NCBI RefSeq assembly: GCF_003234445.2
Contig: NZ_CP126269.1
Span: 3,472,001-3,536,000, forward strand
Origin: Curtobacterium sp. MCLR17_036
Lineage (GTDB): Bacteria > Actinomycetota > Actinomycetes > Actinomycetales > Microbacteriaceae
Length of the DNA stretch: 64,000 nucleotides
Direction of reading: 5' to 3'
A model generated the notes under the pieces. The model worked only from the letters and a program-made list of their open reading frames with translations. It was not told the DNA's origin and did not search any database. This document shows, one piece after another, positions 1 through 64,000 of this stretch; the stretch's first letter is position 1; each line of letters opens with the position of its first letter. The translations under genes and the position numbers were made by a program.

Positions 1-954
1 TTGGACGCGGAACTGCACGAGCGTGATGATGCCGATGAGCACGAAGATCACCATGGCGATCGCGGCCGCGAAGCCCTTGTCGTTGTCGATGAACCCGGCG
101 CTGTAGAAGTAGAAGACGAGCGACATCGTCTTCGGGATCACCGGGTTCGTGCTGCCGAGGATGGCGTAGAGCAGGTCGAAGAGCTGGAAGCTCGAGATCG
201 TCGTGATGATGACCACGAAGAAGATGCTCGGGCTGAGCAGCGGCACGGTCACCGAGCGGAACTGCCGCCACCGGCTCGCGCCGTCGAGCTCGGCTGCCTC
301 GTAGAGCTCCGGCGGGATGTCCTTGAGCCCGGCGCCGAGGATGATCATCGAGAAGCCGAGGGAGGACCAGAGGCCGACCAGGCTCACCGCCACGAGTGCG
401 AACCCGGGCGTCGAGATCCAGTAGGGGCCGTCGATCCCGAACCGGCCGAGGAACCAGTTCACGATGCCGAAGTCACCGTTGAACATGATGCGCCAGACCA
501 GCGCGATGGCCGCCGGCATGGCGACGTAGGGCAGGAAGAACAGCACCCGGTAGAACTGCGCGAACCGCAGCCCCGGGGTGTTCAGCAGGCTCGCCAGCCA
601 GACCGCGAATGGGATGCCGGCGAGCACGACGACCGTGTAGACGATCGTGTTGAGGAGGGACTGGTACAGCTGCGGGTCGCCGAACAGGCGGACGTAGTTC
701 TCGACGCCGCTGAACGTCGCACCACCGAAGACGCCCCAGCTCGTGAACGAGTACCAGAACGTCTGGAGGATCGGCCAGATGTAGAAGGTGCCCACGCCGA
801 GGAGCAGCGGGAGGACGAAGAGCCACGGCCACCACCCGTCGGTGCGGCGGGGGGCGCGGGTGCCACCGGCCGCGGGACCGGGGGCGCCCCGCCCGGACGA
901 ACGCGTCCGGGCGGGGGCGGAGGCGGCGGGGGGCCGCTCGGTGTTGATCGTCAT
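1..954 (-). CDS. Carbohydrate ABC importer, permease subunit (3' end cut by window edge)
   Basis: Membrane-spanning subunit of a binding-protein-dependent sugar importer of the MalF/UgpA type. Translation starts with ATG at 954 and is still open after 318 codons at the window edge; the family is about 300-320 aa, so only a few residues are missing. A Pro/Arg/Ala-rich N-terminus of about 40 aa precedes the first membrane segment (WLFVLPLLLGVGTFYIWP, about residues 44-61). The EAA loop that docks on the ATPase reads EAAELDGASRWRQF near residue 217. It starts 11 bp after the binding-protein stop, so it is co-transcribed with it. A second permease is expected beyond the edge. No ATPase is visible; a shared MsmK-type ATPase is possible. 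The amino-sugar substrate is inferred from the neighbouring catabolic operon. Confidence 0.9.
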   Translation of the reverse strand, partial: MTINTERPPAASAPARTRSSGRGAPGPAAGGTRAPRRTDGWWPWLFVLPLLLGVGTFYIWPILQTFWYSFTSWGVFGGATFSGVENYVRLFGDPQLYQSLLNTIVYTVVVLAGIPFAVWLASLLNTPGLRFAQFYRVLFFLPYVAMPAAIALVWRIMFNGDFGIVNWFLGRFGIDGPYWISTPGFALVAVSLVGLWSSLGFSMIILGAGLKDIPPELYEAAELDGASRWRQFRSVTVPLLSPSIFFVVIITTISSFQLFDLLYAILGSTNPVIPKTMSLVFYFYSAGFIDNDKGFAAAIAMVIFVLIGIITLVQFRVQ

Positions 955-965
955 CGGCTCGGGAC

Positions 966-2291
966 TCACTGCTCCTTGGCGAGCGCGGCGTCCATCTTCT
1001 GCGCCAGCTGCTCGGCGACGTCGTCGACCGGTGTCGAGCCGTCGAACGCGCCCGGCAGCATGTTCGTCTCGAGGGTGTTCCACGCTGCGGTGTTCTTCGA
1101 GACGGGCAGGGGCTCGGCGTAGTCGACCGCGTCGAGGAAGACCTGCAGGTCGGCGTCGGGCATCGTCTTCGTGAAGGCGTCCTGCGTGCCCTCGTAAGCG
1201 GGGATGATCGCACCCATGTCACCCTGCTGCTGCTGGGCGTCCTTGCTGGCCAGGTACACCTGGAGCGCCTGCGCGGCGGCCTTGTCCTTGCTGCCCTCGG
1301 CGACGACGTTCGAGACCCCGTGGATGACGGTCGCCTGCTTCTTGCCCGTGGGCAGCGGGTAGACGACGACGTCCTTCTCGAGGTCGGTGCCGGTCAGCGC
1401 GGACCGGAACCAGCTGCCGCCCTGGTACATCGCGAGCTTGCCCGAGGTGAACCACTGGTCGGCGGTGGTGTCGGTGAGCTGCTTGATGGACGGCGAGGCA
1501 CCGGAGTCGATCAGGTCGGTCCAGAACTGCAGGCCTTCCTCAGAGGCCTTCGACGCGTACTCGGACTTCGTGCCGTCGGCGTTCAGCACCGATCCCCCGG
1601 CCTGGAAGATGGTGTTGTAGTACGTCGTCTGGCCGTCCATGCCGGCGGCGGCGCCGTAGACGCCCTTGCCCTCGAGCTTCTCGCGGAGCTCGGCCGCGGT
1701 CTGCTGGAAGTCGTCCCAGGTCCAGTCCTCGTCGGGCAGGTCCATGCCGGCCTGCTCGAACAGCGACTTGTTCACCCAGACACCGATGGTGTCGAAGTCC
1801 TTCGGGACGCCGTACTGGGTGTCGTCGTAGGTGTACAGGTCGTTGAGCGCGCTCGAGTACTTCGACGGGTCGATGTCGCCCGCCTTGACCTCGCCGGTGA
1901 TCGGGGCGAGCTTGCCGTTGGCCGCGTAGAGCTGGAAGTTCGGGCCGTTCATCCAGAACAGGTCGGGCAGCGTGTTGCTCGAGCCCTGGGTCTGCAGCTT
2001 CGTGAAGTAGTTGGCGTACGGCGTGACGTCGACGCTGACCTTGATGTCGGGGTACTCCTCGTTGAAGCCCTTCAGGTTCGCCTTGATCGCGTCGACCTGG
2101 TTCTCGTCCCAGACGGCGTACGTCAGGTTCGCCTTCGTGTCCTTCGCCGGGGCGGCGTAGTCGCCGCCGGAGCCGGAGGCCCCGGACGACGAGGAGCACC
2201 CGGCGAGGAGTGCGGCCGCACCGAGCGCGGCGACGGCGCCGAGGAGGACGCGGCGCACGCCGGTTCCTCGGGCGGGGATGTGTGCGGTCAT
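966..2291 (-). CDS. ABC importer solute-binding lipoprotein (carbohydrate family 1)
   Basis: Extracytoplasmic sugar-binding lipoprotein of 441 aa that delivers substrate to the permease encoded next. A positively charged start and hydrophobic stretch end in the lipobox LAGC with the lipidated Cys at residue 32, followed by a Ser/Gly linker (SSSSGASGSGG). The mature part looks like an extracellular solute-binding protein family 1 member, with a conserved W-x-W-x-D-F type segment (DWTWDDFQQT). The ATG at 2291 is preceded by an AAAGGA ribosome site. The gene lies between the Gfo/Idh dehydrogenase and the permease in one operon. The ligand is not readable from sequence; the nearby pathway suggests an N-acetylated amino sugar or a glycan fragment carrying it. 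Confidence 0.93.
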   Translation of the reverse strand: MTAHIPARGTGVRRVLLGAVAALGAAALLAGCSSSSGASGSGGDYAAPAKDTKANLTYAVWDENQVDAIKANLKGFNEEYPDIKVSVDVTPYANYFTKLQTQGSSNTLPDLFWMNGPNFQLYAANGKLAPITGEVKAGDIDPSKYSSALNDLYTYDDTQYGVPKDFDTIGVWVNKSLFEQAGMDLPDEDWTWDDFQQTAAELREKLEGKGVYGAAAGMDGQTTYYNTIFQAGGSVLNADGTKSEYASKASEEGLQFWTDLIDSGASPSIKQLTDTTADQWFTSGKLAMYQGGSWFRSALTGTDLEKDVVVYPLPTGKKQATVIHGVSNVVAEGSKDKAAAQALQVYLASKDAQQQQGDMGAIIPAYEGTQDAFTKTMPDADLQVFLDAVDYAEPLPVSKNTAAWNTLETNMLPGAFDGSTPVDDVAEQLAQKMDAALAKEQ

Positions 2292-2314
2292 CGGGAGGTC
2301 CTTTCGCACGGCCG

Positions 2315-3571
2315 TCAGGAGGTGACGGTCTGGGAGGGGTGGGAGGGGTCGGTGTCGGAGGGGTGCGTGTGCGCGGGGTGGACGGGCGCCGCGAAGTGGG
2401 CGATCGTCGCGGCCGCCAGGGGCGGGACGTCGATCGGGACCGAGCCGTTGCGCAGCGACCGGGTCGCCAGCGCACCGGCGGCGACCGCGGCGCGGGCCGC
2501 GATCGGCGAGAGCTGCGCGGGTTCGCCGAGCGCGACGGACCGCAGGAACTCGGTCATGGTGAGCAGGTCGGCGTCGGCGTGGCCGTCCTCGACACCGTCG
2601 ATCGGGTACTCGCGGTCCCCCGCGGTGTCCCACCCGCGGCGGTGCGTCCACACCTTGACGACGCCGCCGCCGGTGTCGCCGATGTTCTCGAGCCGCCCCT
2701 CGGTCCCGATGACGGTGTAGTTCCGCCAGTAGTCCGGGGTGAAGTGGCACTGCTCGTAGCTCGCCTGCACACCGTTGTCGAGCGTCATCATGACCATCGA
2801 GACGTCCTCGACGTCGACGACGGGGTTGAGGCCGGTCTGGGCGAGCGGCGGCCAGTTGTCGAACGAGAACCAGTCCCCCATCAGCTCGCCGCTGCGGTCG
2901 CGCCGGTCGGTCACGTCGCCGTAGACCGACAGGGACCCCATGCCGACGACGCGGGCGGTGTCGCCGCCACCGAGGGCGTGGATGACGTCGAGGTCGTGGC
3001 TCGCCTTCTGCAGGAGCAGCGAGTTCACCTTCGCGCGGTCCGCGTGCCAGTCCTTGAAGTAGTAGTCGCCGCCGTTGCCGACGAAGTGACGGACCCAGAC
3101 GGCCTTCACCTCGCCGATCTCGCCGCGCTCGATCACCTGGCGCATGAGCCGGACGACCGCCGCGTGCCGGAAGTTGTGCCCGACGTAGAGCGGCGTGCCG
3201 GTCTCGGCGGCGGTGTCGAGGACCGCGTCGGCGTCCTCGACCGTGATGGCCAGGGGCTTCTCGAGGTAGACCGCGATGCCGGCGCGCAGCAGGTCGATCG
3301 CGATCTCGGCGTGCGTCCAGTCGGGCGTCGTGACGATCGCCGCGTCCACCACCCCGGTGAGGTCACGGTGGTGCTCCACCACGGTGGCCCCGGGGTACTC
3401 GGCCCGGCCGCGCTCGCGGCCCGCCTCGGTGACGTCGGCCACCGCGACGACCTCGGCGCGCAGCGCCGGGTCCGCGGCACTGGCCTCGGCCACGTGCCCC
3501 GCGATGGCGGACCGCTGTCCCATCCCGATCACCGCGACCCGGAGGGTCCCGTCGTCAGCGCGCATGCTCAT
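2315..3571 (-). CDS. Gfo/Idh/MocA family NAD(P)-dependent sugar oxidoreductase
   Basis: Predicted cytoplasmic dehydrogenase of 418 aa that oxidises or epimerises a sugar or sugar derivative. The Rossmann fold opens with VAVIGMGQRS (residues 12-21), EKP at 104-106 carries the family Lys, and KASHDLDV (about 189-196) matches the second family motif. ATG at 3571 has AAGGGAG just upstream; a second ATG 6 nt inside is possible. It heads the operon with the ABC importer, so it probably acts on the imported sugar or frees it from a glycoside. I considered the GH109 glycosidase branch, which shares this fold, but saw none of its active-site signature that I know. An 8-bp inverted repeat lies about 30 bp upstream. 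Confidence 0.88.
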   Translation of the reverse strand: MSMRADDGTLRVAVIGMGQRSAIAGHVAEASAADPALRAEVVAVADVTEAGRERGRAEYPGATVVEHHRDLTGVVDAAIVTTPDWTHAEIAIDLLRAGIAVYLEKPLAITVEDADAVLDTAAETGTPLYVGHNFRHAAVVRLMRQVIERGEIGEVKAVWVRHFVGNGGDYYFKDWHADRAKVNSLLLQKASHDLDVIHALGGGDTARVVGMGSLSVYGDVTDRRDRSGELMGDWFSFDNWPPLAQTGLNPVVDVEDVSMVMMTLDNGVQASYEQCHFTPDYWRNYTVIGTEGRLENIGDTGGGVVKVWTHRRGWDTAGDREYPIDGVEDGHADADLLTMTEFLRSVALGEPAQLSPIAARAAVAAGALATRSLRNGSVPIDVPPLAAATIAHFAAPVHPAHTHPSDTDPSHPSQTVTS

Positions 3572-3596
3572 CTCGCTCCCTTGCGTGATTGTGACG

Positions 3597-3621
3597 TCCA
3601 TGATGCCGAATCGATCATGGA
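3597..3621. promoter_or_regulatory. Inverted repeat upstream of the Gfo/Idh-importer operon
   Basis: TCCATGAT (3597-3604) and ATCATGGA (3614-3621) are perfect inverted arms separated by 9 nt. The site lies 26 bp upstream of the dehydrogenase start and next to a possible minus-strand -10 (TATTGT, about 3627-3632), a typical place for an operator. The binding protein is unknown; the adjacent DeoR regulator is the obvious candidate. Confidence 0.45.
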
Positions 3622-3943
3622 TGCACAATAGGCGCTCACGGAACGCTCATGGGGCGAGATGCGATGGTTTTACATGCCGGTAACGTCCGCGGGCGGACCG
3701 TGCCGACGCGGCGGCCTGGAGGCACGGCTCGCGTCCGTCGCGGCCGTCGCCGTCCGGGGACGACACGTCGGGCGCGGGGCGCTCCGCGGGTCGGGCGTGC
3801 GGATCGGTGCGCGGGTCGGTGTGCGGGGCTGGTCGGGAGCGGGGCGCGGGCTGGTCGGGGGCGGTCGCCCGTGCGGGTGGCCGCTCGTGGCGGAGGTGGG
3901 GTGCTGCGGTCGTTCGCTGCGGTCGGGTGCTGCGGTCGGGTGC
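3622..3943. other. Gene-free spacer, low-complexity GC-rich
   Basis: About 320 bp between the importer operon's upstream region and the end of the DeoR gene. I see no credible coding frame. It contains a small inverted repeat TTAC/GTAA (3670-3683), G-rich imperfect repeats (GGTCGGG variants), and a 13-bp tandem repeat at its right end described separately. Confidence 0.6.
3903..3941. repeat. 13-bp tandem repeat, 3 units
   Basis: Units at 3903-3915, 3916-3928 and 3929-3941 (GCTGCGGTCGGGT, the first unit ending GTTC). The array stops 2 bp from the stop codon of the DeoR gene, on its 3' side. Confidence 0.8.
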
Positions 3944-4732
3944 TCAGTCCGCGACGATGAGCTCCACCCCGGCGGCGGCGAGGTCCGCGGCGAAGGCCGC
4001 CGGGACGGGCTGGTCGGTGACGAGCACGTCGATCCGGTCGAGCGGGCAGATCCGCGCGAAGGTCGACCGCTCGATCTTGGTCGAGTCGGCCACCACGACG
4101 ACCCGGCGCCCGACGGCGGCGAAGTGCCGACTCACCTCGGCCTCGCCCTCGTGCATGGTCGTGGCACCGTACTGCCCGGTCAGGCCGTCGACCCCGAGCA
4201 CCACGAGGTCGAGCGCGAACTCGTCGAGGGTGTCGCGGACGAGCGGGCCGACGAGCTCGTAGGACTGGCGGCGCGCCACCCCGCCGGTGACGACGATCTT
4301 GACGTTCGCCCGGACGGAGAGCTCGTACCCGACGTTCAGGGCGTTCGTCACGATGGTGATGCCGAACTCGCCGTCGGCTCGGATGAAGCGTTCGCTCTTG
4401 CCGAGCTCGCGAGCGACCTCGGTCGTGGTCGTCCCCCCGTTCAGCCCCACGGTCTCGCCGGGCTGCACCAGACGGGCGGTCGCGCGGGCGATCGCCGTCT
4501 TCGCCTCGGCCTGCCGGGCGATCTTGTACTGCAGCGGCAGTTCGTAGCCGGCGCCGAGCGCCGCCGCCCCGCCGTGGGTGCGGGTCACGAGCCGCTGGTC
4601 GGCCAGCGTCGTGAGGTCGCGCCGCGCGGTCGCGGGCGAGATCCCGAGCAGCTCGCCGATCTCGGCGATCGAGACGTTGCCGCGCTCGCTCACGAGTTCG
4701 AGCAGGGCGTTCAGCCGCTGTTGGGGGGTCAT
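3944..4732 (-). CDS. DeoR-family transcriptional repressor of the amino-sugar locus
   Basis: Sugar-phosphate-responsive repressor of 262 aa, close to the 250-260 aa family norm. An N-terminal winged HTH (about residues 5-60: SIAEIGELLGISPATARRDL, then RTHGG) is followed by a DeoR C-terminal sensor domain with the typical GLNGGTTT and VVVADSTK segments that bind sugar phosphate. ATG 4732 is preferred over ATG 4741 because a TAGGAT -10 (4740-4745) lies 7 nt upstream, as in other leaderless starts here. It is divergent from the SIS-kinase-deacetylase operon and tandem with the importer operon, so it probably controls both. An effector such as galactosamine- or tagatose-6-phosphate is inference. 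Confidence 0.92.
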   Translation of the reverse strand: MTPQQRLNALLELVSERGNVSIAEIGELLGISPATARRDLTTLADQRLVTRTHGGAAALGAGYELPLQYKIARQAEAKTAIARATARLVQPGETVGLNGGTTTTEVARELGKSERFIRADGEFGITIVTNALNVGYELSVRANVKIVVTGGVARRQSYELVGPLVRDTLDEFALDLVVLGVDGLTGQYGATTMHEGEAEVSRHFAAVGRRVVVVADSTKIERSTFARICPLDRIDVLVTDQPVPAAFAADLAAAGVELIVAD

Positions 4733-4858
4733 GACGGTCATCCTACGGCGTCGGTCCGACGCTCCCGTGATCGGAAATGACGCGTTCGTCTTCCGCCGCG
4801 CACGATCGCTCGCTACGATTCGGGACATCGATCACCGCGACCGGAACGGAAGGCTCCC
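4733..4858. promoter_or_regulatory. Divergent promoter region, DeoR gene / amino-sugar operon
   Basis: For the plus-strand operon, TACGAT (4814-4819) is a good -10, with TTCCGC (4791-4796) 17 bp upstream as a weak -35. GGAAGG at 4848-4853 is the ribosome site for the first gene. The leaderless -10 of the DeoR gene is at 4740-4745. An imperfect inverted repeat, CGGAA...GACG / CGTC...TTCCG (4772-4795), lies between the two promoters and is a candidate DeoR operator. Confidence 0.5.
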
Positions 4859-5737
4859 ATGACCGACACCTTCGTGAGCGCCGAGCTGGCGTCCCAGCCG
4901 GAGACCTGGCGTGCCGCCGCCGCACTCCTGCCGACGGTCGCCGACGCACTCCCCCAGCCCGGCGAACGCGTCGCCGTCGTCGGCTGCGGTACGAGCTGGT
5001 TCGTCGCGATGTCCTACGCCGTCGCCCGCGAGCAGGCCGGCCTCGGCGTGACCGACGCCTTCGCCGGCTCCGAGTACCCGGCGTCGCGCGATTACGACCG
5101 GGTGCTCGCCATCAGCCGCTCCGGCACGACGACCGAGGTCGTCGACCTGCTCCGCGCACTGCCGTCCCGACGCACCGTGCTCGTCACGGCCGTGCCGGAC
5201 AGCCCCGCAGCGGCCGCGGCCGACGACGTCGTCGCGCTGCCCTTCGCCGACGAACGCTCCGTCGTGCAGACCCGCTTCGCGACCACGACGCTCGCGCTCC
5301 TCCGCGCCTCGCTCGGCGACGACGTCGACGCCCTCGCCGCCCAGGCCGAGACCGCCCTGTCCGTCCCGATCGACGACCTGCTCGACGCCGAACAGGTCAC
5401 CTTCCTCGGTCGCGGAGCCGCGGTCGGCCTGACCGCCGAGGCAGCGCTCAAGACGCGCGAGGCCGCACAGTTCTGGGCCGAGTCGTACCCGGCGATGGAC
5501 TACCGGCACGGGCCCATCGCCATCGCCCAGCCCGGCCGCCTCGTCTGGTCGCTCGGCCCGACGCCCGACGGGCTGGCCGACGAGGTCGCCGCCACCGGCG
5601 CCCGCCTCGTGCAGCACGACCTCGACCCGTTGGCCGGGCTCGTCGTCGTGCACCGGTTCGCCGTGGCCCTGGCCGAGCGCCGCGGACTCGACCCCGACAA
5701 CCCCCGGTCGCTCACGCGGTCGGTCATCCTCACCTGA
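4859..5737 (+). CDS. SIS-domain sugar isomerase / amino-sugar-6-phosphate deaminase
   Basis: Predicted cytoplasmic phosphosugar enzyme of 292 aa with two SIS halves. The first has GCGTSWF (42-48) and the phosphate-binding SRSGTTTE (86-93). The second starts near residue 180 (FLGRGAAVGLTAEAALK) and contains ESYPAMDYRHGP. The C-terminal GLDPDNPRSLTRSV segment is typical of GlmS-isomerase and NagB-II/AgaS relatives. It would remove ammonia from galactosamine- or glucosamine-6-phosphate. It is shorter than AgaS (about 380 aa). It is the first gene of the operon, and its TGA overlaps the ATG of the ROK gene by one base. The following tagatose-type kinase and aldolase favour galactosamine-6-phosphate as substrate; this is inference. 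Confidence 0.85.
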   Translation: MTDTFVSAELASQPETWRAAAALLPTVADALPQPGERVAVVGCGTSWFVAMSYAVAREQAGLGVTDAFAGSEYPASRDYDRVLAISRSGTTTEVVDLLRALPSRRTVLVTAVPDSPAAAAADDVVALPFADERSVVQTRFATTTLALLRASLGDDVDALAAQAETALSVPIDDLLDAEQVTFLGRGAAVGLTAEAALKTREAAQFWAESYPAMDYRHGPIAIAQPGRLVWSLGPTPDGLADEVAATGARLVQHDLDPLAGLVVVHRFAVALAERRGLDPDNPRSLTRSVILT

Positions 5738-6642
5738 TGGCGGCCGCAGGCGCGGTGCTCGGGGTCGACGTCGGCGGCACGGGCGTGAAGGCGCGGCTCA
5801 CCGACGCCGACGGGCGCGTCCTCGACGACCACCGGGTCCCGACACCGCGTGACGACCCGGACGGCACGGCACTCGCCGCCGCCGTGGCCGACCTGGCGGT
5901 GCGTGCGACCGAGCACGGCCCGCTGGCCGCGGTCGGGCTCGTCACCCCCGGCGTCGTCGACGAGCCGAGCGGCACCGTCGTGCTCGCCGTCAACCTCGGC
6001 TGGCGCGACGTCCCCGCCCGTGAGCGGGTCCGCGCGGCCCTGCTCGCACGGGGCATCGACGTCCCCGTCGCCTTCGGCCAGGACGTCCGTGCCGGTGCCC
6101 TGGCCGAGGTCGCCGCCGGCGGACCGGCCCTGGCGACCGGTTCGGTGTCGTTCGTGCCCGTCGGCACCGGCCTCGCGAGCACGCTCGTCGTCGACGGCGC
6201 CGTGGTGTCCGGTGGCGGCTGGGCGGGGGAGATCGGCCAGGTGCGGATCCCGACCGGGCCGCACGCCGGGCTCCGGGTCGAGGAGATCGCCTCGGCCGGG
6301 GCCGTCGCCCGCCGGTCCGGCGCCCCGTCCGCCCACGCGGCGATGCTCCGGGTGCGGGACGGCGATCCCGTGGCGACCGCCGTCTGGCACGAGTGCGTCG
6401 CCGTCCTCGCCGACGCCCTGGCCTGGACCACCGCGGTCGCCGGCTGCCACACCGTCGTCGTGGGCGGGGGACTTGCCGAGTCCGGTCCGCTGCTCCTCGA
6501 CCCGCTGCGCACGGCCCTGGCCGATCGGCTCGTCGGGGTCCGGGTTCCCGCCGTCGTGCCGGCCCGGCACGGCGACGCCGCCGGGGCGATCGGCGCCGGC
6601 CTGCTCGCCCGCCGTGCCCTCGACGGACGGGTCCTCGTGTGA
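5737..6642 (+). CDS. ROK-family sugar kinase lacking the zinc-binding cysteines
   Basis: ATP-dependent amino-sugar kinase candidate of 301 aa. DVGGTG (11-16) is the ATP-binding ROK/hexokinase motif, and GWAGEIGQV lies where the conserved GEIGH segment is expected. The CxCGxxGC zinc motif that normally follows is absent: that stretch reads GLRVEEIASAG and has no Cys. Second gene of the operon, overlapping both neighbours (TGATG before, GTGA after). It probably phosphorylates N-acetylgalactosamine or a related hexosamine at O6, feeding the deacetylase. Zinc-less ROK members exist, so activity is not excluded, but a regulatory role cannot be ruled out from sequence. Confidence 0.85.
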   Translation: MAAAGAVLGVDVGGTGVKARLTDADGRVLDDHRVPTPRDDPDGTALAAAVADLAVRATEHGPLAAVGLVTPGVVDEPSGTVVLAVNLGWRDVPARERVRAALLARGIDVPVAFGQDVRAGALAEVAAGGPALATGSVSFVPVGTGLASTLVVDGAVVSGGGWAGEIGQVRIPTGPHAGLRVEEIASAGAVARRSGAPSAHAAMLRVRDGDPVATAVWHECVAVLADALAWTTAVAGCHTVVVGGGLAESGPLLLDPLRTALADRLVGVRVPAVVPARHGDAAGAIGAGLLARRALDGRVLV

Positions 6643-7760
6643 CGACGCTCATCCGCGCCCCCCGTGTCGTGACCGCGACCGATGACCTCCGCGACGCCTG
6701 GCTCGTCATCGACGACACCGACACCGTGCGCGCCACCGGGGTCGGCACCCCGCCCGACACCGACGACGTGGTCACCGTGACCGACGGCGCCGTGGTCCCC
6801 GGCCTCGTCGACCTGCACGCCCACGGCGCCCGCGGCCACGACTTCGCGTCCTGCACCGCCGACCAGGCCCGTGCCGCCGCCGACCACCACCGTTCCCGGG
6901 GCACGACGACGCTCGTCGCGTCCGTCGCCACCGGCCGCCCCGACGACACCGTCGCCGCCCTGGCCCGGCTCCGCCCGCTCGTGGCAGACGGCACGCTCGC
7001 CGGCATCCACCTCGAGGGGCCGTGGCTCGCCCCGTCCCGGCGCGGTGCGCACCGCGCCGACCTGCTGCACGCACCGGACGCTGCCGAGGTCGACGCCTTC
7101 CTCGCCGCCGCGGGCGACGCGCTCCGGATCGTGACGCTCGCACCGGAGCTCCCCGGCGCACTCGACGTCGTCGCCCGACTCGTCGACGCCGGGGTCGTCG
7201 TGGCGATCGGCCACACCGACGCGACCGCCGAGCAGACCCGCCGGGCGGTCGACGCCGGGGCCTCGCTCGTCACGCACCTGTTCAACGGCATGCCACCGCT
7301 GCACCACCGCGCCCCCGGCCCGGTCGGTGCGGCGCTCACGGACGACCGCGTGCTGCTCGAGTGCATCGTCGACGGCCACCACCTCGACCCGCTGACGGTC
7401 GCGCTCGTGCAGCGCACCGCTCCGGGTCGCACCGTGCTCGTCTCCGACGCGATGTCCGCGACCGGCTGCCCCGACGGCGACCACACCGTCGCCGGGTCGG
7501 CCGTGTCGGTCCGGGGCGGCATCGCGATGACCGCCGACGGCTCGTCGCTCGCCGGCAGCACGATCACCGTGGCCGACGCCGCACGGACCCTGCTCACCGC
7601 CGGTGTCCCGCTGCCCGAGGTCGTCGCCGCGTCGTCCGCACGCGCCGCCCACCTGCTCGGCCGTCCGGCACCCCTGACCGTCGGGGCCCCGGCCGAGCTC
7701 CTCGTGCTCGACCCGCACGCGGGCACGGTGCGGCCCCTGCCGAGGGCGGTGGCCGCGTGA
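6639..7760 (+). CDS. nagA: N-acetylhexosamine-6-phosphate deacetylase (NagA/AgaA type)
   Basis: Metal-dependent amidohydrolase of 373 aa that removes acetate from GlcNAc- or GalNAc-6-phosphate. Motifs are complete: DLHAHGARG with His60 and His62, HLEGPWL with Glu126, GHTDAT with His192, THLFNGM with His213, and SDAMSATG with the catalytic Asp270. The GTG start overlaps the ROK stop as GTGA, a sign of translational coupling. Third gene of the operon; its product is the substrate of the SIS deaminase. The choice between glucosamine (NagA) and galactosamine (AgaA) cannot be made from motifs; the downstream tagatose-pathway genes point to galactosamine. Confidence 0.93.
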   Translation: MTTLIRAPRVVTATDDLRDAWLVIDDTDTVRATGVGTPPDTDDVVTVTDGAVVPGLVDLHAHGARGHDFASCTADQARAAADHHRSRGTTTLVASVATGRPDDTVAALARLRPLVADGTLAGIHLEGPWLAPSRRGAHRADLLHAPDAAEVDAFLAAAGDALRIVTLAPELPGALDVVARLVDAGVVVAIGHTDATAEQTRRAVDAGASLVTHLFNGMPPLHHRAPGPVGAALTDDRVLLECIVDGHHLDPLTVALVQRTAPGRTVLVSDAMSATGCPDGDHTVAGSAVSVRGGIAMTADGSSLAGSTITVADAARTLLTAGVPLPEVVAASSARAAHLLGRPAPLTVGAPAELLVLDPHAGTVRPLPRAVAA

Positions 7761-8755
7761 TCGTCGTCGTCACCCCGAACCCCGCCGTCGACGTCACCTA
7801 CCGCGTCGCGGAACAGCGCATCGGCGAGACCCAGCGCGTCCTCGACGTCGCCCGGCGGCCGGGCGGCAAGGGCCTGAACGTCGGTCGGGTGCTCGACGCC
7901 ACCGGCACCGCCACGCACGCGGTCCTGCCGCTCGGCGGGACCGGCGGGCGGTGGATCGCCGAGGCGCTCGACGCCCTCGGCCTCGCCCACACCGACGTCG
8001 GGATCGGCGGCGAGACCCGCACGACGGTCACCGTCGTCGACGACCTCGCCCACCCGACGATGCTCGGCGAACCCGGCCCGGAACTCGGGGCGGACGAGTG
8101 GGACGCCGTCACCGCTGCCGTCACGGCACTGCTGCCCGGTGCCGACGCGCTGGTCGTGTCCGGCTCGCTGCCGCGGGCGACCGACCCGGGCGTCGTCGCC
8201 CGGTGGGTGGCGGCTGCGCGACACCACGGCGTGCCGAGCGTCGTCGACTGCTCGGGCGATGCGCTCCTCGCCGCCGCGTCGGCCGGGGCGACCGTGTGCA
8301 AGCCGAACCGCGAGGAGCTGCTCGACGCCACCGGCGCCGACGACGAGCGCTCCGGTGCGCGGCTCCTGCTCGAGCGCGGCGCGACGGTCGTCGTCGTCTC
8401 GCGCGGATCGGACGGCATCGCTGCCCACACCGCCGACCGCGTGCTCGACGTGCCGGCGGTCCCCGGGGTCAGCGGCAACCCGACGGGTGCCGGCGACGCC
8501 GCGACCGCCGGACTCGTCGGTGCGCTCGTCGGTGCGCTCGACGGTGCCCCCGACCGCGCGGCCGACGGCGGTCCGGGCAGCACCGCGGTGCTCGACGACG
8601 CCGTGCTGCTCCACGCGCTCCGCTCCGCCGCGGCGCACGGTGCCGCCGCGGTCCTGCGCCCGGTGGCCGGCGAGGTCGACCCCGCCGACGTCGCCCGGTT
8701 CCTGCATCCCGACCACGACCACGCCGACCCCGACCGAACGAGGACCCCCGCATGA
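7757..8755 (+). CDS. PfkB-family sugar-phosphate kinase (tagatose-6-phosphate / 1-phosphofructokinase type)
   Basis: Kinase of 332 aa that adds a second phosphate to a ketohexose phosphate. TPNPAVD at the N-terminus and GGKGLN (37-42) are typical of the LacC/FruK/PfkB group, CKPNREEL is the central motif, and PTGAGDA carries the catalytic base Asp247. A Gly/Ala/Asp-rich insert (about 255-280) and a His/Asp-rich tail (HPDHDHADPD) are unusual and probably disordered. GTG start overlaps the deacetylase stop as GTGA. Its position between deaminase/deacetylase and a ketose-bisphosphate aldolase suggests tagatose-6-phosphate as substrate. Confidence 0.9.
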   Translation: MIVVVTPNPAVDVTYRVAEQRIGETQRVLDVARRPGGKGLNVGRVLDATGTATHAVLPLGGTGGRWIAEALDALGLAHTDVGIGGETRTTVTVVDDLAHPTMLGEPGPELGADEWDAVTAAVTALLPGADALVVSGSLPRATDPGVVARWVAAARHHGVPSVVDCSGDALLAAASAGATVCKPNREELLDATGADDERSGARLLLERGATVVVVSRGSDGIAAHTADRVLDVPAVPGVSGNPTGAGDAATAGLVGALVGALDGAPDRAADGGPGSTAVLDDAVLLHALRSAAAHGAAAVLRPVAGEVDPADVARFLHPDHDHADPDRTRTPA

Positions 8756-9588
8756 TCACCGACCTGGCCCTGACCGGGCTGCTCGACACCGCCCGCACCG
8801 CCCGCCGCGGCGTCGGTGCCTTCAACGTGGTGCTGCTCGAGCACGCCGAGGCCATCGTCACCGGGGCCGAGCGCGCCGGTCTGCCCGTCGTGCTGCAGAT
8901 CAGCGAGAACTGCGTCCGCTACCACGGCGGCCTCGCCCCGATCACGGCGGCGACGCAGGCCATCGCCCGCGCCGCCGACGTCGACGTGCTCGTGCACCTG
9001 GACCACATCGAGGACCCGGAACTCGTCGCCGCCGGCATCGACCTCGGTGTCGACTCGGTCATGTACGACGGGTCACACCTCGACTTCGCGGCGAACGTCG
9101 CCGCCACCCGCGACCTCGCGGCCCGGTGCCACGCGGCGGGCGTCGCGATCGAGGCCGAACTCGGCGAGGTCGGCGGCAAGGACGGCGTGCACGCCCCGGG
9201 CGTCCGCACCGACCCGACCGACGCCGCCACCTTCGTCGCCGACACCGACGTGGACGCCCTCGCCGTCGCCGTGGGCACCTCGCACGCGATGCAGACCCGC
9301 GAGGCCTCGGTCGACCGCGACCTGGTCGAGCGGCTGCGCGAGACCGTGCCGGTGCCGCTCGTGCTGCACGGGTCCTCCGGCCTGTCGGACGACGAGCTCC
9401 GCGGCGCCGTGCACGCCGGCATGACGAAGATCAACATCTCGACGCACCTCAACGGACTGTTCACCCGTGCGCTCCGGGGCGTCCTCGACGAGCGCCCGGA
9501 CCTCGTGGACCCGCGCGGGTACGTGTCCGCCGGCCGTGAGGCGATCGCCGCCGAGACGGCACGACTGCTCACCCTGCTGCACGGCTGA
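8752..9588 (+). CDS. gatY: Class II ketose-bisphosphate aldolase (GatY/KbaY/FbaA family)
   Basis: Zinc-dependent aldolase of 278 aa that splits tagatose- or fructose-1,6-bisphosphate into dihydroxyacetone phosphate and glyceraldehyde-3-phosphate. HLDH holds catalytic Asp84 and zinc ligand His85; the other zinc ligands are His178 (VGTSHAM) and His206 (VLHGSSG). EAELGEVGGKDG (134-145) and GMTKINIST are family signatures. The length fits GatY/KbaY (about 285 aa) better than the longer FbaA. ATG overlaps the kinase stop as ATGA. Last gene of the operon; it ends 5 bp from the convergent serine deaminase with no room for a long terminator. Confidence 0.92.
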   Translation: MITDLALTGLLDTARTARRGVGAFNVVLLEHAEAIVTGAERAGLPVVLQISENCVRYHGGLAPITAATQAIARAADVDVLVHLDHIEDPELVAAGIDLGVDSVMYDGSHLDFAANVAATRDLAARCHAAGVAIEAELGEVGGKDGVHAPGVRTDPTDAATFVADTDVDALAVAVGTSHAMQTREASVDRDLVERLRETVPVPLVLHGSSGLSDDELRGAVHAGMTKINISTHLNGLFTRALRGVLDERPDLVDPRGYVSAGREAIAAETARLLTLLHG

Positions 9589-9593
9589 CCCGG

Positions 9594-10991
9594 TCAGCAG
9601 AGCGGGACGTTGACCGCCAGACCGCCCATCGCGGTCTCCTTGTACTTCGTGGACATGTCCGCACCGGTCTGGCGCATCGTCTCGACGACCTGGTCGAGCG
9701 AGACGTGGTGCACGCCGTCACCGCGCAGGGCCATCCGGGCGGCGTTGATCGCCTTGTTCGCCGCGATCGCGTTCCGCTCGATGCAGGGGATCTGCACGAG
9801 GCCACCGATCGGGTCGCAGGTCAGGCCGAGGTTGTGCTCCATGGCGATCTCGGCGGCGTTCTCGACCTGCTCGGGCGTGCCGCCGAGGACCTCGGCGAGC
9901 CCGGCGGCGGCCATCGACGCCGCCGACCCGACCTCGCCCTGGCAGCCGACCTCGGCACCGGAGATCGACGCGCGCTCCTTGTAGATCGACCCGATCGCCC
10001 CCGCCGTGAGCAGGAAGCGGACCACCGCGTCGTCGCGGTCCGCCGGCGTGACCGCGGGCACGTAGGTCAACGCGTAGTACAGGACCGCGGGGATGATGCC
10101 CGCGGCACCGTTCGTCGGCGCCGTGACGACCCGGCCGCCGGTGGCGTTCTCCTCGTTGACCGCCATGGCGACGAGGTTCACCCACTCCATCGCGAACAGC
10201 GGGTCGTGGTCCGGGTCCTCGCGGGTGAGCTGCTCGTGCCAGGTGGCCGCGCGACGGCGCACGGTCAGGCCGCCGGGCAGGAGTCCGGTGCGGCGCACGG
10301 AACGCTCGACGCAGGACTCCATCACGGCGTGGATGCCGAGCAGCCCGGAGCGGACGTCGGCCTCGCTGCGGGTGACGGACTCGTTCGCCATCGCGACACC
10401 GCTGATCGGGAGTCCGGAACCGGTGCAGGCCGCGAGCAGCTCGGCGCCGCTCGAGAACGGGAACGGCACGGCGTCGCCGACCGGGATCGCGACACCGGCG
10501 ACCGCTGCCGGCGTGTCGGCCGCGGGCTCGGCCTCGTCGTCGCGCGCGATGAACCCGCCGCCGATCGAGTAGTAGGTCTCGTCGGCCAGGTCGGTGCCCG
10601 CCGCGTCCCGCGCGCGGAGCCGCATCGCGTTCGGGTGCCGCGGCAGCATGGTCAGCGGGTGCAGCACGATGTCGGCGAGCCGGAACGGCACCCGTGCCCC
10701 GCCGTCGAGCGGCAGTTCGCCGTCGCGGTCGACCGCGGCGAGCGCGGCGGTCATCGCGTCCGGGTCGACGGTCTCGGGGTGCGAGCCCATCAGGCCGGCG
10801 ACGACGGCGCCGAGCGTGCCGTGGCCCTGCCCGGTCGAGGCGAGCGAGCCGTACAGGTCGACGGCGATCGTCGCGACGGGCATCCCGGCGACGAGGGCGG
10901 CGAACTCGGCCCCGGCCCGCATCGGCCCGACGGTGTGCGAGCTCGAGGGGCCGACACCGACGCTGAACAGATCGAAGACGGAGACCGGCAC
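9594..10991 (-). CDS. sdaA: L-serine ammonia-lyase, single-chain iron-sulfur type
   Basis: Converts L-serine to pyruvate and ammonia using a [4Fe-4S] cluster. The 465-aa protein joins the beta domain ([20 protein letters not shown] at the N-terminus) to the alpha domain, which carries the cluster Cys motifs ([24 protein letters not shown]). It ends in Cys (NVPLC); in the studied bacterial enzymes this C-terminal Cys reaches into the active site and ligates the cluster. The start is placed at GTG 10991 because a TAGTGT -10 (10999-11004) lies 7 nt upstream; GTG 11000 is the alternative. Monocistronic, convergent with the aldolase gene. Confidence 0.95.
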
Positions 10992-11026
10992 GCCCGACAC
11001 ACTAACCCGTCCGGACGGGGCGGTGC

Positions 11027-11221
11027 TCAGCGGCTGGGGCGGCCCTCGGACGGCATCACGGCCCACAGGACCACGTAGGCGATCCAGAGCGGCCCGGGGA
11101 ACAGGCTGAGGACGACCCAGCCGATCCGGACGAGCGTGCGGGACAGCCCGAAGCGGTCGGCGAGTCCGGCGCAGACACCGGCGAGGACGCGGCCCCGGCG
11201 GGGGCGGGAGAGAGTGCTCAT
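11027..11221 (-). CDS. Small PspC-domain membrane protein
   Basis: 64-aa protein consisting almost only of a PspC domain: [19 protein letters not shown], then one hydrophobic segment ([23 protein letters not shown]) typical of this envelope-stress family. It probably sits in the cytoplasmic membrane. ATG 11221 has TACCGT (11229-11234) 7 nt upstream, fitting a leaderless mRNA. Partners and role are not visible. Confidence 0.85.
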
Positions 11222-11235
11222 GCGGCCCACGGTAC

Positions 11236-12162
11236 TCAGGGCACCAGGACGATCTTCCCGCGGGTGTGCCGCTGCTCGAGCTGTTCGTAGGCGTCCTGCA
11301 CGCGCTCGAGCGGGAACGTGGCCGCGACGGGGACCTCGATCGAGCCGTCGGCGACCTGCAGGGCGAGTGCCCCGAGGATCTCCGGGTCGGCGGTGTCGGC
11401 GCTGCCGGCGGTCCGTGCCCCGACCTCGGCCGCCGCCTCGAAGGCGATGACCGTCTCGATGCGCTCGGCGGGGACGCCCAACGCGATGCCGAGGTGCACG
11501 TACTCCGGGCCGAACGTGTCGATCACGGCGTCGACCCCGTTGGTCGCGAGTTCGGTGATCCGCTCCTGCAGACCGTCGCCGTACGCCACGGGGCGCGCCC
11601 GCTTCGACCGGAGCCAGTCGTGGTTGGCCTCGGACGCGATCGCGATGACGTCGATGCCCTCGTTCGTGAGCAGCTGCGTGACGAACCCGCCGACGCCGCC
11701 GGCCGCGCCGGACACGACGACGGTCTCACCGGGACGCGGGTCGACGGCGCGGACCGCAGCGGCCGCGGTGGTGGCGACGACGTCGAGGCCGCCGGCGACC
11801 GCCCAGTCGAGCAGGCGCGGCTTCTGCACCACCTGCACGGCGGGCACGGCGACGTACTCCGCCTGGCCGGCGCGGTCCCACGACCACCCGAGGACCTCCT
11901 CGCCCTCGTCGACACCGTCGACCTCGGCGCCGACCGAGACGACGATGCCGGCGAAGTCGGTGCCCTGCCCGGACGGCAGGTCACCGCCGAAGGCACCCTG
12001 GCGGATCGCCGACTCACCGGGGTTGATCCCGGCGGCACGGACACGGACGAGCACCCGCCCGGGAGCCACCTCGGGAACGGGCACCTCGGCGACGTGCAGG
12101 ACCGATCGGTCGCCCCACTCGTCGAAGCGGACAGCGCGCATGGTCTCCGGGATCTCGGTCAT
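11236..12162 (-). CDS. NADP-dependent quinone-oxidoreductase-like MDR protein
   Basis: Medium-chain dehydrogenase/reductase of 308 aa, similar to zeta-crystallin-like quinone reductases. The N-terminal GroES-like part has [11 protein letters not shown] and GTDFAGIV; the Rossmann fold has [12 protein letters not shown] near residues 150-161, and the protein ends TRGKIVLVP, typical of the family. No structural-zinc Cys cluster is present. TAGCGT (12171-12176) lies 8 nt upstream of ATG 12162. Divergent from the shikimate-dehydrogenase homologue. Substrate unknown. Confidence 0.88.
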
Positions 12163-12241
12163 CCGCACCGACGCTACCCCGGAGCGCCGGGCCCGGTCCG
12201 TTTGGATCGCTCCATCGGCGTGCACATGGGAGACTGACGGC

Positions 12242-13060
12242 ATGCCCATCCTCCACAAGGACATGCAGGTCTGCATGTCGCTCGCCGCCCGGCCGAGCAA
12301 CATCGGCACCCGGTTCCACAACTTCCTGTACGACGAGCTGGGGCTCGACTTCCTGTACAAGGCGTTCACCACGACCGACCTGCCCGGTGCCGTCGCCGGC
12401 ATCCGTGCGCTCGGGATCCGCGGGTGTTCGGTGTCGATGCCCTTCAAGGAGGCGATCATCCCGCTCGTCGACCACCTCGAGGACTCCGCCGCGGCGATCC
12501 GGTCGGTCAACACGGTCGTGAACGACGACGGCGTGCTCACGGCGTCGAACACCGACTACGAGGCCGTCGCCGCCCTGCTCGCGTCCCACGGGGTCGATCC
12601 CGGGTCGCGCGTGCTGCTCCGCGGCTCCGGCGGCATGGCGAAGGCGGTCACGGCGGCGTTCCGGGGTGCCGGCTTCGACCGGCTGACGGTCGTCGCGCGC
12701 AACGAGCGGACCGGTCCGGCGCTCGCGGCGCAGTACGGCTACGAGTGGGTCGCCGAGGAGCGCGAGGCGGGGGAGACCGACGTCGTCGTCAACGTCACCC
12801 CGCTCGGCATGCGCGGCGACCAGCAGGACGCGCTCGCCTTCGCCCGGGAGCGGATCGAGGCCGCGCACACCGTCTTCGACGTGGTCGCGTTCCCCTCGGA
12901 GACACCGCTCGTGCGCGCCGGACGCGACGCCGGCAGGCACGTCATCACGGGCGCCGAGGTCATCGCCCTGCAGGCGGCCCGCCAGTTCGAGCGCTACACG
13001 GGCGTCGCCCTGACGGACGACCAGGTGGCGCGCGCCAGCGCCTTCTCGCGCGCCGAGTAG
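12242..13060 (+). CDS. Shikimate 5-dehydrogenase family protein
   Basis: 272-aa member of the AroE/YdiB family. The N-terminal substrate domain has VSMPFKEAI (the catalytic-Lys motif, SxPFK), NTV and NTDYEA; the NADP domain has LRGSGGMAKAV and VNVTPLGM. The opening MSLAARPSNIGTRFHNFLY differs from biosynthetic AroE, which usually begins with a G-x-P-I-x-H-S type segment. It is therefore more likely a paralogue than the main aromatic-pathway enzyme. GAGACT (12230-12235) stands 6 nt before ATG, a leaderless layout. No aromatic-pathway genes are nearby. Ends at hairpin repeat A1. Confidence 0.88.
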   Translation: MPILHKDMQVCMSLAARPSNIGTRFHNFLYDELGLDFLYKAFTTTDLPGAVAGIRALGIRGCSVSMPFKEAIIPLVDHLEDSAAAIRSVNTVVNDDGVLTASNTDYEAVAALLASHGVDPGSRVLLRGSGGMAKAVTAAFRGAGFDRLTVVARNERTGPALAAQYGYEWVAEEREAGETDVVVNVTPLGMRGDQQDALAFARERIEAAHTVFDVVAFPSETPLVRAGRDAGRHVITGAEVIALQAARQFERYTGVALTDDQVARASAFSRAE

Positions 13061-13075
13061 TCGGGTCGGCAACGA

Positions 13076-13123
13076 GACGGACGGGAGGCGCGCTGCCAGC
13101 TGGCACCGCGCCTCCCGTCCGTC
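13076..13123. repeat. Inverted repeat A1 (terminator-like hairpin)
   Basis: 17-bp perfect arms, GACGGACGGGAGGCGCG (13076-13092) and its complement (13107-13123). The loop is itself palindromic (TGCCAGCTGGCA). Lies between convergent genes. No T-tract follows. Confidence 0.85.
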
Positions 13124-13136
13124 CCGTGGGGACGTC

Positions 13137-13580
13137 TCAGGCGTTCACCGCGCGCCCGGCCGCGACCCAGCTGAGCCGGCGGATGCTCTCGCGGTTGCGG
13201 AACCAGATGCCCGGCTGCGCGATGAACCCCGGAACGAGCGATCCGGGTCCCTCGACGGGGTTCTCCCGCAGGGTGACGCGGCAGCCGCGGGGGTGCGGTT
13301 CGACCTCGACCTCGACGCGGGCCTCGCCGACCGGCCAGCCGCGGGCCTGGATGACGAGCCGTCGCGGCTCGTCGTACTCCAGGACCGTCGTCGTGTCGTT
13401 GATGACGAACGGCCAGATGCCGAAGGAGTGGTGGATCCGGGTGCCCACCGCCGGCCACCCGCGGTCCTCGCCGCGCATCCGCGAGGCGCCGACCACCCAC
13501 GTCGGGTAGAGCCAGCCGTCGCGGAGCACGTCGAAGACGGCCTCGGGCGCGCAGTGGAAGATGCGGACGTTCTTCGCCAT
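13137..13580 (-). CDS. SRPBCC/polyketide-cyclase-like protein
   Basis: 147-aa START-like hydrophobic-pocket protein. The start FHCAPEAVFDVLRDGWLYPTW, the central VGTRIHHSF and the later strand-rich segments match SRPBCC family proteins of this size. It starts 5 bp after the flavoprotein stop, with a GGAAGG ribosome site inside that gene, so the two are co-transcribed. Possible role: binding or processing a lipid or isoprenoid ligand shared with the flavoprotein. Confidence 0.8.
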   Translation of the reverse strand: MAKNVRIFHCAPEAVFDVLRDGWLYPTWVVGASRMRGEDRGWPAVGTRIHHSFGIWPFVINDTTTVLEYDEPRRLVIQARGWPVGEARVEVEVEPHPRGCRVTLRENPVEGPGSLVPGFIAQPGIWFRNRESIRRLSWVAAGRAVNA

Positions 13581-13585
13581 GGTGA

Positions 13586-15031
13586 TCAGCCTTCCGGTGT
13601 GAGGTCGACGTCGGCCGGCAGCCCGAAGGTGTGCCGGAGGGCGCTCTTGGCGGCGTGCCAGCCGGCCATGCCGTGCACGCCGGGGCCCGGGGCGGAGGCC
13701 TCCGAGCACAGGTACATGCCGCCGCCCATCCGCCACGGGTCGCTGGACAGGACCGGCCGCTTGACGAGCTGCCAGAAGCTCGCGGCCCCGGCGGCGATGT
13801 CGCCGCCGACGTAGTTCGGGTTGTACTCGCCCATCTGCACCGCGGTGCGGGCGCTCGACGACAGGATCGTGTCGCGGAACCCCGGGGCGAAGCGCTCGAT
13901 CTGCCGCGTGACCACCTCGGTCGGGTCGACGTCGGAGCCGGCCGGGACGTGCGCGTAGGCCCAGAAGACGTGCTTCCCCCTCGGAGCGCGGCTCGGGTCG
14001 ACGACGGTCGGTTCCGCACCGAGCACGTACGGACGCTCGGCGTGCCGTCCGTGCGCCACCGCGTGCTCGGCGGCGGCGATCTCCTGGCGGGTGCCGCCGA
14101 TGTGCACGGTGCCGGCACGGCGCAGGTCCTCGTTCGTCCACGGCACGGCGTCGGACAGCGCGAAGTCGACCTTCGCCGCCGCGTTGCCGAACCGGAAGCG
14201 ACGCAGCGCCCCGCGCTTCGGCGTCGGGATCTGCTTGCCCGCGATCCGGAGCATGCCCGGCACGCTCGTGTCGAACAGCACCGCCTTCGCCGGGGTGAGG
14301 TCGCCGAGCGTCCGGACCTCGTGCCCGGTGACGATGCGGCCGCCGTGCGCGACGAGGTCCGCGGCGAGCGCGTCGACGATCGCCTGGCTGCCGCCGATCG
14401 GCACCGGCCAGCCGCGAGCGTGCGCGTACGAGCCGAGCGACAGCGCCGCCGCCGCGGTGGACAGCGACGGCAGGTGCTGGATGGAGTGTGCCGCGACGCC
14501 GGAGACCATCGCGGGTGCCGCGTCCCCGCGGAACCGCACGTTCCAGGCGGCGGTGCCCTGCTCGAGCGCCCGGAGTCCGAAGCGCGCGACGGTGAGCGGG
14601 TGGCGGGGCACGTGCAGGAGCGCGTCGGTCGCGAAGTCGGCGACCTGGTCGGCGTTCCGGGCGAGCGGCCCCATCAGGTGCCGGAAGGCGGCGCCGTCGA
14701 CGCCGAGCCCGTCCGCCGTGCGGTCGATGTCCCGGTACGCGATCCCCGCGCGGCCGCCGTCGAGCGGGTGGCCGTACTGCACCTCGGGCAGGCGGAGCTC
14801 GATGCGGTCCTCCATCCGGAACAGCCGGAAGAACTCGGACTGCAGCGCCATCGGGTGCACCGCGGAGCAGACGTCGTGCAGGAACCCGGGCAGCGTGAGC
14901 TCCGCCGTGCGGGCGCCGCCGCCGATCGTGTCGTTCCGCTCGACGACCTCGACGGACAACCCGGCCCGAGCCAGGGTCACCGCCGCCGCGAGTCCGTTCG
15001 GTCCTGCCCCGACGACCACCGCATCAACCAT
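13586..15031 (-). CDS. FAD-dependent oxidoreductase, phytoene-desaturase family
   Basis: 481-aa flavoprotein. VVGAGPNGLAAAVTLARAG at residues 6-24 is the dinucleotide-binding motif, then VVERNDTIGGGAR. The C-terminal GGGMYLCSEASAPGPGVHG is the second FAD motif of phytoene desaturase/CrtI-like enzymes. It belongs to the NAD(P)/FAD-dependent branch common outside carotenoid clusters; no crtB or crtE is nearby, so a carotenoid role is not supported. TAGGCT (15039-15044) lies 7 nt before ATG 15031. Operon with the SRPBCC gene. Confidence 0.88.
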   Translation of the reverse strand: MVDAVVVGAGPNGLAAAVTLARAGLSVEVVERNDTIGGGARTAELTLPGFLHDVCSAVHPMALQSEFFRLFRMEDRIELRLPEVQYGHPLDGGRAGIAYRDIDRTADGLGVDGAAFRHLMGPLARNADQVADFATDALLHVPRHPLTVARFGLRALEQGTAAWNVRFRGDAAPAMVSGVAAHSIQHLPSLSTAAAALSLGSYAHARGWPVPIGGSQAIVDALAADLVAHGGRIVTGHEVRTLGDLTPAKAVLFDTSVPGMLRIAGKQIPTPKRGALRRFRFGNAAAKVDFALSDAVPWTNEDLRRAGTVHIGGTRQEIAAAEHAVAHGRHAERPYVLGAEPTVVDPSRAPRGKHVFWAYAHVPAGSDVDPTEVVTRQIERFAPGFRDTILSSSARTAVQMGEYNPNYVGGDIAAGAASFWQLVKRPVLSSDPWRMGGGMYLCSEASAPGPGVHGMAGWHAAKSALRHTFGLPADVDLTPEG

Positions 15032-15070
15032 GGGTCCGAGCCTAGGACCCGGGGCGGCACGTGGTGCGGT

Positions 15071-16132
<1,062 letters not shown>

Positions 16133-16134
<2 letters not shown>

Positions 16135-16177
16135 CCACCGGGACCACCGAGACCACCGAGACCACCGAGACCACCAC
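16133..16177. repeat. 9-bp tandem repeat, 5 units
   Basis: Five units of GACCACCGA (first unit ends G, last ends AC) at 16133, 16142, 16151, 16160 and 16169. The array begins within the stop codon of the upstream gene and fills most of the gap to the convergent acetyltransferase. Confidence 0.9.
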
Positions 16178-16192
16178 GGTGCCGCGCCCCGG

Positions 16193-16720
16193 TCAGAGGA
16201 GCAGGCCGTGCACGGCGACGTCGACCCGCTCCGGGCCGAGCGGCAGCGCGCGGCGCAGGGTCCCCTCATGGGTGAAGCCGAGCCGTTCGGCCAGCCCCCG
16301 GCTCCGCGCGTTGTCGACGGCCGTGCGGATCTCGAGCCGGGCGACCCCCCGGACCCGCGCGACGTCGACCAGGACGGTCGCGGCGCGGCGCACGAGTCCC
16401 CGGCCCTCGGCGGCAGCGTCGACCCAGTAGCCGAGCGATGCCTGCCCGAGGTACGGGTCGAACGCGAGCGAGGCCGCACCGACGATGCGGTCGTCCTGTC
16501 GGATGACGCACGGCAGCGCCCGGTCCATCGCGAACTGCGCGAGCAGCTGTTCGGTCTGCAGGGCCGAGCGCTCGCGGGTCTGCGGCCCCCACGCCCAGGG
16601 CTCGGCCGCCCGGAGCCGGTCCAGGTTCGCCAGCACGAGCTCGAGCACCGGGTCGACGGTCGTCAGGTCGCGCAGGGTCAGCGTGGCGCCGCCGCCCAGG
16701 TCGCGTCCGAAAGCCGTCAC
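16193..16720 (-). CDS. GNAT-family N-acetyltransferase (RimJ/RimL type)
   Basis: 175-aa acetyl-CoA-dependent acetyltransferase. Features are IVGAASLAF on strand 4, LGYWVDAAAEGRGLVRRAA (the acetyl-CoA pyrophosphate loop) and the closing RSRGLAERLGFTHEG, typical of RimJ/RimL-like enzymes that acetylate protein N-termini or small amines. GTG 16720 is preferred because TAGTGT (16728-16733) lies 7 nt upstream; GTG 16738 is possible. Divergent from a TetR gene. Substrate unknown. Confidence 0.85.
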   Translation of the reverse strand: MTAFGRDLGGGATLTLRDLTTVDPVLELVLANLDRLRAAEPWAWGPQTRERSALQTEQLLAQFAMDRALPCVIRQDDRIVGAASLAFDPYLGQASLGYWVDAAAEGRGLVRRAATVLVDVARVRGVARLEIRTAVDNARSRGLAERLGFTHEGTLRRALPLGPERVDVAVHGLLL

Positions 16721-16781
16721 CGGTCCGACACTATGCACACCCGGCGGTCACCGTCGCGGGCGGTCCCGTTACAGTCGGGCC

Positions 16782-17411
16782 ATGCACGACTCCGCGTCCT
16801 CGTCCGAGCCGGGCCTGCGCGACCGCAAGCGGCGGGCGACCCGCCGCCGCATCGCCGAGGCCGCGCGGTCCCTCGCACTCGAGCAGGACGTCGACCGGAC
16901 CACCATCGAGCAGATCGCCGCGCGGGCGGACGTCTCGCCGCGCACGTTCTTCAACTACTTCGCGAGCAAGGAGGACGCGGTCCTCGGGCACACCGAGCTC
17001 GACCTGGCACCCGAGACGCTCGACGCGCACCTGACGGCGGTGGCGGGGGAGCCCGCTGCGCAGGCCGTCGTCGACCTGGCGTTCCTGGTCTTCGGCGACT
17101 CGTTCGGTGACGAGCACGAGCGGACCGCCCGCAAGGAGGTCATCGTGCGCTTCCCCCAGCTCATGCACCGCCAGGTCGCCCGGATGACGGCGGTCGCCGA
17201 GGCGATGACCGGTGCGGTGCGCGCGGTCCTCGAGCGGGACCCGGCCTGGGGACCCGAGGCGGCGACCCCGCAGGCGGCTGAGATGCTCCTCGGCATGTGC
17301 ATGACGGGCCTGCGGAGCTCCGCCCGGCACGAGGGCTCCGACCCGGACGACGTCCGGGCCGCGGTGGTCGCCTCGATCCGCGACACGGCTGCCCGGATCG
17401 CGGCCGGCTGA
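16782..17411 (+). CDS. TetR-family transcriptional regulator
   Basis: 209 aa. The N-terminal HTH (TTIEQIAARADVSPRTFFNY, then FASKEDAV) is clear TetR type, while the C-terminal ligand domain matches no special class that I know. TACAGT (16770-16775) stands 6 nt before ATG, so the mRNA is probably leaderless. It may control itself and the divergent acetyltransferase; I saw no strong palindrome in the 60-bp gap. Confidence 0.88.
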   Translation: MHDSASSSEPGLRDRKRRATRRRIAEAARSLALEQDVDRTTIEQIAARADVSPRTFFNYFASKEDAVLGHTELDLAPETLDAHLTAVAGEPAAQAVVDLAFLVFGDSFGDEHERTARKEVIVRFPQLMHRQVARMTAVAEAMTGAVRAVLERDPAWGPEAATPQAAEMLLGMCMTGLRSSARHEGSDPDDVRAAVVASIRDTAARIAAG

Positions 17412-17414
17412 CGC

Positions 17415-17477
17415 GACCACCGGCCGGACGGGAGGCCCGTCGCGGCGCCGCCACGGGCCTCCCGTCCGCCGGGTGGT
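17415..17477. repeat. Inverted repeat A2 (terminator-like hairpin)
   Basis: 16-bp perfect arms CGGACGGGAGGCCCGT (17425-17440) and its complement (17453-17468), with weaker outer pairing ACCACC/GGTGGT. It starts 4 bp after the TetR stop and abuts repeat B1. Confidence 0.85.
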
Positions 17478-17526
17478 GAGCAGGAACGGTCGGGTGCCGC
17501 ACGGGGACCCGACCGTTCCTGCTCAC
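17476..17526. repeat. Inverted repeat B1
   Basis: 20-bp perfect arms: GTGAGCAGGAACGGTCGGGT (17476-17495) and its complement (17507-17526), with an 11-nt loop. Located between convergent genes, touching repeat A2. Confidence 0.9.
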
Positions 17527-17554
17527 GATGCGAGCGCGCGACGCGCTGCGCGCG

Positions 17555-18556
17555 TCAGGGCTCCGCGATGAAGCCCTCGTCGACCATCCAGTCGAAGGCG
17601 ACGTCGGCCGGCTCGCGGCCCTCGACGTCGACCTGACGGTTGAGCTCCTGGAGCACCGCGTCGGTGAGCTTCGGCGAGATCTGGTCGTAGATCCCCTCGA
17701 GCTGCGGGTACTCCTGCAGCGTCTCCGAGTCGATGACGGGCGCGACGTTGTACGCCGGGAAGAACCCCTCGTCGTCCTCGAGCACCGTCAGGCCGAGCGA
17801 CTTGATGCGGCCGTCGGTGGTGAAGACCTCGCCGAAGTTGCACTTGCCGCGGTCGGTCGCGGTGTAGACCGTGCCGGTGTCGAGGATGCTGACGTTGCTG
17901 CTCGGGATCCCGTTGTCGCCCGAGCCACCGAGCTCCAGGCCGTACTTCTCGAGCATCGGCTTGAAGCCGTCGGCACGCGAGTTGAACTCCGACTCGACGC
18001 AGAACGTCCGCTGGTCGACCGGCAGCTCGGTGATGTCGGAGAGCGTCTCGATGTTCCCGAGCTCCTCGACGGCCTCGTCGCGCACCGCGAACGCGTACGT
18101 GTTGTTCATCGGTGCCGGCTCGAGCCAGGTCAGCCCGTTGCCGGCGTCCTCGTCCTTGACCGCCGTCCACTGCTCGGTCTTGTCCGGGATCCCCTCGGCG
18201 TGGCCCATGAAGGTCAGCCAGGCGGTGCCGGTGTACTCGTACGTGAAGTCGGCGGCGTGCGACGTCATCAGCTCGCGGACCGCGACGCTGCCCGGCACGT
18301 TCGTCTCGTCGGTGACGTCGAACCCGGCGGCCTTCGCGGCGAGCACGGCGATCTTGCCGAGCACGAGCTGCTCGGTGAAGTTCTTCGACGTGACCGTGAG
18401 GTGAGCGCCCTCGGGCAGGTCGTCGATGCGCTCGATCGAACCGGGGTCCGCGGCGGGCACGAACGACGTCGCGGGCTGGAGCCCGCAGCCGGTGAGGACG
18501 AGCGCGGTGGTCCCGGCGAGCAGGACGGCGGCACCGCGACGGGTACGGCGGTTCAT
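17555..18556 (-). CDS. Osmoprotectant ABC importer, substrate-binding lipoprotein (OpuBC/ProX type)
   Basis: 333-aa lipoprotein that binds a quaternary-amine compatible solute such as glycine betaine, choline or carnitine. The lipobox LTGC puts the lipidated Cys at residue 24. The mature part begins LTVTSKNFTEQLVLG, the hallmark of OpuAC-type binding domains, and contains YEYTGTAW and DDEGFFPAYNVAPV. It is the last gene of a four-gene operon; its ATG overlaps the preceding permease stop as ATGA. Repeats A2/B1 follow it and may end both converging transcripts. Exact ligand unknown. Confidence 0.93.
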   Translation of the reverse strand: MNRRTRRGAAVLLAGTTALVLTGCGLQPATSFVPAADPGSIERIDDLPEGAHLTVTSKNFTEQLVLGKIAVLAAKAAGFDVTDETNVPGSVAVRELMTSHAADFTYEYTGTAWLTFMGHAEGIPDKTEQWTAVKDEDAGNGLTWLEPAPMNNTYAFAVRDEAVEELGNIETLSDITELPVDQRTFCVESEFNSRADGFKPMLEKYGLELGGSGDNGIPSSNVSILDTGTVYTATDRGKCNFGEVFTTDGRIKSLGLTVLEDDEGFFPAYNVAPVIDSETLQEYPQLEGIYDQISPKLTDAVLQELNRQVDVEGREPADVAFDWMVDEGFIAEP

Positions 18557-19314
18557 CGGAGGCCCTTCGGTCGTGCGACGGTCTCGACCACGCGGCCGAG
18601 CCAGTCGATGGTGAGCGCGAGGAGTGCCACGAGCAGCGCCCCGGAGACGAGCACCTTCGGCAGGAACAGCGTCACGCCGGTGGTGATGAGGAGGCCGAGG
18701 CCGCCCGCTCCGACGAACGTCGCCAGGCTCGCGGTGCCGACGAGCAGGACGAGCGCGGTGCGGATGCCGGAGAGCATGACGGGCACGGCGAGTGGCAGCT
18801 CGACCTTCACGAGCACGCTGAACGCGCTCATGCCCATGCCCCGCCCGGCCTCGACGAGCCGCGTGTCGACGCTCTGCACGCCGATCATGGTGTTCCGCAG
18901 CACCGGCAGGATCGCGTACACGACGAGCGCCACGACGGCGGACCACGAGTTCAGGCCGAGCCAGGCGGCGAGCAGCACGATGAGGCCGACGGCCGGCGCG
19001 GCCTGGCCGAAGTTCGCGACCGCGATGACCGCCGGGCTGATCCGGCGGAGCGGACCGCGGGTCAGCACGATCCCGAGCGGGATCCCGATGACGAGGACCA
19101 GGACGGTCGCCTGCAGCGTCAGCACGAGGTGCTGACCGGTCAGGTCGAGGATGCTCGCCGGGTTGAGCGTGCCGCGCTCCGTCGCCGTGAGGTCGGCCGT
19201 GGTGAGCCAGACCACGAAGGCCGCGAGCACGACGAGGATCGCGATCGGCTGGACGAGCAGGCCCTTCCAGGACGTGCTCGCCCCGGTCGCGGGGCCGGCG
19301 GCGACCGCGCTCAC
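18553..19314 (-). CDS. Osmoprotectant ABC importer, permease 2
   Basis: 253-aa inner-membrane permease (OpuBB/BD, ProW type) with about six membrane segments. The EAA-like loop reads VEAGRGMGMSAFSVLVKVELP, as usual for this family. GTG start overlaps the ATPase stop as GTGA, and its own stop overlaps the lipoprotein start, so the genes are translationally coupled. Confidence 0.92.
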   Translation of the reverse strand: MSAVAAGPATGASTSWKGLLVQPIAILVVLAAFVVWLTTADLTATERGTLNPASILDLTGQHLVLTLQATVLVLVIGIPLGIVLTRGPLRRISPAVIAVANFGQAAPAVGLIVLLAAWLGLNSWSAVVALVVYAILPVLRNTMIGVQSVDTRLVEAGRGMGMSAFSVLVKVELPLAVPVMLSGIRTALVLLVGTASLATFVGAGGLGLLITTGVTLFLPKVLVSGALLVALLALTIDWLGRVVETVARPKGLR

Positions 19315-20588
19315 AGGTCCTCCCCGGAGGCGGCCACCGTCGGCGCGGCCGGCGCCGACGGCAGGGTCTCGATCGGGTTCGTGTTCGTGCCGACCGGCGC
19401 GTACTGCTGGTTCTCGGCCGCCTCGGCGCGGGAGCGCGTGATGGCGTCCATGACGACCTCGACGGTGATCACGCCGCGGAACGCCTCGCCCCGGCCGGTG
19501 ACCAGGGCGGCGCCGGCGCTCGAGACGAGCATGGTGTCGAGGGCGTCGTTGAGCGTCGAGGCTTCGCCGACGATCGGCAGGTCGGGGTCGATGCCCTCGG
19601 GGATGCGCTCCAGGCGCTCGAGCTGGCGGCGGGACGGCCACCCGATCGGGCGCTGACGGCGGTCCACGACCACCGCGTGCCCGTGGCCACCGGCCTCCTG
19701 CATGCGCTGCAGGACCGCCTTGGCCTCTTCCCCGGGCGAGCAGGTGACGGCGGGGACGACCTCGACGTCGCGCACGCGGTTCAGCGTGAGCTGCTTGAGC
19801 CCGGCGCCGGAACCGATGAAGTTCTCGACGAACTCGTTCGCCGGCTCGGCCAGGATCCGCTCCGGGGTGTCGTACTGCACGATGTGCGCGCCCTCGGTGA
19901 AGATGACGATCCAGTCGCCGAGCTTCACGGCCTCGTCGAAGTCGTGGCTGACGATGACGATCGTCTTGTGCAGCTCTTCCTGGATGCGGAGCAGCTCGTC
20001 CTGCAGGCGCTGGCGGGTGATCGGGTCGACCGCGCCGAAGGGCTCGTCCATGAGCAGGACGGGCGGGTCGGCGGCGAGCGCACGGGCCACGCCGACGCGC
20101 TGCTGCTGGCCGCCGGAGAGCTCGCGGGGGAACCGGTCGCGGTACGTGTCCGGGTCGAGCGAGACGAGGTCGAGGAGTTCGTCGACGCGCGCGGCGATCT
20201 TCTCCTTCGACCAGCCGAGCATCTTCGGCACGATCGCGATGTTCGCCGCGACCGTCATGTGCGGGAACAGGCCGCCGGCCTGGATCACGTAGCCCATGCG
20301 GCGACGGAGTTCGTCGCCGTCGATGCCGGTGACGTCGTCGTCGCCGACGACGATGCGCCCCTCGGTCGGCTCGATGAGCCGGTTGATCATCTTGAGGGTC
20401 GTCGTCTTGCCGCAGCCGGACGGGCCGACGAGCATGACGATCTTGCCGGCCGGGATCTCGAGCGTGATGCCGTCGACCGCGGGCTTCTGCTGGCCCGGGT
20501 AGCGCTTCGTGACCTCGTCGAGCAGGATGCTGCGGCCGGTGACGTCGCCGTCGGGTGCGGTGGTGGTGGCGGAGTCAGTGCTGGACAC
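19311..20588 (-). CDS. Osmoprotectant ABC importer, ATPase with tandem CBS domains
   Basis: 425-aa ATPase (OpuBA/ProV type). Walker A GPSGCGKT (55-62), Q-loop VIQAGGLFPHM, signature LSGGQQQR, Walker B LLMDEP and the H-loop SHD are all present. The C-terminal third (about 280-400: VVDRRQRPIGW... and ...FRGVITVEVVMDAITR) looks like paired CBS domains, which sense ionic strength or c-di-AMP in studied homologues. A Pro/Ala tail follows. It starts with GTG 14 bp inside the end of permease 1. Confidence 0.94.
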   Translation of the reverse strand: MSSTDSATTTAPDGDVTGRSILLDEVTKRYPGQQKPAVDGITLEIPAGKIVMLVGPSGCGKTTTLKMINRLIEPTEGRIVVGDDDVTGIDGDELRRRMGYVIQAGGLFPHMTVAANIAIVPKMLGWSKEKIAARVDELLDLVSLDPDTYRDRFPRELSGGQQQRVGVARALAADPPVLLMDEPFGAVDPITRQRLQDELLRIQEELHKTIVIVSHDFDEAVKLGDWIVIFTEGAHIVQYDTPERILAEPANEFVENFIGSGAGLKQLTLNRVRDVEVVPAVTCSPGEEAKAVLQRMQEAGGHGHAVVVDRRQRPIGWPSRRQLERLERIPEGIDPDLPIVGEASTLNDALDTMLVSSAGAALVTGRGEAFRGVITVEVVMDAITRSRAEAAENQQYAPVGTNTNPIETLPSAPAAPTVAASGEDL

Positions 20589-21222
20589 GGATACCTCTCG
20601 AGATGGTCAGGCGGCCGAGGCCGATGAGGAGCAGGTCGAGGACGAAGGCGATCAGGACGACGCCGACCACCCCGACGACCACGGAGTACAGGGCGTTCGC
20701 GCCGCCGAGGCGCGAGAGTCCGGAGAAGATGAAGCCGCCGAGCCCGGGGCCGAGCGCGTAGGCGGCGATCGCGGCGATGCCCATCACCATCTGCGCGGAC
20801 ACGCGGACGCCGCTCAGGATGATCGGCCACGCCATCGGCAGTTCGACCTGCACGAGCGTGCGGAACCGGCTCATGCCGATCCCCCGTGCCGACTCGACGA
20901 CCGTCGGCGGGATCTCGGCGAGCCCGACGACCGCGTTGCGCAGGATCGGCAGGGCGGCGAAGAACACCACGGTGACGACCGACGGCAGGACGCCGAAGCC
21001 GAGCGGCACGATGAGCAGACCGATGACGGCGAACGACGGCAGGGTCAGGCCGATGGCCGACACCCCGTTCGCGATCCCGGTCAGCCGGGGGCTGCGGTAG
21101 ACGAGTGTGGCGAGCACCACGGCGATGACCGTGGCGAGCACCGTGCACTGGACCACCAGTGAGAAGTGCTGCCACGACGAGAACCAGATCTGGCTCCATC
21201 GCTCCACGACGTACTGGAACAC
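20575..21222 (-). CDS. Osmoprotectant ABC importer, permease 1
   Basis: 215-aa permease with about five or six membrane segments and the loop VESARGIGMSRFRTLVQVELP. First gene of the operon. GTG 21222 follows GGAAGGGGAG by about 8-10 nt. Two different permeases flanking one ATPase is the OpuB/OpuC arrangement. Confidence 0.92.
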   Translation of the reverse strand: MFQYVVERWSQIWFSSWQHFSLVVQCTVLATVIAVVLATLVYRSPRLTGIANGVSAIGLTLPSFAVIGLLIVPLGFGVLPSVVTVVFFAALPILRNAVVGLAEIPPTVVESARGIGMSRFRTLVQVELPMAWPIILSGVRVSAQMVMGIAAIAAYALGPGLGGFIFSGLSRLGGANALYSVVVGVVGVVLIAFVLDLLLIGLGRLTISRGIRVQH

Positions 21223-21430
21223 GGGTGGGTGCTCCCCTTCCGGTCGGCCGAACTGCCCACGGATCGGGGCACGAACCCGGCCGAGGCTACGCAGCCGAGC
21301 AGGCGCTTGTACAACCGGGATCGGCGGATCCGCGCGGATCCTGCACGATCACCCAGACAGGAACCCCCGGTCAGGAGGGGTGGGTCGGCGTCACCCTGGG
21401 AGAACGGTAACGATCGTGAGGCGGCGTCGG
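21223..21430. promoter_or_regulatory. Upstream region of the osmoprotectant operon
   Basis: 208 bp upstream of the operon. It holds a perfect 16-bp palindrome of two GGATCC sites around GCGC (21326-21341) and the 8-bp palindrome TTGTACAA (21307-21314), both candidate operators. A GGTAACG motif lies near 21414. No -10/-35 pair stands out. Confidence 0.4.
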
Positions 21431-22123
21431 CTACGCGTGCAGCTCGCGGAGGCCGGCGCGCTCGGCGATGTCGGCGAGGTGGTCGCGCCAGGCGGCCCAC
21501 TCCTCGGTCGTCTTCTCGGCCAGGTTGCCGTCCCCGTCGCCGGCCAGGCCGTCGAGCATCTCGCGCACGATGTCCGCGTGCCCCGCGTGCCGGGCGGTCT
21601 CGTACGCCATGTGCACGAGGATCCGGTGCAGCGTGACCTCGCGGTGCTCCTCGGGCCACCACGGGACCGTGCCGCGGGCGTCGAGGTCGAGCGCGTCGAT
21701 GGTCGCGTCGGCGTGCGCTGCGCTGCGGTGGTGGAAGGCGACGACGTCGTCGAGGGTCTCGTCGGCCGCGGCGTACATGTCCGAGCCGTCGGTGGCGTCG
21801 AGCCACGCAGGGGCGTCCGGCAGCGGCCGCCCGAAGACCGCGCCGAAGTACCCGGCCTGCACCCCCGCGACGTGCTTCACCAGGCCGAGCACGTTCGTGC
21901 CGGTCGGCGTCACCGGCCACCGCGCCTGCCGCTCGGCCAGGCCGTCGAGCTTCGCGAGCAGGGCGGCGCGGTGCTTCTGCAGGTAGCGGTGCAGCGTCTG
22001 CTTGACGGCCGCGGCGTCGGGGTGCGGCGTCGAGCCCTCGTCCGACAGCGCCGCGTTGCCGCTCGACGCCGGCCCGTCGGCCGTGGCGGGGTGGACCTCG
22101 GGGACGGCGTCGGCGCTGCTCAT
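21431..22123 (-). CDS. DinB-superfamily protein (DUF664-like)
   Basis: 230-aa four-helix metal-binding protein. His residues of the likely metal triad are in LGLVKHVAGVQAGYFG, and in HMAYETARHAGHADIVREML, the latter a DUF664/DinB hallmark. Some actinobacterial relatives are mycothiol-dependent transferases; that function is only a possibility here. A Ser/Ala/Pro-rich N-terminus of about 35 aa is probably unstructured. ATG overlaps the upstream gene's stop as ATGA. Confidence 0.85.
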   Translation of the reverse strand: MSSADAVPEVHPATADGPASSGNAALSDEGSTPHPDAAAVKQTLHRYLQKHRAALLAKLDGLAERQARWPVTPTGTNVLGLVKHVAGVQAGYFGAVFGRPLPDAPAWLDATDGSDMYAAADETLDDVVAFHHRSAAHADATIDALDLDARGTVPWWPEEHREVTLHRILVHMAYETARHAGHADIVREMLDGLAGDGDGNLAEKTTEEWAAWRDHLADIAERAGLRELHA

Positions 22124-22731
22124 GCCCTCGATCGTGCCACCTGTCCGTCGCGCAGGCGCGTCGACTCCTGCACGGCCACGCGTTCCGCGGTGAGCAGGAG
22201 CCCCGCCACGTCGGTCGAGGTCCGCGTGGACGCGTCGTTCCAGCTCGTCAGGTCCCGCACGCGGCCCATCCGGACGTCGGGCGCCGGGCACCACAGGACC
22301 GGGGTGCCCTCGTCCGCCGCGAGCGCGTGCCAGACGAGGTCGAGCGCGTGCTGCACCCGCGGGGAGTGCACGGCGTGCGGCCCGCCGGCGGCGGACACGA
22401 CGGCCCCGACCAGGCAGGCGCCGACGAGCGGACGGCCCTGCACGTCGAGCGCGGCGGCGCTGGTCGCGGTGCGGGTCCGGCCGCGTTCGTCGACGTAGGT
22501 GAACCAGGCGTGCTGGATCCAGCCGCGCTCGACGACGCCACGCGCCTCGGAGAGCAGGTGGCCGAGCTCACCGAGCTCGCGGATGCGGTCGTCGACCCGG
22601 CGGGCGCGTGCCGCGGCACGGCGGTCGCCCCAGCGGTCGAGGACACCGCGGAGACCGGTGCGGACGGGTCGGGTGGGGGCGGGAGAGGCGTCGGTGGCGA
22701 CGTCGTGCTGGACGCGGAACTCGAGGCTCAT
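22120..22731 (-). CDS. Hypothetical protein, DUF6197-like
   Basis: 203 aa, soluble. The C-terminal half (HALDLVWHALAADEG, then LTSWNDASTRTSTDVAGLLL) resembles the actinobacterial DUF6197 pattern of a WND/RT segment followed by a helix; this is recognition from memory. A GGAGGGG ribosome site precedes ATG 22731. Two-gene operon with the DinB gene. Function unknown. Confidence 0.65.
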   Translation of the reverse strand: MSLEFRVQHDVATDASPAPTRPVRTGLRGVLDRWGDRRAAARARRVDDRIRELGELGHLLSEARGVVERGWIQHAWFTYVDERGRTRTATSAAALDVQGRPLVGACLVGAVVSAAGGPHAVHSPRVQHALDLVWHALAADEGTPVLWCPAPDVRMGRVRDLTSWNDASTRTSTDVAGLLLTAERVAVQESTRLRDGQVARSRA

Positions 22732-22860
22732 GGTGGCCCCTCCGATCGGCTGTGCACGGATGGTGAGGAGACGATAGCCCCGCGGAGAGGCAGCCGTCCA
22801 GCACTTCGTCGGTGCCCGTCGCCCGCGAACTGGGGCCGGTGCGGGGCCGTGGTCCCTGCG

Positions 22861-22910
22861 TATCCTCGAAGGAGCGGTGACGCGGGTGTGACCCTGGGGG
22901 GACCCGCGTC
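22861..22910 (+). other. Promoter-like site, 4-codon ORF and hairpin
   Basis: TATCCT (22861-22866), AAGGAG (22869-22874) and GTG 22877 open a 4-codon ORF that runs into a hairpin with perfect 9-bp arms GACGCGGGT (22879-22887) and ACCCGCGTC (22902-22910). It lies about 50 bp upstream of the next gene; possibly an attenuator, possibly chance. Confidence 0.35.
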
Positions 22911-22956
22911 GCTGGGCGCTCGGGACGCGTTCGGCCTGGTGCCCTACGGTTCCCGC

Positions 22957-23400
22957 ATGGACGGATGGCGGAACCCCGCGCGCTGGGCCCGGACCGGGCG
23001 GTGGCTGCTGCTGCCGATCGCGGTGCTCGACTGGGTGGCGCTCGCCCCGCAGACGGTCGTCGTGCTCGCGTTCCTGCTCGCCGTCGTCGGGATCGCCGGG
23101 ATGGCGGCCGCACTCGTCGTCGCCCTGCTCCGGCGGGGTCGCGGTGCGACGGCGGCGGTCGGTGTCGTGATGCTGCTCGGCGGTCTCGTCGTGTTCGGGC
23201 TCGACCCGTTCCCGGGGTCGTTCCCGCTCGTCGACCCGTGGTGGCCCGAGGCGATCACCCAGCCGCAGCGCGTCGGCAGCGCCTACTGGCAGCTCGCCGG
23301 GCTCGGCGTCTGGTTGTCCGGGCTGGCCGCGCTCGCGACGCTGCTCGTGGTCTCGCTGACGGGCGCCCCGCGGGGGCGGGAGCTCCCGCCGCGCCGCTGA
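22957..23400 (+). CDS. Small integral membrane protein, unknown
   Basis: 147 aa with about four hydrophobic segments (for example LLLPIAVLDWVALA and VVVLAFLLAVVGIAGMAAAL) and a basic tail. I recognise no family. TACGGT (22945-22950) lies 6 nt before ATG, a leaderless layout; a GTG 18 nt upstream in frame is less likely. Ends 42 bp from the convergent GAF gene. Confidence 0.65.
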   Translation: MDGWRNPARWARTGRWLLLPIAVLDWVALAPQTVVVLAFLLAVVGIAGMAAALVVALLRRGRGATAAVGVVMLLGGLVVFGLDPFPGSFPLVDPWWPEAITQPQRVGSAYWQLAGLGVWLSGLAALATLLVVSLTGAPRGRELPPRR

Positions 23401-23442
23401 GCGTCGCGCGACGGGTGCAGTACCGTCCCGTCGGCCTCGGCG

Positions 23443-24600
23443 TCAGCGCCGGGTGAGGACCACGAGCGTGACGTCGTGCGCCGGTTCGCCGGCGGGCAGC
23501 AGGGCACGGACGTGGTCGACGACCGCGGTACCGTCCGGCGCGGACCGGACGAGGTCGGCGAGGGCGTCCAGGTGGCCGATGCCGTCGAGTCCGAGGACAC
23601 CGGGCGTGCAGATCGCGAGCCGGTCGCCGGGACCGAGGTCGAGCGCCCCGGACGACCGCGGGACGGCGTCGGGCTGCAGGCCCATCGGCAGGTCGAGCGA
23701 GTGCAGCACCCGGCTGCTGCCGTCGGCGCGGACGAGCACCGCGAGACCGTGCCCGGCGTCCGCGAAGTCGGCGTGACCCGACGTCGTGTCGAGCCGCAGG
23801 TGGAAGAGCGAGCCGACGGCACCGCCGGTCGACAGGTCGGGGGTGACCTGTGCCTCCAGTCCGGCGACCGCGTCGGACAGGGCGGTGTCCGTGCGGGCGA
23901 CCGCGGCACCGCGCACCGCGGCTGCGAGCAGCCCGGCGGCGCGTCCCGGGGCGGCGACGCGTCCGACCGTGACGTGCAGGACGTCGTCGGCGGCAAGGCG
24001 CCAGTCGGCCACGTCGCCGCCGCCGTCCTCGCGCTGCGTCACCAGGGTGGCCAGGTCGTGGCCGGGCACGACGACCGGCTCCGGCACGAGCCCGTCGAGC
24101 ACCCGACGCACCCGGCCGCGGTCGATCGCCTGGCCGAGCTCGCGTTCCGCCCACCGGGCGAGGTCGCGGAGCAGGGCGAGGTCCTCGTCGGAGAACGTCC
24201 GCGGGGCCGCGTCCATGATGCAGAGGGTGCCGACCCGGGTGCCGTCGAGCATGGACAGGGGCGCGCCCGCGTAGAAGCGGATGCCCTCGTCCGTGACGGC
24301 GGGCATGTGGCGGAACCGCTCGTCGAGGACGGTGTCCGGCACGACGAGCGGTTCGGGCGTGAGCACCGTCGTCGCGCAGAACACCCACTCGGCCGGGACG
24401 CTCTGCCCCTGGTTCCAGCCCTGGGTGGACTGTGCGGTGACGAGTCCGTCGTGGACCAGGTTGAGGAAGCTCAGCGGCACGCCGAAGGCCTCCTGCGTCA
24501 TCCGCGTGATCCGGTCGAAGCGTTCCTCCGGACCGCTGCCGAGGACGCCGAGCGCCTCGACGACGGCGGCTCGGCGCGCTGCGGACTCCAGGTCGGTCAT
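23443..24600 (-). CDS. GAF-domain protein with degenerate PP2C/SpoIIE phosphatase domain
   Basis: 385 aa. Residues about 20-165 form a GAF domain (FDRITRMTQEAFGVPLSFLN, then FYAGAPLSMLDGTRVGTLCI). Residues about 190-385 resemble a SpoIIE-type PP2C domain, but metal-binding sites look lost: the usual GDxSGHG reads GRVAAPG, and the usual TDGV reads TPGV (ICTPGVLGLDG). An early Asp (GGGDVADW) is kept. It may therefore sense a ligand or bind phosphoprotein without cleaving it. Start overlaps the ThuA-like gene's stop as ATGA, so the two are co-translated. Confidence 0.82.
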   Translation of the reverse strand: MTDLESAARRAAVVEALGVLGSGPEERFDRITRMTQEAFGVPLSFLNLVHDGLVTAQSTQGWNQGQSVPAEWVFCATTVLTPEPLVVPDTVLDERFRHMPAVTDEGIRFYAGAPLSMLDGTRVGTLCIMDAAPRTFSDEDLALLRDLARWAERELGQAIDRGRVRRVLDGLVPEPVVVPGHDLATLVTQREDGGGDVADWRLAADDVLHVTVGRVAAPGRAAGLLAAAVRGAAVARTDTALSDAVAGLEAQVTPDLSTGGAVGSLFHLRLDTTSGHADFADAGHGLAVLVRADGSSRVLHSLDLPMGLQPDAVPRSSGALDLGPGDRLAICTPGVLGLDGIGHLDALADLVRSAPDGTAVVDHVRALLPAGEPAHDVTLVVLTRR

Positions 24601-25373
24601 GCCCCCTGTCTACCCGCACCGTCCGTCAGGAACCAGTCCCGCGGGTGGGGGTCGGCGGTGAGTTCGCGACGCCCGGACACGGGGGCCGCCCACCGTGCGG
24701 CGTTCGACAGCACCCGACGGATGTCCGGGTGGTGGTACACCGGGTACTCCTGGTCGCCGGGCGAGAAGTAGAACACCCGGCCGAGGCCGCGTCGGTACGC
24801 GACACCGGAACGGAAGACCTCGCCGCCGGCGAACGTCGACAGGAAGACCTCTTCGTCGGGACGGGGGACGTCGAAGTACTCGCCGTACATCTCCTGGCGG
24901 TCGATGACGATCGGGTGCGGGACGCCCGCGGCGATCGGGTGCTCGGGCGCGATCGTCCAGACGAGTTCGCGCTCGCCGTCGTTGCGCCACTTCAGCGAGC
25001 AGGTCGTGCCCATCAGGCGCTTGAACGGCTTGGAGTAGTGGCCCGAGTGCAGCACGACGAGGCCCATGCCCGCGTGCACCGCGTCGACGACCAGGTCGAC
25101 CACGGCGTCGCTCACCTCGTCGTGGGCGACGTGCCCCCACCAGAACAGCACGTCGGTGGCGGCGAGGCGCTCGGCGGTGATGCCGTGGTCGGGCTCCTGC
25201 AGGGTCGCGGTCGAGACGTCGGCGTGCGGCAGGTGCTCGCGCAGGCCGTCGGCGACGACGGTGTGGATGCCGTGCGGGTAGTGCTCGACGACCGTCGCGT
25301 CACCGCGGGTCTCGTGCACGTTCTCGTTCCAGACGACGATGTGCAGGTCACGGGGTTCGGTCGGCGTCGACAT
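24597..25373 (-). CDS. ThuA-domain protein
   Basis: 258 aa. The N-terminal IVVWNENVHE, FWWGHVAHDE and VVLHSGHYSKPFKRLMGT segments, the PHPIVIDRQEMYGEYF segment and the closing GLGRVFYFSPGDQEYPVYHHP are typical of the ThuA class I glutamine amidotransferase-like family linked to sugar use. The catalytic Cys of true amidotransferases is absent, as in ThuA. TAGCGT (25380-25385) lies 6 nt upstream of ATG. Pairing with a GAF protein is unusual; substrate unknown. Confidence 0.88.
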   Translation of the reverse strand: MSTPTEPRDLHIVVWNENVHETRGDATVVEHYPHGIHTVVADGLREHLPHADVSTATLQEPDHGITAERLAATDVLFWWGHVAHDEVSDAVVDLVVDAVHAGMGLVVLHSGHYSKPFKRLMGTTCSLKWRNDGERELVWTIAPEHPIAAGVPHPIVIDRQEMYGEYFDVPRPDEEVFLSTFAGGEVFRSGVAYRRGLGRVFYFSPGDQEYPVYHHPDIRRVLSNAARWAAPVSGRRELTADPHPRDWFLTDGAGRQGA

Positions 25374-25524
25374 GCCGCCACGCTACTGGACACCGTCGTC
25401 CACGGTCCGGTGATCGACCCTGGCGTTTCCTGATCGTTTCGCCTACCTTGTGAGCACGAACGCGCAGAGCGGCGGTGCCAGGGGCGCCGGACGACCGCCA
25501 GCGCCGAGGACAGGGGTCCGCTCG

Positions 25525-26949
25525 ATGCTGCACCGCACCATCCTCACCGTCGCCGCCGCGACCGTGATCGCTCTCGCCGTCCCGACCACCGCGGCGGCCT
25601 CGCCCGGTGGTCACGCGTCCACCTCGACCGTGCGGTACACGGCGAGCGACGCGGTCATCGCGAACCCGTCCCGCGGGTTCGACCACACCACCGAGACCCA
25701 CTACCGCGCCGACGGCTCCGGGTACACGCCGCTCGACGCGACCACCCTGGCCGGGTACCGCGACGAGGGCGTGACGCAGATCGTCCGCGTCTTCTACATG
25801 GAGGCCTTCGTCGACCAGCGGCACCTGAGCCGTGCCTGGCTCCGGCTCGTGCAGCACGACTACGACACCGCGCGGGACGCCGGCATCGGGGTCATCACCC
25901 GGTTCGCGTACGTGCAGGGCGGCGACTACCCGTACACGGCACCGTACGGCGACGCCGACCTGCCGACCGTGCTCGCCCACATCGAGCAGCTCACCCCGAC
26001 GCTCCGCCGGAACGCCGACGTCATCCCGACCCTGCAGCAGGGCTTCATCGGCCTCTGGGGCGAGGGCTACTACACGGACCACTTCGCCAGCGACCCGGCG
26101 AACCCGGGCGTCCTGACCGAGGCGGACGAGGCCGCGCGTCGTCAGGTGGTCCGCGCCGAGCTCCGGGCGCTGCCGTCCTCGCGTTCGATCCAGGTCCGCA
26201 CGATGCAGATGAAGCAGGACGCCCTGCGCACGCCGTCCGGCACCGCCGGGGCGCTCACCCCCGCGCAGGCGCACGACGGGTCGGCAGCGGCACGGATCGG
26301 GCACCACAACGACTGCTTCCTGGCGTCCCCCGACGACTTCGGCACGTTCCTGAGCGACCCGCTGTCGCTCGACCAGGACTACCTGGCCGCCGAGTCGCGG
26401 TACGTCCCCGTCGGCGGGGAGACCTGCGCCGTGAACGCTCCGCGCTCGGAGTACCCGTCGGCGTCGGCCGAGATGGCCCGGTACCACTACAGCTACCTCA
26501 ACCTCGACTACAACCGGGACGTCCTCGCGACCTGGGGCGCCGAGGGCATGCGCGACGCCGCGAAGAAGCTCGGCTACCGGTTCACGATGACCTCGAGCAC
26601 CGTCACGTCCGGGCGCTCCGCCGCGGTGTCCGTCACCGTGCGGAACGACGGCTGGGCGGCGCCGTACAACACGCGTCCGGTCGACCTCGTCCTGACCGAC
26701 GGCCGTCGCACCGTGACCGTGCCGACCCGCGCCGACGCCCGCGACTGGCAGCCCGGGCGGTCCGTGACCGTCTCCGCGTCGCTGCGCGGGGTCCCGCGGG
26801 GCACCTGGCACGTCGCGCTGGCCCTGCCGGCACCCGAACGGACGATCGCCGACGACCCGGCGTTCGCCATCCGCACCGCGAACGTCGGCACGTGGGACGC
26901 CCGCACCGGTGTGAACCGGCTCGGGCAGACGGTCACCGTCCGGCGCTGA
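25525..26949 (+). CDS. Secreted DUF4874/DUF4832 protein
   Basis: 474 aa with a clear signal peptide (MLHRTILTVAAATVIALAV, cleavage after TAAA or ASP). NPSRGFDHTTETHY starts the DUF4874 region, FYMEAFVDQ and TRFAYVQGGDYPYTAPYGD follow, and a DUF4832 C-terminal half includes a beta-sandwich stretch (SVTVRNDGWAAPYNTRPVDLVL). Such proteins resemble carbohydrate-active surface enzymes, but no activity is established to my knowledge. A GTG at 25450 would add 25 low-complexity residues; ATG 25525 fits the signal peptide better. Confidence 0.85.
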   Translation: MLHRTILTVAAATVIALAVPTTAAASPGGHASTSTVRYTASDAVIANPSRGFDHTTETHYRADGSGYTPLDATTLAGYRDEGVTQIVRVFYMEAFVDQRHLSRAWLRLVQHDYDTARDAGIGVITRFAYVQGGDYPYTAPYGDADLPTVLAHIEQLTPTLRRNADVIPTLQQGFIGLWGEGYYTDHFASDPANPGVLTEADEAARRQVVRAELRALPSSRSIQVRTMQMKQDALRTPSGTAGALTPAQAHDGSAAARIGHHNDCFLASPDDFGTFLSDPLSLDQDYLAAESRYVPVGGETCAVNAPRSEYPSASAEMARYHYSYLNLDYNRDVLATWGAEGMRDAAKKLGYRFTMTSSTVTSGRSAAVSVTVRNDGWAAPYNTRPVDLVLTDGRRTVTVPTRADARDWQPGRSVTVSASLRGVPRGTWHVALALPAPERTIADDPAFAIRTANVGTWDARTGVNRLGQTVTVRR

Positions 26950-26987
26950 CGCCGGTTCCCCAGGCGGGGTGCGGAACGATGACGGGC

Positions 26988-27440
26988 ATGACGCCTCGAT
27001 CCCTGTTCCGCGCCCTCGCCGTCGCGGAACTCGTGACCTGGACCCTGCTGCTCGTCGGCATGCTCATGAAGTACGCGTTCGGACTCGGTGACCTGCCCGT
27101 CCGCATCGGCGGGAGCGTGCACGGGTTCGTCTTCCTGGCCTACCTCGTCGTGACGACGGTGGTCGCGGTGAACCAGCGCTGGTCGGTCGGCACCCTCGTG
27201 CTCGGCTGGGCGAGCGCCGTCGTGCCGTACACGACCGTCCCGTTCGAGGTCGCGGTCGCCCGGCGCGGCTTGCTCGAGGGGCCCTGGCGCCGCTCGCCCG
27301 ACGCACGGTCGGGGGCCTGGGACCGCCTGCTGTTCGTCGTGGTGCGGCACCCGTGGGTCGCCGCGGGCGTCGGCGTCGTCGCGGTCGCCCTGGTCTTCGC
27401 GGCGCTGCTCGCCGTCGGGCCGCCGGTCCCGCGGGGCTGA
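26988..27440 (+). CDS. DUF3817-type membrane protein
   Basis: 150 aa with the DUF3817 opening LFRALAVAELVTWTLLLVGMLMKY, then about four membrane segments and a C-terminal hydrophobic tail. Function unknown. ATG 26988 is preferred over ATG 26979 because AACGAT (26975-26980) lies 7 nt upstream; a GGAA sits only 2 nt before the other ATG. Confidence 0.8.
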   Translation: MTPRSLFRALAVAELVTWTLLLVGMLMKYAFGLGDLPVRIGGSVHGFVFLAYLVVTTVVAVNQRWSVGTLVLGWASAVVPYTTVPFEVAVARRGLLEGPWRRSPDARSGAWDRLLFVVVRHPWVAAGVGVVAVALVFAALLAVGPPVPRG

Positions 27441-27463
27441 CGCGCGCGGCGCCGCGCCGCTGA

Positions 27464-27513
27464 GTGAGCAGAAGACGTCGGGTCCGCGGTCGGGACCCGA
27501 CGTCTTTGCTCAC
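27464..27513. repeat. Inverted repeat B2
   Basis: Arms GTGAGCAGAAGACGTCGGGT.. (from 27464) and ..ACCCGACGTCTTTGCTCAC (to 27513), paired over 21 bp with one base missing on the right arm. Core AAGACGTC replaces the AACGGTC of B1 in both arms. Followed by repeat A3. Confidence 0.88.
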
Positions 27514-27539
27514 TCGACGCGGTGGCCGCGACCACAGAG

Positions 27540-27573
27540 GGGAGGCCCGGTGCCAGCTGGCACCGGGCCTCCC
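27540..27573. repeat. Inverted repeat A3 (perfect 34-bp palindrome)
   Basis: Perfect palindrome from GGGAGGCCCGGTGCCAG to its complement, centred between 27556 and 27557. It ends 18 bp from the stop of the isocitrate dehydrogenase gene and probably acts as its terminator. Confidence 0.88.
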
Positions 27574-27590
27574 GTCCGTCGTCGGCGCGG

Positions 27591-29801
<2,211 letters not shown>

Positions 29802-29950
29802 GCTGGCGGGTACTCCCTTGTTCGACCGTCGGTACGTCCACGGTACTCGTGGCGCAGGATGTCTCGACATCAAGATACATGGGGGTGCTCCGCGTCGCCC
29901 CGAGGTGTGCCGGCAGCCCGCGACGGCGGGTGGAGTGCCACCCTGGAACG

Positions 29951-31642
29951 GTGACCGAACTCCTCGCCGTGGGTGTCATCGCCCTCATCGCCATCGCGGG
30001 CGCAGCCGTGCTCGGGCCACGGATCGGCGTGGCCGCCCCGCTCGTGCTCGTCGTCGTCGGGATCGTCGCGAGCCTGCTGCCGTGGGTACCGGACGCGAGG
30101 ATCGATCCGGAGTGGATCCTGGCCGGGCTGCTGCCGCCGCTGCTGTACTCGTCGGCCGTGTCGATGCCGTCGATGAACTTCCGCCGCGAGTTCGGCGCGA
30201 TCAGCGGCCTGTCGGTGGTGCTCGTGGTCGCGAGCAGCCTCGTGCTCGGGCTCTTCTTCGCCTGGGTGGTGCCGGACCTGGGGCTCTGGTGGGGCATCGC
30301 CCTCGGCGCGATCATCAGCCCGACCGACGCCGTCGCGACCTCGATCGTCAAGCAGACCTCGATCTCTCGGCGGGCGATCTCGATCCTCGACGGGGAGTCG
30401 CTGCTCAACGACGCCACGGCGCTCGTGCTCCTGCGCACGGCGATCGTCGCCGCGGGCACCACGTTCTCGTTCTGGGGCGCACTCGGCGACTTCGCGAAGG
30501 CCGTCGCCGTCGCCGTCGTCATCGGCTGGTTCGTCGGCTGGCTGAACGTGTTCGTCCGCGCCCGGGTGCCGAGCGCCGCGGTGAACACGGCGCTGTCCTT
30601 CGCGGTGCCGTTCGTCGCGGCCGTGCCGACCGAGCACCTCGGGGGCTCCGGACTCGTCGCCGCCGTCGTCGCCGGCCTGTTCACCGGCATCGTCGGACCG
30701 CGGCGGCTCCCGCCGGGCCACCGGCTCTCGGACGCGCAGAACTGGCGGACCGTCGAGCTCGTGCTCGAGGGCGCGGTGTTCCTCACGATGGGGCTCGAGC
30801 TCGCGCGGATCCTGGGGGACGTGCAACGGGAGCACACCGGCATCGGTCCGGCGCTGCTCGTCGCGGTCGGCGCCCTCGTGCTGACCGTGCTCGTCCGGGC
30901 CGCGTACGTCGCCCCGCTCCTGTTCGCCCTGTCGAAGGGCGCCGCCCGCGGTGAGCGGATGCGGGACCGCTTCGCCGAGATGCACGCCGGCGACCGCGAC
31001 GCGATGAGCGAGGTGATCCGCGAGCACCGCCCGGGCGGTCGCGCACCGTCGGAACGCGAGCTCGACCGGTTCTCGACCCGGATCCGCCGCACCCTGGCCG
31101 ACATCGCGTACTACACGCAGGCGCCGCTCGGGTGGCGGGAGGGCACCGCCGTCGTGTGGGCGGGGATGCGCGGCGCGGTGACCGTCGCCGCGGCGCAGAC
31201 ACTGCCGGAGGACACCCCGCAGCGATCCCTGCTGGTCCTGGTGGCCTTCGCCGTCGCCCTGCTGTCGCTCGTGGTGCAGGGCGGCACGATCGGGCCGCTG
31301 CTCCGTCGGATCGCCGCCCCGGCGACGGACACCGAGGCGCAGGACACCGAGGAACGCCACCGGCTGCTCGAGCTCATGCGGGACGCGGCGACGCAGGTGC
31401 CCGCCGAGCGCGAACGGCCCCCGGCGACCGAGCAGGAGCTGCGCGCGGCCGACCCGGTCGAGCTCCGCGCCTGGATGGGCCGCGAGAAGACCCGGCGCCT
31501 CGCGGTGCTCGAGGCACAGCGAGCCGCGGTGCTCGACGCCCGCGACGACGGCACGTTCGACGCCGAGGTGCTCGAGTCGATGCTGCAGAACCTGGACGCC
31601 GAGCAGATCGCCCTGGAGCTGCGCGGCGGACCGGAGCGCTGA
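29951..31642 (+). CDS. CPA1-family Na+/H+ antiporter
   Basis: 563-aa membrane antiporter with about 12 segments. SPTDAVA (ion-site Asp) and [10 protein letters not shown] are the CPA1/NhaP motifs, and [12 protein letters not shown] is the late conserved segment. A cytoplasmic tail of about 90 aa is charged and helical. GTG 29951 follows CACCCT (29939-29944) by 6 nt; no ribosome site is better placed. Divergent from isocitrate dehydrogenase; role in sodium or pH homeostasis. Confidence 0.93.
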
Positions 31643-31684
31643 CGACCGACGGACCGGAGCGGAGTCCGCCGGCCGGACGCCGGG

Positions 31685-32179
31685 TCAGGTGCCGATCGAG
31701 ATCCGGAAGACCCGCACCCCGGACGCGCGCAGACCCGCGAGCCCGAGCCGCATCCGCATCCCGCGGAACGGTCGACGGAACCCGGACCACGCCGACGCGA
31801 CGCCGATCTGGTGCAGCACCTCGGACGTCAGGGTGCGCTCGAGCTTCGGCGCGAGCCGGGTGAGCCCGGACACCGTCACCACGACGCGCACGGCCCCGGG
31901 GGCGAGGAGCGGGTCGATCGACTCGGCCGCCGCCTGCGCTCGGTGGAACGCCGGGTCGTCGCCCGGCCGTCGGACGGCGATCACGGCGAGCGTCGCGTCC
32001 CAGGTCTCGTCGGGGTCCGGCGGGTCGTCGACGCCGACCACCCGCATCCGTGCGGCGTCGATGCCCGCGCGCACCGCGGCGGCGCGCAGGACGGGCAGGA
32101 GTTCCTGGGTACCGGCGAGCACGACGTCGGCCGACGTCAGGTCGACCGGTGCGGGCCGCTCGTGCGGCGATCGGGCCAT
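31685..32179 (-). CDS. Hypothetical protein
   Basis: 164 aa that I cannot assign. It alternates hydrophobic strands and helices (VVLAGTQELLPVLRAAAVRAGI, GVDDPPDPDETWDATLAVIAV, AVRVVVTVSGLTRL), suggesting a small alpha/beta fold, and ends basic and hydrophobic. AAGGA precedes ATG 32179 by about 9-10 nt. Divergent from the M23 peptidase gene. Confidence 0.6.
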   Translation of the reverse strand: MARSPHERPAPVDLTSADVVLAGTQELLPVLRAAAVRAGIDAARMRVVGVDDPPDPDETWDATLAVIAVRRPGDDPAFHRAQAAAESIDPLLAPGAVRVVVTVSGLTRLAPKLERTLTSEVLHQIGVASAWSGFRRPFRGMRMRLGLAGLRASGVRVFRISIGT

Positions 32180-32298
32180 GGTGGGGGTCCTTCCGGCGCT
32201 CCGTCCCGACGCTACCGATCGTCCCGCGCGAGGGGCCGCCGACCGCCCGACGGCCAGGCCCTTCCCAGGACGGCGGCTCCGCGGTGCGATCCGGTTCG

Positions 32299-32340
32299 GT
32301 AACGAGAAGATCACGAAAGTCTCTGTACAAAGCGACAGAG
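32299..32340 (+). promoter_or_regulatory. Possible MtrA box and inverted repeat upstream of M23 peptidase gene
   Basis: GTAACG (32299-32304) and ATCACG (32310-32315) are spaced by 5 nt, like the direct-repeat sites of the actinobacterial response regulator MtrA. CTCTGT (32321-32326) and ACAGAG (32335-32340) form an inverted repeat just upstream of a possible -10, CAGAAT (32346-32351). Confidence 0.4.
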
Positions 32341-32362
32341 TCGTGCAGAATGGTGGGCGGCC

Positions 32363-33409
32363 ATGACGACTGCACACGAACCCGACCAGCACCCGGCGAC
32401 CCCGGTGGTGCACCTGTCCCGTCGTGCTGCACTCGAGGCGGAGCGCGCCGCGGCGCGGAAGCCCGAGCGTCGAGCAGCCCGCACGCCCCGCCCGGAGAAG
32501 CGCTCCGGACAGCGCGCCACGCAGCCGCCGGTCGCCGCGCAGCAGCCGGTCACCGTGCAGCCCGCCGCCGCGCAGCCGGCCGCCGTGCCGACCGGGCGTC
32601 GTGCAACGACCGCCCGCTCGACGACCGAGCACGTTGACCGCCGCATCACGCGCGTCGTCCGCCGTCCCTCCGTCACCGCGCCAGCCCCCGCACCCGCCCC
32701 GCGTCGCTCGCGGTCGGGTCGGGCAGGCCGCATCACGCTCACGAGCGCCGCCGCGGCCATCGCCCTGTTCGCCGCGTCCGCGATGCCCGCGCACGCCAGC
32801 GCCGGCACCTCGATGGCGACCTCGACCATCGCGCCGATGGTCCGCACACAGGACTACGCCGTGACGCAGGCCGTCACCGCCTCCGGGTTGTCCCGCGACG
32901 GGTTCACCGTCGGCGGCGGCTCGACCCGCACGGCGAGCGGCCCGGGCTCGTCCGACGACGCAGTGTCGTACGGCGGCGCCGTCCGGTCGCCGTTCCCCGG
33001 ACCGGTGCAGATGAGCTCCGGCTTCGGCTACCGAGCGGCTCCGTGCGGCGCGTGCTCGTCGCTCCACCAGGGCCTCGACTTCACGCCGGGCATGGGCACG
33101 CCGATCGGCGCCGTCGCCGCCGGGACCGTCCGGGTCTCGGGCACGTACTTCTCGTACGGCAACGCGGTCGTCATCGACCACGTGATCGACGGGCGCCAGG
33201 TCTCGACGCTCTACGGGCACATGATCCCGGGTTCGTCGCCGCTGCAGGTCGGCGACCAGGTCGAGGCGGGCGAGTTCATCGGGCTGGTCGGCTCGTCCGG
33301 CGTCTCGACCGGTGCGCACCTGCACCTCGAGGTCCTCATGGACGGCATCACCCCGATCGACCCCGAGGCGTGGCTCGAGGCCCGCATCGGTCGTTCGCTC
33401 ACCATCTGA
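32363..33409 (+). CDS. M23-family (LytM) murein endopeptidase
   Basis: 348-aa cell-wall peptidase predicted to cut peptidoglycan cross-links. Residues 1-125 are cytoplasmic-looking, Arg/Ala/Pro-rich and low complexity; one membrane segment or uncleaved signal (ITLTSAAAAIALFAASAMPAHA) follows. The LytM domain (about 205-345) has zinc ligands His235 and Asp239 (LHQGLDF) and the HLH motif His319/His321. Catalytic residues are complete. The long basic N-terminus is unusual for a secreted enzyme. Monocistronic. Confidence 0.92.
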   Translation: MTTAHEPDQHPATPVVHLSRRAALEAERAAARKPERRAARTPRPEKRSGQRATQPPVAAQQPVTVQPAAAQPAAVPTGRRATTARSTTEHVDRRITRVVRRPSVTAPAPAPAPRRSRSGRAGRITLTSAAAAIALFAASAMPAHASAGTSMATSTIAPMVRTQDYAVTQAVTASGLSRDGFTVGGGSTRTASGPGSSDDAVSYGGAVRSPFPGPVQMSSGFGYRAAPCGACSSLHQGLDFTPGMGTPIGAVAAGTVRVSGTYFSYGNAVVIDHVIDGRQVSTLYGHMIPGSSPLQVGDQVEAGEFIGLVGSSGVSTGAHLHLEVLMDGITPIDPEAWLEARIGRSLTI

Positions 33410-33525
33410 CGCGACCCCGCGGGACACGCGACGAGGGCACGCGTCGACACCGCCCCGCAGCACGGCCACACCGGATCCACAGCGTTCGTCGAGCACCGCC
33501 GCGGTGGCGTCCCAGTCCACCTGTG

Positions 33526-33531
33526 CAGGAT
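33526..33531 (+). promoter_or_regulatory. Leaderless-type -10 for the CNNM leader ORF
   Basis: CAGGAT lies exactly 6 nt upstream of ATG 33538. The identical hexamer and spacing precede the ridA-like gene at 60698. Confidence 0.45.
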
Positions 33532-33537
33532 CACAGC

Positions 33538-33594
33538 ATGGACGACTGTCACAGACCGCCCGCCCGATCCCGATCTGCACGGACTGCCCGCTGA
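33538..33594 (+). CDS. Candidate 18-aa leader peptide overlapping the CNNM gene
   Basis: Eighteen codons read MDDCHRPPARSRSARTAR. The stop TGA (33592-33594) shares its last base with the ATG of the CNNM gene (TGATG), which has no ribosome site of its own. The start has the -10 spacing of leaderless genes here, with AGGA also 7 nt upstream. The peptide has an acidic start, a Pro pair and an Arg-rich tail, in style like the enterobacterial MgtL leader that controls a Mg2+ transporter. Seven of 18 codons end in A or T, including AGA and two CGA, which is rare here. This means either slow codons or a chance ORF. Confidence 0.4.
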   Translation: MDDCHRPPARSRSARTAR

Positions 33595-34868
33595 TGGGCA
33601 CCGACACCTGGATCGCCTTCGGGCTCGTCATCCTCTTCGTGCTCGTCGGCGGCGTCTTCGCCGCGGCCGAGATCGCCCTCGTCTCGCTGCGCGAGTCGCA
33701 GCTGCAGCAGCTCGAACGCCGGGGGCCCCGCGGCGCCCGGGTCGCCGCCCTCGGCCGTGACCCGAACCGGTTCCTGTCCGCCGTGCAGATCGGCGTGACG
33801 GTGGCCGGGTTCTTCTCCGCCGCCTACGGCGCCTCGTCGATCGCGCCGGACGTCGCCCCGCTGTTGCTCGGCACCGGACTCGACCGGGGAGCGGCCGAGG
33901 CGGTGGCCCTGGTGCTCATGACCCTCGTCATCGCGTACCTGTCGCTGGTGTTCGGCGAACTCGTGCCGAAGCGCCTCGCCCTGCAGCGCGCCGAGGGCTT
34001 CGCGATGGCCGTCGCCCCGACGCTCGAACGCTTCGCGGTGCTCATGCGGCCGGTCATCTGGCTGCTCTCGACGTCCACCGACGCCGTCGTGCGCCTGCTC
34101 GGCGGCGACCCGCACGCCCGCAGCGAGTCGATGAGCACCGAGGAGCTCCGCGGCCTCGTCGACGACCACGACGCGATCGACGCGCAGGGCCGCCGGATCG
34201 CCCGCAGCGCGCTCGACGCCGGCGACCGGATCCTGCGCGAGTCGATGCGCCCCTGGTACGACGTGTCGACCATCGACGCGGGGCTGTCCGTCGCCGAGGC
34301 CACCGACCGGGCGATCGCGGCGGGGCACACCCGGTACCTCGTGACCTCGGGCGGACGCGACGAGGTCGACGGCTTCGTGCACCTCCGCGACCTGCTGCGC
34401 CCGGCCGACCCCGACGCCCCGGTGTCGACGCTCGTGCGTCCGGTGCTCGCCCTGCCCGAGACGAAGTCGCTGTCCGGCGCCATCGCGGACATGCGCACCG
34501 ACGGGCACCAGATCGCCCTCGTCGTCGACGAGTACGGCGGCAGTGCCGGCATGGTCACCCTCGAGGCCCTGCTCGAGGACCTCGTCGGCCGCATCCGCGA
34601 CGAGTGGGACACCGTCGAACACGACGGGCCGACCGCCGAGCGCGACGGGGTCGACGGCGCGACCGTCCTCGAGGACCTTGCCGCCGACGGCGGCCCGGTC
34701 CTGCCGGACGGCGACTACGAGACCGTCGGCGGGCTCGTCCAGGTGCACCTGGACCGCGTCCCCGCGGTCGGCGACGTCGTCCTCGTGGCTGGCCACCGGC
34801 TCGAGGTGACCGCCATGGACGGTCACCGCGTGGCGCGCGTCCGCATCGCGGCCGACGTCCCCGCCTGA
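33594..34868 (+). CDS. CNNM/CorC (HlyC) family membrane protein, likely divalent-cation transporter
   Basis: 424-aa protein with a DUF21 membrane domain (three or four segments, residues about 5-150, with AAAEIALVSLRESQL and FGELVPKRLAL). A CBS pair follows (about 200-320), then a CorC/HlyC transporter-associated domain (about 345-424). Family members include Mg2+ exporters and Mg2+/Na+ exchangers such as CorB and MpfA; the direction here is unknown. It starts inside the stop codon of a leader ORF, so its translation may depend on reading that leader. A terminator-like repeat, A4, follows directly. Confidence 0.93.
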   Translation: MGTDTWIAFGLVILFVLVGGVFAAAEIALVSLRESQLQQLERRGPRGARVAALGRDPNRFLSAVQIGVTVAGFFSAAYGASSIAPDVAPLLLGTGLDRGAAEAVALVLMTLVIAYLSLVFGELVPKRLALQRAEGFAMAVAPTLERFAVLMRPVIWLLSTSTDAVVRLLGGDPHARSESMSTEELRGLVDDHDAIDAQGRRIARSALDAGDRILRESMRPWYDVSTIDAGLSVAEATDRAIAAGHTRYLVTSGGRDEVDGFVHLRDLLRPADPDAPVSTLVRPVLALPETKSLSGAIADMRTDGHQIALVVDEYGGSAGMVTLEALLEDLVGRIRDEWDTVEHDGPTAERDGVDGATVLEDLAADGGPVLPDGDYETVGGLVQVHLDRVPAVGDVVLVAGHRLEVTAMDGHRVARVRIAADVPA

Positions 34869-34912
34869 CGGACGGGAGGCCCGTGCCGGCCCCGCCACGG
34901 GCCTCCCGTCCG
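34869..34912. repeat. Inverted repeat A4 (terminator-like hairpin)
   Basis: 17-bp perfect arms CGGACGGGAGGCCCGTG (34869-34885) and its complement (34896-34912) with a 10-nt loop. It starts at the base after the CNNM stop. Confidence 0.88.
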
Positions 34913-34951
34913 CCGCGCCCGCGGCACCGACGCGACACGTACGCTCGACGC

Positions 34952-35857
34952 ATGGGTATCGACGTGCGCAACGAGATCCGCGACTTCCTGTCCTCGCGAC
35001 GGGCCCGGCTCACGCCGGAGCAGGTCGGCATGCCGTCCTTCGGCGGCGGCGTCCGACGCGTCCCCGGCCTGCGGCGGCACGAGGTCGCGATGCTCGCCGG
35101 GGTGAGCGTCGACTACTACACGCGGCTCGAACGGGGCTCGCTGAAGGGCGTCTCGGAGAGCGTGCTCGAGGGACTCGCGAACGCGCTGCAGCTCGACGAG
35201 GACGAACGCGTGCACCTGTGGGACCTCACCCGCCTGGCGAACGCCGGCGTGAAGGACATGCACCGCACCGTCCCCACCCGGGTGCGGCCGGCGGTGCAGC
35301 GCCTGCTCGACGCGATCACGGGCGCACCGGCGTGGGTGCGCAACGAGCGGGGTGACGTCGTCGCCACGAACGAGCTCGGCCACGCCCTCTACGCGCCGAT
35401 GTTCGCCGGCCCCGGGCGCCCGGTGAACACCGCCCGCTTCACCTTCCTCGACCCGTCCGCCCGCGAGTTCTTCCCGGACTGGGCGCAGACCGCACGCGAC
35501 GCCGTCGCGGTCCTGCGCGCCGCCGCGGTGTCGAACCCCTGCGAGCCCGGGCTCATCACGCTCGTCGGCGAGCTCTCCACCCGCAGCGAGGAGTTCCGCA
35601 CCTGGTGGGCGGAGCACGACGTGCGGATGCACCGCGGCGGGGGCAAGCGCATCGTGCACCCGATCGTCGGCGAGCTCCGCCTGACCTACGAGGCCCTCGA
35701 CCTCGTCGCCGACCCCGGACTCGTGCTGTTCACGTACTCAGCGGAGCCGAGCAGCGAGTCCGAGCGCTCGTTGTCGCTGCTCGGCTCGTGGGCGGCGACC
35801 GAACGGGCCGAGCGCTCCGCGGCCCTGCGGGCGTCGGAGTCCGAGTCGGTCGACTGA
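34952..35857 (+). CDS. XRE/MmyB-type transcriptional regulator
   Basis: 301 aa. An N-terminal HTH (about 20-75: VRRVPGLRRHEVAMLAGVS, then VDYYTRLERG) is fused to an MmyB-like ligand domain (about 100-280), including ARFTFLDPSAREFFPDW and EFRTWWAEHDVR. The domain resembles PAS-type fatty-acid-binding sensors, so a lipid ligand is possible. TACGCT (34940-34945) lies 6 nt before ATG. The target is unknown; the next gene may be co-transcribed. Confidence 0.9.
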   Translation: MGIDVRNEIRDFLSSRRARLTPEQVGMPSFGGGVRRVPGLRRHEVAMLAGVSVDYYTRLERGSLKGVSESVLEGLANALQLDEDERVHLWDLTRLANAGVKDMHRTVPTRVRPAVQRLLDAITGAPAWVRNERGDVVATNELGHALYAPMFAGPGRPVNTARFTFLDPSAREFFPDWAQTARDAVAVLRAAAVSNPCEPGLITLVGELSTRSEEFRTWWAEHDVRMHRGGGKRIVHPIVGELRLTYEALDLVADPGLVLFTYSAEPSSESERSLSLLGSWAATERAERSAALRASESESVD

Positions 35858-35876
35858 CCCCCACCGCGAGCACCTC

Positions 35877-36596
35877 GTGACGACCCCGCCGGACACCGCC
35901 GCCGCCGACGACGACCGGCGCCGGTACCGTCGCGCCGAACCGGTCTTCGCCCGCGCCGTCGCGAAGGCCCTCGGCGGCGCCGGCTCGCTGCTCGAGCTCG
36001 GGCCGCCGAAGGGCGACGCGGCGCCCTCGTACGCGCCGACCGACCGGAGTCGCGTCACGGTCGTCGACGCCGCCGGGCACCTGCCGTTCGCCGACGGGGC
36101 GTTCGACGCCGCACTCGCCACGGCGCCCCTGCCGGGACCGGTCGACCCCGGGGCCGTGCTCGCCGAGCTGCGCCGGGTGACCCGCGGGCCGATCGTGCTG
36201 ATCGCGGTCGACCGCGAGCTCGCGCAGGAGCACTGGCTCGCGGAGTACGCACCCGAGGTCGTCGCGGCAGCGGCCCGGCGCCACCCGTCGCCGGCCGACG
36301 TCAGCGATGCGCTCCCGGGCGACGCGGTGACGGCCGTGCCGCTGCCGATCCCGTTCACGTGCGTCGACGGCTTCGCCGAGGCGTACTCCGCCCGCCCCGA
36401 ACGGCTGCTCGACGCGGGCGTCCGGCACGCAGACCCGGCGTGGGCGCAGGTCGACGCGTTCACCGCGCGACGGTCGGTCGCGGCACTCCGCTCCGCGCTG
36501 GAGTCCGGTGAGTGGGACCGGTGTCACGGGGCGCTCCGGATCAGCCCGACGCACCGGGGGTCGCTCGTGCTCGTCACCGCGACCCCGACCGCTTGA
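35877..36596 (+). CDS. Methyltransferase-like protein with weak SAM motif
   Basis: 239 aa. The order LLELGPPKGD, then VVDAAGHLPFADGAFDAALATAPL, then a proline/hydrophobic strand (GPIVLIAV) mimics a class I SAM methyltransferase (motif I, acidic loop, motif IV). However, motif I lacks the usual GxGxG, so activity is uncertain. GTG start lies 19 bp after the regulator stop with no clear ribosome site. Probably in one transcript with that regulator. Confidence 0.65.
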   Translation: MTTPPDTAAADDDRRRYRRAEPVFARAVAKALGGAGSLLELGPPKGDAAPSYAPTDRSRVTVVDAAGHLPFADGAFDAALATAPLPGPVDPGAVLAELRRVTRGPIVLIAVDRELAQEHWLAEYAPEVVAAAARRHPSPADVSDALPGDAVTAVPLPIPFTCVDGFAEAYSARPERLLDAGVRHADPAWAQVDAFTARRSVAALRSALESGEWDRCHGALRISPTHRGSLVLVTATPTA

Positions 36597-36776
36597 CACG
36601 TCGTCGTAGGCTGGTCGGGTGAGCTTGCAGGAGGTGGTCGGCGCCCGTATCGCCGGCATCAGGGCGTGAGGCCCCCGGTCGTGCCCTCGGGCGCGGCCGA
36701 CCTCGTCGTCCCCTGACCTCCTCCGCCCGGTGCGGTGTGCGTCCGCACGCCCCGGGTCCGCACGAAAGCCACGACC
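36597..36776 (+). promoter_or_regulatory. Structured leader region of the FBP gene
   Basis: TAGGCT (36607-36612) stands 6 nt before a 16-codon ORF. Segments 36631-36647 and 36688-36704 can pair (14 of 17 bp). AGGAGGT (36629-36635) inside the ORF can instead pair with ACCTCCT (36716-36722). GTGCGG (36730-36735) can pair with CCGCAC at either 36743-36748 or 36758-36763; the latter touches the GAAAG ribosome site. Mutually exclusive folds like this suggest attenuation. Confidence 0.45.
36619..36669 (+). CDS. Candidate 16-aa leader peptide upstream of the FBP gene
   Basis: GTG opens 16 codons (VSLQEVVGARIAGIRA) ending at TGA 36669. Its start has the exact leaderless spacing (TAGGCT plus 6 nt). 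Translation would cover the left arm of one downstream hairpin. Staphylococcal fusB, from the same protein family as the downstream gene, is reported to be controlled by a leader peptide, which makes this worth testing. Confidence 0.4.
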   Translation: MSLQEVVGARIAGIRA

Positions 36777-37259
36777 ATGCTCCCCATCACGGAGAAGACC
36801 CTCCGCACGTCCTTCGTCAACGCCTCCCGCAAGGAGACGTCCGACATCACGCTGCCCGCCGAGTTCGCGACCACCGACTGGGACGCACTCGACTACCTCG
36901 GCTGGCGCGACCCGAAGATCGGACGGCGCGCGTACGCCGTCGTGCCGACACTCGACGGCACGCTCGTCGGCATCCTGTTCCGGCAGGCCGAGGCCTCGTC
37001 CCGCGCGCGCGCCCAGTGCTCGTGGTGCCAGGACGTGCAGCTGCCGAACGACGTCGTGTTCTACAGCGCGAAGCGCTCGGGGCCTGCCGGTCGGAACGGC
37101 AACACCGTCGGCACCCTGGTCTGCCAGGACTTCCAGTGCTCGCGCAACGTCCGGAAGCTGCCGCCGCCGGCGTACGAGGGGTACGACGTCGAGGCGGCGC
37201 GGGTCCGGCGCATCGAGGACCTGCAGCTGCGCGCCGCGTCCTTCGCCGCCGAGGTCTGA
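36777..37259 (+). CDS. FBP (FusB-related elongation factor G-binding) zinc-finger protein
   Basis: 160-aa cytoplasmic protein. ITEKTLRTSFVNASRKE opens the actinobacterial FBP family; the C-terminal treble-clef zinc finger has CSWCQDV and, about 40 residues later, CQDFQCSRN, giving four Cys ligands. In staphylococci FusB-type proteins bind EF-G, help it leave the ribosome and give fusidic acid resistance. Whether this homologue protects is unknown. GAAAG is the ribosome site before ATG 36777. An unusual structured leader precedes it. Confidence 0.85.
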   Translation: MLPITEKTLRTSFVNASRKETSDITLPAEFATTDWDALDYLGWRDPKIGRRAYAVVPTLDGTLVGILFRQAEASSRARAQCSWCQDVQLPNDVVFYSAKRSGPAGRNGNTVGTLVCQDFQCSRNVRKLPPPAYEGYDVEAARVRRIEDLQLRAASFAAEV

Positions 37260-37314
37260 CCCGCGCACGGCAGTCCCGTCGCGACGGCACAGTCCGTCGC
37301 GCGGGACGGTCCGT

Positions 37315-37425
37315 CCCATCGCGCGTGGGATGGGAAGCGGATCCGCGCGTGGGAGGCCGGAAGGTCCGGCCTCCCACGCGCGGAACGCCCTCCGACGCGC
37401 GGAACGGCCTCCCACGCGCGGAATT
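37315..37425. repeat. Repeat family C: hairpins plus three direct repeats
   Basis: CCCATC/GATGGG (37315-37334) is a small hairpin. A second has perfect 19-bp arms CCGCGCGTGGGAGGCCGGA (37343-37361) and its complement (37365-37383) with a 3-nt loop. Overlapping its right arm are three 18-nt direct repeats (CCTCCCACGCGCGGAACG type) at 37370, 37389 and 37408, period 19. It fills the gap between the convergent FBP and aldo/keto reductase genes. Confidence 0.88.
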
Positions 37426-37439
37426 GCACCCAGCCGGGG

Positions 37440-38426
<987 letters not shown>

Positions 38427-38536
38427 GGTGCAGGTCTACTCCCGCGTCACCGACGGCTGGGAGGCCCTGGGGGTACCGGTCAGTCCTCGCTAGGGTGGGC
38501 TCGGGGCGGAGGCGCCCCGGAAGAAGGGGGAACACC

Positions 38537-38767
38537 GTGACCGTCATCTGGATCGTCATCGGGGTGGTGCTCGTCGCCGCCGTCCTGCTCACCGTGCTCG
38601 AGGTGCAGAACCGCCGTCGGGCGCGTCGCCTGGCCCACCTCGAACGGGCCGACCCGCGGATCGCCGACCAGGCGCGCCACGACGCCGAGGCCCAGGCCGC
38701 GATGACCGAGGGCCTGTCGAAGGCCGCCCACCAGGGGATCTCCGGCGCCGGCGGCCCGATCGGCTGA
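38537..38767 (+). CDS. Small single-span membrane protein
   Basis: 76 aa. One N-terminal membrane segment (VIWIVIGVVLVAAVLLTVLEV) is followed by a basic stop-transfer (QNRRRARRL) and a cytoplasmic helical tail rich in Ala, Asp and Glu. AAGGGGG is about 6 nt before GTG 38537. No family recognised. Confidence 0.65.
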   Translation: MTVIWIVIGVVLVAAVLLTVLEVQNRRRARRLAHLERADPRIADQARHDAEAQAAMTEGLSKAAHQGISGAGGPIG

Positions 38768-38855
38768 CCTGCCCGCCCGCTCGTCGCCGCTCATCTCCCC
38801 GGATGTCAGCCCGGCGACGGACGTCGGCGGGCGCGGGACGGCGTAGACAGGTCCG

Positions 38856-40433
38856 GTGACCGGAGACGACGAGGACCGCAGCACCCCGAAGCCGACCCGA
38901 CGGGTCCTGCTCGCCGGGGGTGTGGGCATCGGGGTCGCCGGGGTGCTCGCCGCGTGCAGCGGACCGGCACCCGCCGCGTCACCGAGCCCGACCGGCAGCG
39001 GGTCGTCCGGAGCGCCCGGCACGTCCGGAGCCGGTGGGACCGGCCCGACCGCAGCGGTCCCGGACACCTGGGAGGCCCTGGCCGCCGCCGTGTCCGGCAC
39101 CCTGCTCCGCCCCGGCTCGTCGGGGTGGGCCGACGCCAGGGTGCTCCGGAACCCCCGGTACGACGACGCGGACCCGCGGGGCATCCTGCGCGTCGCTGAC
39201 GCCGGGGACGTGCAGGCCGGCCTGGCCTTCGCCCGGGCGACGCACACGCCCGTCGCGCTCCGGGCCGGCGGGCACTCGTACACGGGGTGGTCGGCCGGTG
39301 GCGCCCCGGGCACCGACGTCCCCCGCTCGCTCGTGATCAGCACGCAGGACCTCGACGACATCGAACTGCACGACGACGACACCGTCACGATCGGCCCGGG
39401 CGCGCAGCTCGGGGACGTCTACGCCGCGCTCGCCGACGCCGGCCGTGCCATCGGGTCCGGGTCCTGCCCGACCGTCGGCATCGGCGGCATCACCCTCGGC
39501 GGCGGCGTCGGGGTGCTCGTCCGTTCCTTCGGACTGACCGCCGACCAGCTCACCGGCGTCACGCTCGTCACCCCGGACGGCCGCGAGCGCGCGGTCTCGG
39601 CGACGGACGAGCCGGACCTGTTCTGGGCCTGTCGGGGCGGGGGCGGCGGCACCGTCGGCGTCGTGACCGCGATGACCTTCCGCACGCGCCCCGCGCCGGA
39701 CGTGCTGCTGTTCACCATCACGTTCCCCTGGTCAGCGGCCGCGGACGTGGTGCGTGCCTGGCAGGACTGGGCGCCGACCGCCGACCCCGAGCTGTGGTCG
39801 ACGCTGAAGCTCCTCGGTGGTGCACGGCACGCGACGCCGACCGTCACGGTCTCCGGTGTCTGGACCGGCTCGAAGACCGGCGCGGACGCCTCCGTCGACG
39901 GGTTCATCCGCGCGACGGGCGCCGAACCCGTCACCCACACCGGGCGGCAGCTCGACTACGGTGCCGCGATGGCCGCCCTCGCCGGCTCCGGCGCCCGGGT
40001 GTCCGAGGCGGCGACGTCGTCGATCGGCTCGAGGAAGCTGACGGACGAGCAGGTCGACGTGCTCGTCCAGCAGGCCGCCGCGAGCGGCGACGTCGCGGGG
40101 CTCGACGAGGGCGGGGTCTCCCTCGACGCGCTCGGCGGGGTCGTCGCGGACGTCGGCCGGACCGACTCGGCCTTCCCGTGGCGGTCGGCCCTCATGACGG
40201 TGCAGTACACCGCGGTGTTCGCGGACGGCACGGACCCCGCTCCGTTCGACGCCTACGTGCGCGGGTTCCGGAACGCGATGCGGCCGGCGTGGGGCGATGC
40301 CGCCTACGCGAACTACTGCGACGCGGCGATCACGGACCCGTCCGCCTACTTCGGCGACAACACCTCGCGGCTGCACCGGATCGCCGAGCAGGCCGACCCC
40401 GCCGGCGTGCTGTCGCAGCCGAACTGGGTCTGA
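38856..40433 (+). CDS. Exported BBE-type flavoprotein oxidoreductase (bicovalent FAD)
   Basis: 525-aa secreted lipoprotein-like oxidase. The N-terminus has a Tat-like TRRVLLAGGVGIGVAGVLAAC with lipobox LAAC, then a Ser/Gly/Pro linker. The FAD domain contains RAGGHSYTGWS, whose His would be the 8-alpha-histidyl link, and GSCPTVGIGGITLGGGVG, whose Cys would be the 6-S-cysteinyl link: both links of berberine-bridge-type oxidases. The end NYCDAAITDPSAYFGDN matches the BBE C-terminal domain. Substrate probably a sugar or alcohol. GTG with TAGACA 6 nt upstream. Confidence 0.9.
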   Translation: MTGDDEDRSTPKPTRRVLLAGGVGIGVAGVLAACSGPAPAASPSPTGSGSSGAPGTSGAGGTGPTAAVPDTWEALAAAVSGTLLRPGSSGWADARVLRNPRYDDADPRGILRVADAGDVQAGLAFARATHTPVALRAGGHSYTGWSAGGAPGTDVPRSLVISTQDLDDIELHDDDTVTIGPGAQLGDVYAALADAGRAIGSGSCPTVGIGGITLGGGVGVLVRSFGLTADQLTGVTLVTPDGRERAVSATDEPDLFWACRGGGGGTVGVVTAMTFRTRPAPDVLLFTITFPWSAAADVVRAWQDWAPTADPELWSTLKLLGGARHATPTVTVSGVWTGSKTGADASVDGFIRATGAEPVTHTGRQLDYGAAMAALAGSGARVSEAATSSIGSRKLTDEQVDVLVQQAAASGDVAGLDEGGVSLDALGGVVADVGRTDSAFPWRSALMTVQYTAVFADGTDPAPFDAYVRGFRNAMRPAWGDAAYANYCDAAITDPSAYFGDNTSRLHRIAEQADPAGVLSQPNWV

Positions 40434-40454
40434 GGTCGCCCCTACGATGACGGC

Positions 40455-41093
40455 ATGGACGTCGTCGACCTCGTGCTGCCGGACGCCGCCGCGTGGCGGG
40501 CCTGGCTCGACGCCCACGAGGACGACGCCGACGGCGTGTGGCTCGTCCTGGCGAAGAAGGGCACGACGGAGCCGACGACCCTGACCTACGACCAGGCACT
40601 CGACGAGGCCCTGTGCTCGGGGTGGATCGACGGGCAGAAGCGCGGACGCGACGCCGCCACCTTCCGGCAGCGGTTCACCCCGCGTCGGCGTGCCTCGCTG
40701 TGGTCGCAGCGGAACGTCGGGCTCGTCGCCGCGCTCATCGCCGAGGGGCGGATGCGCGCCCGGGGCCAGGCCGAGATCGACCGGGCGCAGGGCGACGGCC
40801 GGTGGGACCGCGCCTACGCCGGGGCGGCGAGTGCGACCGTGCCGGAGGACCTGCGGGCGGCCTTCGACGCAGCCCCCGCCGCTGCCGCCCTGTTCGCCGA
40901 CCTCGACGCGACGAACCGGTACGCGGTGCTGCACCGGATCGCCACGGCGCCGAGCGCCGCGGCGCGGACGAACCGGCTGGCGAAGCTCGTCGGTGGACTG
41001 GAGCGCGGCGAGACCCCGTTCCCCCGGCCGTCGCCGGGGGACACCCGTCCAGGGACCGGCGACGCACCAGGCGTAGACCAGGGTCATGACTGA
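40455..41093 (+). CDS. YdeI/OmpD-associated family protein
   Basis: 212 aa. [33 protein letters not shown], split here as VWLVLAKKG and [16 protein letters not shown], together with [15 protein letters not shown], identifies the YdeI family. Its function is poorly defined and includes reports of antimicrobial-peptide tolerance. TACGAT (40443-40448) stands 6 nt before ATG. Its 3' end overlaps the next gene by 8 bp. Confidence 0.85.
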
Positions 41094-41964
41094 CACCGAC
41101 ACCACGAACCGTCCGGCCGCTGCCTCCGGCACCTTCCGCATCGGTGGCGACCTCGAGGTCCACCGCCTCGGCTACGGCACCATGCAGCTCACCGGCCCCG
41201 GCGTCTGGGGACCGCCGAAGGACCACGACGAGGCCGTCCGGGTGCTCAAGCGCGCGGTCGAGCTCGGCGTCGACTTCTTCGACACCGCCGACAGCTACGG
41301 TCCCTACGTCGCCGAGGACCTGCTCAAGGAGGCCCTGCACCCCTACGGCGACGACGTCGTCATCGCGACCAAGGCCGGGCTGACCCGCACCGGCCCGAAC
41401 GAGTGGCCGCCGGTCGGCCGCCCGGAGTACCTGCGCCAGGAGGCCGAGATGAGCCTCCGCCGCCTCGGGCTCGAGCGCATCGACCTGTTCCAGCTCCACC
41501 GCATCGACCCGAAGGTCCCCCTCGAGGACCAGATCGGCGAGCTGAAGAAGCTGCAGGACGAGGGCAAGATCCGCCACATCGGCCTGTCCGAGGTCTCCGT
41601 CGACGACGTCAAGGCGGCGCAGGAGATCGCGACGATCGTCTCCGTGCAGAACCTGTACAACCTGCAGAAGCGCGACGCCGAGGAGCTCCTCGACTGGTCG
41701 ACCGAGCAGGGCATCGCGTTCATCCCGTGGTTCCCGCTCGCGACCGGTGGCCTCACCGGCGAGGACTCGCCGCTCACCGAGATCGCCGAGCGCAAGGGCG
41801 CCTCGCCGGCGCAGCTCGCGCTCGCCTGGCTGCTCAAGCGCTCGCCCGTCGTGCTCCCGATCCCGGGCACGTCGAGCGTCTCCCACCTGGAGGACAACCT
41901 GCAGGGCGCGACCATCGAGCTCACCGACGACGAGTTCGAGGAGCTGTCGAAGCTCGGTTCCTGA
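41086..41964 (+). CDS. Aldo/keto reductase (YdbC-like)
   Basis: 292-aa reductase. Tetrad: Asp and Tyr in DTADSYGPY, Lys in IATKAGL, His in LHRID; the late segment reads [21 protein letters not shown] lies inside the YdeI-family gene, but TAGACC (41074-41079) 6 nt upstream could give a separate leaderless transcript. Substrate unknown. Followed by repeat A5. Confidence 0.93.
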
Positions 41965-41975
41965 CGCGACCAGCA

Positions 41976-42023
41976 GACGGACGGGAGGCACGGCGCCAGC
42001 GGGCACCGTGCCTCCCGTCCGTC
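41976..42023. repeat. Inverted repeat A5 (terminator-like hairpin)
   Basis: 18-bp perfect arms GACGGACGGGAGGCACGG (41976-41993) and its complement (42006-42023). Lies 11 bp after the reductase stop. Confidence 0.88.
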
Positions 42024-42069
42024 GTGCAGGCACGTCGCGAGCCGCACTTGCGCCGTTCCCGCTGCGTCT

Positions 42070-42099
42070 GCATACTCGGTATGGGCATACCGAGTATGC
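42070..42099. promoter_or_regulatory. PadR operator: 14-bp perfect inverted repeat
   Basis: GCATACTCGGTATG (42070-42083) and CATACCGAGTATGC (42086-42099), 2-nt spacer. Each arm is itself nearly symmetric (ATAC-N3-GTAT). It ends 29 bp before the PadR gene, so it very likely is the regulator's own operator. Confidence 0.8.
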
Positions 42100-42128
42100 C
42101 CGTTCGCAGAACGGAACGAGGAAGTGTC

Positions 42129-42706
42129 ATGAGCGTACGGATGGGCGTACTCGCGCTGCTGGTGGGGGGACCCGGGTACGGGTACCAGCTCCGGGGGGAG
42201 TTCGAGCACCGCACCGGCGGGAGCTGGCCGTTGAACATCGGCCAGGTCTACACGACCCTCGACCGGCTCGAGCGCGACGGCCTCGTGGCCCGCGGCGACG
42301 CCGACGACGACGGGCACGTCGTCTACACGGCGACCCCCGCGGGGCACGAGGAAGTGGCGCGCTGGTTCAGCGAGCCGGTGCCGGCCAAGCGCGGTCGCGA
42401 CGAGCTGGCGATCAAGTTCGCCCTCGCGGTGACGGTGCCCGGCGTCGACGTCGCCAGGCTCGTGCAGGTGCAGCGCGGTGCCGCGATCCGCAACCTGCAG
42501 GACCTGACGCGGCTCAAGCGCACGGCCGACCCGGCGTCCGACCTGGCGTGGTCGCTCGTGCTCGAGTCGATGGTGTTCCAGGCCGAGGCCGAGGTGCGCT
42601 GGCTCGACCACGTCGAGTCGAGCGTGGCCCGGTACCGACCGGACGAGCACCCTGCCGCTCCGGAATCCGCGACCGCGCCCGCCGCCGACGCAGCCCGGGG
42701 TGTCCG

Positions 42707-42710
<4 letters not shown>
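42129..42710 (+). CDS. PadR-family transcriptional regulator
   Basis: 193 aa. The winged HTH (MGVLALLVGGPGYGYQLRGEF, then NIGQVYTTLDRLERDGLV) is typical; the C-terminal dimer helix (about 95-180) puts it in the larger PadR subgroup. GAGGAAG is the ribosome site. First gene of an operon with an ABC ATPase and FtsX permease (GTGA overlap), the usual arrangement for drug- or peptide-responsive exporters. Confidence 0.93.
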
Positions 42711-43431
<721 letters not shown>

Positions 43432-43435
<4 letters not shown>

Positions 43436-46266
43436 GCGGGCGACGGCGGTCCACCGGGACCGCCCAGCGCGTCCGGACACCCTTCGCACTCCGTCCCGCG
43501 CTCCGACTCGGCCGCCGACTCGCCTTCGCGAAGGCCGGGCGGGCCGCGCTCATCGTGGCGCTCATCGGGATCCCGACCGCGGGGTTCGCGGCCGTGGCCG
43601 TCGTGGTGCAGTCGACCCAGCCGACCCAGGCCGAATCGCTCGCCTACGACCTCGGCGGTGCCGCGGCGCAGATGCGCGTGTCCGGTCCCGACCTGCCCGG
43701 CATGCGGCAGGACCCGGTGCAGTGGCAGTCCACCGAGTCGGCGCGGAACAGCCCGGTGACGAAGGCGGACGGCGACGCCCCCTTCGCGGACCCGCTGTCG
43801 TTCGTCCCGGACGGGGCGCTCGCGATCCCGGTGGGCAGCGCGCCCGTCGTGCTGCAGGGGCCGAAGGGACCGGTCGGCATCACGGCGGTCGAGGGCAGCA
43901 CCTGGGACCGCTCGCTCGACGGGCACTGGCGGGTGCTCGCCGGCGACCGGCCGACGGCGCGCGACGAACTCATGGTGACCCCGGCGACGCTCGACCGGCT
44001 CGGGGCGCACATCGGCGACACCGTCGACCTGACCGACCCGGTGACGAAGCGCTTCACGATCACGGGCACCATGCGCGACCTCGGGTCGGCGCCCGACACG
44101 CAGGGCGTGTTCGTGCCGTGGGGCACCACCATGACGGACACCGCGGCGACGGATGCCGGCAGCCTGCCCGACGTCACGGTCTACCTGCCGACGACGGCGC
44201 CGACCTGGTCGGAGATCCGGCAGCTCAACGCGCACGGCATCACCGTGCAGTCCCGCCCCGTCGTGCTCGACCCGCCGGACGAGCGCGTCACCGGTGGGTC
44301 CTCGGGGTCGAACCTCGGCTGGTACCTCGGCGGCCTCGCGCTGCTCGGCGTCTTCGCGATGTTCGAGGTGGCACTGCTCGCCGGTGCCGCGTTCCTGGTC
44401 GGCACCCGGGCGGACACCCGCTCGTACGCGATCATCACGAGCGTCGGCGGCGAGAAGCGGTTCGTCCGCACGATCGTCGCCGGGTCCGGGCTGGTGCTCG
44501 GGGCGACCGGCGCCGTGCTCGGCGTGCTGCTCGGCACCGGTATCGGGATGTTCACCTACCGGATCATCGACAACGGCGACGTCGTGTCGTTCCCGGGCCT
44601 GCACGTGCCGCTGCCCCTGCTGCTGACGATCGGCGGCGCCGGCGTGCTGGCGGGCCTCGTCTCCGCCCTGGTCGCGGCGCGCACGGCGACCCGCATCAAC
44701 GTGCTCGCCGCCCTGCGCGGTTCCCTCCGCCCGGTCACGGTCAGCCGTCCGGCACGGCGCCGACGCCGGATCTGGGGCCCTGCGCTCATCGTCGGCGGCG
44801 CCGTGATGACGCTGGCCTGCGGCATCGGGGTCCTCGTGCTGAACGACCGCGAGGTGCAGGAAGACCACCTGGCGTGGGTCGTCGGCGCCGGGGTCGCGAT
44901 CGGCCCCTGCCTCATGCAGCTCGGTGTCGCGATCTGCTCCCCGTGGCTGCTCGCCCTGGTGGCGCGGCTGTCGTCGCGTCTCGGACTCGCAGCGCGCATG
45001 GCCGCCCGCGACGCCCTGCGGAACCCGGTGCGCACCGTCCCGGTGCTCGCCAGCGTGATGAGCGTCGTCTTCGTCGCCTCGCTCGTCATCACCTGGAACG
45101 CCTCGAGCCAGGCCCGGTACGTCCGTGGCTACGACTACGCCACCGCCGTCGGGGTCGCCACGACCGAGGTCCAGGTCTCGGACGCCGACGGTGGGTCCTT
45201 CGGCGAACACGACGCCGAGCTCACCGCACGGGCCGCGAAGGTCACCGCGGGCGTGCTGCGCCACGACCGGATCCGCGTGCTCGGCGTGGTGAAGGGCGGC
45301 TCGGGCGAGACGCCGACGACCGTGACGATCCCGCACCGCTGGACGCCGTACGACTGCACCGTGAACGACACGACCGCGTGCTCGTGGTTCCTCGACACCG
45401 ACGACGCGGCGGAGCCGCACATCCTGACCGGGACCGTCGACGACTACGCCGTGCTCACCGGGCACCGGCCGTCGGCCGCGGTGCGGGACGCCCTGGAGGG
45501 CGGCGAGGCCGTGTCGCTCTGGTCCGAGTACGCCCGCGACGGCGCGGTCCGCATCGACACGTTCCGCGACCGCACGTACGAGAGCCCGACGATCACCGAA
45601 CGGACCCGTCCGGATTCCAGCGTCACGATCCCGGCCGTCACCGACGTGCAGTCGCCGCGGATCAAGGTCGGGGTGTTCATGACCCGGGCCACCGCGGAGC
45701 GGTACCACGTGCCGGCGGTGGACGGCCTGCTCGTCACGACGCTGCCGGGCGACCTCACGCCGAAGCAGTACGACGAACTGAGCTCCGCGTGGCAGTCGTA
45801 CGGCGGGGCCGACCGCGAACGGTGGTACGGACCGCAGTTCTTCTACGAGACCGGCCCGGTGGATAACGGGGCGCTCATCCGGGCGATCGTGCTCGCGCTG
45901 GCCGCCGCCGTCACGATCGGCGCGACCGCGGTCGCACTCGGGTTGGCGCGGTCGGACGGCCGCCGCGACGACGAGGTGCTCGACGCCGTCGGCGCGGCAC
46001 CCCGTCTGCGCCGGCAGGTGTCGACCTGGCAGGCGGCGATCCTCACCACGGTCGGGGCCGTGATCGGGACGCTGCTCGGGCTGCTGCCGATCCGGGCGCT
46101 CACGATCCGGTTCGGCGAGCAGGCCGCCGGCGTGAACCACCTGCCGTTCGTCCCGGACTGGCCGGTGCTCGGGCTGCTGGCGATCGGCCTGCCGCTGGTC
46201 GTGTCGGCCGGCGCCTGGCTGACCACCCGGAGCCGGCGCCGGGTCGCGGTGCGACGGGCGCACTGA
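43432..46266 (+). CDS. FtsX-like ABC permease
   Basis: 944 aa. A basic start is followed by a membrane segment (about 35-60) and a large extracytoplasmic domain. Next come three membrane segments with an FtsX domain (about 290-430), a second start-like segment near 440-480, a second extracytoplasmic domain (about 560-800) and a final FtsX domain ending in an Arg-rich tail. The duplicated 4+4 layout fits exporters or lipoprotein-handling systems for antimicrobial peptides or lipids. Stop codon lies inside a 17-bp tandem repeat. Confidence 0.92.
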
Positions 46267-46327
46267 ACGGACGGGAGCACTGAACGGACGGGCGCACTGA
46301 ACGAACGGGAGCACGAACGGACGGGAG
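46261..46327. repeat. 17-bp tandem repeat, about 4 units
   Basis: Units CACTGAACGGACGGGAG at 46261, 46278 and 46295, and a shortened fourth at 46312 that merges into repeat A6. The first unit contains the FtsX gene's stop codon. Confidence 0.88.
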
Positions 46328-46362
46328 GCCCGTGGCGGCGCCGCCACGGGCCTCCCGTCCGT
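46317..46362. repeat. Inverted repeat A6 (perfect 46-bp palindrome)
   Basis: Perfect from ACGGACGGGAGGCCCGTGG to its complement, centred between 46339 and 46340 within GGCGGC/GCCGCC. Followed by B3 after 6 bp. Confidence 0.9.
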
Positions 46363-46368
46363 CACATC

Positions 46369-46419
46369 GTGAGCAGGAACGGTCGGGTCGCTGCGGGTGA
46401 GCCGACCGTTCCTGCTCAC
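46369..46419. repeat. Inverted repeat B3
   Basis: 18-bp perfect arms GTGAGCAGGAACGGTCGG (46369-46386) and its complement (46402-46419). Between convergent genes. Confidence 0.9.
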
Positions 46420-46438
46420 GAAGCGGCGAGCGCCGCGC

Positions 46439-47539
46439 TCAGTCGGGCACGCAGAAGGACTCGACGGTGACGTGCACGCCGTCCGGGCCCCCACCGAGGC
46501 GCATCCGCTCGACCGCGGCGTCCGTCCGCAGCGGCATGACGAGGTCGGTCCCCATCGCCCGGTCGACCGGGGCGTAGCCGGACGCCTTCCAGCCCGAGAG
46601 CACCCGGGGCGCCAGGTCCTGCGGCCGGGCCGAGGGCAGCACGAGCGAGCCGGTCCAGCGCCGCCCGCGGTCGTCGCACCGCTCCGGTACGAGGGCGACC
46701 GCCGGCGGCTCGGCGGCGGCCGGCGTCGGGGACGACAGGTCGTCGAGCGGGCCGGCCCAGCGGACCGTGTCCTCGAGCAGGGCACGCGTCCCCGCCTCGA
46801 CCGCAGCGGGGCCGAGCGACGTCCGGGTCACGGGTGTCGGCCCCGGCCACTCGGGGTCCGTCGTCGGGGCGGGTCGGTCGGTCACCACGGCCGGGTCGCG
46901 CTCGGACGACGGGTCCGGCAGGCCGCTGCCGGAGAACGACGGCCCGACCGCGAGTACCCCGGCGAGGCCGATCGCGACGACCGCGTCCACCGGCCACACT
47001 GTCTCGGGCAGAAGCTCGCGCTCGCCCGATGCGCGCTGGCGCCGCCGCCGGAGCAGCACCGCTGCAGCGAGGAACCCGACCCCGGCGAGCACGACCGGCA
47101 GCTCGACGCCGACCGGCACGATGCCGAGCCCGACGCTCCACCACGTCGCCGGCACGACCGTCGCGAGCGCCGCCGAGCAGTACGCGGCGACGACCAGTCG
47201 GTTCTCGCGACGGGGCAACGGCTCGGTGTACGGACGGCGCCCCGGCGCGATCCACAGCGTCGCGGCGACCGCGTTGACGGCGACGCCGATCCGGCCGAGG
47301 CCCAGACCCGCGAACTGCCCGACGTCCCACGGGAAGTGCCCGTCGGACGGGCCGTCGTACCGGGTGTGCCCGGCGACGTGCAGCAGCACCAGCGCCCCGG
47401 CGGCCCCGAGCAGGTACAGCGCCCAGGTCCACCGCGGCGCGCCCGCCCGCCGCAGGGCCGCGGCGACGAACAGCACGGACAGCGGCATGACGAGCAGCAG
47501 GGCGGTGCCCGCCGCACCGTCGAAGGCTTCCGGGTCCAC
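46439..47539 (-). CDS. Membrane protein with extracytoplasmic C-terminal domain, unknown
   Basis: 366 aa. About six hydrophobic segments fill the first 220 residues (for example LLLVMPLSVLFVAAAL, LYLLGAAGALVLLHVAG, VELPVVLAGVGFLAAAVLL). A Pro/Asp-rich linker and a soluble domain of about 130 aa ending FCVPD follow. No family recognised. TAGCGT (47546-47551) lies 6 nt upstream of GTG 47539. Confidence 0.65.
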   Translation of the reverse strand: MDPEAFDGAAGTALLLVMPLSVLFVAAALRRAGAPRWTWALYLLGAAGALVLLHVAGHTRYDGPSDGHFPWDVGQFAGLGLGRIGVAVNAVAATLWIAPGRRPYTEPLPRRENRLVVAAYCSAALATVVPATWWSVGLGIVPVGVELPVVLAGVGFLAAAVLLRRRRQRASGERELLPETVWPVDAVVAIGLAGVLAVGPSFSGSGLPDPSSERDPAVVTDRPAPTTDPEWPGPTPVTRTSLGPAAVEAGTRALLEDTVRWAGPLDDLSSPTPAAAEPPAVALVPERCDDRGRRWTGSLVLPSARPQDLAPRVLSGWKASGYAPVDRAMGTDLVMPLRTDAAVERMRLGGGPDGVHVTVESFCVPD

Positions 47540-47632
47540 GCCTCGACGCTAGGGGCGCGCGGCGGTGCGGCCCGCCCTCCGACGTCGCGACTGTGTCCCC
47601 CGACCCATCGGGGCCCTGGTGGCGACACGCGA

Positions 47633-47676
47633 CGGACGGGAGGCCCGTGGCGGCGTCACCACGGGCCTCCCGTCCG
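47633..47676. repeat. Inverted repeat A7 (terminator-like hairpin)
   Basis: 18-bp perfect arms CGGACGGGAGGCCCGTGG (47633-47650) and its complement (47659-47676), 8-nt loop. Downstream of the SDR gene that ends at 47702. Confidence 0.88.
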
Positions 47677-47701
47677 GCACGTGGTGCGCAGCGCGTCGCG
47701 C

Positions 47702-48373
47702 TCAGCCGAGCTCGGGCATCGGCTCCGCGTAGGTGCGGAAGTCGCCGCGCTCGGTGTGGATCGCCCACAGGCGGTCGGCGATGGACTCACCGGAGTGCTC
47801 GGGCTGCCCGTCGTCGATGCCGAACGGGATGATGAGCTGGCCGACGTGCACGTCCTCGTCGCGGACGGCGTCGTGGAGCAGCTGGGCGTACGCGCTCTCG
47901 CCGGCGAAGGCGACGGACGTGCCGGTGACGCGGGCACCCGGGCGGACCGCGCTGCCGCCGTTCACGAACAGGATCGTGCCGTGGCCGATCGCGCGCATGC
48001 CGGGCAGCACCTGGCGGACGGCGTTGACCGAGCCGTAGACCGAGAACTCGATCGGACCGACCAGGTCCTCCGCCGTGGTCTCGAGCACGGGGCGCATGTA
48101 CTCCTTGGCGGGGAGCGGGCTGTACTGCAACACCTCGATCGGGCCGAGCTGCTCGGTGGCGCGCTCGAGCGCGGTGCGCAGCGAGTCCCCGTCGCGGACG
48201 TTCGCGGCGAACCCGGCGGCGGTGTGGCCGCGCTCGCGCAGTTCCGCGGCGAGGCCGTCCAGGCGGTCCTGGTTGCGGGAGATCAGGGCGACGGCGAAGC
48301 CCTCTCGGGCGAAGCGCTCGGCGACGGCGATGCCGAGGCCCTTGCCGGCGCCGACGATGGCGATGGTGGTCAT
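47702..48373 (-). CDS. SDR-family protein without the catalytic Lys
   Basis: 223-aa Rossmann protein. IVGAGKGLGIAVAERFA at residues 5-21 keeps the GxxxGxG cofactor motif. The catalytic YxxxK is not present: the expected site reads ESAYAQLLHDAV, Tyr without Lys. Ser is found in NGGSAVRPG. It may be an inactive or atypical reductase. GGAAGGA is the ribosome site. Divergent from the sugar dehydrogenase gene. Confidence 0.82.
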   Translation of the reverse strand: MTTIAIVGAGKGLGIAVAERFAREGFAVALISRNQDRLDGLAAELRERGHTAAGFAANVRDGDSLRTALERATEQLGPIEVLQYSPLPAKEYMRPVLETTAEDLVGPIEFSVYGSVNAVRQVLPGMRAIGHGTILFVNGGSAVRPGARVTGTSVAFAGESAYAQLLHDAVRDEDVHVGQLIIPFGIDDGQPEHSGESIADRLWAIHTERGDFRTYAEPMPELG

Positions 48374-48499
48374 GTGCTGGTCCTTCCGGGACGACGTGGT
48401 GCCGACCGACACCCACTGAACCAAGCCGGGGACCGTGCTCCCCCAGGCGTTTCCCGAACACGGCGTGTGGGATCGACGCACGACCCCGGGAGGATCATC

Positions 48500-49669
48500 G
48501 TGGACACACCCGCCGGAACGCCCCGCAGCCGCCGACGCTGGTCGGCGGCCGGCCTCGCCGCCGTCGCCGCACTGGCCCTGGTGCTGGCTCTCAGCGCCTG
48601 CACGAGCGGTGGCGGAGCGGAGCAGGACGGATCCGACCGGGGCGGTCCGCCGTCGGCGCGCGCGACCGCGCCCGCCGACCTGTCGGCCGGTCAGGTGGCG
48701 CTCGACGGTGAGACCACCGACGTGGTCACCGGCCTGGAGGCCCCCTGGTCGGTGGTCCTGACCGGCGACGACGGCGACGCGCTGGTCAGCGAGCGCGACT
48801 CGGCCCGGGTGCTCGAGCTGCGGTCCGACGGCACCACCCGTCAGGTCGGCACCGTCGACGGTGTCAGCCACGGCGGCGAGGGCGGACTGCTCGGACTCGC
48901 GCTGCACGACGACGACCTGTTCGTCTACTCGACCGCCGACGACGGCAACCGGATCCAGCGGTACGAGCTGACCGGCAGCGCCGGGTCGTGGGGCCTCGGC
49001 GACGCGACGACGATCATCGACGGCCTGCCGAAGAACACCTTCCACGACGGCGGCCGGATCGCCTTCGGGCCCGACGACATGCTCTACGCGAGCGTCGGGG
49101 ACGCCGGTGCGAGCACGGACGCGCAGGACGAGGACTCGCTCGCGGGCAAGATCCTGCGGCTCACCCCGGACGGCGACGTGCCCGTCGACAACCCGATCGA
49201 CGGGTCGCCGGTGTGGAGCCTCGGGCACCGCAACGTGCAGGGCATGGGGTGGACGTCGGACGGCACGATGTTCGCGTCGGAGTTCGGTGAGGACGCCCAC
49301 GACGAGCTCAACGTCATCGAGCCCGGGTCGAACTACGGCTGGCCCGAGGTCGAGGGCACCGGCGGCGAGGACCAGGGCTTCGTCGACCCCGTGCAGCAGT
49401 GGTCCACCGACGAGGCGTCGCCGAGCGGCCTCGCGGTCGTCGACGACACCGTCTTCGTCGCGAACCTGCAGGGCCGTGTCCTCCGCGCGGTCCCCGCCGA
49501 CGACCCCGGCACCGCGACCGAGTACTTCGCGGGCGACTTCGGCCGGATCCGGACCGTGCTCGAGGGGCCGTCGGACACGCTCTGGTTCGTGACGAACAAC
49601 ACCGACGGCCGCGGGACCCCGGCGAGCGGTGACGACCGGATCGTCTCGGTGCCGATCACGCGGGGCTGA
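48500..49669 (+). CDS. PQQ-type sugar dehydrogenase lipoprotein (GSDH/sorbosone family)
   Basis: 389-aa exported beta-propeller dehydrogenase. Signal with lipobox LSAC, then an acidic/Gly linker. The propeller has VSHGGEGGLLGLALHDD, FHDGGRIAFGPDDMLYASVGD, GHRNVQGMGW and the calcium-site-like EFGEDAHDELNVIEPGSNYGWP, all typical of soluble-glucose-dehydrogenase/aldose-sugar-dehydrogenase proteins. It would oxidise aldoses at the cell surface using PQQ, which this window does not show being made. GGGAGG is 6 nt before GTG 48500. Confidence 0.9.
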   Translation: MDTPAGTPRSRRRWSAAGLAAVAALALVLALSACTSGGGAEQDGSDRGGPPSARATAPADLSAGQVALDGETTDVVTGLEAPWSVVLTGDDGDALVSERDSARVLELRSDGTTRQVGTVDGVSHGGEGGLLGLALHDDDLFVYSTADDGNRIQRYELTGSAGSWGLGDATTIIDGLPKNTFHDGGRIAFGPDDMLYASVGDAGASTDAQDEDSLAGKILRLTPDGDVPVDNPIDGSPVWSLGHRNVQGMGWTSDGTMFASEFGEDAHDELNVIEPGSNYGWPEVEGTGGEDQGFVDPVQQWSTDEASPSGLAVVDDTVFVANLQGRVLRAVPADDPGTATEYFAGDFGRIRTVLEGPSDTLWFVTNNTDGRGTPASGDDRIVSVPITRG

Positions 49670-49679
49670 CGCGGCACCG

Positions 49680-50651
49680 TCAGACGACGAGCGGGTTCGC
49701 GACCTCGAGTCCACCGTGGTCGACGAGCCAACGGACAGCGTCGAGCACGGTCTCCTCGGCGGTGTACGCGGGTGCGTAGCCGAGCAGCCGCGTCGCCTTC
49801 TCGATCGAGAAGACCTGGCTGCGGGACAGGTGCTGCCAGCTCGCGTCGGCGTGCTCGGGGGCCGTGGTCTCGCGGAACCGGTCCCACGAGACGGGGTCGA
49901 GCCGGGCCTCCTGGCCGAACCAGGACGCTGCCAGGTGGGCGTACCCGCGCACGGTGAGTGCCGTCGGGGCGGTGACGGAGAAGTCCTCGCCCGCCGCCGC
50001 GTCGCGGTGCTCGACCGCGAGCTCGAAGGCCTGCGCCACGTCGTCGGCGTGCACGTGGGCCATCGTATCGGCGCCGAGGCCGGGGACCTCGAGCGGTTCG
50101 CCGGCGGACAGCTTCGTGAGCACCGAGGTGTCGAGGTTGCCGAGCGGACCGATCGGCGTCCAGCCCGGACCGCTGATGTGGCCGGGGTGGAGCGACGTGG
50201 TGACCAGACCGCCTGATGCGGTCTCCTCCTTGAGCATCCGGGCGATGGCGTCCTTCTGGACGCCGTACTCGCCGGAGGGCGGGGTCGCGTTCTCCTCGGT
50301 GATCGGGAGCACGTGCGAGACGCCGGCACGCCAGATCGAACCGCACTGCACCAGGTGCGTGCCGGTGCCGCGCAGGGCTGCGACGAGCGCGGCGGCGGAC
50401 GACTCCGTGAAGCAGACCAGGTCGACGACCGCGTCGGCGCCGAGCGCGGCGATCCGGTCGCCGAAGGTGCCGTCACGGTCCTCCTGCTCACGGTCGGCCG
50501 TGACCCGCTCGACCTGCTGCCACTCGGGGGCGTCGGCGTAGGGGGTGCTCGTGCCGCGGCTGACGGCGACGACCCGGTGGCCGGCGCGGACGAGACGGGG
50601 GACGAGGAACGATCCGATGTGGCCGGTGGCTCCGATGACGACGATGTGCAT
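49680..50651 (-). CDS. NAD-dependent epimerase/dehydratase family protein
   Basis: 323 aa. VVIGATGHIGSFLVPRLVRAG gives the extended-SDR cofactor motif (GxxGxxG, residues about 7-13). GEYGVQKDA holds the YxxxK of the active site, and LHPGHISGPGW is also family-like. Substrate unknown. TACGGT (50659-50664) lies 7 nt before ATG 50651. Confidence 0.88.
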   Translation of the reverse strand: MHIVVIGATGHIGSFLVPRLVRAGHRVVAVSRGTSTPYADAPEWQQVERVTADREQEDRDGTFGDRIAALGADAVVDLVCFTESSAAALVAALRGTGTHLVQCGSIWRAGVSHVLPITEENATPPSGEYGVQKDAIARMLKEETASGGLVTTSLHPGHISGPGWTPIGPLGNLDTSVLTKLSAGEPLEVPGLGADTMAHVHADDVAQAFELAVEHRDAAAGEDFSVTAPTALTVRGYAHLAASWFGQEARLDPVSWDRFRETTAPEHADASWQHLSRSQVFSIEKATRLLGYAPAYTAEETVLDAVRWLVDHGGLEVANPLVV

Positions 50652-50682
50652 GCGGCCCACCGTAGGCCGAGGCGTGCGGATC

Positions 50683-50733
50683 GTGAGCAGGAACGGTCGG
50701 GTGCGGCGGTACGACCCGACCGTTCCTGCACAC
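50683..50733. repeat. Inverted repeat B4
   Basis: 20-bp arms GTGAGCAGGAACGGTCGGGT (50683-50702) and 50714-50733, one mismatch (CTGCACAC instead of CTGCTCAC). Confidence 0.88.
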
Positions 50734-50778
50734 GAAGCGCGAAGCGCGCGCGACCGGCGAGCGGTCGGACGGGCGGTC

Positions 50779-51510
50779 TCAGTCGACCACGGCGCCCATC
50801 GCGGCCCGGGTCGCTGCGGCGAGGTCTTCGGCGGGAGCGCTGAGCAGGCCCTTCACGAAGCGGGAGTCGTCGTCCGCCAGCACCTCCCACGCGCCGGCCA
50901 GGACGCCGTCGTACGCCTGGGTCACGACGTGCTCCGGGGTCGACTTCGGCACGTCGAACCGCGCGCCCATGGCGGTGTCGACCATGCCGACGATGAGCCC
51001 GGTGACCGCGGTGCCCTGGCCGGCGAGTTCGGTCCGCAGACCGTTCGTCGCGGCCAGCGCGGCGGCCTTCGACGCCGCGTAGACCGTGGGCAGCGGGATC
51101 CAGGCGGCCAGCGAGAGCACGTTGAGCACCGCACCGCCGCCGTTCGCCGCGAGGACCGGTGCGAACGCCGCCGAGACCCGGATGACGCCGAAGGTGTTCG
51201 TCGCGAACACGTGCTCGAGCGTGTCGTCGGCGACGGAGACGAGGGAGACGTCCACCTCGGGTGCGATGCCGGCGTTGTTGACGAGCAGGTCGGCGTCGGA
51301 CGCGGTCGCGACGGCCGCGGCGATCGACGACGGGTCGGTCACGTCGAGTGCGATCGGGACGACGCGCTCGTCGTCCCAGGCGCGCGGTGAGCGGGCGGCG
51401 GCGTACACGCGTCGTGCACCGCGCTCGAGTGCCTGGCGGACGAACTCGGTGCCGAGCCCTCCGTTGGCGCCGGTGACGAGCACGGTGCGGTCGGTGAACT
51501 CTTCGGTCAT
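50779..51510 (-). CDS. Short-chain dehydrogenase/reductase
   Basis: 243-aa SDR with all motifs: VTGANGGLGTEF (about 12-23), NNAGIAP, catalytic Ser in VLSLAAW and YAASKAAAL as YxxxK. AGGAG precedes ATG. Divergent from a TetR gene with two matching operators between them, so its expression is likely induced by the TetR ligand, perhaps its own substrate. Confidence 0.93.
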   Translation of the reverse strand: MTEEFTDRTVLVTGANGGLGTEFVRQALERGARRVYAAARSPRAWDDERVVPIALDVTDPSSIAAAVATASDADLLVNNAGIAPEVDVSLVSVADDTLEHVFATNTFGVIRVSAAFAPVLAANGGGAVLNVLSLAAWIPLPTVYAASKAAALAATNGLRTELAGQGTAVTGLIVGMVDTAMGARFDVPKSTPEHVVTQAYDGVLAGAWEVLADDDSRFVKGLLSAPAEDLAAATRAAMGAVVD

Positions 51511-51539
51511 GGTGACTCCTGCGGTAGGCTCGGTGGAAA

Positions 51540-51582
51540 CGGGGATGCTCCCCGGAACAGTATGTGGGGACACTCCCCACAT
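51540..51582. promoter_or_regulatory. Two TetR operators (GGGGA-N3-TCCCC)
   Basis: Site 1: CGGGGA-TGC-TCCCCG (51540-51545 / 51549-51554). Site 2: ATGTGGGGA-CAC-TCCCCACAT (51562-51582), perfect 9-bp arms. Centres are 25 bp apart, between the SDR and TetR genes. Confidence 0.8.
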
Positions 51583-51603
51583 CCGTCAAGTCCGGGAGGT
51601 CCC

Positions 51604-52155
51604 GTGCGCGCCGACGCCCGCCGCAACCGCGACGCGATCCTCGCCGCGGCGCGCGACTTGTTCGAGTCCGAGGGCATCCTGGCGCCCATCGACGGCATCG
51701 CCACCCGGGCCGGGGTCGGGAACGCGACGCTCTACCGGAACTTCCCGACGCGGGACGACCTGCTCGCGGCGGTCATGACCGACACCGTGCACCGGGTGAT
51801 CGACGACTCCGCGGAGCTCGAGGACCAGGAACCGGTACCGGCCCTGCAGGAGTGGATGTTCCGGTTGGCGTGGGGGCTCCGGGTCTGGCAGGACCTGCCG
51901 ACCTGCATCGCCGACGCCGTCGACGACGAGGACTCGCCCGTCCGGACGATCTGCTCGCGACTCACGGCCCGGACGGCGGAGTTCCTCGAGCGGGCGCGCG
52001 GAACGGCGAGCAGCACCGACGACGAGGTCGACGCCTCGGCAGTGTTCGAGCTCTTGACGGCGGTGTCGTGGGGGCTCGACCGGTTCGGGGACGACGAGGC
52101 GCGTGCGCGGAAGCGGGTCCGACTCGCGACCGCCGGGGTGGTCGCAGCGGCCTGA
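51604..52155 (+). CDS. TetR-family regulator of the divergent SDR gene
   Basis: 183 aa. HTH about residues 10-55 (APIDGIATRAGVGNATLYRN, then FPTRDDLL); the ligand domain has AWGLRVWQDLPTCIADAV and a TetR_C pattern common in actinobacterial SDR repressors. GGGAGG is about 5 nt before GTG 51604. Two GGGGA-N3-TCCCC palindromes lie directly upstream, making autoregulation likely. Confidence 0.92.
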   Translation: MRADARRNRDAILAAARDLFESEGILAPIDGIATRAGVGNATLYRNFPTRDDLLAAVMTDTVHRVIDDSAELEDQEPVPALQEWMFRLAWGLRVWQDLPTCIADAVDDEDSPVRTICSRLTARTAEFLERARGTASSTDDEVDASAVFELLTAVSWGLDRFGDDEARARKRVRLATAGVVAAA

Positions 52156-52227
52156 CCGGCGCGCGACGTGCGCGGCAATGGCCGGGCGCGGCACAGGGCG
52201 GGCGCGGGCCGGGCGCGGAGGAACATC

Positions 52228-52327
52228 ATGAGCAGGAACGGTCGGGTGCGCGGGTGCGACCCGACCATTCCTGCTCACGAAGCGGGACGTGCGCGGGTGC
52301 GACCCGACCGTTCCTGCTCACGAAGCG
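52228..52327. repeat. Inverted repeat B5 with a duplicated right half
   Basis: Arms ATGAGCAGGAACGGTCGGGT (52228-52247) and 52259-52278, two mismatches at the pair level. A 39-bp direct copy of the right half (52246-52284 and 52289-52327, one difference) follows. Between convergent genes. Confidence 0.88.
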
Positions 52328-52347
52328 CGACGACCGCGCTCCGGGAT

Positions 52348-52836
52348 TCAGGCGGTGGTGATCACCTTCACCGAGCCGGCCACGGTGGCGGCGTCCTCGG
52401 CGAGCGCGACGACCGGGTCCGGCAGGCCGGTGGTGGCGCCGACGGCCTTGCGGAGGCCCCACCCGACGAACGAACCGACGACGGCGCCGATGCCGCCGAG
52501 GATCGCGCCCTCGATGCGCAGGTCGCGCCTGCCGGTGGTGCCGAGGGCCGCGCCGACGAGCGCACCGGACCCGATCCGGCCGATGAGTCCGGTGGGGGAG
52601 ATGCGGTTCGGGGTCTTCGGCAGCTTGTCGCCGACGAGCTCACCCACGGCCGAGGCGACGAGCAGCCCTCGGCCGATCGGCGTGCTGAAGACCTTCCAGT
52701 CCTGCCAGGCCCCCTTCAGCGAGGACCGGTCGTGGTTGAGGGCCATCACGGCGAGCGGCGTGGCGCTGCGCCCACCGCTGAGGATGCCGAGGACCAGTGT
52801 CCGGACCAGGGTGTGCTGCTCGTGCTGCTTGCTCAT
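52348..52836 (-). CDS. Small membrane protein, DUF4126-like
   Basis: 162 aa. ILGILSGGRSATPLAVMAL near the start and two Gly-rich hydrophobic segments (IGSGALVGAALGTT, GAILGGIGAVVGSFVGWGL) resemble DUF4126 proteins; assignment from memory. AAGGAG precedes ATG 52836. Function unknown. Confidence 0.65.
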   Translation of the reverse strand: MSKQHEQHTLVRTLVLGILSGGRSATPLAVMALNHDRSSLKGAWQDWKVFSTPIGRGLLVASAVGELVGDKLPKTPNRISPTGLIGRIGSGALVGAALGTTGRRDLRIEGAILGGIGAVVGSFVGWGLRKAVGATTGLPDPVVALAEDAATVAGSVKVITTA

Positions 52837-52947
52837 CGTGTCTCCTTGACGTGTCACGGCCGACGCTACCCACCGCGACCTGGTGCGCTCCGAGACTCCT
52901 CGTCGGCGTCCCCCGGGTGCTGAGCCACGGCGAGTACCGTCCGGGCC

Positions 52948-53598
52948 ATGAGCAACGTCATCGTCTTCGGCGGCCACGGCAAGGTCGCACTCCTCGCCAC
53001 CCGCATCCTGTCCGAGCGCGGCCACTCGGTCACCTCCGTCATCCGCAAGGCCGAGCAGTCCGACGAGGTCCGTGCGCACGGCGGTGAACCCCGCGTCGCC
53101 GACGTCCAGCAGCAGTCCCTCACCGACTTCGCCGACCTGGTGCGCGGGCACGACGCCGTCGTGTGGTCCGCCGGTGCCGGTGGTGGTTCCGCCGACCGCA
53201 CGTGGGCGATCGACCGCGACGCGGCCGTGCTCTCGATGCAGGGCGCCGCGCAGGCCGGCGTCGAGCGGTACGTCATGGTGTCCTGGTCCGGCTCCGAGCT
53301 CGACCACGGGGTGCCGCAGGACGACGACTTCTTCGCCTACGCCCAGTCCAAGATGGTCGCCGACGCCGTGCTCCGCGACTCGGGGCTGTCCTGGACCGTC
53401 GTGGCGCCGAGCACCCTGACCGACGACGACGCCACCGGCTCGGTCGACTGGGACGGCTCGTCGTCGCAGGTCGCCCGCGGCGACGTCGCCCACGTGGTCG
53501 CCGACGCCGTCGAGCGCCCCGAGGCCGTCGGTCGCACCTACCGCTTCAACCATGGTTCGACGCCGATCGCGGACTTCGTGCGCGAGAGCGGCGCCTGA
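52948..53598 (+). CDS. NAD(P)H-binding SDR-like protein (NmrA/YwnB type)
   Basis: 216-aa atypical SDR. VIVFGGHGKVALLATRIL (GxxGxxA cofactor motif), VWSAGAGGGS, YVMVSWSGSE, and YAQSKMVADAVLRDSGLSWTV with YxxxK are typical of NAD(P)H-binding proteins that reduce flavins or act as redox sensors. TACCGT (52935-52940) lies 7 nt before ATG. Monocistronic. Confidence 0.88.
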   Translation: MSNVIVFGGHGKVALLATRILSERGHSVTSVIRKAEQSDEVRAHGGEPRVADVQQQSLTDFADLVRGHDAVVWSAGAGGGSADRTWAIDRDAAVLSMQGAAQAGVERYVMVSWSGSELDHGVPQDDDFFAYAQSKMVADAVLRDSGLSWTVVAPSTLTDDDATGSVDWDGSSSQVARGDVAHVVADAVERPEAVGRTYRFNHGSTPIADFVRESGA

Positions 53599-53639
53599 CC
53601 GACCGCAGCACCCGCCACCACCGCACCCGCCACCAGCGG

Positions 53640-53690
53640 CGCGGCGGCCACCACCACAGCGGTGGCGGCCGCCGCCGTGAGCGCTCTCAC
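53640..53690. terminator. Hairpins between convergent genes
   Basis: GGCGGCCACC and GGTGGC-GGCCGCC can pair with a one-base bulge (about 53643-53673). GTGAG (53677-53681) pairs with CTCAC (53686-53690). No T-tract. Unrelated to families A and B. Confidence 0.4.
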
Positions 53691-53695
53691 CGCGC

Positions 53696-54685
53696 TCAGT
53701 AGAGGGCCGCGATGCCCGTCAGGTCGCCGAGCCCGAGCGTGCGGGCGCCGAGGTCGCAGTACCCGCCGGACGGCTGCATGACCTGACCGGTGCCGGTCTT
53801 CACGTGTGCGAGGCCGTAGACGTGGCCCCACTCGTGCGTCGCGACGGCCTGGGTGTCGAAGCGGCCGCCGGAGCACGCGGCGGTCGAGCTCCACTTGTAC
53901 CCGGTCGCGTACCGCTGGTCGGACTCCTTGGCGACGCCGCTGCCGTCGTACCAGACGCACGTCACCCCGAGGGTGCCGGCGGGCAGCTTGCCCCAGCCCA
54001 TGACGCTGTACCCGTTGCTGCTCGTGCAGCCGCCACGGTCGGTCAGGCCCGGAGCCTGCGTCGCCAGGCGGAGGTACCCGTTGCGCGCCGTGGAGGTGAC
54101 GGTGGTCCCGCACGCGGCGATCGTGCCGGTCCAGGCGTTCGCCGCCTTGCGCAGCGCGTCCTTCGCGTACGTCGACTTCTGCCCCGACTCGTTGTAGTAC
54201 CACTGCACCGAGCCCGCCCACCGGTACCCCGTCGTCGCGTACGACCTGTTCGTGCACTTCGGGTCGGCGGCGGCCCGGGTCGTGGCGGTCGGGGCGGTCG
54301 CCTCGCGTGCCGCGGCGGCGCGGGAAGCCGCCGACGCCGCTGCCGAGGAGCCCTTCCAGACGTCGTCGATCCGCACCGCGACGCCGGACGACCCGGTGTT
54401 CGAGACGACGACCTCGGGCAGTTCGGCCGCGCCGGGGACCGACGAGCTGGTCGCGGCGACGCTCTCGCCGGGAGCCGGCACGGTGAACGTGCGGCCGTCC
54501 GGCAGGGCGACCGACCCGGACGCGACGGTGCAGCCGCTCTGCAGCGCCCGCAGCGTGAGCGTGCCGTCGACGCAGTGCTCCGCAGCGGTCGGCGTCGCCG
54601 CCTGCGCCGGTGCGGCGCCGATCGTGAGTCCCGCAGCGAGGGCGATGACCGCCCCCGCGGTGAAGCCGTTCCGGACAGGTCGCAT
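53696..54685 (-). CDS. Secreted metzincin-type zinc metalloprotease
   Basis: 329-aa exported protease. Signal peptide of about 29 aa (AGAVIALAAGLTIGAAPAQA), a pro-region of about 110 aa, then the catalytic domain. HEWGHVYGLAH at 284-294 is the full HExxHxxGxxH zinc motif (His284, Glu285, His288, His294); VMQPSGG supplies the Met-turn. Several Cys (CTSSN, CVWYD, ACSGG, YCDLG) suggest disulfides. The set resembles matrixin-like bacterial proteases. GGGAAGG is the ribosome site. The substrate is extracellular protein, otherwise unknown. Confidence 0.9.
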   Translation of the reverse strand: MRPVRNGFTAGAVIALAAGLTIGAAPAQAATPTAAEHCVDGTLTLRALQSGCTVASGSVALPDGRTFTVPAPGESVAATSSSVPGAAELPEVVVSNTGSSGVAVRIDDVWKGSSAAASAASRAAAAREATAPTATTRAAADPKCTNRSYATTGYRWAGSVQWYYNESGQKSTYAKDALRKAANAWTGTIAACGTTVTSTARNGYLRLATQAPGLTDRGGCTSSNGYSVMGWGKLPAGTLGVTCVWYDGSGVAKESDQRYATGYKWSSTAACSGGRFDTQAVATHEWGHVYGLAHVKTGTGQVMQPSGGYCDLGARTLGLGDLTGIAALY

Positions 54686-54823
54686 GGTTGCCTTCCCGCG
54701 ACGGACCCCTGTGCCCGCCGTCCCTGGTCGGTCCATGCTCGCGGATGCACCCCGCCCGGGTCCAGCGGTTCGCCGAGAGGACAGCGCCCCACGCGCTGCC
54801 AGCGCGCTTCCTGCGCGCTTCGG

Positions 54824-54871
54824 GTCGGACGGGAGGCCCGTGGCGGCGCCGCACCGCGCCTCCCGTCCGAC
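54824..54871. repeat. Inverted repeat A8
   Basis: 14-bp perfect arms GTCGGACGGGAGGC (54824-54837) and its complement (54858-54871), with a less regular inner part. Followed by degenerate B6. Confidence 0.85.
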
Positions 54872-54910
54872 GCCGGGTCGCGCCCACCACCGGACGCACC
54901 CCACACCAGC

Positions 54911-54952
54911 GATGGTCGGGTGCGCGAACGCGACCCGACCATCCCTGCTCAC
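54911..54952. repeat. Degenerate inverted repeat B6
   Basis: GATGGTCGGGT (54911-54921) pairs with ACCCGACCATC (54933-54943). The right end keeps CCTGCTCAC, but the matching GTGAGCAG on the left is gone. It sits about 35 bp from the stop of the PTS EIIC gene. Confidence 0.75.
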
Positions 54953-54984
54953 GGACCGCGCGGGACGCGCGTGTCCGCTCGTCG

Positions 54985-56397
54985 TCAGCGCGCCGCGGCG
55001 ACCTCCTGGTCGCGCTCGGCGGCCTCGGCCTCGGTCCGGCGCTTCGCTCGGCCGCGCATCACGATCGACGCGCCGTACACCAGCACGATCGCGGCGAGCA
55101 GTCCGACGATCACGGCGACCTGTCCACCGGCACCGGCGAGGTGCCCGAAGACCAGGCCCACGACGCCGAAGTCGGCGTCCGAGAAGGTCGAGTTCGCCAG
55201 TCCCACATCGCCGAGCACCGGCAGGAGCAGCAGCGGCAGGAAGGTGATGGCGAGCCCGTTCGTGAACGCGCCGAGCACCGCGCCGCGTCGGCCGCCCGCG
55301 CCGTTGCCGATGACGCCGGAGGCCGCGCCGGTCATGAAGTGCGCGACGACCCCCGGGATGATGACCGCGGTGCCGCTCACGGCCATGACGACCATGCCGA
55401 CGATGCCGCCGGCGAAGCTCGACAGGAAGCCGATGAGCACGGCGTTCGGGGCGAACGTGAACACGATCGGCACGTCGAGCGCCGGCTTCGCGTTCTTCAC
55501 GAGCCGCTCGCTGATGCCCTTGAAGGCCGGCACGATCTCGGCCAGGACGACGCGGACGCCGGCCAGGATGATGAAGACACCGGCGGAGAACGTGGCGGCC
55601 TGCATCACCGCGAAGATGATGAAGTTCTGGCCGTCGCTCAGCTCGGACTCGATGTACCCGGCACCGGCGAACAGTGCGACGACGACGTAGATGACGCCCA
55701 TCGACAGCGCCACGATGACGGTGGTGTCGCGCAGGAAGCCGAGGCCGGACGGGAACGCGATGTCCTCGGTCGACTTCGACGGCTTCTTCTTGCTGCGGGT
55801 CAGGGTCGCGACGACACCGCTCAGGGCGATGCCGGCACCGCCGGTGTGCCCGAGTGCGACGTCGTCGGTGCCCGTGACCTTGCGCATGAAGGGCTGCACG
55901 ACGGCGGGGGAGACCGTCATGACGATGCCCTGGGCGATCGAGCCCCACAGGATGACCTGCCACGTGCTGAACCCGGCGACGCCGAAGATCACCGCGACCA
56001 TCGCCGCCATGTAGAAGGCGACGTGGCCGGACAGGTAGATGTACTTGAACTGCGTCGTCGCGGCGAGCACGACGTTGACGATCATGCCGAAGAAGAAGAT
56101 GAGCGCGGCGGCGGAGCCGTACTCGAGCAGCACCTGGCCGACGATCGCCTCGTTGTTCGGCACGACGCCCTGCACGTTGAACGCGTGCTGGAACATGTCG
56201 CCGAACGGCGAGAGCGAGGCGCTGACCACACCGGCGCCGGCCGCGAGCACGAGGAAGCCGACCAGGGTGCGGACGGTGCCCTTGAAGACGTCGCTGCCGC
56301 TCTTCCGCTGGATCGCGAGCCCGATCAGCGAGATGAGCGCGACGATGATCGACGGCTGTCGGAACAGGTCGAGCAGGATCGAGACGAACCCGTTCAT
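54985..56397 (-). CDS. ulaA: PTS EIIC component, ascorbate (UlaA) type
   Basis: 470-aa membrane transporter that carries sugar inward as it is phosphorylated. IQRKSGSDVFKGTVRTLVGF, GHVAFYMAAMVAVIFG, VRVVLAEIVPAFKGISERL and FAPNAVLIGFLSSF match UlaA-type EIIC, the ascorbate/galactitol group. About 10-12 membrane segments and a charged C-terminal tail. Third of three PTS genes in the operon. The absence of ulaG/D/E/F homologues and the nearby transketolase make ascorbate doubtful; a pentose or pentitol is an alternative. Confidence 0.88.
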   Translation of the reverse strand: MNGFVSILLDLFRQPSIIVALISLIGLAIQRKSGSDVFKGTVRTLVGFLVLAAGAGVVSASLSPFGDMFQHAFNVQGVVPNNEAIVGQVLLEYGSAAALIFFFGMIVNVVLAATTQFKYIYLSGHVAFYMAAMVAVIFGVAGFSTWQVILWGSIAQGIVMTVSPAVVQPFMRKVTGTDDVALGHTGGAGIALSGVVATLTRSKKKPSKSTEDIAFPSGLGFLRDTTVIVALSMGVIYVVVALFAGAGYIESELSDGQNFIIFAVMQAATFSAGVFIILAGVRVVLAEIVPAFKGISERLVKNAKPALDVPIVFTFAPNAVLIGFLSSFAGGIVGMVVMAVSGTAVIIPGVVAHFMTGAASGVIGNGAGGRRGAVLGAFTNGLAITFLPLLLLPVLGDVGLANSTFSDADFGVVGLVFGHLAGAGGQVAVIVGLLAAIVLVYGASIVMRGRAKRRTEAEAAERDQEVAAAR

Positions 56398-56399
56398 CG

Positions 56400-56696
56400 T
56401 CAGGCCCCCGCGGGGACGTCGACGCCGTGGCGGGTGAGGGCCGCGGCGGTCTTCGTCTTGATCTCGGAGAAGTCGATGAGGCTGTCGAGCACGACCACGT
56501 CACCGAGGTCCTGGGCGGCCTCGGCGATGTCCTTGCCGACGAAGACGACGTCGGCCGAGGTGGACGAGGCCGAACCGAGGTCGGTGTGGTCGACGTCGAC
56601 CCCGCTGACCCCGAGCTCCTTGAGCGCCTTGTCGATGTTCATGTGGGTCATGAAGCTGGAGCCGAGGCCGGTGCTGCAGACGGCGAGGATCTTCAT
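56400..56696 (-). CDS. ulaB: PTS EIIB component (UlaB type)
   Basis: 98-aa phosphocarrier. Cys7 in ILAVCSTGLGSSF is the phosphorylated residue at the end of the first strand; VFVGKDIAE and VVVLDSLID follow as usual. ATG overlaps the EIIA stop as ATGA; EIIC starts 2 bp after its stop. It transfers phosphate from EIIA to the sugar. Confidence 0.92.
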   Translation of the reverse strand: MKILAVCSTGLGSSFMTHMNIDKALKELGVSGVDVDHTDLGSASSTSADVVFVGKDIAEAAQDLGDVVVLDSLIDFSEIKTKTAAALTRHGVDVPAGA

Positions 56697-57151
56697 GCGT
56701 TCTGTCCGATCTGTGAGAGGACCGACGTGACGTCGGCGGGGGTGGTGGCGTCGAGGAGCCCGGCGCGGGCGTCCTCGTCGGTGAGCAGGACGGCGAGTTC
56801 CTGCATCGTCTGGATGTGCTCGCTCGAGTCGCTCGCGGCGAGGCACAGGAACAGGTCGATCGGGTGCGCCGGGTCGTCGGCGAGCAGCACGGCGGGCCGC
56901 ACGCGCAGGTACGACAACGCCGGTCGGACCACGCCGGCCTCGGGGCGGGCGTGGGCGAGGGCGACGCCGGACCCGAGGTCGATGTACGTGCCGCCGGGTG
57001 CCGCGACCGCGGTCGTCATCGCCTCGACGTAGTCGGGGGTGATCGACCCGTCGTCGACCAGCGGCGCCGACACGAGGTCGATCGCCTGCTGCCACGATTC
57101 GACGTCCGCGGCGAAGCGGATCCGGTCGGGGGTGAGACGTTCTCTGAGCAT
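56693..57151 (-). CDS. ulaC: PTS EIIA component (UlaC / mannitol-fructose type)
   Basis: 152-aa PTS_EIIA_2 domain. SGVALAHARPEAGV places the phosphorylated His (about residue 67), LFLCLAASDSSEHIQTMQELAVLL is the family helix pair. First PTS gene of the operon, 15 bp after the GntR gene, so the regulator and transporter are co-transcribed. Confidence 0.92.
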   Translation of the reverse strand: MLRERLTPDRIRFAADVESWQQAIDLVSAPLVDDGSITPDYVEAMTTAVAAPGGTYIDLGSGVALAHARPEAGVVRPALSYLRVRPAVLLADDPAHPIDLFLCLAASDSSEHIQTMQELAVLLTDEDARAGLLDATTPADVTSVLSQIGQNA

Positions 57152-57166
57152 GGTGTTCCTGTTCCG

Positions 57167-57910
57167 TCAGCTGTGCAGTCCGAAGAAGATCTCGGAGTTC
57201 TGCGGCGTGAAGTCCGAGACGCCGTACGCGACGGCCTGGTCGTCCTGGTCGAAGACCGTCGAGGCGACCCGCAGGAGCTTCTCGCCGTGGTCGACCATCA
57301 GGGCGTCGGACGTGGGGCCGTCCGCGGCGCTCACCGAGACGAGCAGGTCGTTCCGGACGAGCGTCACGCCGTAGGCCTCGCGCAGGAAGCCGTACAGCGA
57401 CCCGTCGGTGAAGTCGGTCGTCGCCGCCAGGGGGAATCGCTCGACCGGCAGGTAGGTGGTGACGCGGTGGTGCAGGGTGCCGTTGACGAACCGGAGCCGG
57501 ACGAGCTCCACGACGCGGTCGGCGGAGGACACGTCGAGGCGCGCGCCGACCGTCTCGCCGGCGACGACGACGTCGTGCCGGAGCACCTGGCTCGAGACGG
57601 CGAAGCCCTCTTCCGTCTGCTGCACGTAGAAGCCCTTCACCTCGTCGGCGAAGCGCTCCCGGTAGTGGGTGCGGAACTGCGGCTCGGTGACGAAGGTGCC
57701 GCGGCCCTGTTCGCGCACGAGGTGCCCGTCCGCGATGAGCCCGTCGACCGCGTGCCGCAGGGTGATCCGGCTGACCCCGTACTCCTCGCAGAGCACCGGT
57801 TCGGGTGCGAGTCGGGTGCCCGGCGCGAGCTTGACGATGCGCGAGAGCAGGTGCTCGCGGACGGCCACGTACTTGCTCGTCCCGCTGATCGTGCGCACGG
57901 GTTCCTCCAC
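57167..57910 (-). CDS. GntR/HutC-type regulator of the PTS-transketolase locus
   Basis: 247 aa. N-terminal winged HTH (about 10-75: YVAVREHLLSRIVKLAPGTRLA, split from EEYGVSRITLRHAVDGLIADG), then a UTRA effector domain (about 95-240) that binds sugar phosphates or similar ligands. GTG 57910; AGG is weak upstream. It lies between the PTS genes and a divergent transketolase, with palindromes in the gap, so it likely represses both. Confidence 0.92.
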   Translation of the reverse strand: MEEPVRTISGTSKYVAVREHLLSRIVKLAPGTRLAPEPVLCEEYGVSRITLRHAVDGLIADGHLVREQGRGTFVTEPQFRTHYRERFADEVKGFYVQQTEEGFAVSSQVLRHDVVVAGETVGARLDVSSADRVVELVRLRFVNGTLHHRVTTYLPVERFPLAATTDFTDGSLYGFLREAYGVTLVRNDLLVSVSAADGPTSDALMVDHGEKLLRVASTVFDQDDQAVAYGVSDFTPQNSEIFFGLHS

Positions 57911-57955
57911 GTCGTTGTGTGGCTCGCGGTGCGGGCCAGGGGTGGACCGTCAATT

Positions 57956-58062
57956 CGTCATGACGACTTGACGTCTGAGACGTTACCCCTCGCCGACCGG
58001 GATCGCAAAACGACGGCGATTGGTCTTGATTCGTCATGACGTCATGATCCATGTCCTACCGT
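57956..58062. promoter_or_regulatory. GntR operators and transketolase promoter
   Basis: CGTCATGACG occurs at 57956-57965 and 58032-58041, each inside a 13-nt direct copy ATTCGTCATGACG. The second is embedded in a perfect 14-bp palindrome TCATGACGTCATGA (58034-58047). TACCGT (58057-58062) is a candidate -10; the palindrome covers its -35 position. Confidence 0.7.
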
Positions 58063-58099
58063 CGAGATCGTCCCACCACGCCCCGATGAAGGAGTACGC

Positions 58100-60106
58100 A
58101 TGACCACGGACGTCGGCAGGAACGCCATCGACACCGCCCGGATGCTCGCGATCGACGCCGTCGAGGCGGCCGGGTCGGGCCACCCCGGCACCGCCGCGGC
58201 ACTCGCCCCCGTCGCCCACCTGCTGTTCCAGGAGCACATCCGGCACGACCCCGCGTCGCCGGAGTGGCCGGGGCGCGACCGCTTCGTGCTCTCGTGCGGG
58301 CACGCGAGCATCCTGCTCTACGCGCAGCTGTTCCTGACCGGCTACGGCCTGACCGTCGACGACCTGCGCGCGTTCCGCTCGGCGGGCTCACGGACGCCGG
58401 GGCACCCCGAGTTCGGGCACACCCCCGGGGTCGAGACCACGACCGGCCCCCTCGGCCAGGGCCTCGCCACCGCGGTCGGCATGGCGATGGCGCTCAAGCG
58501 GGACCGGGCACGCCTGGACCCCGACTCCCCCGCCGGCACGTCGCCCTTCGACCAGCGCGTCTGGGTGCTCGCGTCCGACGGCGACCTGCAGGAGGGCATC
58601 TCCTACGAGGCCGGCGCCCTGGCCGGCCGGCACGGACTCGGCAACCTCACCGTCGTGTACGACGACAACGACATCCAGATCGAGGGCAGCACCACCCTGA
58701 CCTCGTCCGAGGACACCGGCGCCCGCTTCGCCGCCCAGGGGTGGCGCGTCGACCACGTCGCCACCACCCCCGACGGCGACGTCGACCTGGCGACCCTGCA
58801 CCGCGTGCTCTCCGGCGAGCGCGACGACCGGCCGCACCTCGTCGTGCTCGCCTCGCAGATCGCCTGGCCGGCACCGAACGCCACCGGCACCGCCGCGTCG
58901 CACGGCGCCCCGCTCGGCGCCGCCGAGACCGCCGCCACCCGCGCGGCGCTCGGCATCGACCGCGAACCGTTCGACGTGCCCGCCGAGGTCCTCGCACACA
59001 CCCGCCGCGCGCTCGACCGGGGCGAGGCGCTCCGCACCGCGTGGGACACCGCGTTCGCGGCCTGGACCGACGCGCACCCGCAGGCGGCGTCCGAGCACGC
59101 ACGTGCCGCACGGGGCGAGCTGCCCGCCGGGCTGACCACGGGCCTCCCGACCTTCGAACCCGGCACGCAACTGGCGACCCGCGATGCCTCCGGCCGGGTC
59201 ATCCAGGCGCTCGCCGAGCGGATGCCCGAGCTCTGGGGCGGCTCCGCCGACCTCGCCGAGCCGAACCGCACCGCCATCGTCGACGGCGGCTCGTTCCTGC
59301 CGTCGTCGCCGACCGGCCGGAACGTGCACTGGGGCGTGCGCGAGCACGCCATGGCCGCCGCGATGAACGGCATCACCCTCGCCGGCGGGTCGCGCTTCTT
59401 CGCCGGCACCTTCCTGGTCTTCAGCGACTACCAGCGCCCCGCGATCCGCCTCGCCGCCCTCATGCAGCTCCCCGTCACGTACGTGTGGTCGCACGACTCG
59501 GTGGCGCTCGGCGCGGACGGTCCGACGCACCAGCCGATCGAGCACCTGGCGAGCCTGCGTGCGATGCCCGGCTTCGCCGTGGTCCGGCCGGCGGACGGCA
59601 ACGAGACCGTCGCGGCCTGGGCGGCGGTCCTCGAACGGCGTGCACCCGCCGGGCTCGTGCTCGCCCGCCAGCCGCTGCCCGTCGCCGACACCCCGGTCGA
59701 CGCGGTGCGGGAGGGCGTCGCCCGCGGCGCGTACGTCGTCCGCGACACCGACGGCGAGCCCTACGTCGTCGTGGTGGCGACCGGCAGCGAGGTCGCCCTC
59801 GCCCTGCAGGCCGCCGAGCAGGTGCCGGACCTGGCCGTCCGGGTCGTGTCGATGCCCTGCCGCGAGTGGTTCGAGGCCGGGGACGCCGACCACCGCGAGC
59901 GCGTCCTGCCCCGCTCCGTGCGCGCCCGGGTCGTCGTCGAGGCGGCGTCGCCCTTCGGCTGGGAGGGCATCGCCGGCCCGGACGGCGTCGTGGTCGGCAT
60001 CGACGAGTTCGGCGTCTCCGCGCCGGCGGCCGACGCGCTCGAGGCGCGCGGCATGACCGTGGAACGCGTCGTCGAGGCGCTCCGCACCGTGGCCGCGCGC
60101 GTCTGA
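58100..60106 (+). CDS. tkt: Transketolase
   Basis: 668-aa thiamine-diphosphate enzyme moving two-carbon units between sugar phosphates, of normal length. GSGHPGTAAALAPV (substrate His), TTTGPLGQGLATAVGMA, the ThDP/Mg motif GDGDL-type SDGDLQEGISYEAG with VYDDNDIQIEG, and HWGVREHAMAAAMNGI are intact. AAGGAG precedes ATG. It is divergent from the GntR-PTS operon rather than in a pentose-phosphate cluster, so it probably serves the sugar phosphate that the PTS delivers. Confidence 0.95.
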   Translation: MTTDVGRNAIDTARMLAIDAVEAAGSGHPGTAAALAPVAHLLFQEHIRHDPASPEWPGRDRFVLSCGHASILLYAQLFLTGYGLTVDDLRAFRSAGSRTPGHPEFGHTPGVETTTGPLGQGLATAVGMAMALKRDRARLDPDSPAGTSPFDQRVWVLASDGDLQEGISYEAGALAGRHGLGNLTVVYDDNDIQIEGSTTLTSSEDTGARFAAQGWRVDHVATTPDGDVDLATLHRVLSGERDDRPHLVVLASQIAWPAPNATGTAASHGAPLGAAETAATRAALGIDREPFDVPAEVLAHTRRALDRGEALRTAWDTAFAAWTDAHPQAASEHARAARGELPAGLTTGLPTFEPGTQLATRDASGRVIQALAERMPELWGGSADLAEPNRTAIVDGGSFLPSSPTGRNVHWGVREHAMAAAMNGITLAGGSRFFAGTFLVFSDYQRPAIRLAALMQLPVTYVWSHDSVALGADGPTHQPIEHLASLRAMPGFAVVRPADGNETVAAWAAVLERRAPAGLVLARQPLPVADTPVDAVREGVARGAYVVRDTDGEPYVVVVATGSEVALALQAAEQVPDLAVRVVSMPCREWFEAGDADHRERVLPRSVRARVVVEAASPFGWEGIAGPDGVVVGIDEFGVSAPAADALEARGMTVERVVEALRTVAARV

Positions 60107-60121
60107 CGGGACGGGCGCCTC

Positions 60122-60193
60122 GGGCCGCGCGGGCCGTGCGGGCTGCGCGGGCCGCGCGGGCCGCGCGGGCCGTGTCGGCCGTGCGGGCCGTGA
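60122..60193. repeat. 9-bp tandem repeat, 8 units
   Basis: Units of GGGCCGCGC (variants GGGCCGTGC, GGGCTGCGC, CGGCCGTGC) at 60122, 60131, 60140, 60149, 60158, 60167, 60176 and 60185, 16 bp after the transketolase stop. Confidence 0.9.
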
Positions 60194-60203
60194 CGCCGCT
60201 CGA

Positions 60204-60254
60204 GTGAGCAGAAGACGTCGAGTGCGAGGTCCGCACCCGACGTCTTCTGCTCAC
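60204..60254. repeat. Inverted repeat B7
   Basis: 23-bp arms beginning GTGAGCAGAAGACGTCGAGT (60204-60226) and ending at 60254, with one mismatch. AAGACGTC core as in B2. Between convergent tkt and ridA-like genes. Confidence 0.9.
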
Positions 60255-60269
60255 CGAGTGCTCGTCGCG

Positions 60270-60698
60270 TCACCCGTTCTCGGGCACCGGCTCGTCGCGC
60301 ACCGCCGCCACCGCCTCGATCTCGACGAGTTGGTCGTCGTACCCGAGCACGGTGACGCCGAACAAGGTGCTCGGCACGTCGTGGGCCCCGAACGCGTCAC
60401 GCACGACCTCCCACGCCGCGACCAGGTCGTCCTGCCGCGACGACGCCACGAGCACGCGCGTGCTGACGACGTCCTCGAGCGTCGCCCCCGCGGCGTGCAG
60501 CGCCTGGGTCAGCGTCTCGACGCACTTCGCCGCCTGACCGCGGTGGTCGCCGACCGCGGCCGTCGTCCCGTCGGGTTCGAGCGGGCACGCCCCGGCGAGG
60601 AACACGAAGCGGGCATCGGCCGGCACGGTCGCCGCGTACGCGTACTCGGCGATGTCGCTCAGGGTCCCGGAACGGATGAGTCGGACGGCACTGGCCAT
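60270..60698 (-). CDS. RidA-family (YjgF) protein
   Basis: 142 aa. VFLAGACPLEPDGTTAAVGDHRGQAAKCVETL and VVSTRVLV are RidA-like (here split as FLAGACPLEPDG and GDHRGQAAKCVETLTQAL). The Arg at the usual position is in VSTRVLVAS. True RidA deaminates reactive enamines/imines; this one belongs to a longer subgroup and could act on another substrate. CAGGAT (60705-60710) lies 6 nt before ATG. Confidence 0.88.
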   Translation of the reverse strand: MASAVRLIRSGTLSDIAEYAYAATVPADARFVFLAGACPLEPDGTTAAVGDHRGQAAKCVETLTQALHAAGATLEDVVSTRVLVASSRQDDLVAAWEVVRDAFGAHDVPSTLFGVTVLGYDDQLVEIEAVAAVRDEPVPENG

Positions 60699-60702
60699 GC
60701 CG

Positions 60703-61434
60703 TCATCCTGCCAGCAGCCAGTCGTCGAAGCGGGGACCGACCACCTCGGTCCCGGGAGCGGGCAGCAGGGCGCCGTCCCGGAAGGCCCGGCCCGTCCGAC
60801 CCGGGATCCACAGCGGGACCGGGCGCACCCCCTGGTCGGGCAGTGCGGTCGTCATCGACCAGAGCGTCGTCCGCTCCGGGCCCGCCACCTCGACGGCCGG
60901 CCCACCGCGGTCGCCGACCACGACGTCCGCGACCACCGCGGCGACGGCGTCGAGGGCGACCGGCGCGATCGTCATGCCCGGCACGAGCGCGACGGGACCG
61001 ACCCGCAGGCGCTCGAGGTTCTGCCGGGCGAACTCGAACCACTGCGTCGACCGCACGACGGTCAGCCGCCCGCCGGATCTCCAAGCCGCGCTCTCCTGCG
61101 CGGTCTTGCCGGCGAAGTAGCCGTAGCCCTGCACCTCCGGCCGCGTGCAGCCCAGGATCGAGAGCAGGACGTGCCGTGCGCCGGTCCGGGCCGTGGCGGC
61201 GGCGATCGCCCCGGTCGACCCGGTGAAGAACGCCGTGGCCCGTCGGCGGCTCGTCGTGAACCGTCCGGTCGCCTCGACCACCACGTCGGCGTCCGCCAAC
61301 GCGGCGGTCGCGTCGTCACGGAGCACGTCGAACCCCGTCGACCGCGACCGCTGCGTCACGGAGCACCCGCGTTGCCGGACCGCCCGCACGATCGCGTCGC
61401 CCGAGATCCCGCCACCCACCACTGCCACCCGCAT
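60703..61434 (-). CDS. NAD(P)-binding Rossmann protein, SDR-like
   Basis: 243 aa. VAVVGGGISGDAIVRAVRQRG is a GxGxxG motif; DADVVVEATGRFTTSRR and HVLLSILGCTRPEVQGYGYF, then KTAQESAAW (YxxxK-like: YFAGK), resemble atypical NAD(P)H-binding SDRs. Start is ATG 61434; GTG 61443 is possible. Divergent from a TetR gene with an operator between, so likely its target. Confidence 0.8.
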   Translation of the reverse strand: MRVAVVGGGISGDAIVRAVRQRGCSVTQRSRSTGFDVLRDDATAALADADVVVEATGRFTTSRRRATAFFTGSTGAIAAATARTGARHVLLSILGCTRPEVQGYGYFAGKTAQESAAWRSGGRLTVVRSTQWFEFARQNLERLRVGPVALVPGMTIAPVALDAVAAVVADVVVGDRGGPAVEVAGPERTTLWSMTTALPDQGVRPVPLWIPGRTGRAFRDGALLPAPGTEVVGPRFDDWLLAG

Positions 61435-61446
61435 GTCCCCCACCGT

Positions 61447-61466
61447 TCCTCTACGTCTGTAGAGGA
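61447..61466. promoter_or_regulatory. TetR operator between Rossmann and TetR genes
   Basis: TCCTCTAC (61447-61454), GTCT, GTAGAGGA (61459-61466): perfect 8-bp arms, 4-nt spacer. It lies 13 bp from the Rossmann gene start and next to TACGCT (61470-61475), a candidate -10 for the TetR gene. Confidence 0.75.
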
Positions 61467-61496
61467 CACTACGCTGACAGCGGCGGGAAGGCGAGC

Positions 61497-62054
61497 ATGG
61501 GACGACGCGAGGACCTGGCGGACGCGGGCGTCCGGCTCACCGCACGGGGCGGTGCCCGGGCGCTCACCCACCGTGCCGTCGACGCCGAAGCCGGTCTGCC
61601 GCCGGGGTCGACCACCTACTACGCGCGGACGCGGCGCGAGCTGACCGCCCTCGTGGTCGACCGCATCACGGCGCAGCTCGCCGACGACCTGTCGGGCCTC
61701 CGCCTGCCCGAGCACCTCGACGACGCGGCGGTGGTCGGGGTCGCGATCGGGTTCCTCGACGGGTTGGCCGCGCGCCGGGACGCCCAGGCCGCACGCTTCG
61801 CCCTGCTGCTCGAACTGCGCGACGACCCGGACCTGCGCGCACCACTGACCGGAGCGGCACCGGTCCGCGTCGGCCTCGTCGACACCGCCCGCGTGCTGCT
61901 CGAGGCGGTCGGGGCCGAGGACCCGGCGGGCACGGCCGTCGACCTCGTCGGGGTCGTCGACGCGCTCCTGCTCTACCGCGTGGCCGAGGCGGGTCCGCTC
62001 GACCCGGCGGCCGTGCTGACCGCGTACCTGGCGGGGGTACGGCGGCGGTCGTGA
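61497..62054 (+). CDS. TetR-family regulator
   Basis: 185 aa. HTH about 8-50 with TARGGARALTHRAVDAEAGL, then PPGSTTYYARTRRELTALVV; the PPGSTTYYF-like segment marks the TetR/RutR-like subgroup common near oxidoreductases. GGGAAGG is about 6 nt before ATG. Autoregulation through the adjacent operator is likely. Confidence 0.92.
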   Translation: MGRREDLADAGVRLTARGGARALTHRAVDAEAGLPPGSTTYYARTRRELTALVVDRITAQLADDLSGLRLPEHLDDAAVVGVAIGFLDGLAARRDAQAARFALLLELRDDPDLRAPLTGAAPVRVGLVDTARVLLEAVGAEDPAGTAVDLVGVVDALLLYRVAEAGPLDPAAVLTAYLAGVRRRS

Positions 62055-62102
62055 TCGCCGACGGGCTGGCGCCCCGAGGGGACGACGCCTACCGTGGATG
62101 CG

Positions 62103-62282
62103 ATGTGGTGGTGGATCCTGACCGGAGCGGTGCTCGTGGGACTCGTCGCGTTGTGGCTCGTGATGCACCGGTACACGGACCTCGGCGCGCGCTCACGGCG
62201 CTTCGACGGGTCCGAACCAGAGATCGCCGAGGCGCTCCGGCAGGCGGAGGCCGATGCAGCGCGCGGCCGGATGTACCCGTGA
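62103..62282 (+). CDS. Small single-span membrane protein
   Basis: 59 aa: MWWWILTGAVLVGLVALWLV is an N-out or signal-anchor segment, followed by a charged tail (DGSEPEIAEALRQAEADAARG). TACCGT (62090-62095) lies 7 nt before ATG, giving a leaderless layout. No family recognised. Confidence 0.6.
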   Translation: MWWWILTGAVLVGLVALWLVMHRYTDLGARSRRFDGSEPEIAEALRQAEADAARGRMYP

Positions 62283-62294
62283 TGGTCGCGGTCG

Positions 62295-62843
62295 TCAGAC
62301 GGGGCTGAGCGGCACGCGCTCCCCGGTCGGCAGCTCGACGCGGACGGTGTCGCCCGCCCGGATCGTCCCACCGGTGACGACGACGGCCATGACACCACCC
62401 TTGCGCTCGACCGTGCCGTCGTCCGCGCGGCCGAGGACCGCGCGCAGCAGCCCCGGCTCGAAGCCGTTGATCTGCTGGCACGGGTTGCGGAGCCCGGTGA
62501 CGCGGACGCAGGCCTCTGCTCCCAGGTGCAGCAGGGTGTCCGTCGGCAACGCGAGCAGGTCGACCCCGCGGGTCGTGACGTTCTCGCCCATCTGGCCCGG
62601 CGCGACGGCGAACCCGGCGTCGGCGACCTCGTCGAAGAGCTCGGCGTGCAGCAGGTGCACCTGCCGCAGGTTCGGCTGGGACGGGTCGCGGGCCACGCGG
62701 GACCGGTGCTGCACCGTCGTGCCGGCGTGGGCGTCGCCCTCGACGCCCCACCCCTCGACCAGGGTGATCGCGTCGACGACGGGCTTGCTGAAGTGGTGGC
62801 CGCCGTCGGTGCTGACGGCGACGACGACGGATTCGGTGGTCAC
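62295..62843 (-). CDS. MOSC-domain protein
   Basis: 182 aa. EGDAHAGTTVQHRSRV, VAPGQMGENVTTRGVDLLAL, LGAEACVRVTGLRNPCQQI and KGGVMAVVVTGG follow the MOSC domain order; Cys in NPC is the likely sulfur/molybdenum-cofactor contact. Stand-alone MOSC proteins (YiiM-like) act in molybdoenzyme-linked reductions. CAGACT (62850-62855) lies 6 nt before GTG 62843. Confidence 0.9.
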   Translation of the reverse strand: MTTESVVVAVSTDGGHHFSKPVVDAITLVEGWGVEGDAHAGTTVQHRSRVARDPSQPNLRQVHLLHAELFDEVADAGFAVAPGQMGENVTTRGVDLLALPTDTLLHLGAEACVRVTGLRNPCQQINGFEPGLLRAVLGRADDGTVERKGGVMAVVVTGGTIRAGDTVRVELPTGERVPLSPV

Positions 62844-62903
62844 GAGTCGAGTCTGGCGCGGAGTCCGGCTCGGCACCAGTGGCGGCCGCCGACACGGCCT
62901 CGT

Positions 62904-62933
62904 AGTGTTTGAGCACACCTGTACTCAAACACT
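62904..62933. promoter_or_regulatory. 30-bp near-perfect palindrome, probable TetR operator
   Basis: Outer arms AGTGTTTGAG (62904-62913) and CTCAAACACT (62924-62933) are perfect; the inner 10 nt also pair except one position and the centre. It lies 11 bp before GTG 62945 of a membrane protein whose gene precedes a TetR gene. Confidence 0.8.
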
Positions 62934-62944
62934 CGGGGGAACCA

Positions 62945-63499
62945 GTGACACTCGTCGCCGTCATCGTCTGCGAGGTCGCGTTCTGGATCGCGATCGTCGG
63001 GGGTCTCGTCGCGCGGTACCTGCTGCGCCGACCACGCCTCGGGGCCGCCCTGCTCGTCACCGCGCCCGCCGTCGACGTCGTCCTGCTCGCCCTGGTCACG
63101 CTCGACCTGCTCCGCGGTGCGACGGCGAGCTGGCACCACGGGCTCGCCGCCGTGTACATCGGGATGTCGGTCGCCTACGGTCACCGGATGATCGCGTGGG
63201 CGGACGTCCGCTTCGAGCACCGCTTCGCCGGTGGTCCGGCACCGCTCCGCCTGTCGGGTCGGCGGCACACCGCGCGCTGCTGGGGCGACGTCCTGCGCAC
63301 CGGCCTCGCCGTCCTCATCGCCGGGGGCATCATCGGCGCACTCGTCGCCGTGGTCGGCGACCCGGAGCGCACCGCCGAGTTCCAGGGCACCCTCGGGCTG
63401 CTCGCCGTGGTCTTCGGCATCGAGGTCCTCTGGGCGGTCAGCTACACGATCTGGCCGCGCAAGCCCACCGCGTCGTCGACCGACCCCGCCGTAGGCTGA
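62945..63499 (+). CDS. Integral membrane protein, unknown
   Basis: 184 aa with about five membrane segments (VAVIVCEVAFWIAIVGGLVA, ALLVTAPAVDVVLLALVTL, AAVYIGMSVAYGH, VLIAGGIIGALVAVVG, LLAVVFGIEVLWAVSYTIW). No family certain. GTG 62945 follows GGGGGAACC. It and the next TetR gene are probably one regulatory unit. Confidence 0.72.
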   Translation: MTLVAVIVCEVAFWIAIVGGLVARYLLRRPRLGAALLVTAPAVDVVLLALVTLDLLRGATASWHHGLAAVYIGMSVAYGHRMIAWADVRFEHRFAGGPAPLRLSGRRHTARCWGDVLRTGLAVLIAGGIIGALVAVVGDPERTAEFQGTLGLLAVVFGIEVLWAVSYTIWPRKPTASSTDPAVG

Positions 63500-63503
63500 C
63501 CGG

Positions 63504-64000
63504 GTGCCACGCCGTGTCGACCTCGAGGAACGGGGCGCCGTGGTCACCGCGGCCTGTCTCCGCATCCTCGAGCGCGACGGGTTGGCATCGCTGTCCGTGC
63601 GCAACGCCGCCGACGAGGCCGGGATCGCCGCCGCGTCGCTCCGCCGGCTCTTCCCCACCCAGCACGCGCTCCGCGAGCACTGCCTGACGATCATCGAGGC
63701 CCGCGTCACCGCGCGGCTCGCGGCGCTGCGGTCGACCGGGCGCGAGCTCGCGGTGGAGACGCTCGCCCAGGTCCTGCCGCTCGACGCCGAGCGCACGACC
63801 GAGGTCCTGGCGCAGGTGCAGCTCGGCGTCCTGTCGCGCACCGACGAGCACCTGGCACGCAGCGCCCGGCGACTGAACGCCGGGGTCGGCCTGGTCTGCG
63901 CACGCGCGCTCGACGCCCTGGCGGAGGCCGGCGCCCTCGACCCCGCGCGCGACCGGGCGGACGAGACCGACCGGCTGCACGCGGTGGTCGACGGCCTCGC
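63504..64000 (+). CDS. TetR-family regulator (3' end cut by window edge)
   Basis: 165 codons visible. HTH about 10-50 (LSVRNAADEAGIAAASLRRL, then FPTQHALREHCL) is TetR-like; the C-terminal part is incomplete. GTG starts 4 bp after the membrane gene's stop. TAGGCT (63492-63497), overlapping that gene's end, lies 6 nt before GTG and could give an independent leaderless transcript. The 30-bp palindrome upstream is its likely operator. Confidence 0.88.
   Translation, partial: MPRRVDLEERGAVVTAACLRILERDGLASLSVRNAADEAGIAAASLRRLFPTQHALREHCLTIIEARVTARLAALRSTGRELAVETLAQVLPLDAERTTEVLAQVQLGVLSRTDEHLARSARRLNAGVGLVCARALDALAEAGALDPARDRADETDRLHAVVDGL

Follow-up and report, generated by a model that had tools for sequence, protein, structure and literature searches.

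Very probably, the CNNM transporter gene of Curtobacterium is preceded by a conserved coupled leader, a short open reading frame (ORF) that ends over the transporter start and recurs before CNNM genes in many actinobacterial groups. That this ORF is a translated leader (uORF) gating the transporter is the reading to which comparison of the sequences inclines us by a small degree, and that the gate responds to Mg2+ is a good guess that falls somewhat short of probable. The initial annotation had described the leader from the window, the whole 64,000-nucleotide stretch analyzed here, which belongs to a 3.64-Mb, single-contig Curtobacterium genome. The 18-codon ORF and its TGATG junction with the transporter gene are borne out at the positions given in Table 1 and, as had been claimed, neither an AGGAGG-like site nor a -10 element can be seen by eye before the CNNM ATG in the window. 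The nearest named relatives of the CNNM gene, among the best 80 of at least 513, are from Curtobacterium, and its 424-aa product resembles solved CorC and CNNM-type proteins. An M23 peptidase gene ends upstream of the leader at 33409, and a regulator with an MLTR ligand-binding domain is encoded downstream of the CNNM gene. A repeat similar to the 16-bp inverted repeat that follows the CNNM gene in the window is present at one related locus (L003).

Table 1. Positions of the leader, the CNNM gene and associated features in the window, and of the leader of the second CNNM paralogue.
Feature	Position	Strand	Basis
Palindrome CTGTGCAGGATCACAG / CTGTGCANNNTCACAG around the -10; candidate promoter or operator element	33521..33536	.	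36/36 Curtobacterium leaders
-10-like hexamer CAGGAT, ending 6 nt before the leader ATG	33526..33531	+	sequence reading; 36/36 Curtobacterium leaders
Leader ORF, 18 codons, MDDCHRPPARSRSARTAR (ATG 33538-33540, then 17 codons, TGA 33592-33594)	33538..33594, TGA included	+	ORF reading; pN/pS 0.22 for codons 2-11
Codons 4-6, TGT CAC AGA	33547..33555	+	codon 6 AGN in nearly all Curtobacterium leaders and two thirds of others
TGATG, leader stop and CNNM start with one common base (A)	33592..33596	+	CNNM ATG 33594-33596
CNNM (DUF21) - CBS - CorC_HlyC membrane protein, 424 aa	33594..34868	+	Pfam PF01595, PF00571 and PF03471 above cut-off
Perfect 16-bp inverted repeat, no T run; possible transcript end	34870..34911	+	read from sequence, directly 3' of the CNNM stop
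Second-paralogue leader	L281:292-396 (G000:C1:2175400-2178700)		by eye; relatives L283-L311

Conservation was assessed in a close-relative set of 59 genomes, 36 of them Curtobacterium. A full-length CNNM orthologue was present in 27 of these 36, with one further orthologue split on two contigs and only distant paralogues in the remaining eight, and the leader was kept in 26 of the 27, ending at the same overlap. Conservation of this overlap in close relatives had been named by the initial annotation as a point on which its proposal could fail; it extends from these genomes to many families. All 26 leaders begin with MDD, carry an Arg codon last and stop at the CNNM start (TGA in 25, TAG in one), and their lengths of 17, 18, 23 or 26 codons correspond to indels in threes. 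Among 22 unique 18-codon Curtobacterium leaders, pN/pS was 0.22 for codons 2–11, rising to 1.81 and 1.36 when the frame was moved by one and two bases, and was 1.20 for codons 12–18. These values indicate that the first half of the leader is selected as peptide, while the second half is freer and keeps the frame and the ending. The motif of the first seven codons, ATGGAYGAYNNNCAYAGRCC, was matched once each in 17 of 39 genomes (reversed control 0), in all 17 just upstream of the CNNM match; the seven of 24 Curtobacterium genomes that gave no match either had no orthologue (G007, G011, G020, G022) or had a diverged leader (G013, G014, G019). A search of the genome that contains the window for other MDD-type leaders, using the pattern TANNNT-N4-9-RTGGAYGA, which is blind to CANNNT promoters such as that of the window leader itself, hit 11 places (reversed control 4); 10 of these open ORFs of at least 107 aa and the other, of 55 aa (L249), resembles a gene end by eye, so that these candidates were rejected.

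Across the wider collection of CNNM loci, a leader was counted as any ATG or GTG ORF of 9–40 codons whose stop shares 1 or 4 nt with a CNNM start, a rule that counts any fitting ORF and misses leaders ending beside the start (e.g., L057 and L083). Loci were pooled from the best 80 of at least 513 named-species relatives, 30 close-relative loci, all 33 non-window matches from 249 family genomes and 88 of the 182 matched genomes in a 394-genome class sample, giving 230 loci after one (L132) was dropped and 208 without duplicates; near relatives are over-represented in the resulting counts because the named-species loci were the top-ranking ones. Any overlapping ORF was found at 132 of the 208 loci (shuffled mean 45.6), and one with an acidic second residue, referred to here as acidic-type, at 83 (shuffled mean 4.1). 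Outside Curtobacterium the corresponding counts were 95 of 168 against a mean of 39.8 (maximum in 200 shuffles, 51) and 47 of 168 against a mean of 3.6 (maximum in 200 shuffles, 10), leaving 73 loci with no overlapping leader by this rule and 121 without an acidic-type one. Genera with leaders include Amnibacterium, Herbiconiux, Rothia, Nesterenkonia, Nocardioides, Phycicoccus, Cellulomonas, Occultella, Demequina, Nocardia, and Rhodococcus; none was found at the Arthrobacter, Kocuria, and Brachybacterium loci examined. A further 30 loci inspected by eye comprised five acidic-type leaders, three basic ones, four hairpin-type leaders that end before the start (family f60) and 18 loci with no leader visible. 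Since many loci are without a leader, the switch is dispensable in many species. When mapped onto a quickly built tree covering 93 CNNM proteins (39 with acidic-type leaders, 23 with other leaders, 31 with none), the acidic-type label required 17 changes against a shuffled mean of 29.9, a value as low being reached in 0 of 500 shuffles; the label is scattered but clustered, implying repeated gain or loss in either direction. The wide presence of the leader before CNNM genes suggests that ribosomes must finish it before the transporter is made.

Overlapping short ORFs are frequent in this GC-rich DNA, and the leader might be a chance reading of conserved promoter DNA that has no function of its own. 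In the window, 17 of 41 gene-like ORFs had some overlapping short ORF and none had one with an acidic second residue; this control, which tries every start within the first 60 codons of each ORF, is a rough one and does not score the CNNM gene as a hit because its true start lies more than 60 codons from its first in-frame start. The frame-specific pN/pS contradicts a chance ORF, and the indels in threes, the occurrence of acidic-type leaders at thirteen times the shuffled level and a promoter that is spaced to the leader likewise stand against it, making this explanation extremely improbable.

Leaders of other build were also encountered. Longer leaders, mostly with an MTR or MTS start, occur in other genera of the family (L152, L155-L157, L161-L163, L167-L169) and once elsewhere in the order (L189); they hold a DCHRPSAR-like core, mostly followed by a hairpin of the GCCCGGGTGACCCCGGGC type, and end in a 4-nt overlap. 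By eye, the f60 loci (L277-L280) and a Kribbella locus (L102) have a leader that ends in TAG where a strong hairpin has its base, with an AGGA-like stretch about 11 nt before the CNNM ATG, and represent a variant with a possible Shine-Dalgarno site.

The promoter is positioned with respect to the leader. The hexamer CANNNT precedes all 36 Curtobacterium leaders with a spacer of 6 nt (11 leaders) or 7 nt (25 leaders), and in 30 of the 47 acidic-type loci outside the genus a TANNNT hexamer has its end 6, 7 or 8 nt ahead of the leader start (9, 19 and 2 loci, respectively), which upholds the leaderless spacing claimed by the initial annotation. At other spacings from 0 to 39 nt these 47 loci held a single TANNNT, at 4 nt, and in none of them did a TANNNT end within 30 nt of the CNNM start. 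Because the -10 box precedes the leader and never CNNM in those loci, the leader start is probably also the mRNA start, and a leaderless transcript is probable from the -10 spacing. For the 48 leaders of other types, TANNNT was found 6–8 nt before the leader in 24 and 15 nt before CNNM in six, while 33 of 70 loci without a leader had it ending 6–8 nt before the CNNM start. Leaders of Nocardia and Rhodococcus are preceded, by eye, by a Shine-Dalgarno-like stretch; with either layout, ribosomes would load on the leader first. A simple sigma-70 scan of 33380-33700 returned no promoter, that of the leader included, and a terminator scan was also empty. The palindrome that surrounds the window -10 was considered as a regulon operator and rejected, its exact form occurring once in the genome and forms with up to two mismatches 35 times against 29 for the reversed control.

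Three loci (L027, L048 and L049) form one supported Curtobacterium clade in which the leader is absent, most simply through one loss. Here the same promoter element, with the palindrome pattern also kept, lies 6–7 nt before the CNNM GTG with no leader between. Since this clade joins the promoter directly to CNNM, the leader is a piece placed between a leaderless promoter and its gene. The clade constitutes a natural deletion experiment.

The rare codons TGT, AGA, CGA, CGA, TCT, and ACT noted in the initial annotation are all present in the window leader, and rarity is conserved at codons 4–6. An AGN triplet stands at codon 6 in 35 of the 36 leaders from Curtobacterium and in 31 of the 47 acidic-type leaders from elsewhere; in the latter it is AGT in 20, AGA in seven, AGG in two and AGC in two, and AGT and AGA together make up 0.16% of 28,564 CNNM-gene codons. 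The residue at codon 6 alternates between Ser and Arg while the rarity of the codon is constant. Outside Curtobacterium, the fraction of third positions that are A or T at codons 4, 5, and 6 was 0.55, 0.55, and 0.68, against 0.074 in the CNNM ORFs, while codons 4–6 of CNNM genes without an acidic-type leader gave 0.12–0.18; the Curtobacterium leaders gave 0.33, 0.06, and 0.86 against 0.049. These A/T-rich codons support slow decoding, or a nucleotide-level signal of a kind that we do not name. The RAPP arrest motif is absent by eye from the Curtobacterium and acidic-type leaders inspected, that of the window reading RPPA. In three loci of a Nocardioides-like family (L252-L254), K-K or K-R stands by eye in place of D-D, with both CCT-CGA-AGT and the arms of the hairpin preserved, and the Aeromicrobium leader MKRPRKP (L100) has basic residues where the acidic pair would be, with CCT-CGA retained. 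Because of these replacements acidity is not indispensable, and acidic residues were rejected as a universal trigger; the rare codons and the coupling may be more important than acidity, or different lineages may use different signals.

Arg accounts for five of the 18 codons in the window leader, codon 6 is AGA in 28 of the 36 leaders from Curtobacterium, and codon 5 is CGA in 12 of the 47 others, so that ribosomes waiting at rare Arg codons might instead sense arginine, charged tRNA-Arg or polyamines, with CNNM serving as an exporter of polyamines or mixed cations. Arginine-dependent control of polyamine synthesis is reported for speF of Salmonella in the available part of that account (PMC6386406), and the best NCBIfam match of the CNNM protein is the polyamine exporter PaeA. 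That match is far below its cut-off, however (155 vs 500 bits), and as Ser AGT outnumbers Arg AGA at codon 6 outside Curtobacterium, no one amino acid would be sensed in common. We regard arginine or polyamine sensing as distinctly unlikely.

A short leader (VDDPPNSSSPHSS...) likewise precedes the second CNNM gene of the genome (L281), which by eye heads a tandem pair. Such leaders were seen at all six Curtobacterium loci inspected, and by eye 21 or 22 of 30 class-sample loci (L301 being doubtful) have leaders that start with or hold DDPP(S), DGS(xS) or DAGCSS-like motifs, an example from the same family being MDDPPSANPSHRPSP in L283. By the strict rule, overlapping ORFs were present at 22 of the 30 loci (shuffled mean 10.2, highest 16) and acidic-type ones at seven (shuffled mean 1.1, highest 4); the 22 do not all coincide with the ORFs recognized by eye. 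The third CNNM paralogue (L174) has no leader, its upstream stretch reading as the end of another gene.

The arrangement could also be produced by a leader that senses nothing. If leaderless promoters drive weak translation, a fore-cistron could constitutively deliver ribosomes to CNNM in the manner of a bicistronic launcher; in Corynebacterium glutamicum, leaderless promoters give higher expression when a fore-cistron is present, in constructs that, in the available text, also carried a Shine-Dalgarno motif (PMC10367133). Overlaps of 1 or 4 nt are those of ordinary coupling, and codons 12–18 of the leader are unconstrained. A launcher would have no need of a conserved peptide or of rare codons, yet codons 2–11 are under the coding selection described above and 66 of the 83 acidic-type leaders have AGN at codon 6; nor would it account for a like N-terminal motif before the second paralogue. 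It is considered unlikely.

In some lineages the leader is accompanied by a hairpin against the CNNM start. A stem with its 3' arm ending a few bases from that start exceeded shuffles (p ≤ 0.05) in 18 of 46 acidic-type leaders outside Curtobacterium, one of the 47 being too short for the test, and did so in 2 of the 36 leaders from Curtobacterium, 2 of the 48 of other types and 2 of the 71 loci that have no leader; a hairpin in Curtobacterium was accordingly rejected as not above shuffles. Covariation was examined in eleven Nocardioides-type leaders that were picked for their common layout, one of which (L083) ends 2 nt short of the start. Their 10-pair stem was paired in 110 of 110 cells, with both-side changes in four of the ten pairs (0 of 500 shuffles as high); further pair types did not exceed the shuffles, 375 of 500 being as high. 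When one arm was slid, pairing fell to 37–54%, which is a weak control because the stem was read from the same sequences, and the double changes weigh more. The hairpin is found in Nocardioides and some other lineages. Rfam returned just two weak matches in 32000-34000, far below gathering scores and neither at the leader; the 20 related loci searched yielded two tRNAs and one SRP RNA and nothing else, with no M-box or known riboswitch in either search.

In the arrangement usual for MgtL and MgtQ, abortion of the leader at low Mg2+ would refold the RNA and turn CNNM on; in Salmonella mgtQ, as far as the available text of that study goes, the acidic codons 2 and 5 make for less translation of the leader and more of mgtB (PMC8092293), and stems near the start do beat shuffles in 18 of 46 leaders. 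However, because these stems lie against the CNNM start, an empty leader would be expected to hinder CNNM and not free it; moreover, Curtobacterium has no strong hairpin, and the close overlap favors positive coupling. For the CNNM leader, a switch of the usual sign is very unlikely.

In the scheme that we infer for the CNNM leader, the sign would be reversed if CNNM exports Mg2+. Transcription would begin at or next to the leader start and ribosomes would load at the leaderless 5' end, or in Nocardia and Rhodococcus through the Shine-Dalgarno-like site. The first six or so codons (typically MDD-x-x-[S/R], often with Pro, and with rare CCT, CGA, AGT or AGA) would act as a checkpoint where the ribosome moves slowly or loses stability; those getting past it would reach the stop and restart at the CNNM start, which it overlaps by 1 or 4 nt, and in some lineages would also open the hairpin against that start, while drop-off on the leader would leave CNNM untranslated. 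Conditions that stabilize elongation, most likely ample Mg2+, would turn on CNNM, a probable exporter of Mg2+ (or polyamines). A leader aborted at low Mg2+ and coupled through TGATG implies that CNNM would be off, which fits an exporter. Staphylococcus aureus, according to the available text, requires its CNNM protein MpfA to grow in high Mg2+ (PMC6711546). As a reading somewhat less likely than not, we tentatively put forward an ancient actinobacterial ON switch for Mg2+ excess, in which a leaderless, rare-codon, ribosome-destabilizing leader is joined to CNNM exporters of at least two paralogue groups with a sign opposite to that of MgtL, and with strict hairpin coupling in some lineages.

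The initial annotation had likened the leader to MgtL, the leader of the Mg2+ importer gene mgtA in Escherichia and Salmonella. The acidic start, prolines and Arg codons are indeed alike by eye, a likeness of general layout rather than a sign of kinship, but the proposed sign is opposite and some loci carry basic residues instead; Mg2+ is proposed as the signal purely by analogy. The MgtL leader is not known to overlap mgtA; overlap of the window leader with the CNNM gene leaves no stretch between them for Rho-dependent termination of the MgtL type. In the available excerpts, MgtL is short like the CNNM leader and shows a Mg2+-dependent drop-off, caused by its acidic EPDP at low Mg2+, of the kind proposed for the CNNM leader; it differs in that it acts on Rho-dependent termination before the importer gene and its abortion switches the importer on (PMC11282234). 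Salmonella mgtQ-mgtB, from the accessible text, similarly combines a hairpin with a short ORF of 8 codons, some of them acidic, to control translation of a Mg2+ transporter, but mgtQ has a strong Shine-Dalgarno site, lies inside an operon and frees the next start when aborted (PMC8092293).

As far as found, the nearest published relatives of the gate are YoaL-mgpA and the N-terminus of CorC, both from partially available text. In enterobacteria the YoaL ORF overlaps the upstream end of yoaE (mgpA), a gene for a transporter with a CorC domain, and replacement of the YoaL start codon lowers MgpA translation; in Salmonella both corC and mgpA are induced by high Mg2+, and their regulation is described as unclear (PMC12421838). 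MgpA is a TerC-CBS-CorC transporter and not a CNNM protein, and belongs to another phylum; the leader peptides are likened by layout. The available portion of that report describes no leaderless mRNA or hairpin for YoaL-mgpA (PMC12421838). For CorC (YbeX), a destabilizing N-terminus is proposed to reduce how much of this Mg2+-efflux protein is made when Mg2+ is low (PMC12421838, citing Chadani, 2021), but this is a sequence within the protein and not a separate leader.

Among actinobacteria, short leaderless leader ORFs rich in cysteine are coupled to the downstream gene in mycobacteria, but these sense cysteine via Cys codons and precede other genes. The uORF Rv1805A of Mycobacterium tuberculosis is also linked to Mg2+ and, in the available text, differs in being under M-box riboswitch control and in its downstream genes (PMC12810186); the Rfam searches around the CNNM leader found no M-box. 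No leader peptide for an actinobacterial CNNM gene was found in a literature search covering the listed titles and abstract openings of open-licence papers.

How bacteria sense excess Mg2+ and start its efflux is poorly known. The leader is wider than the initial annotation knew, being present in many actinobacterial groups and not in Curtobacterium alone, and marks many small genes as testable in laboratory actinobacteria. If the proposed gate is true, a class-wide leader at a leaderless 5' end would offer a direct handle on Mg2+-excess sensing, would explain a conserved run of rare codons in GC-rich genomes and would extend ribosome-based cation sensing beyond enterobacteria.
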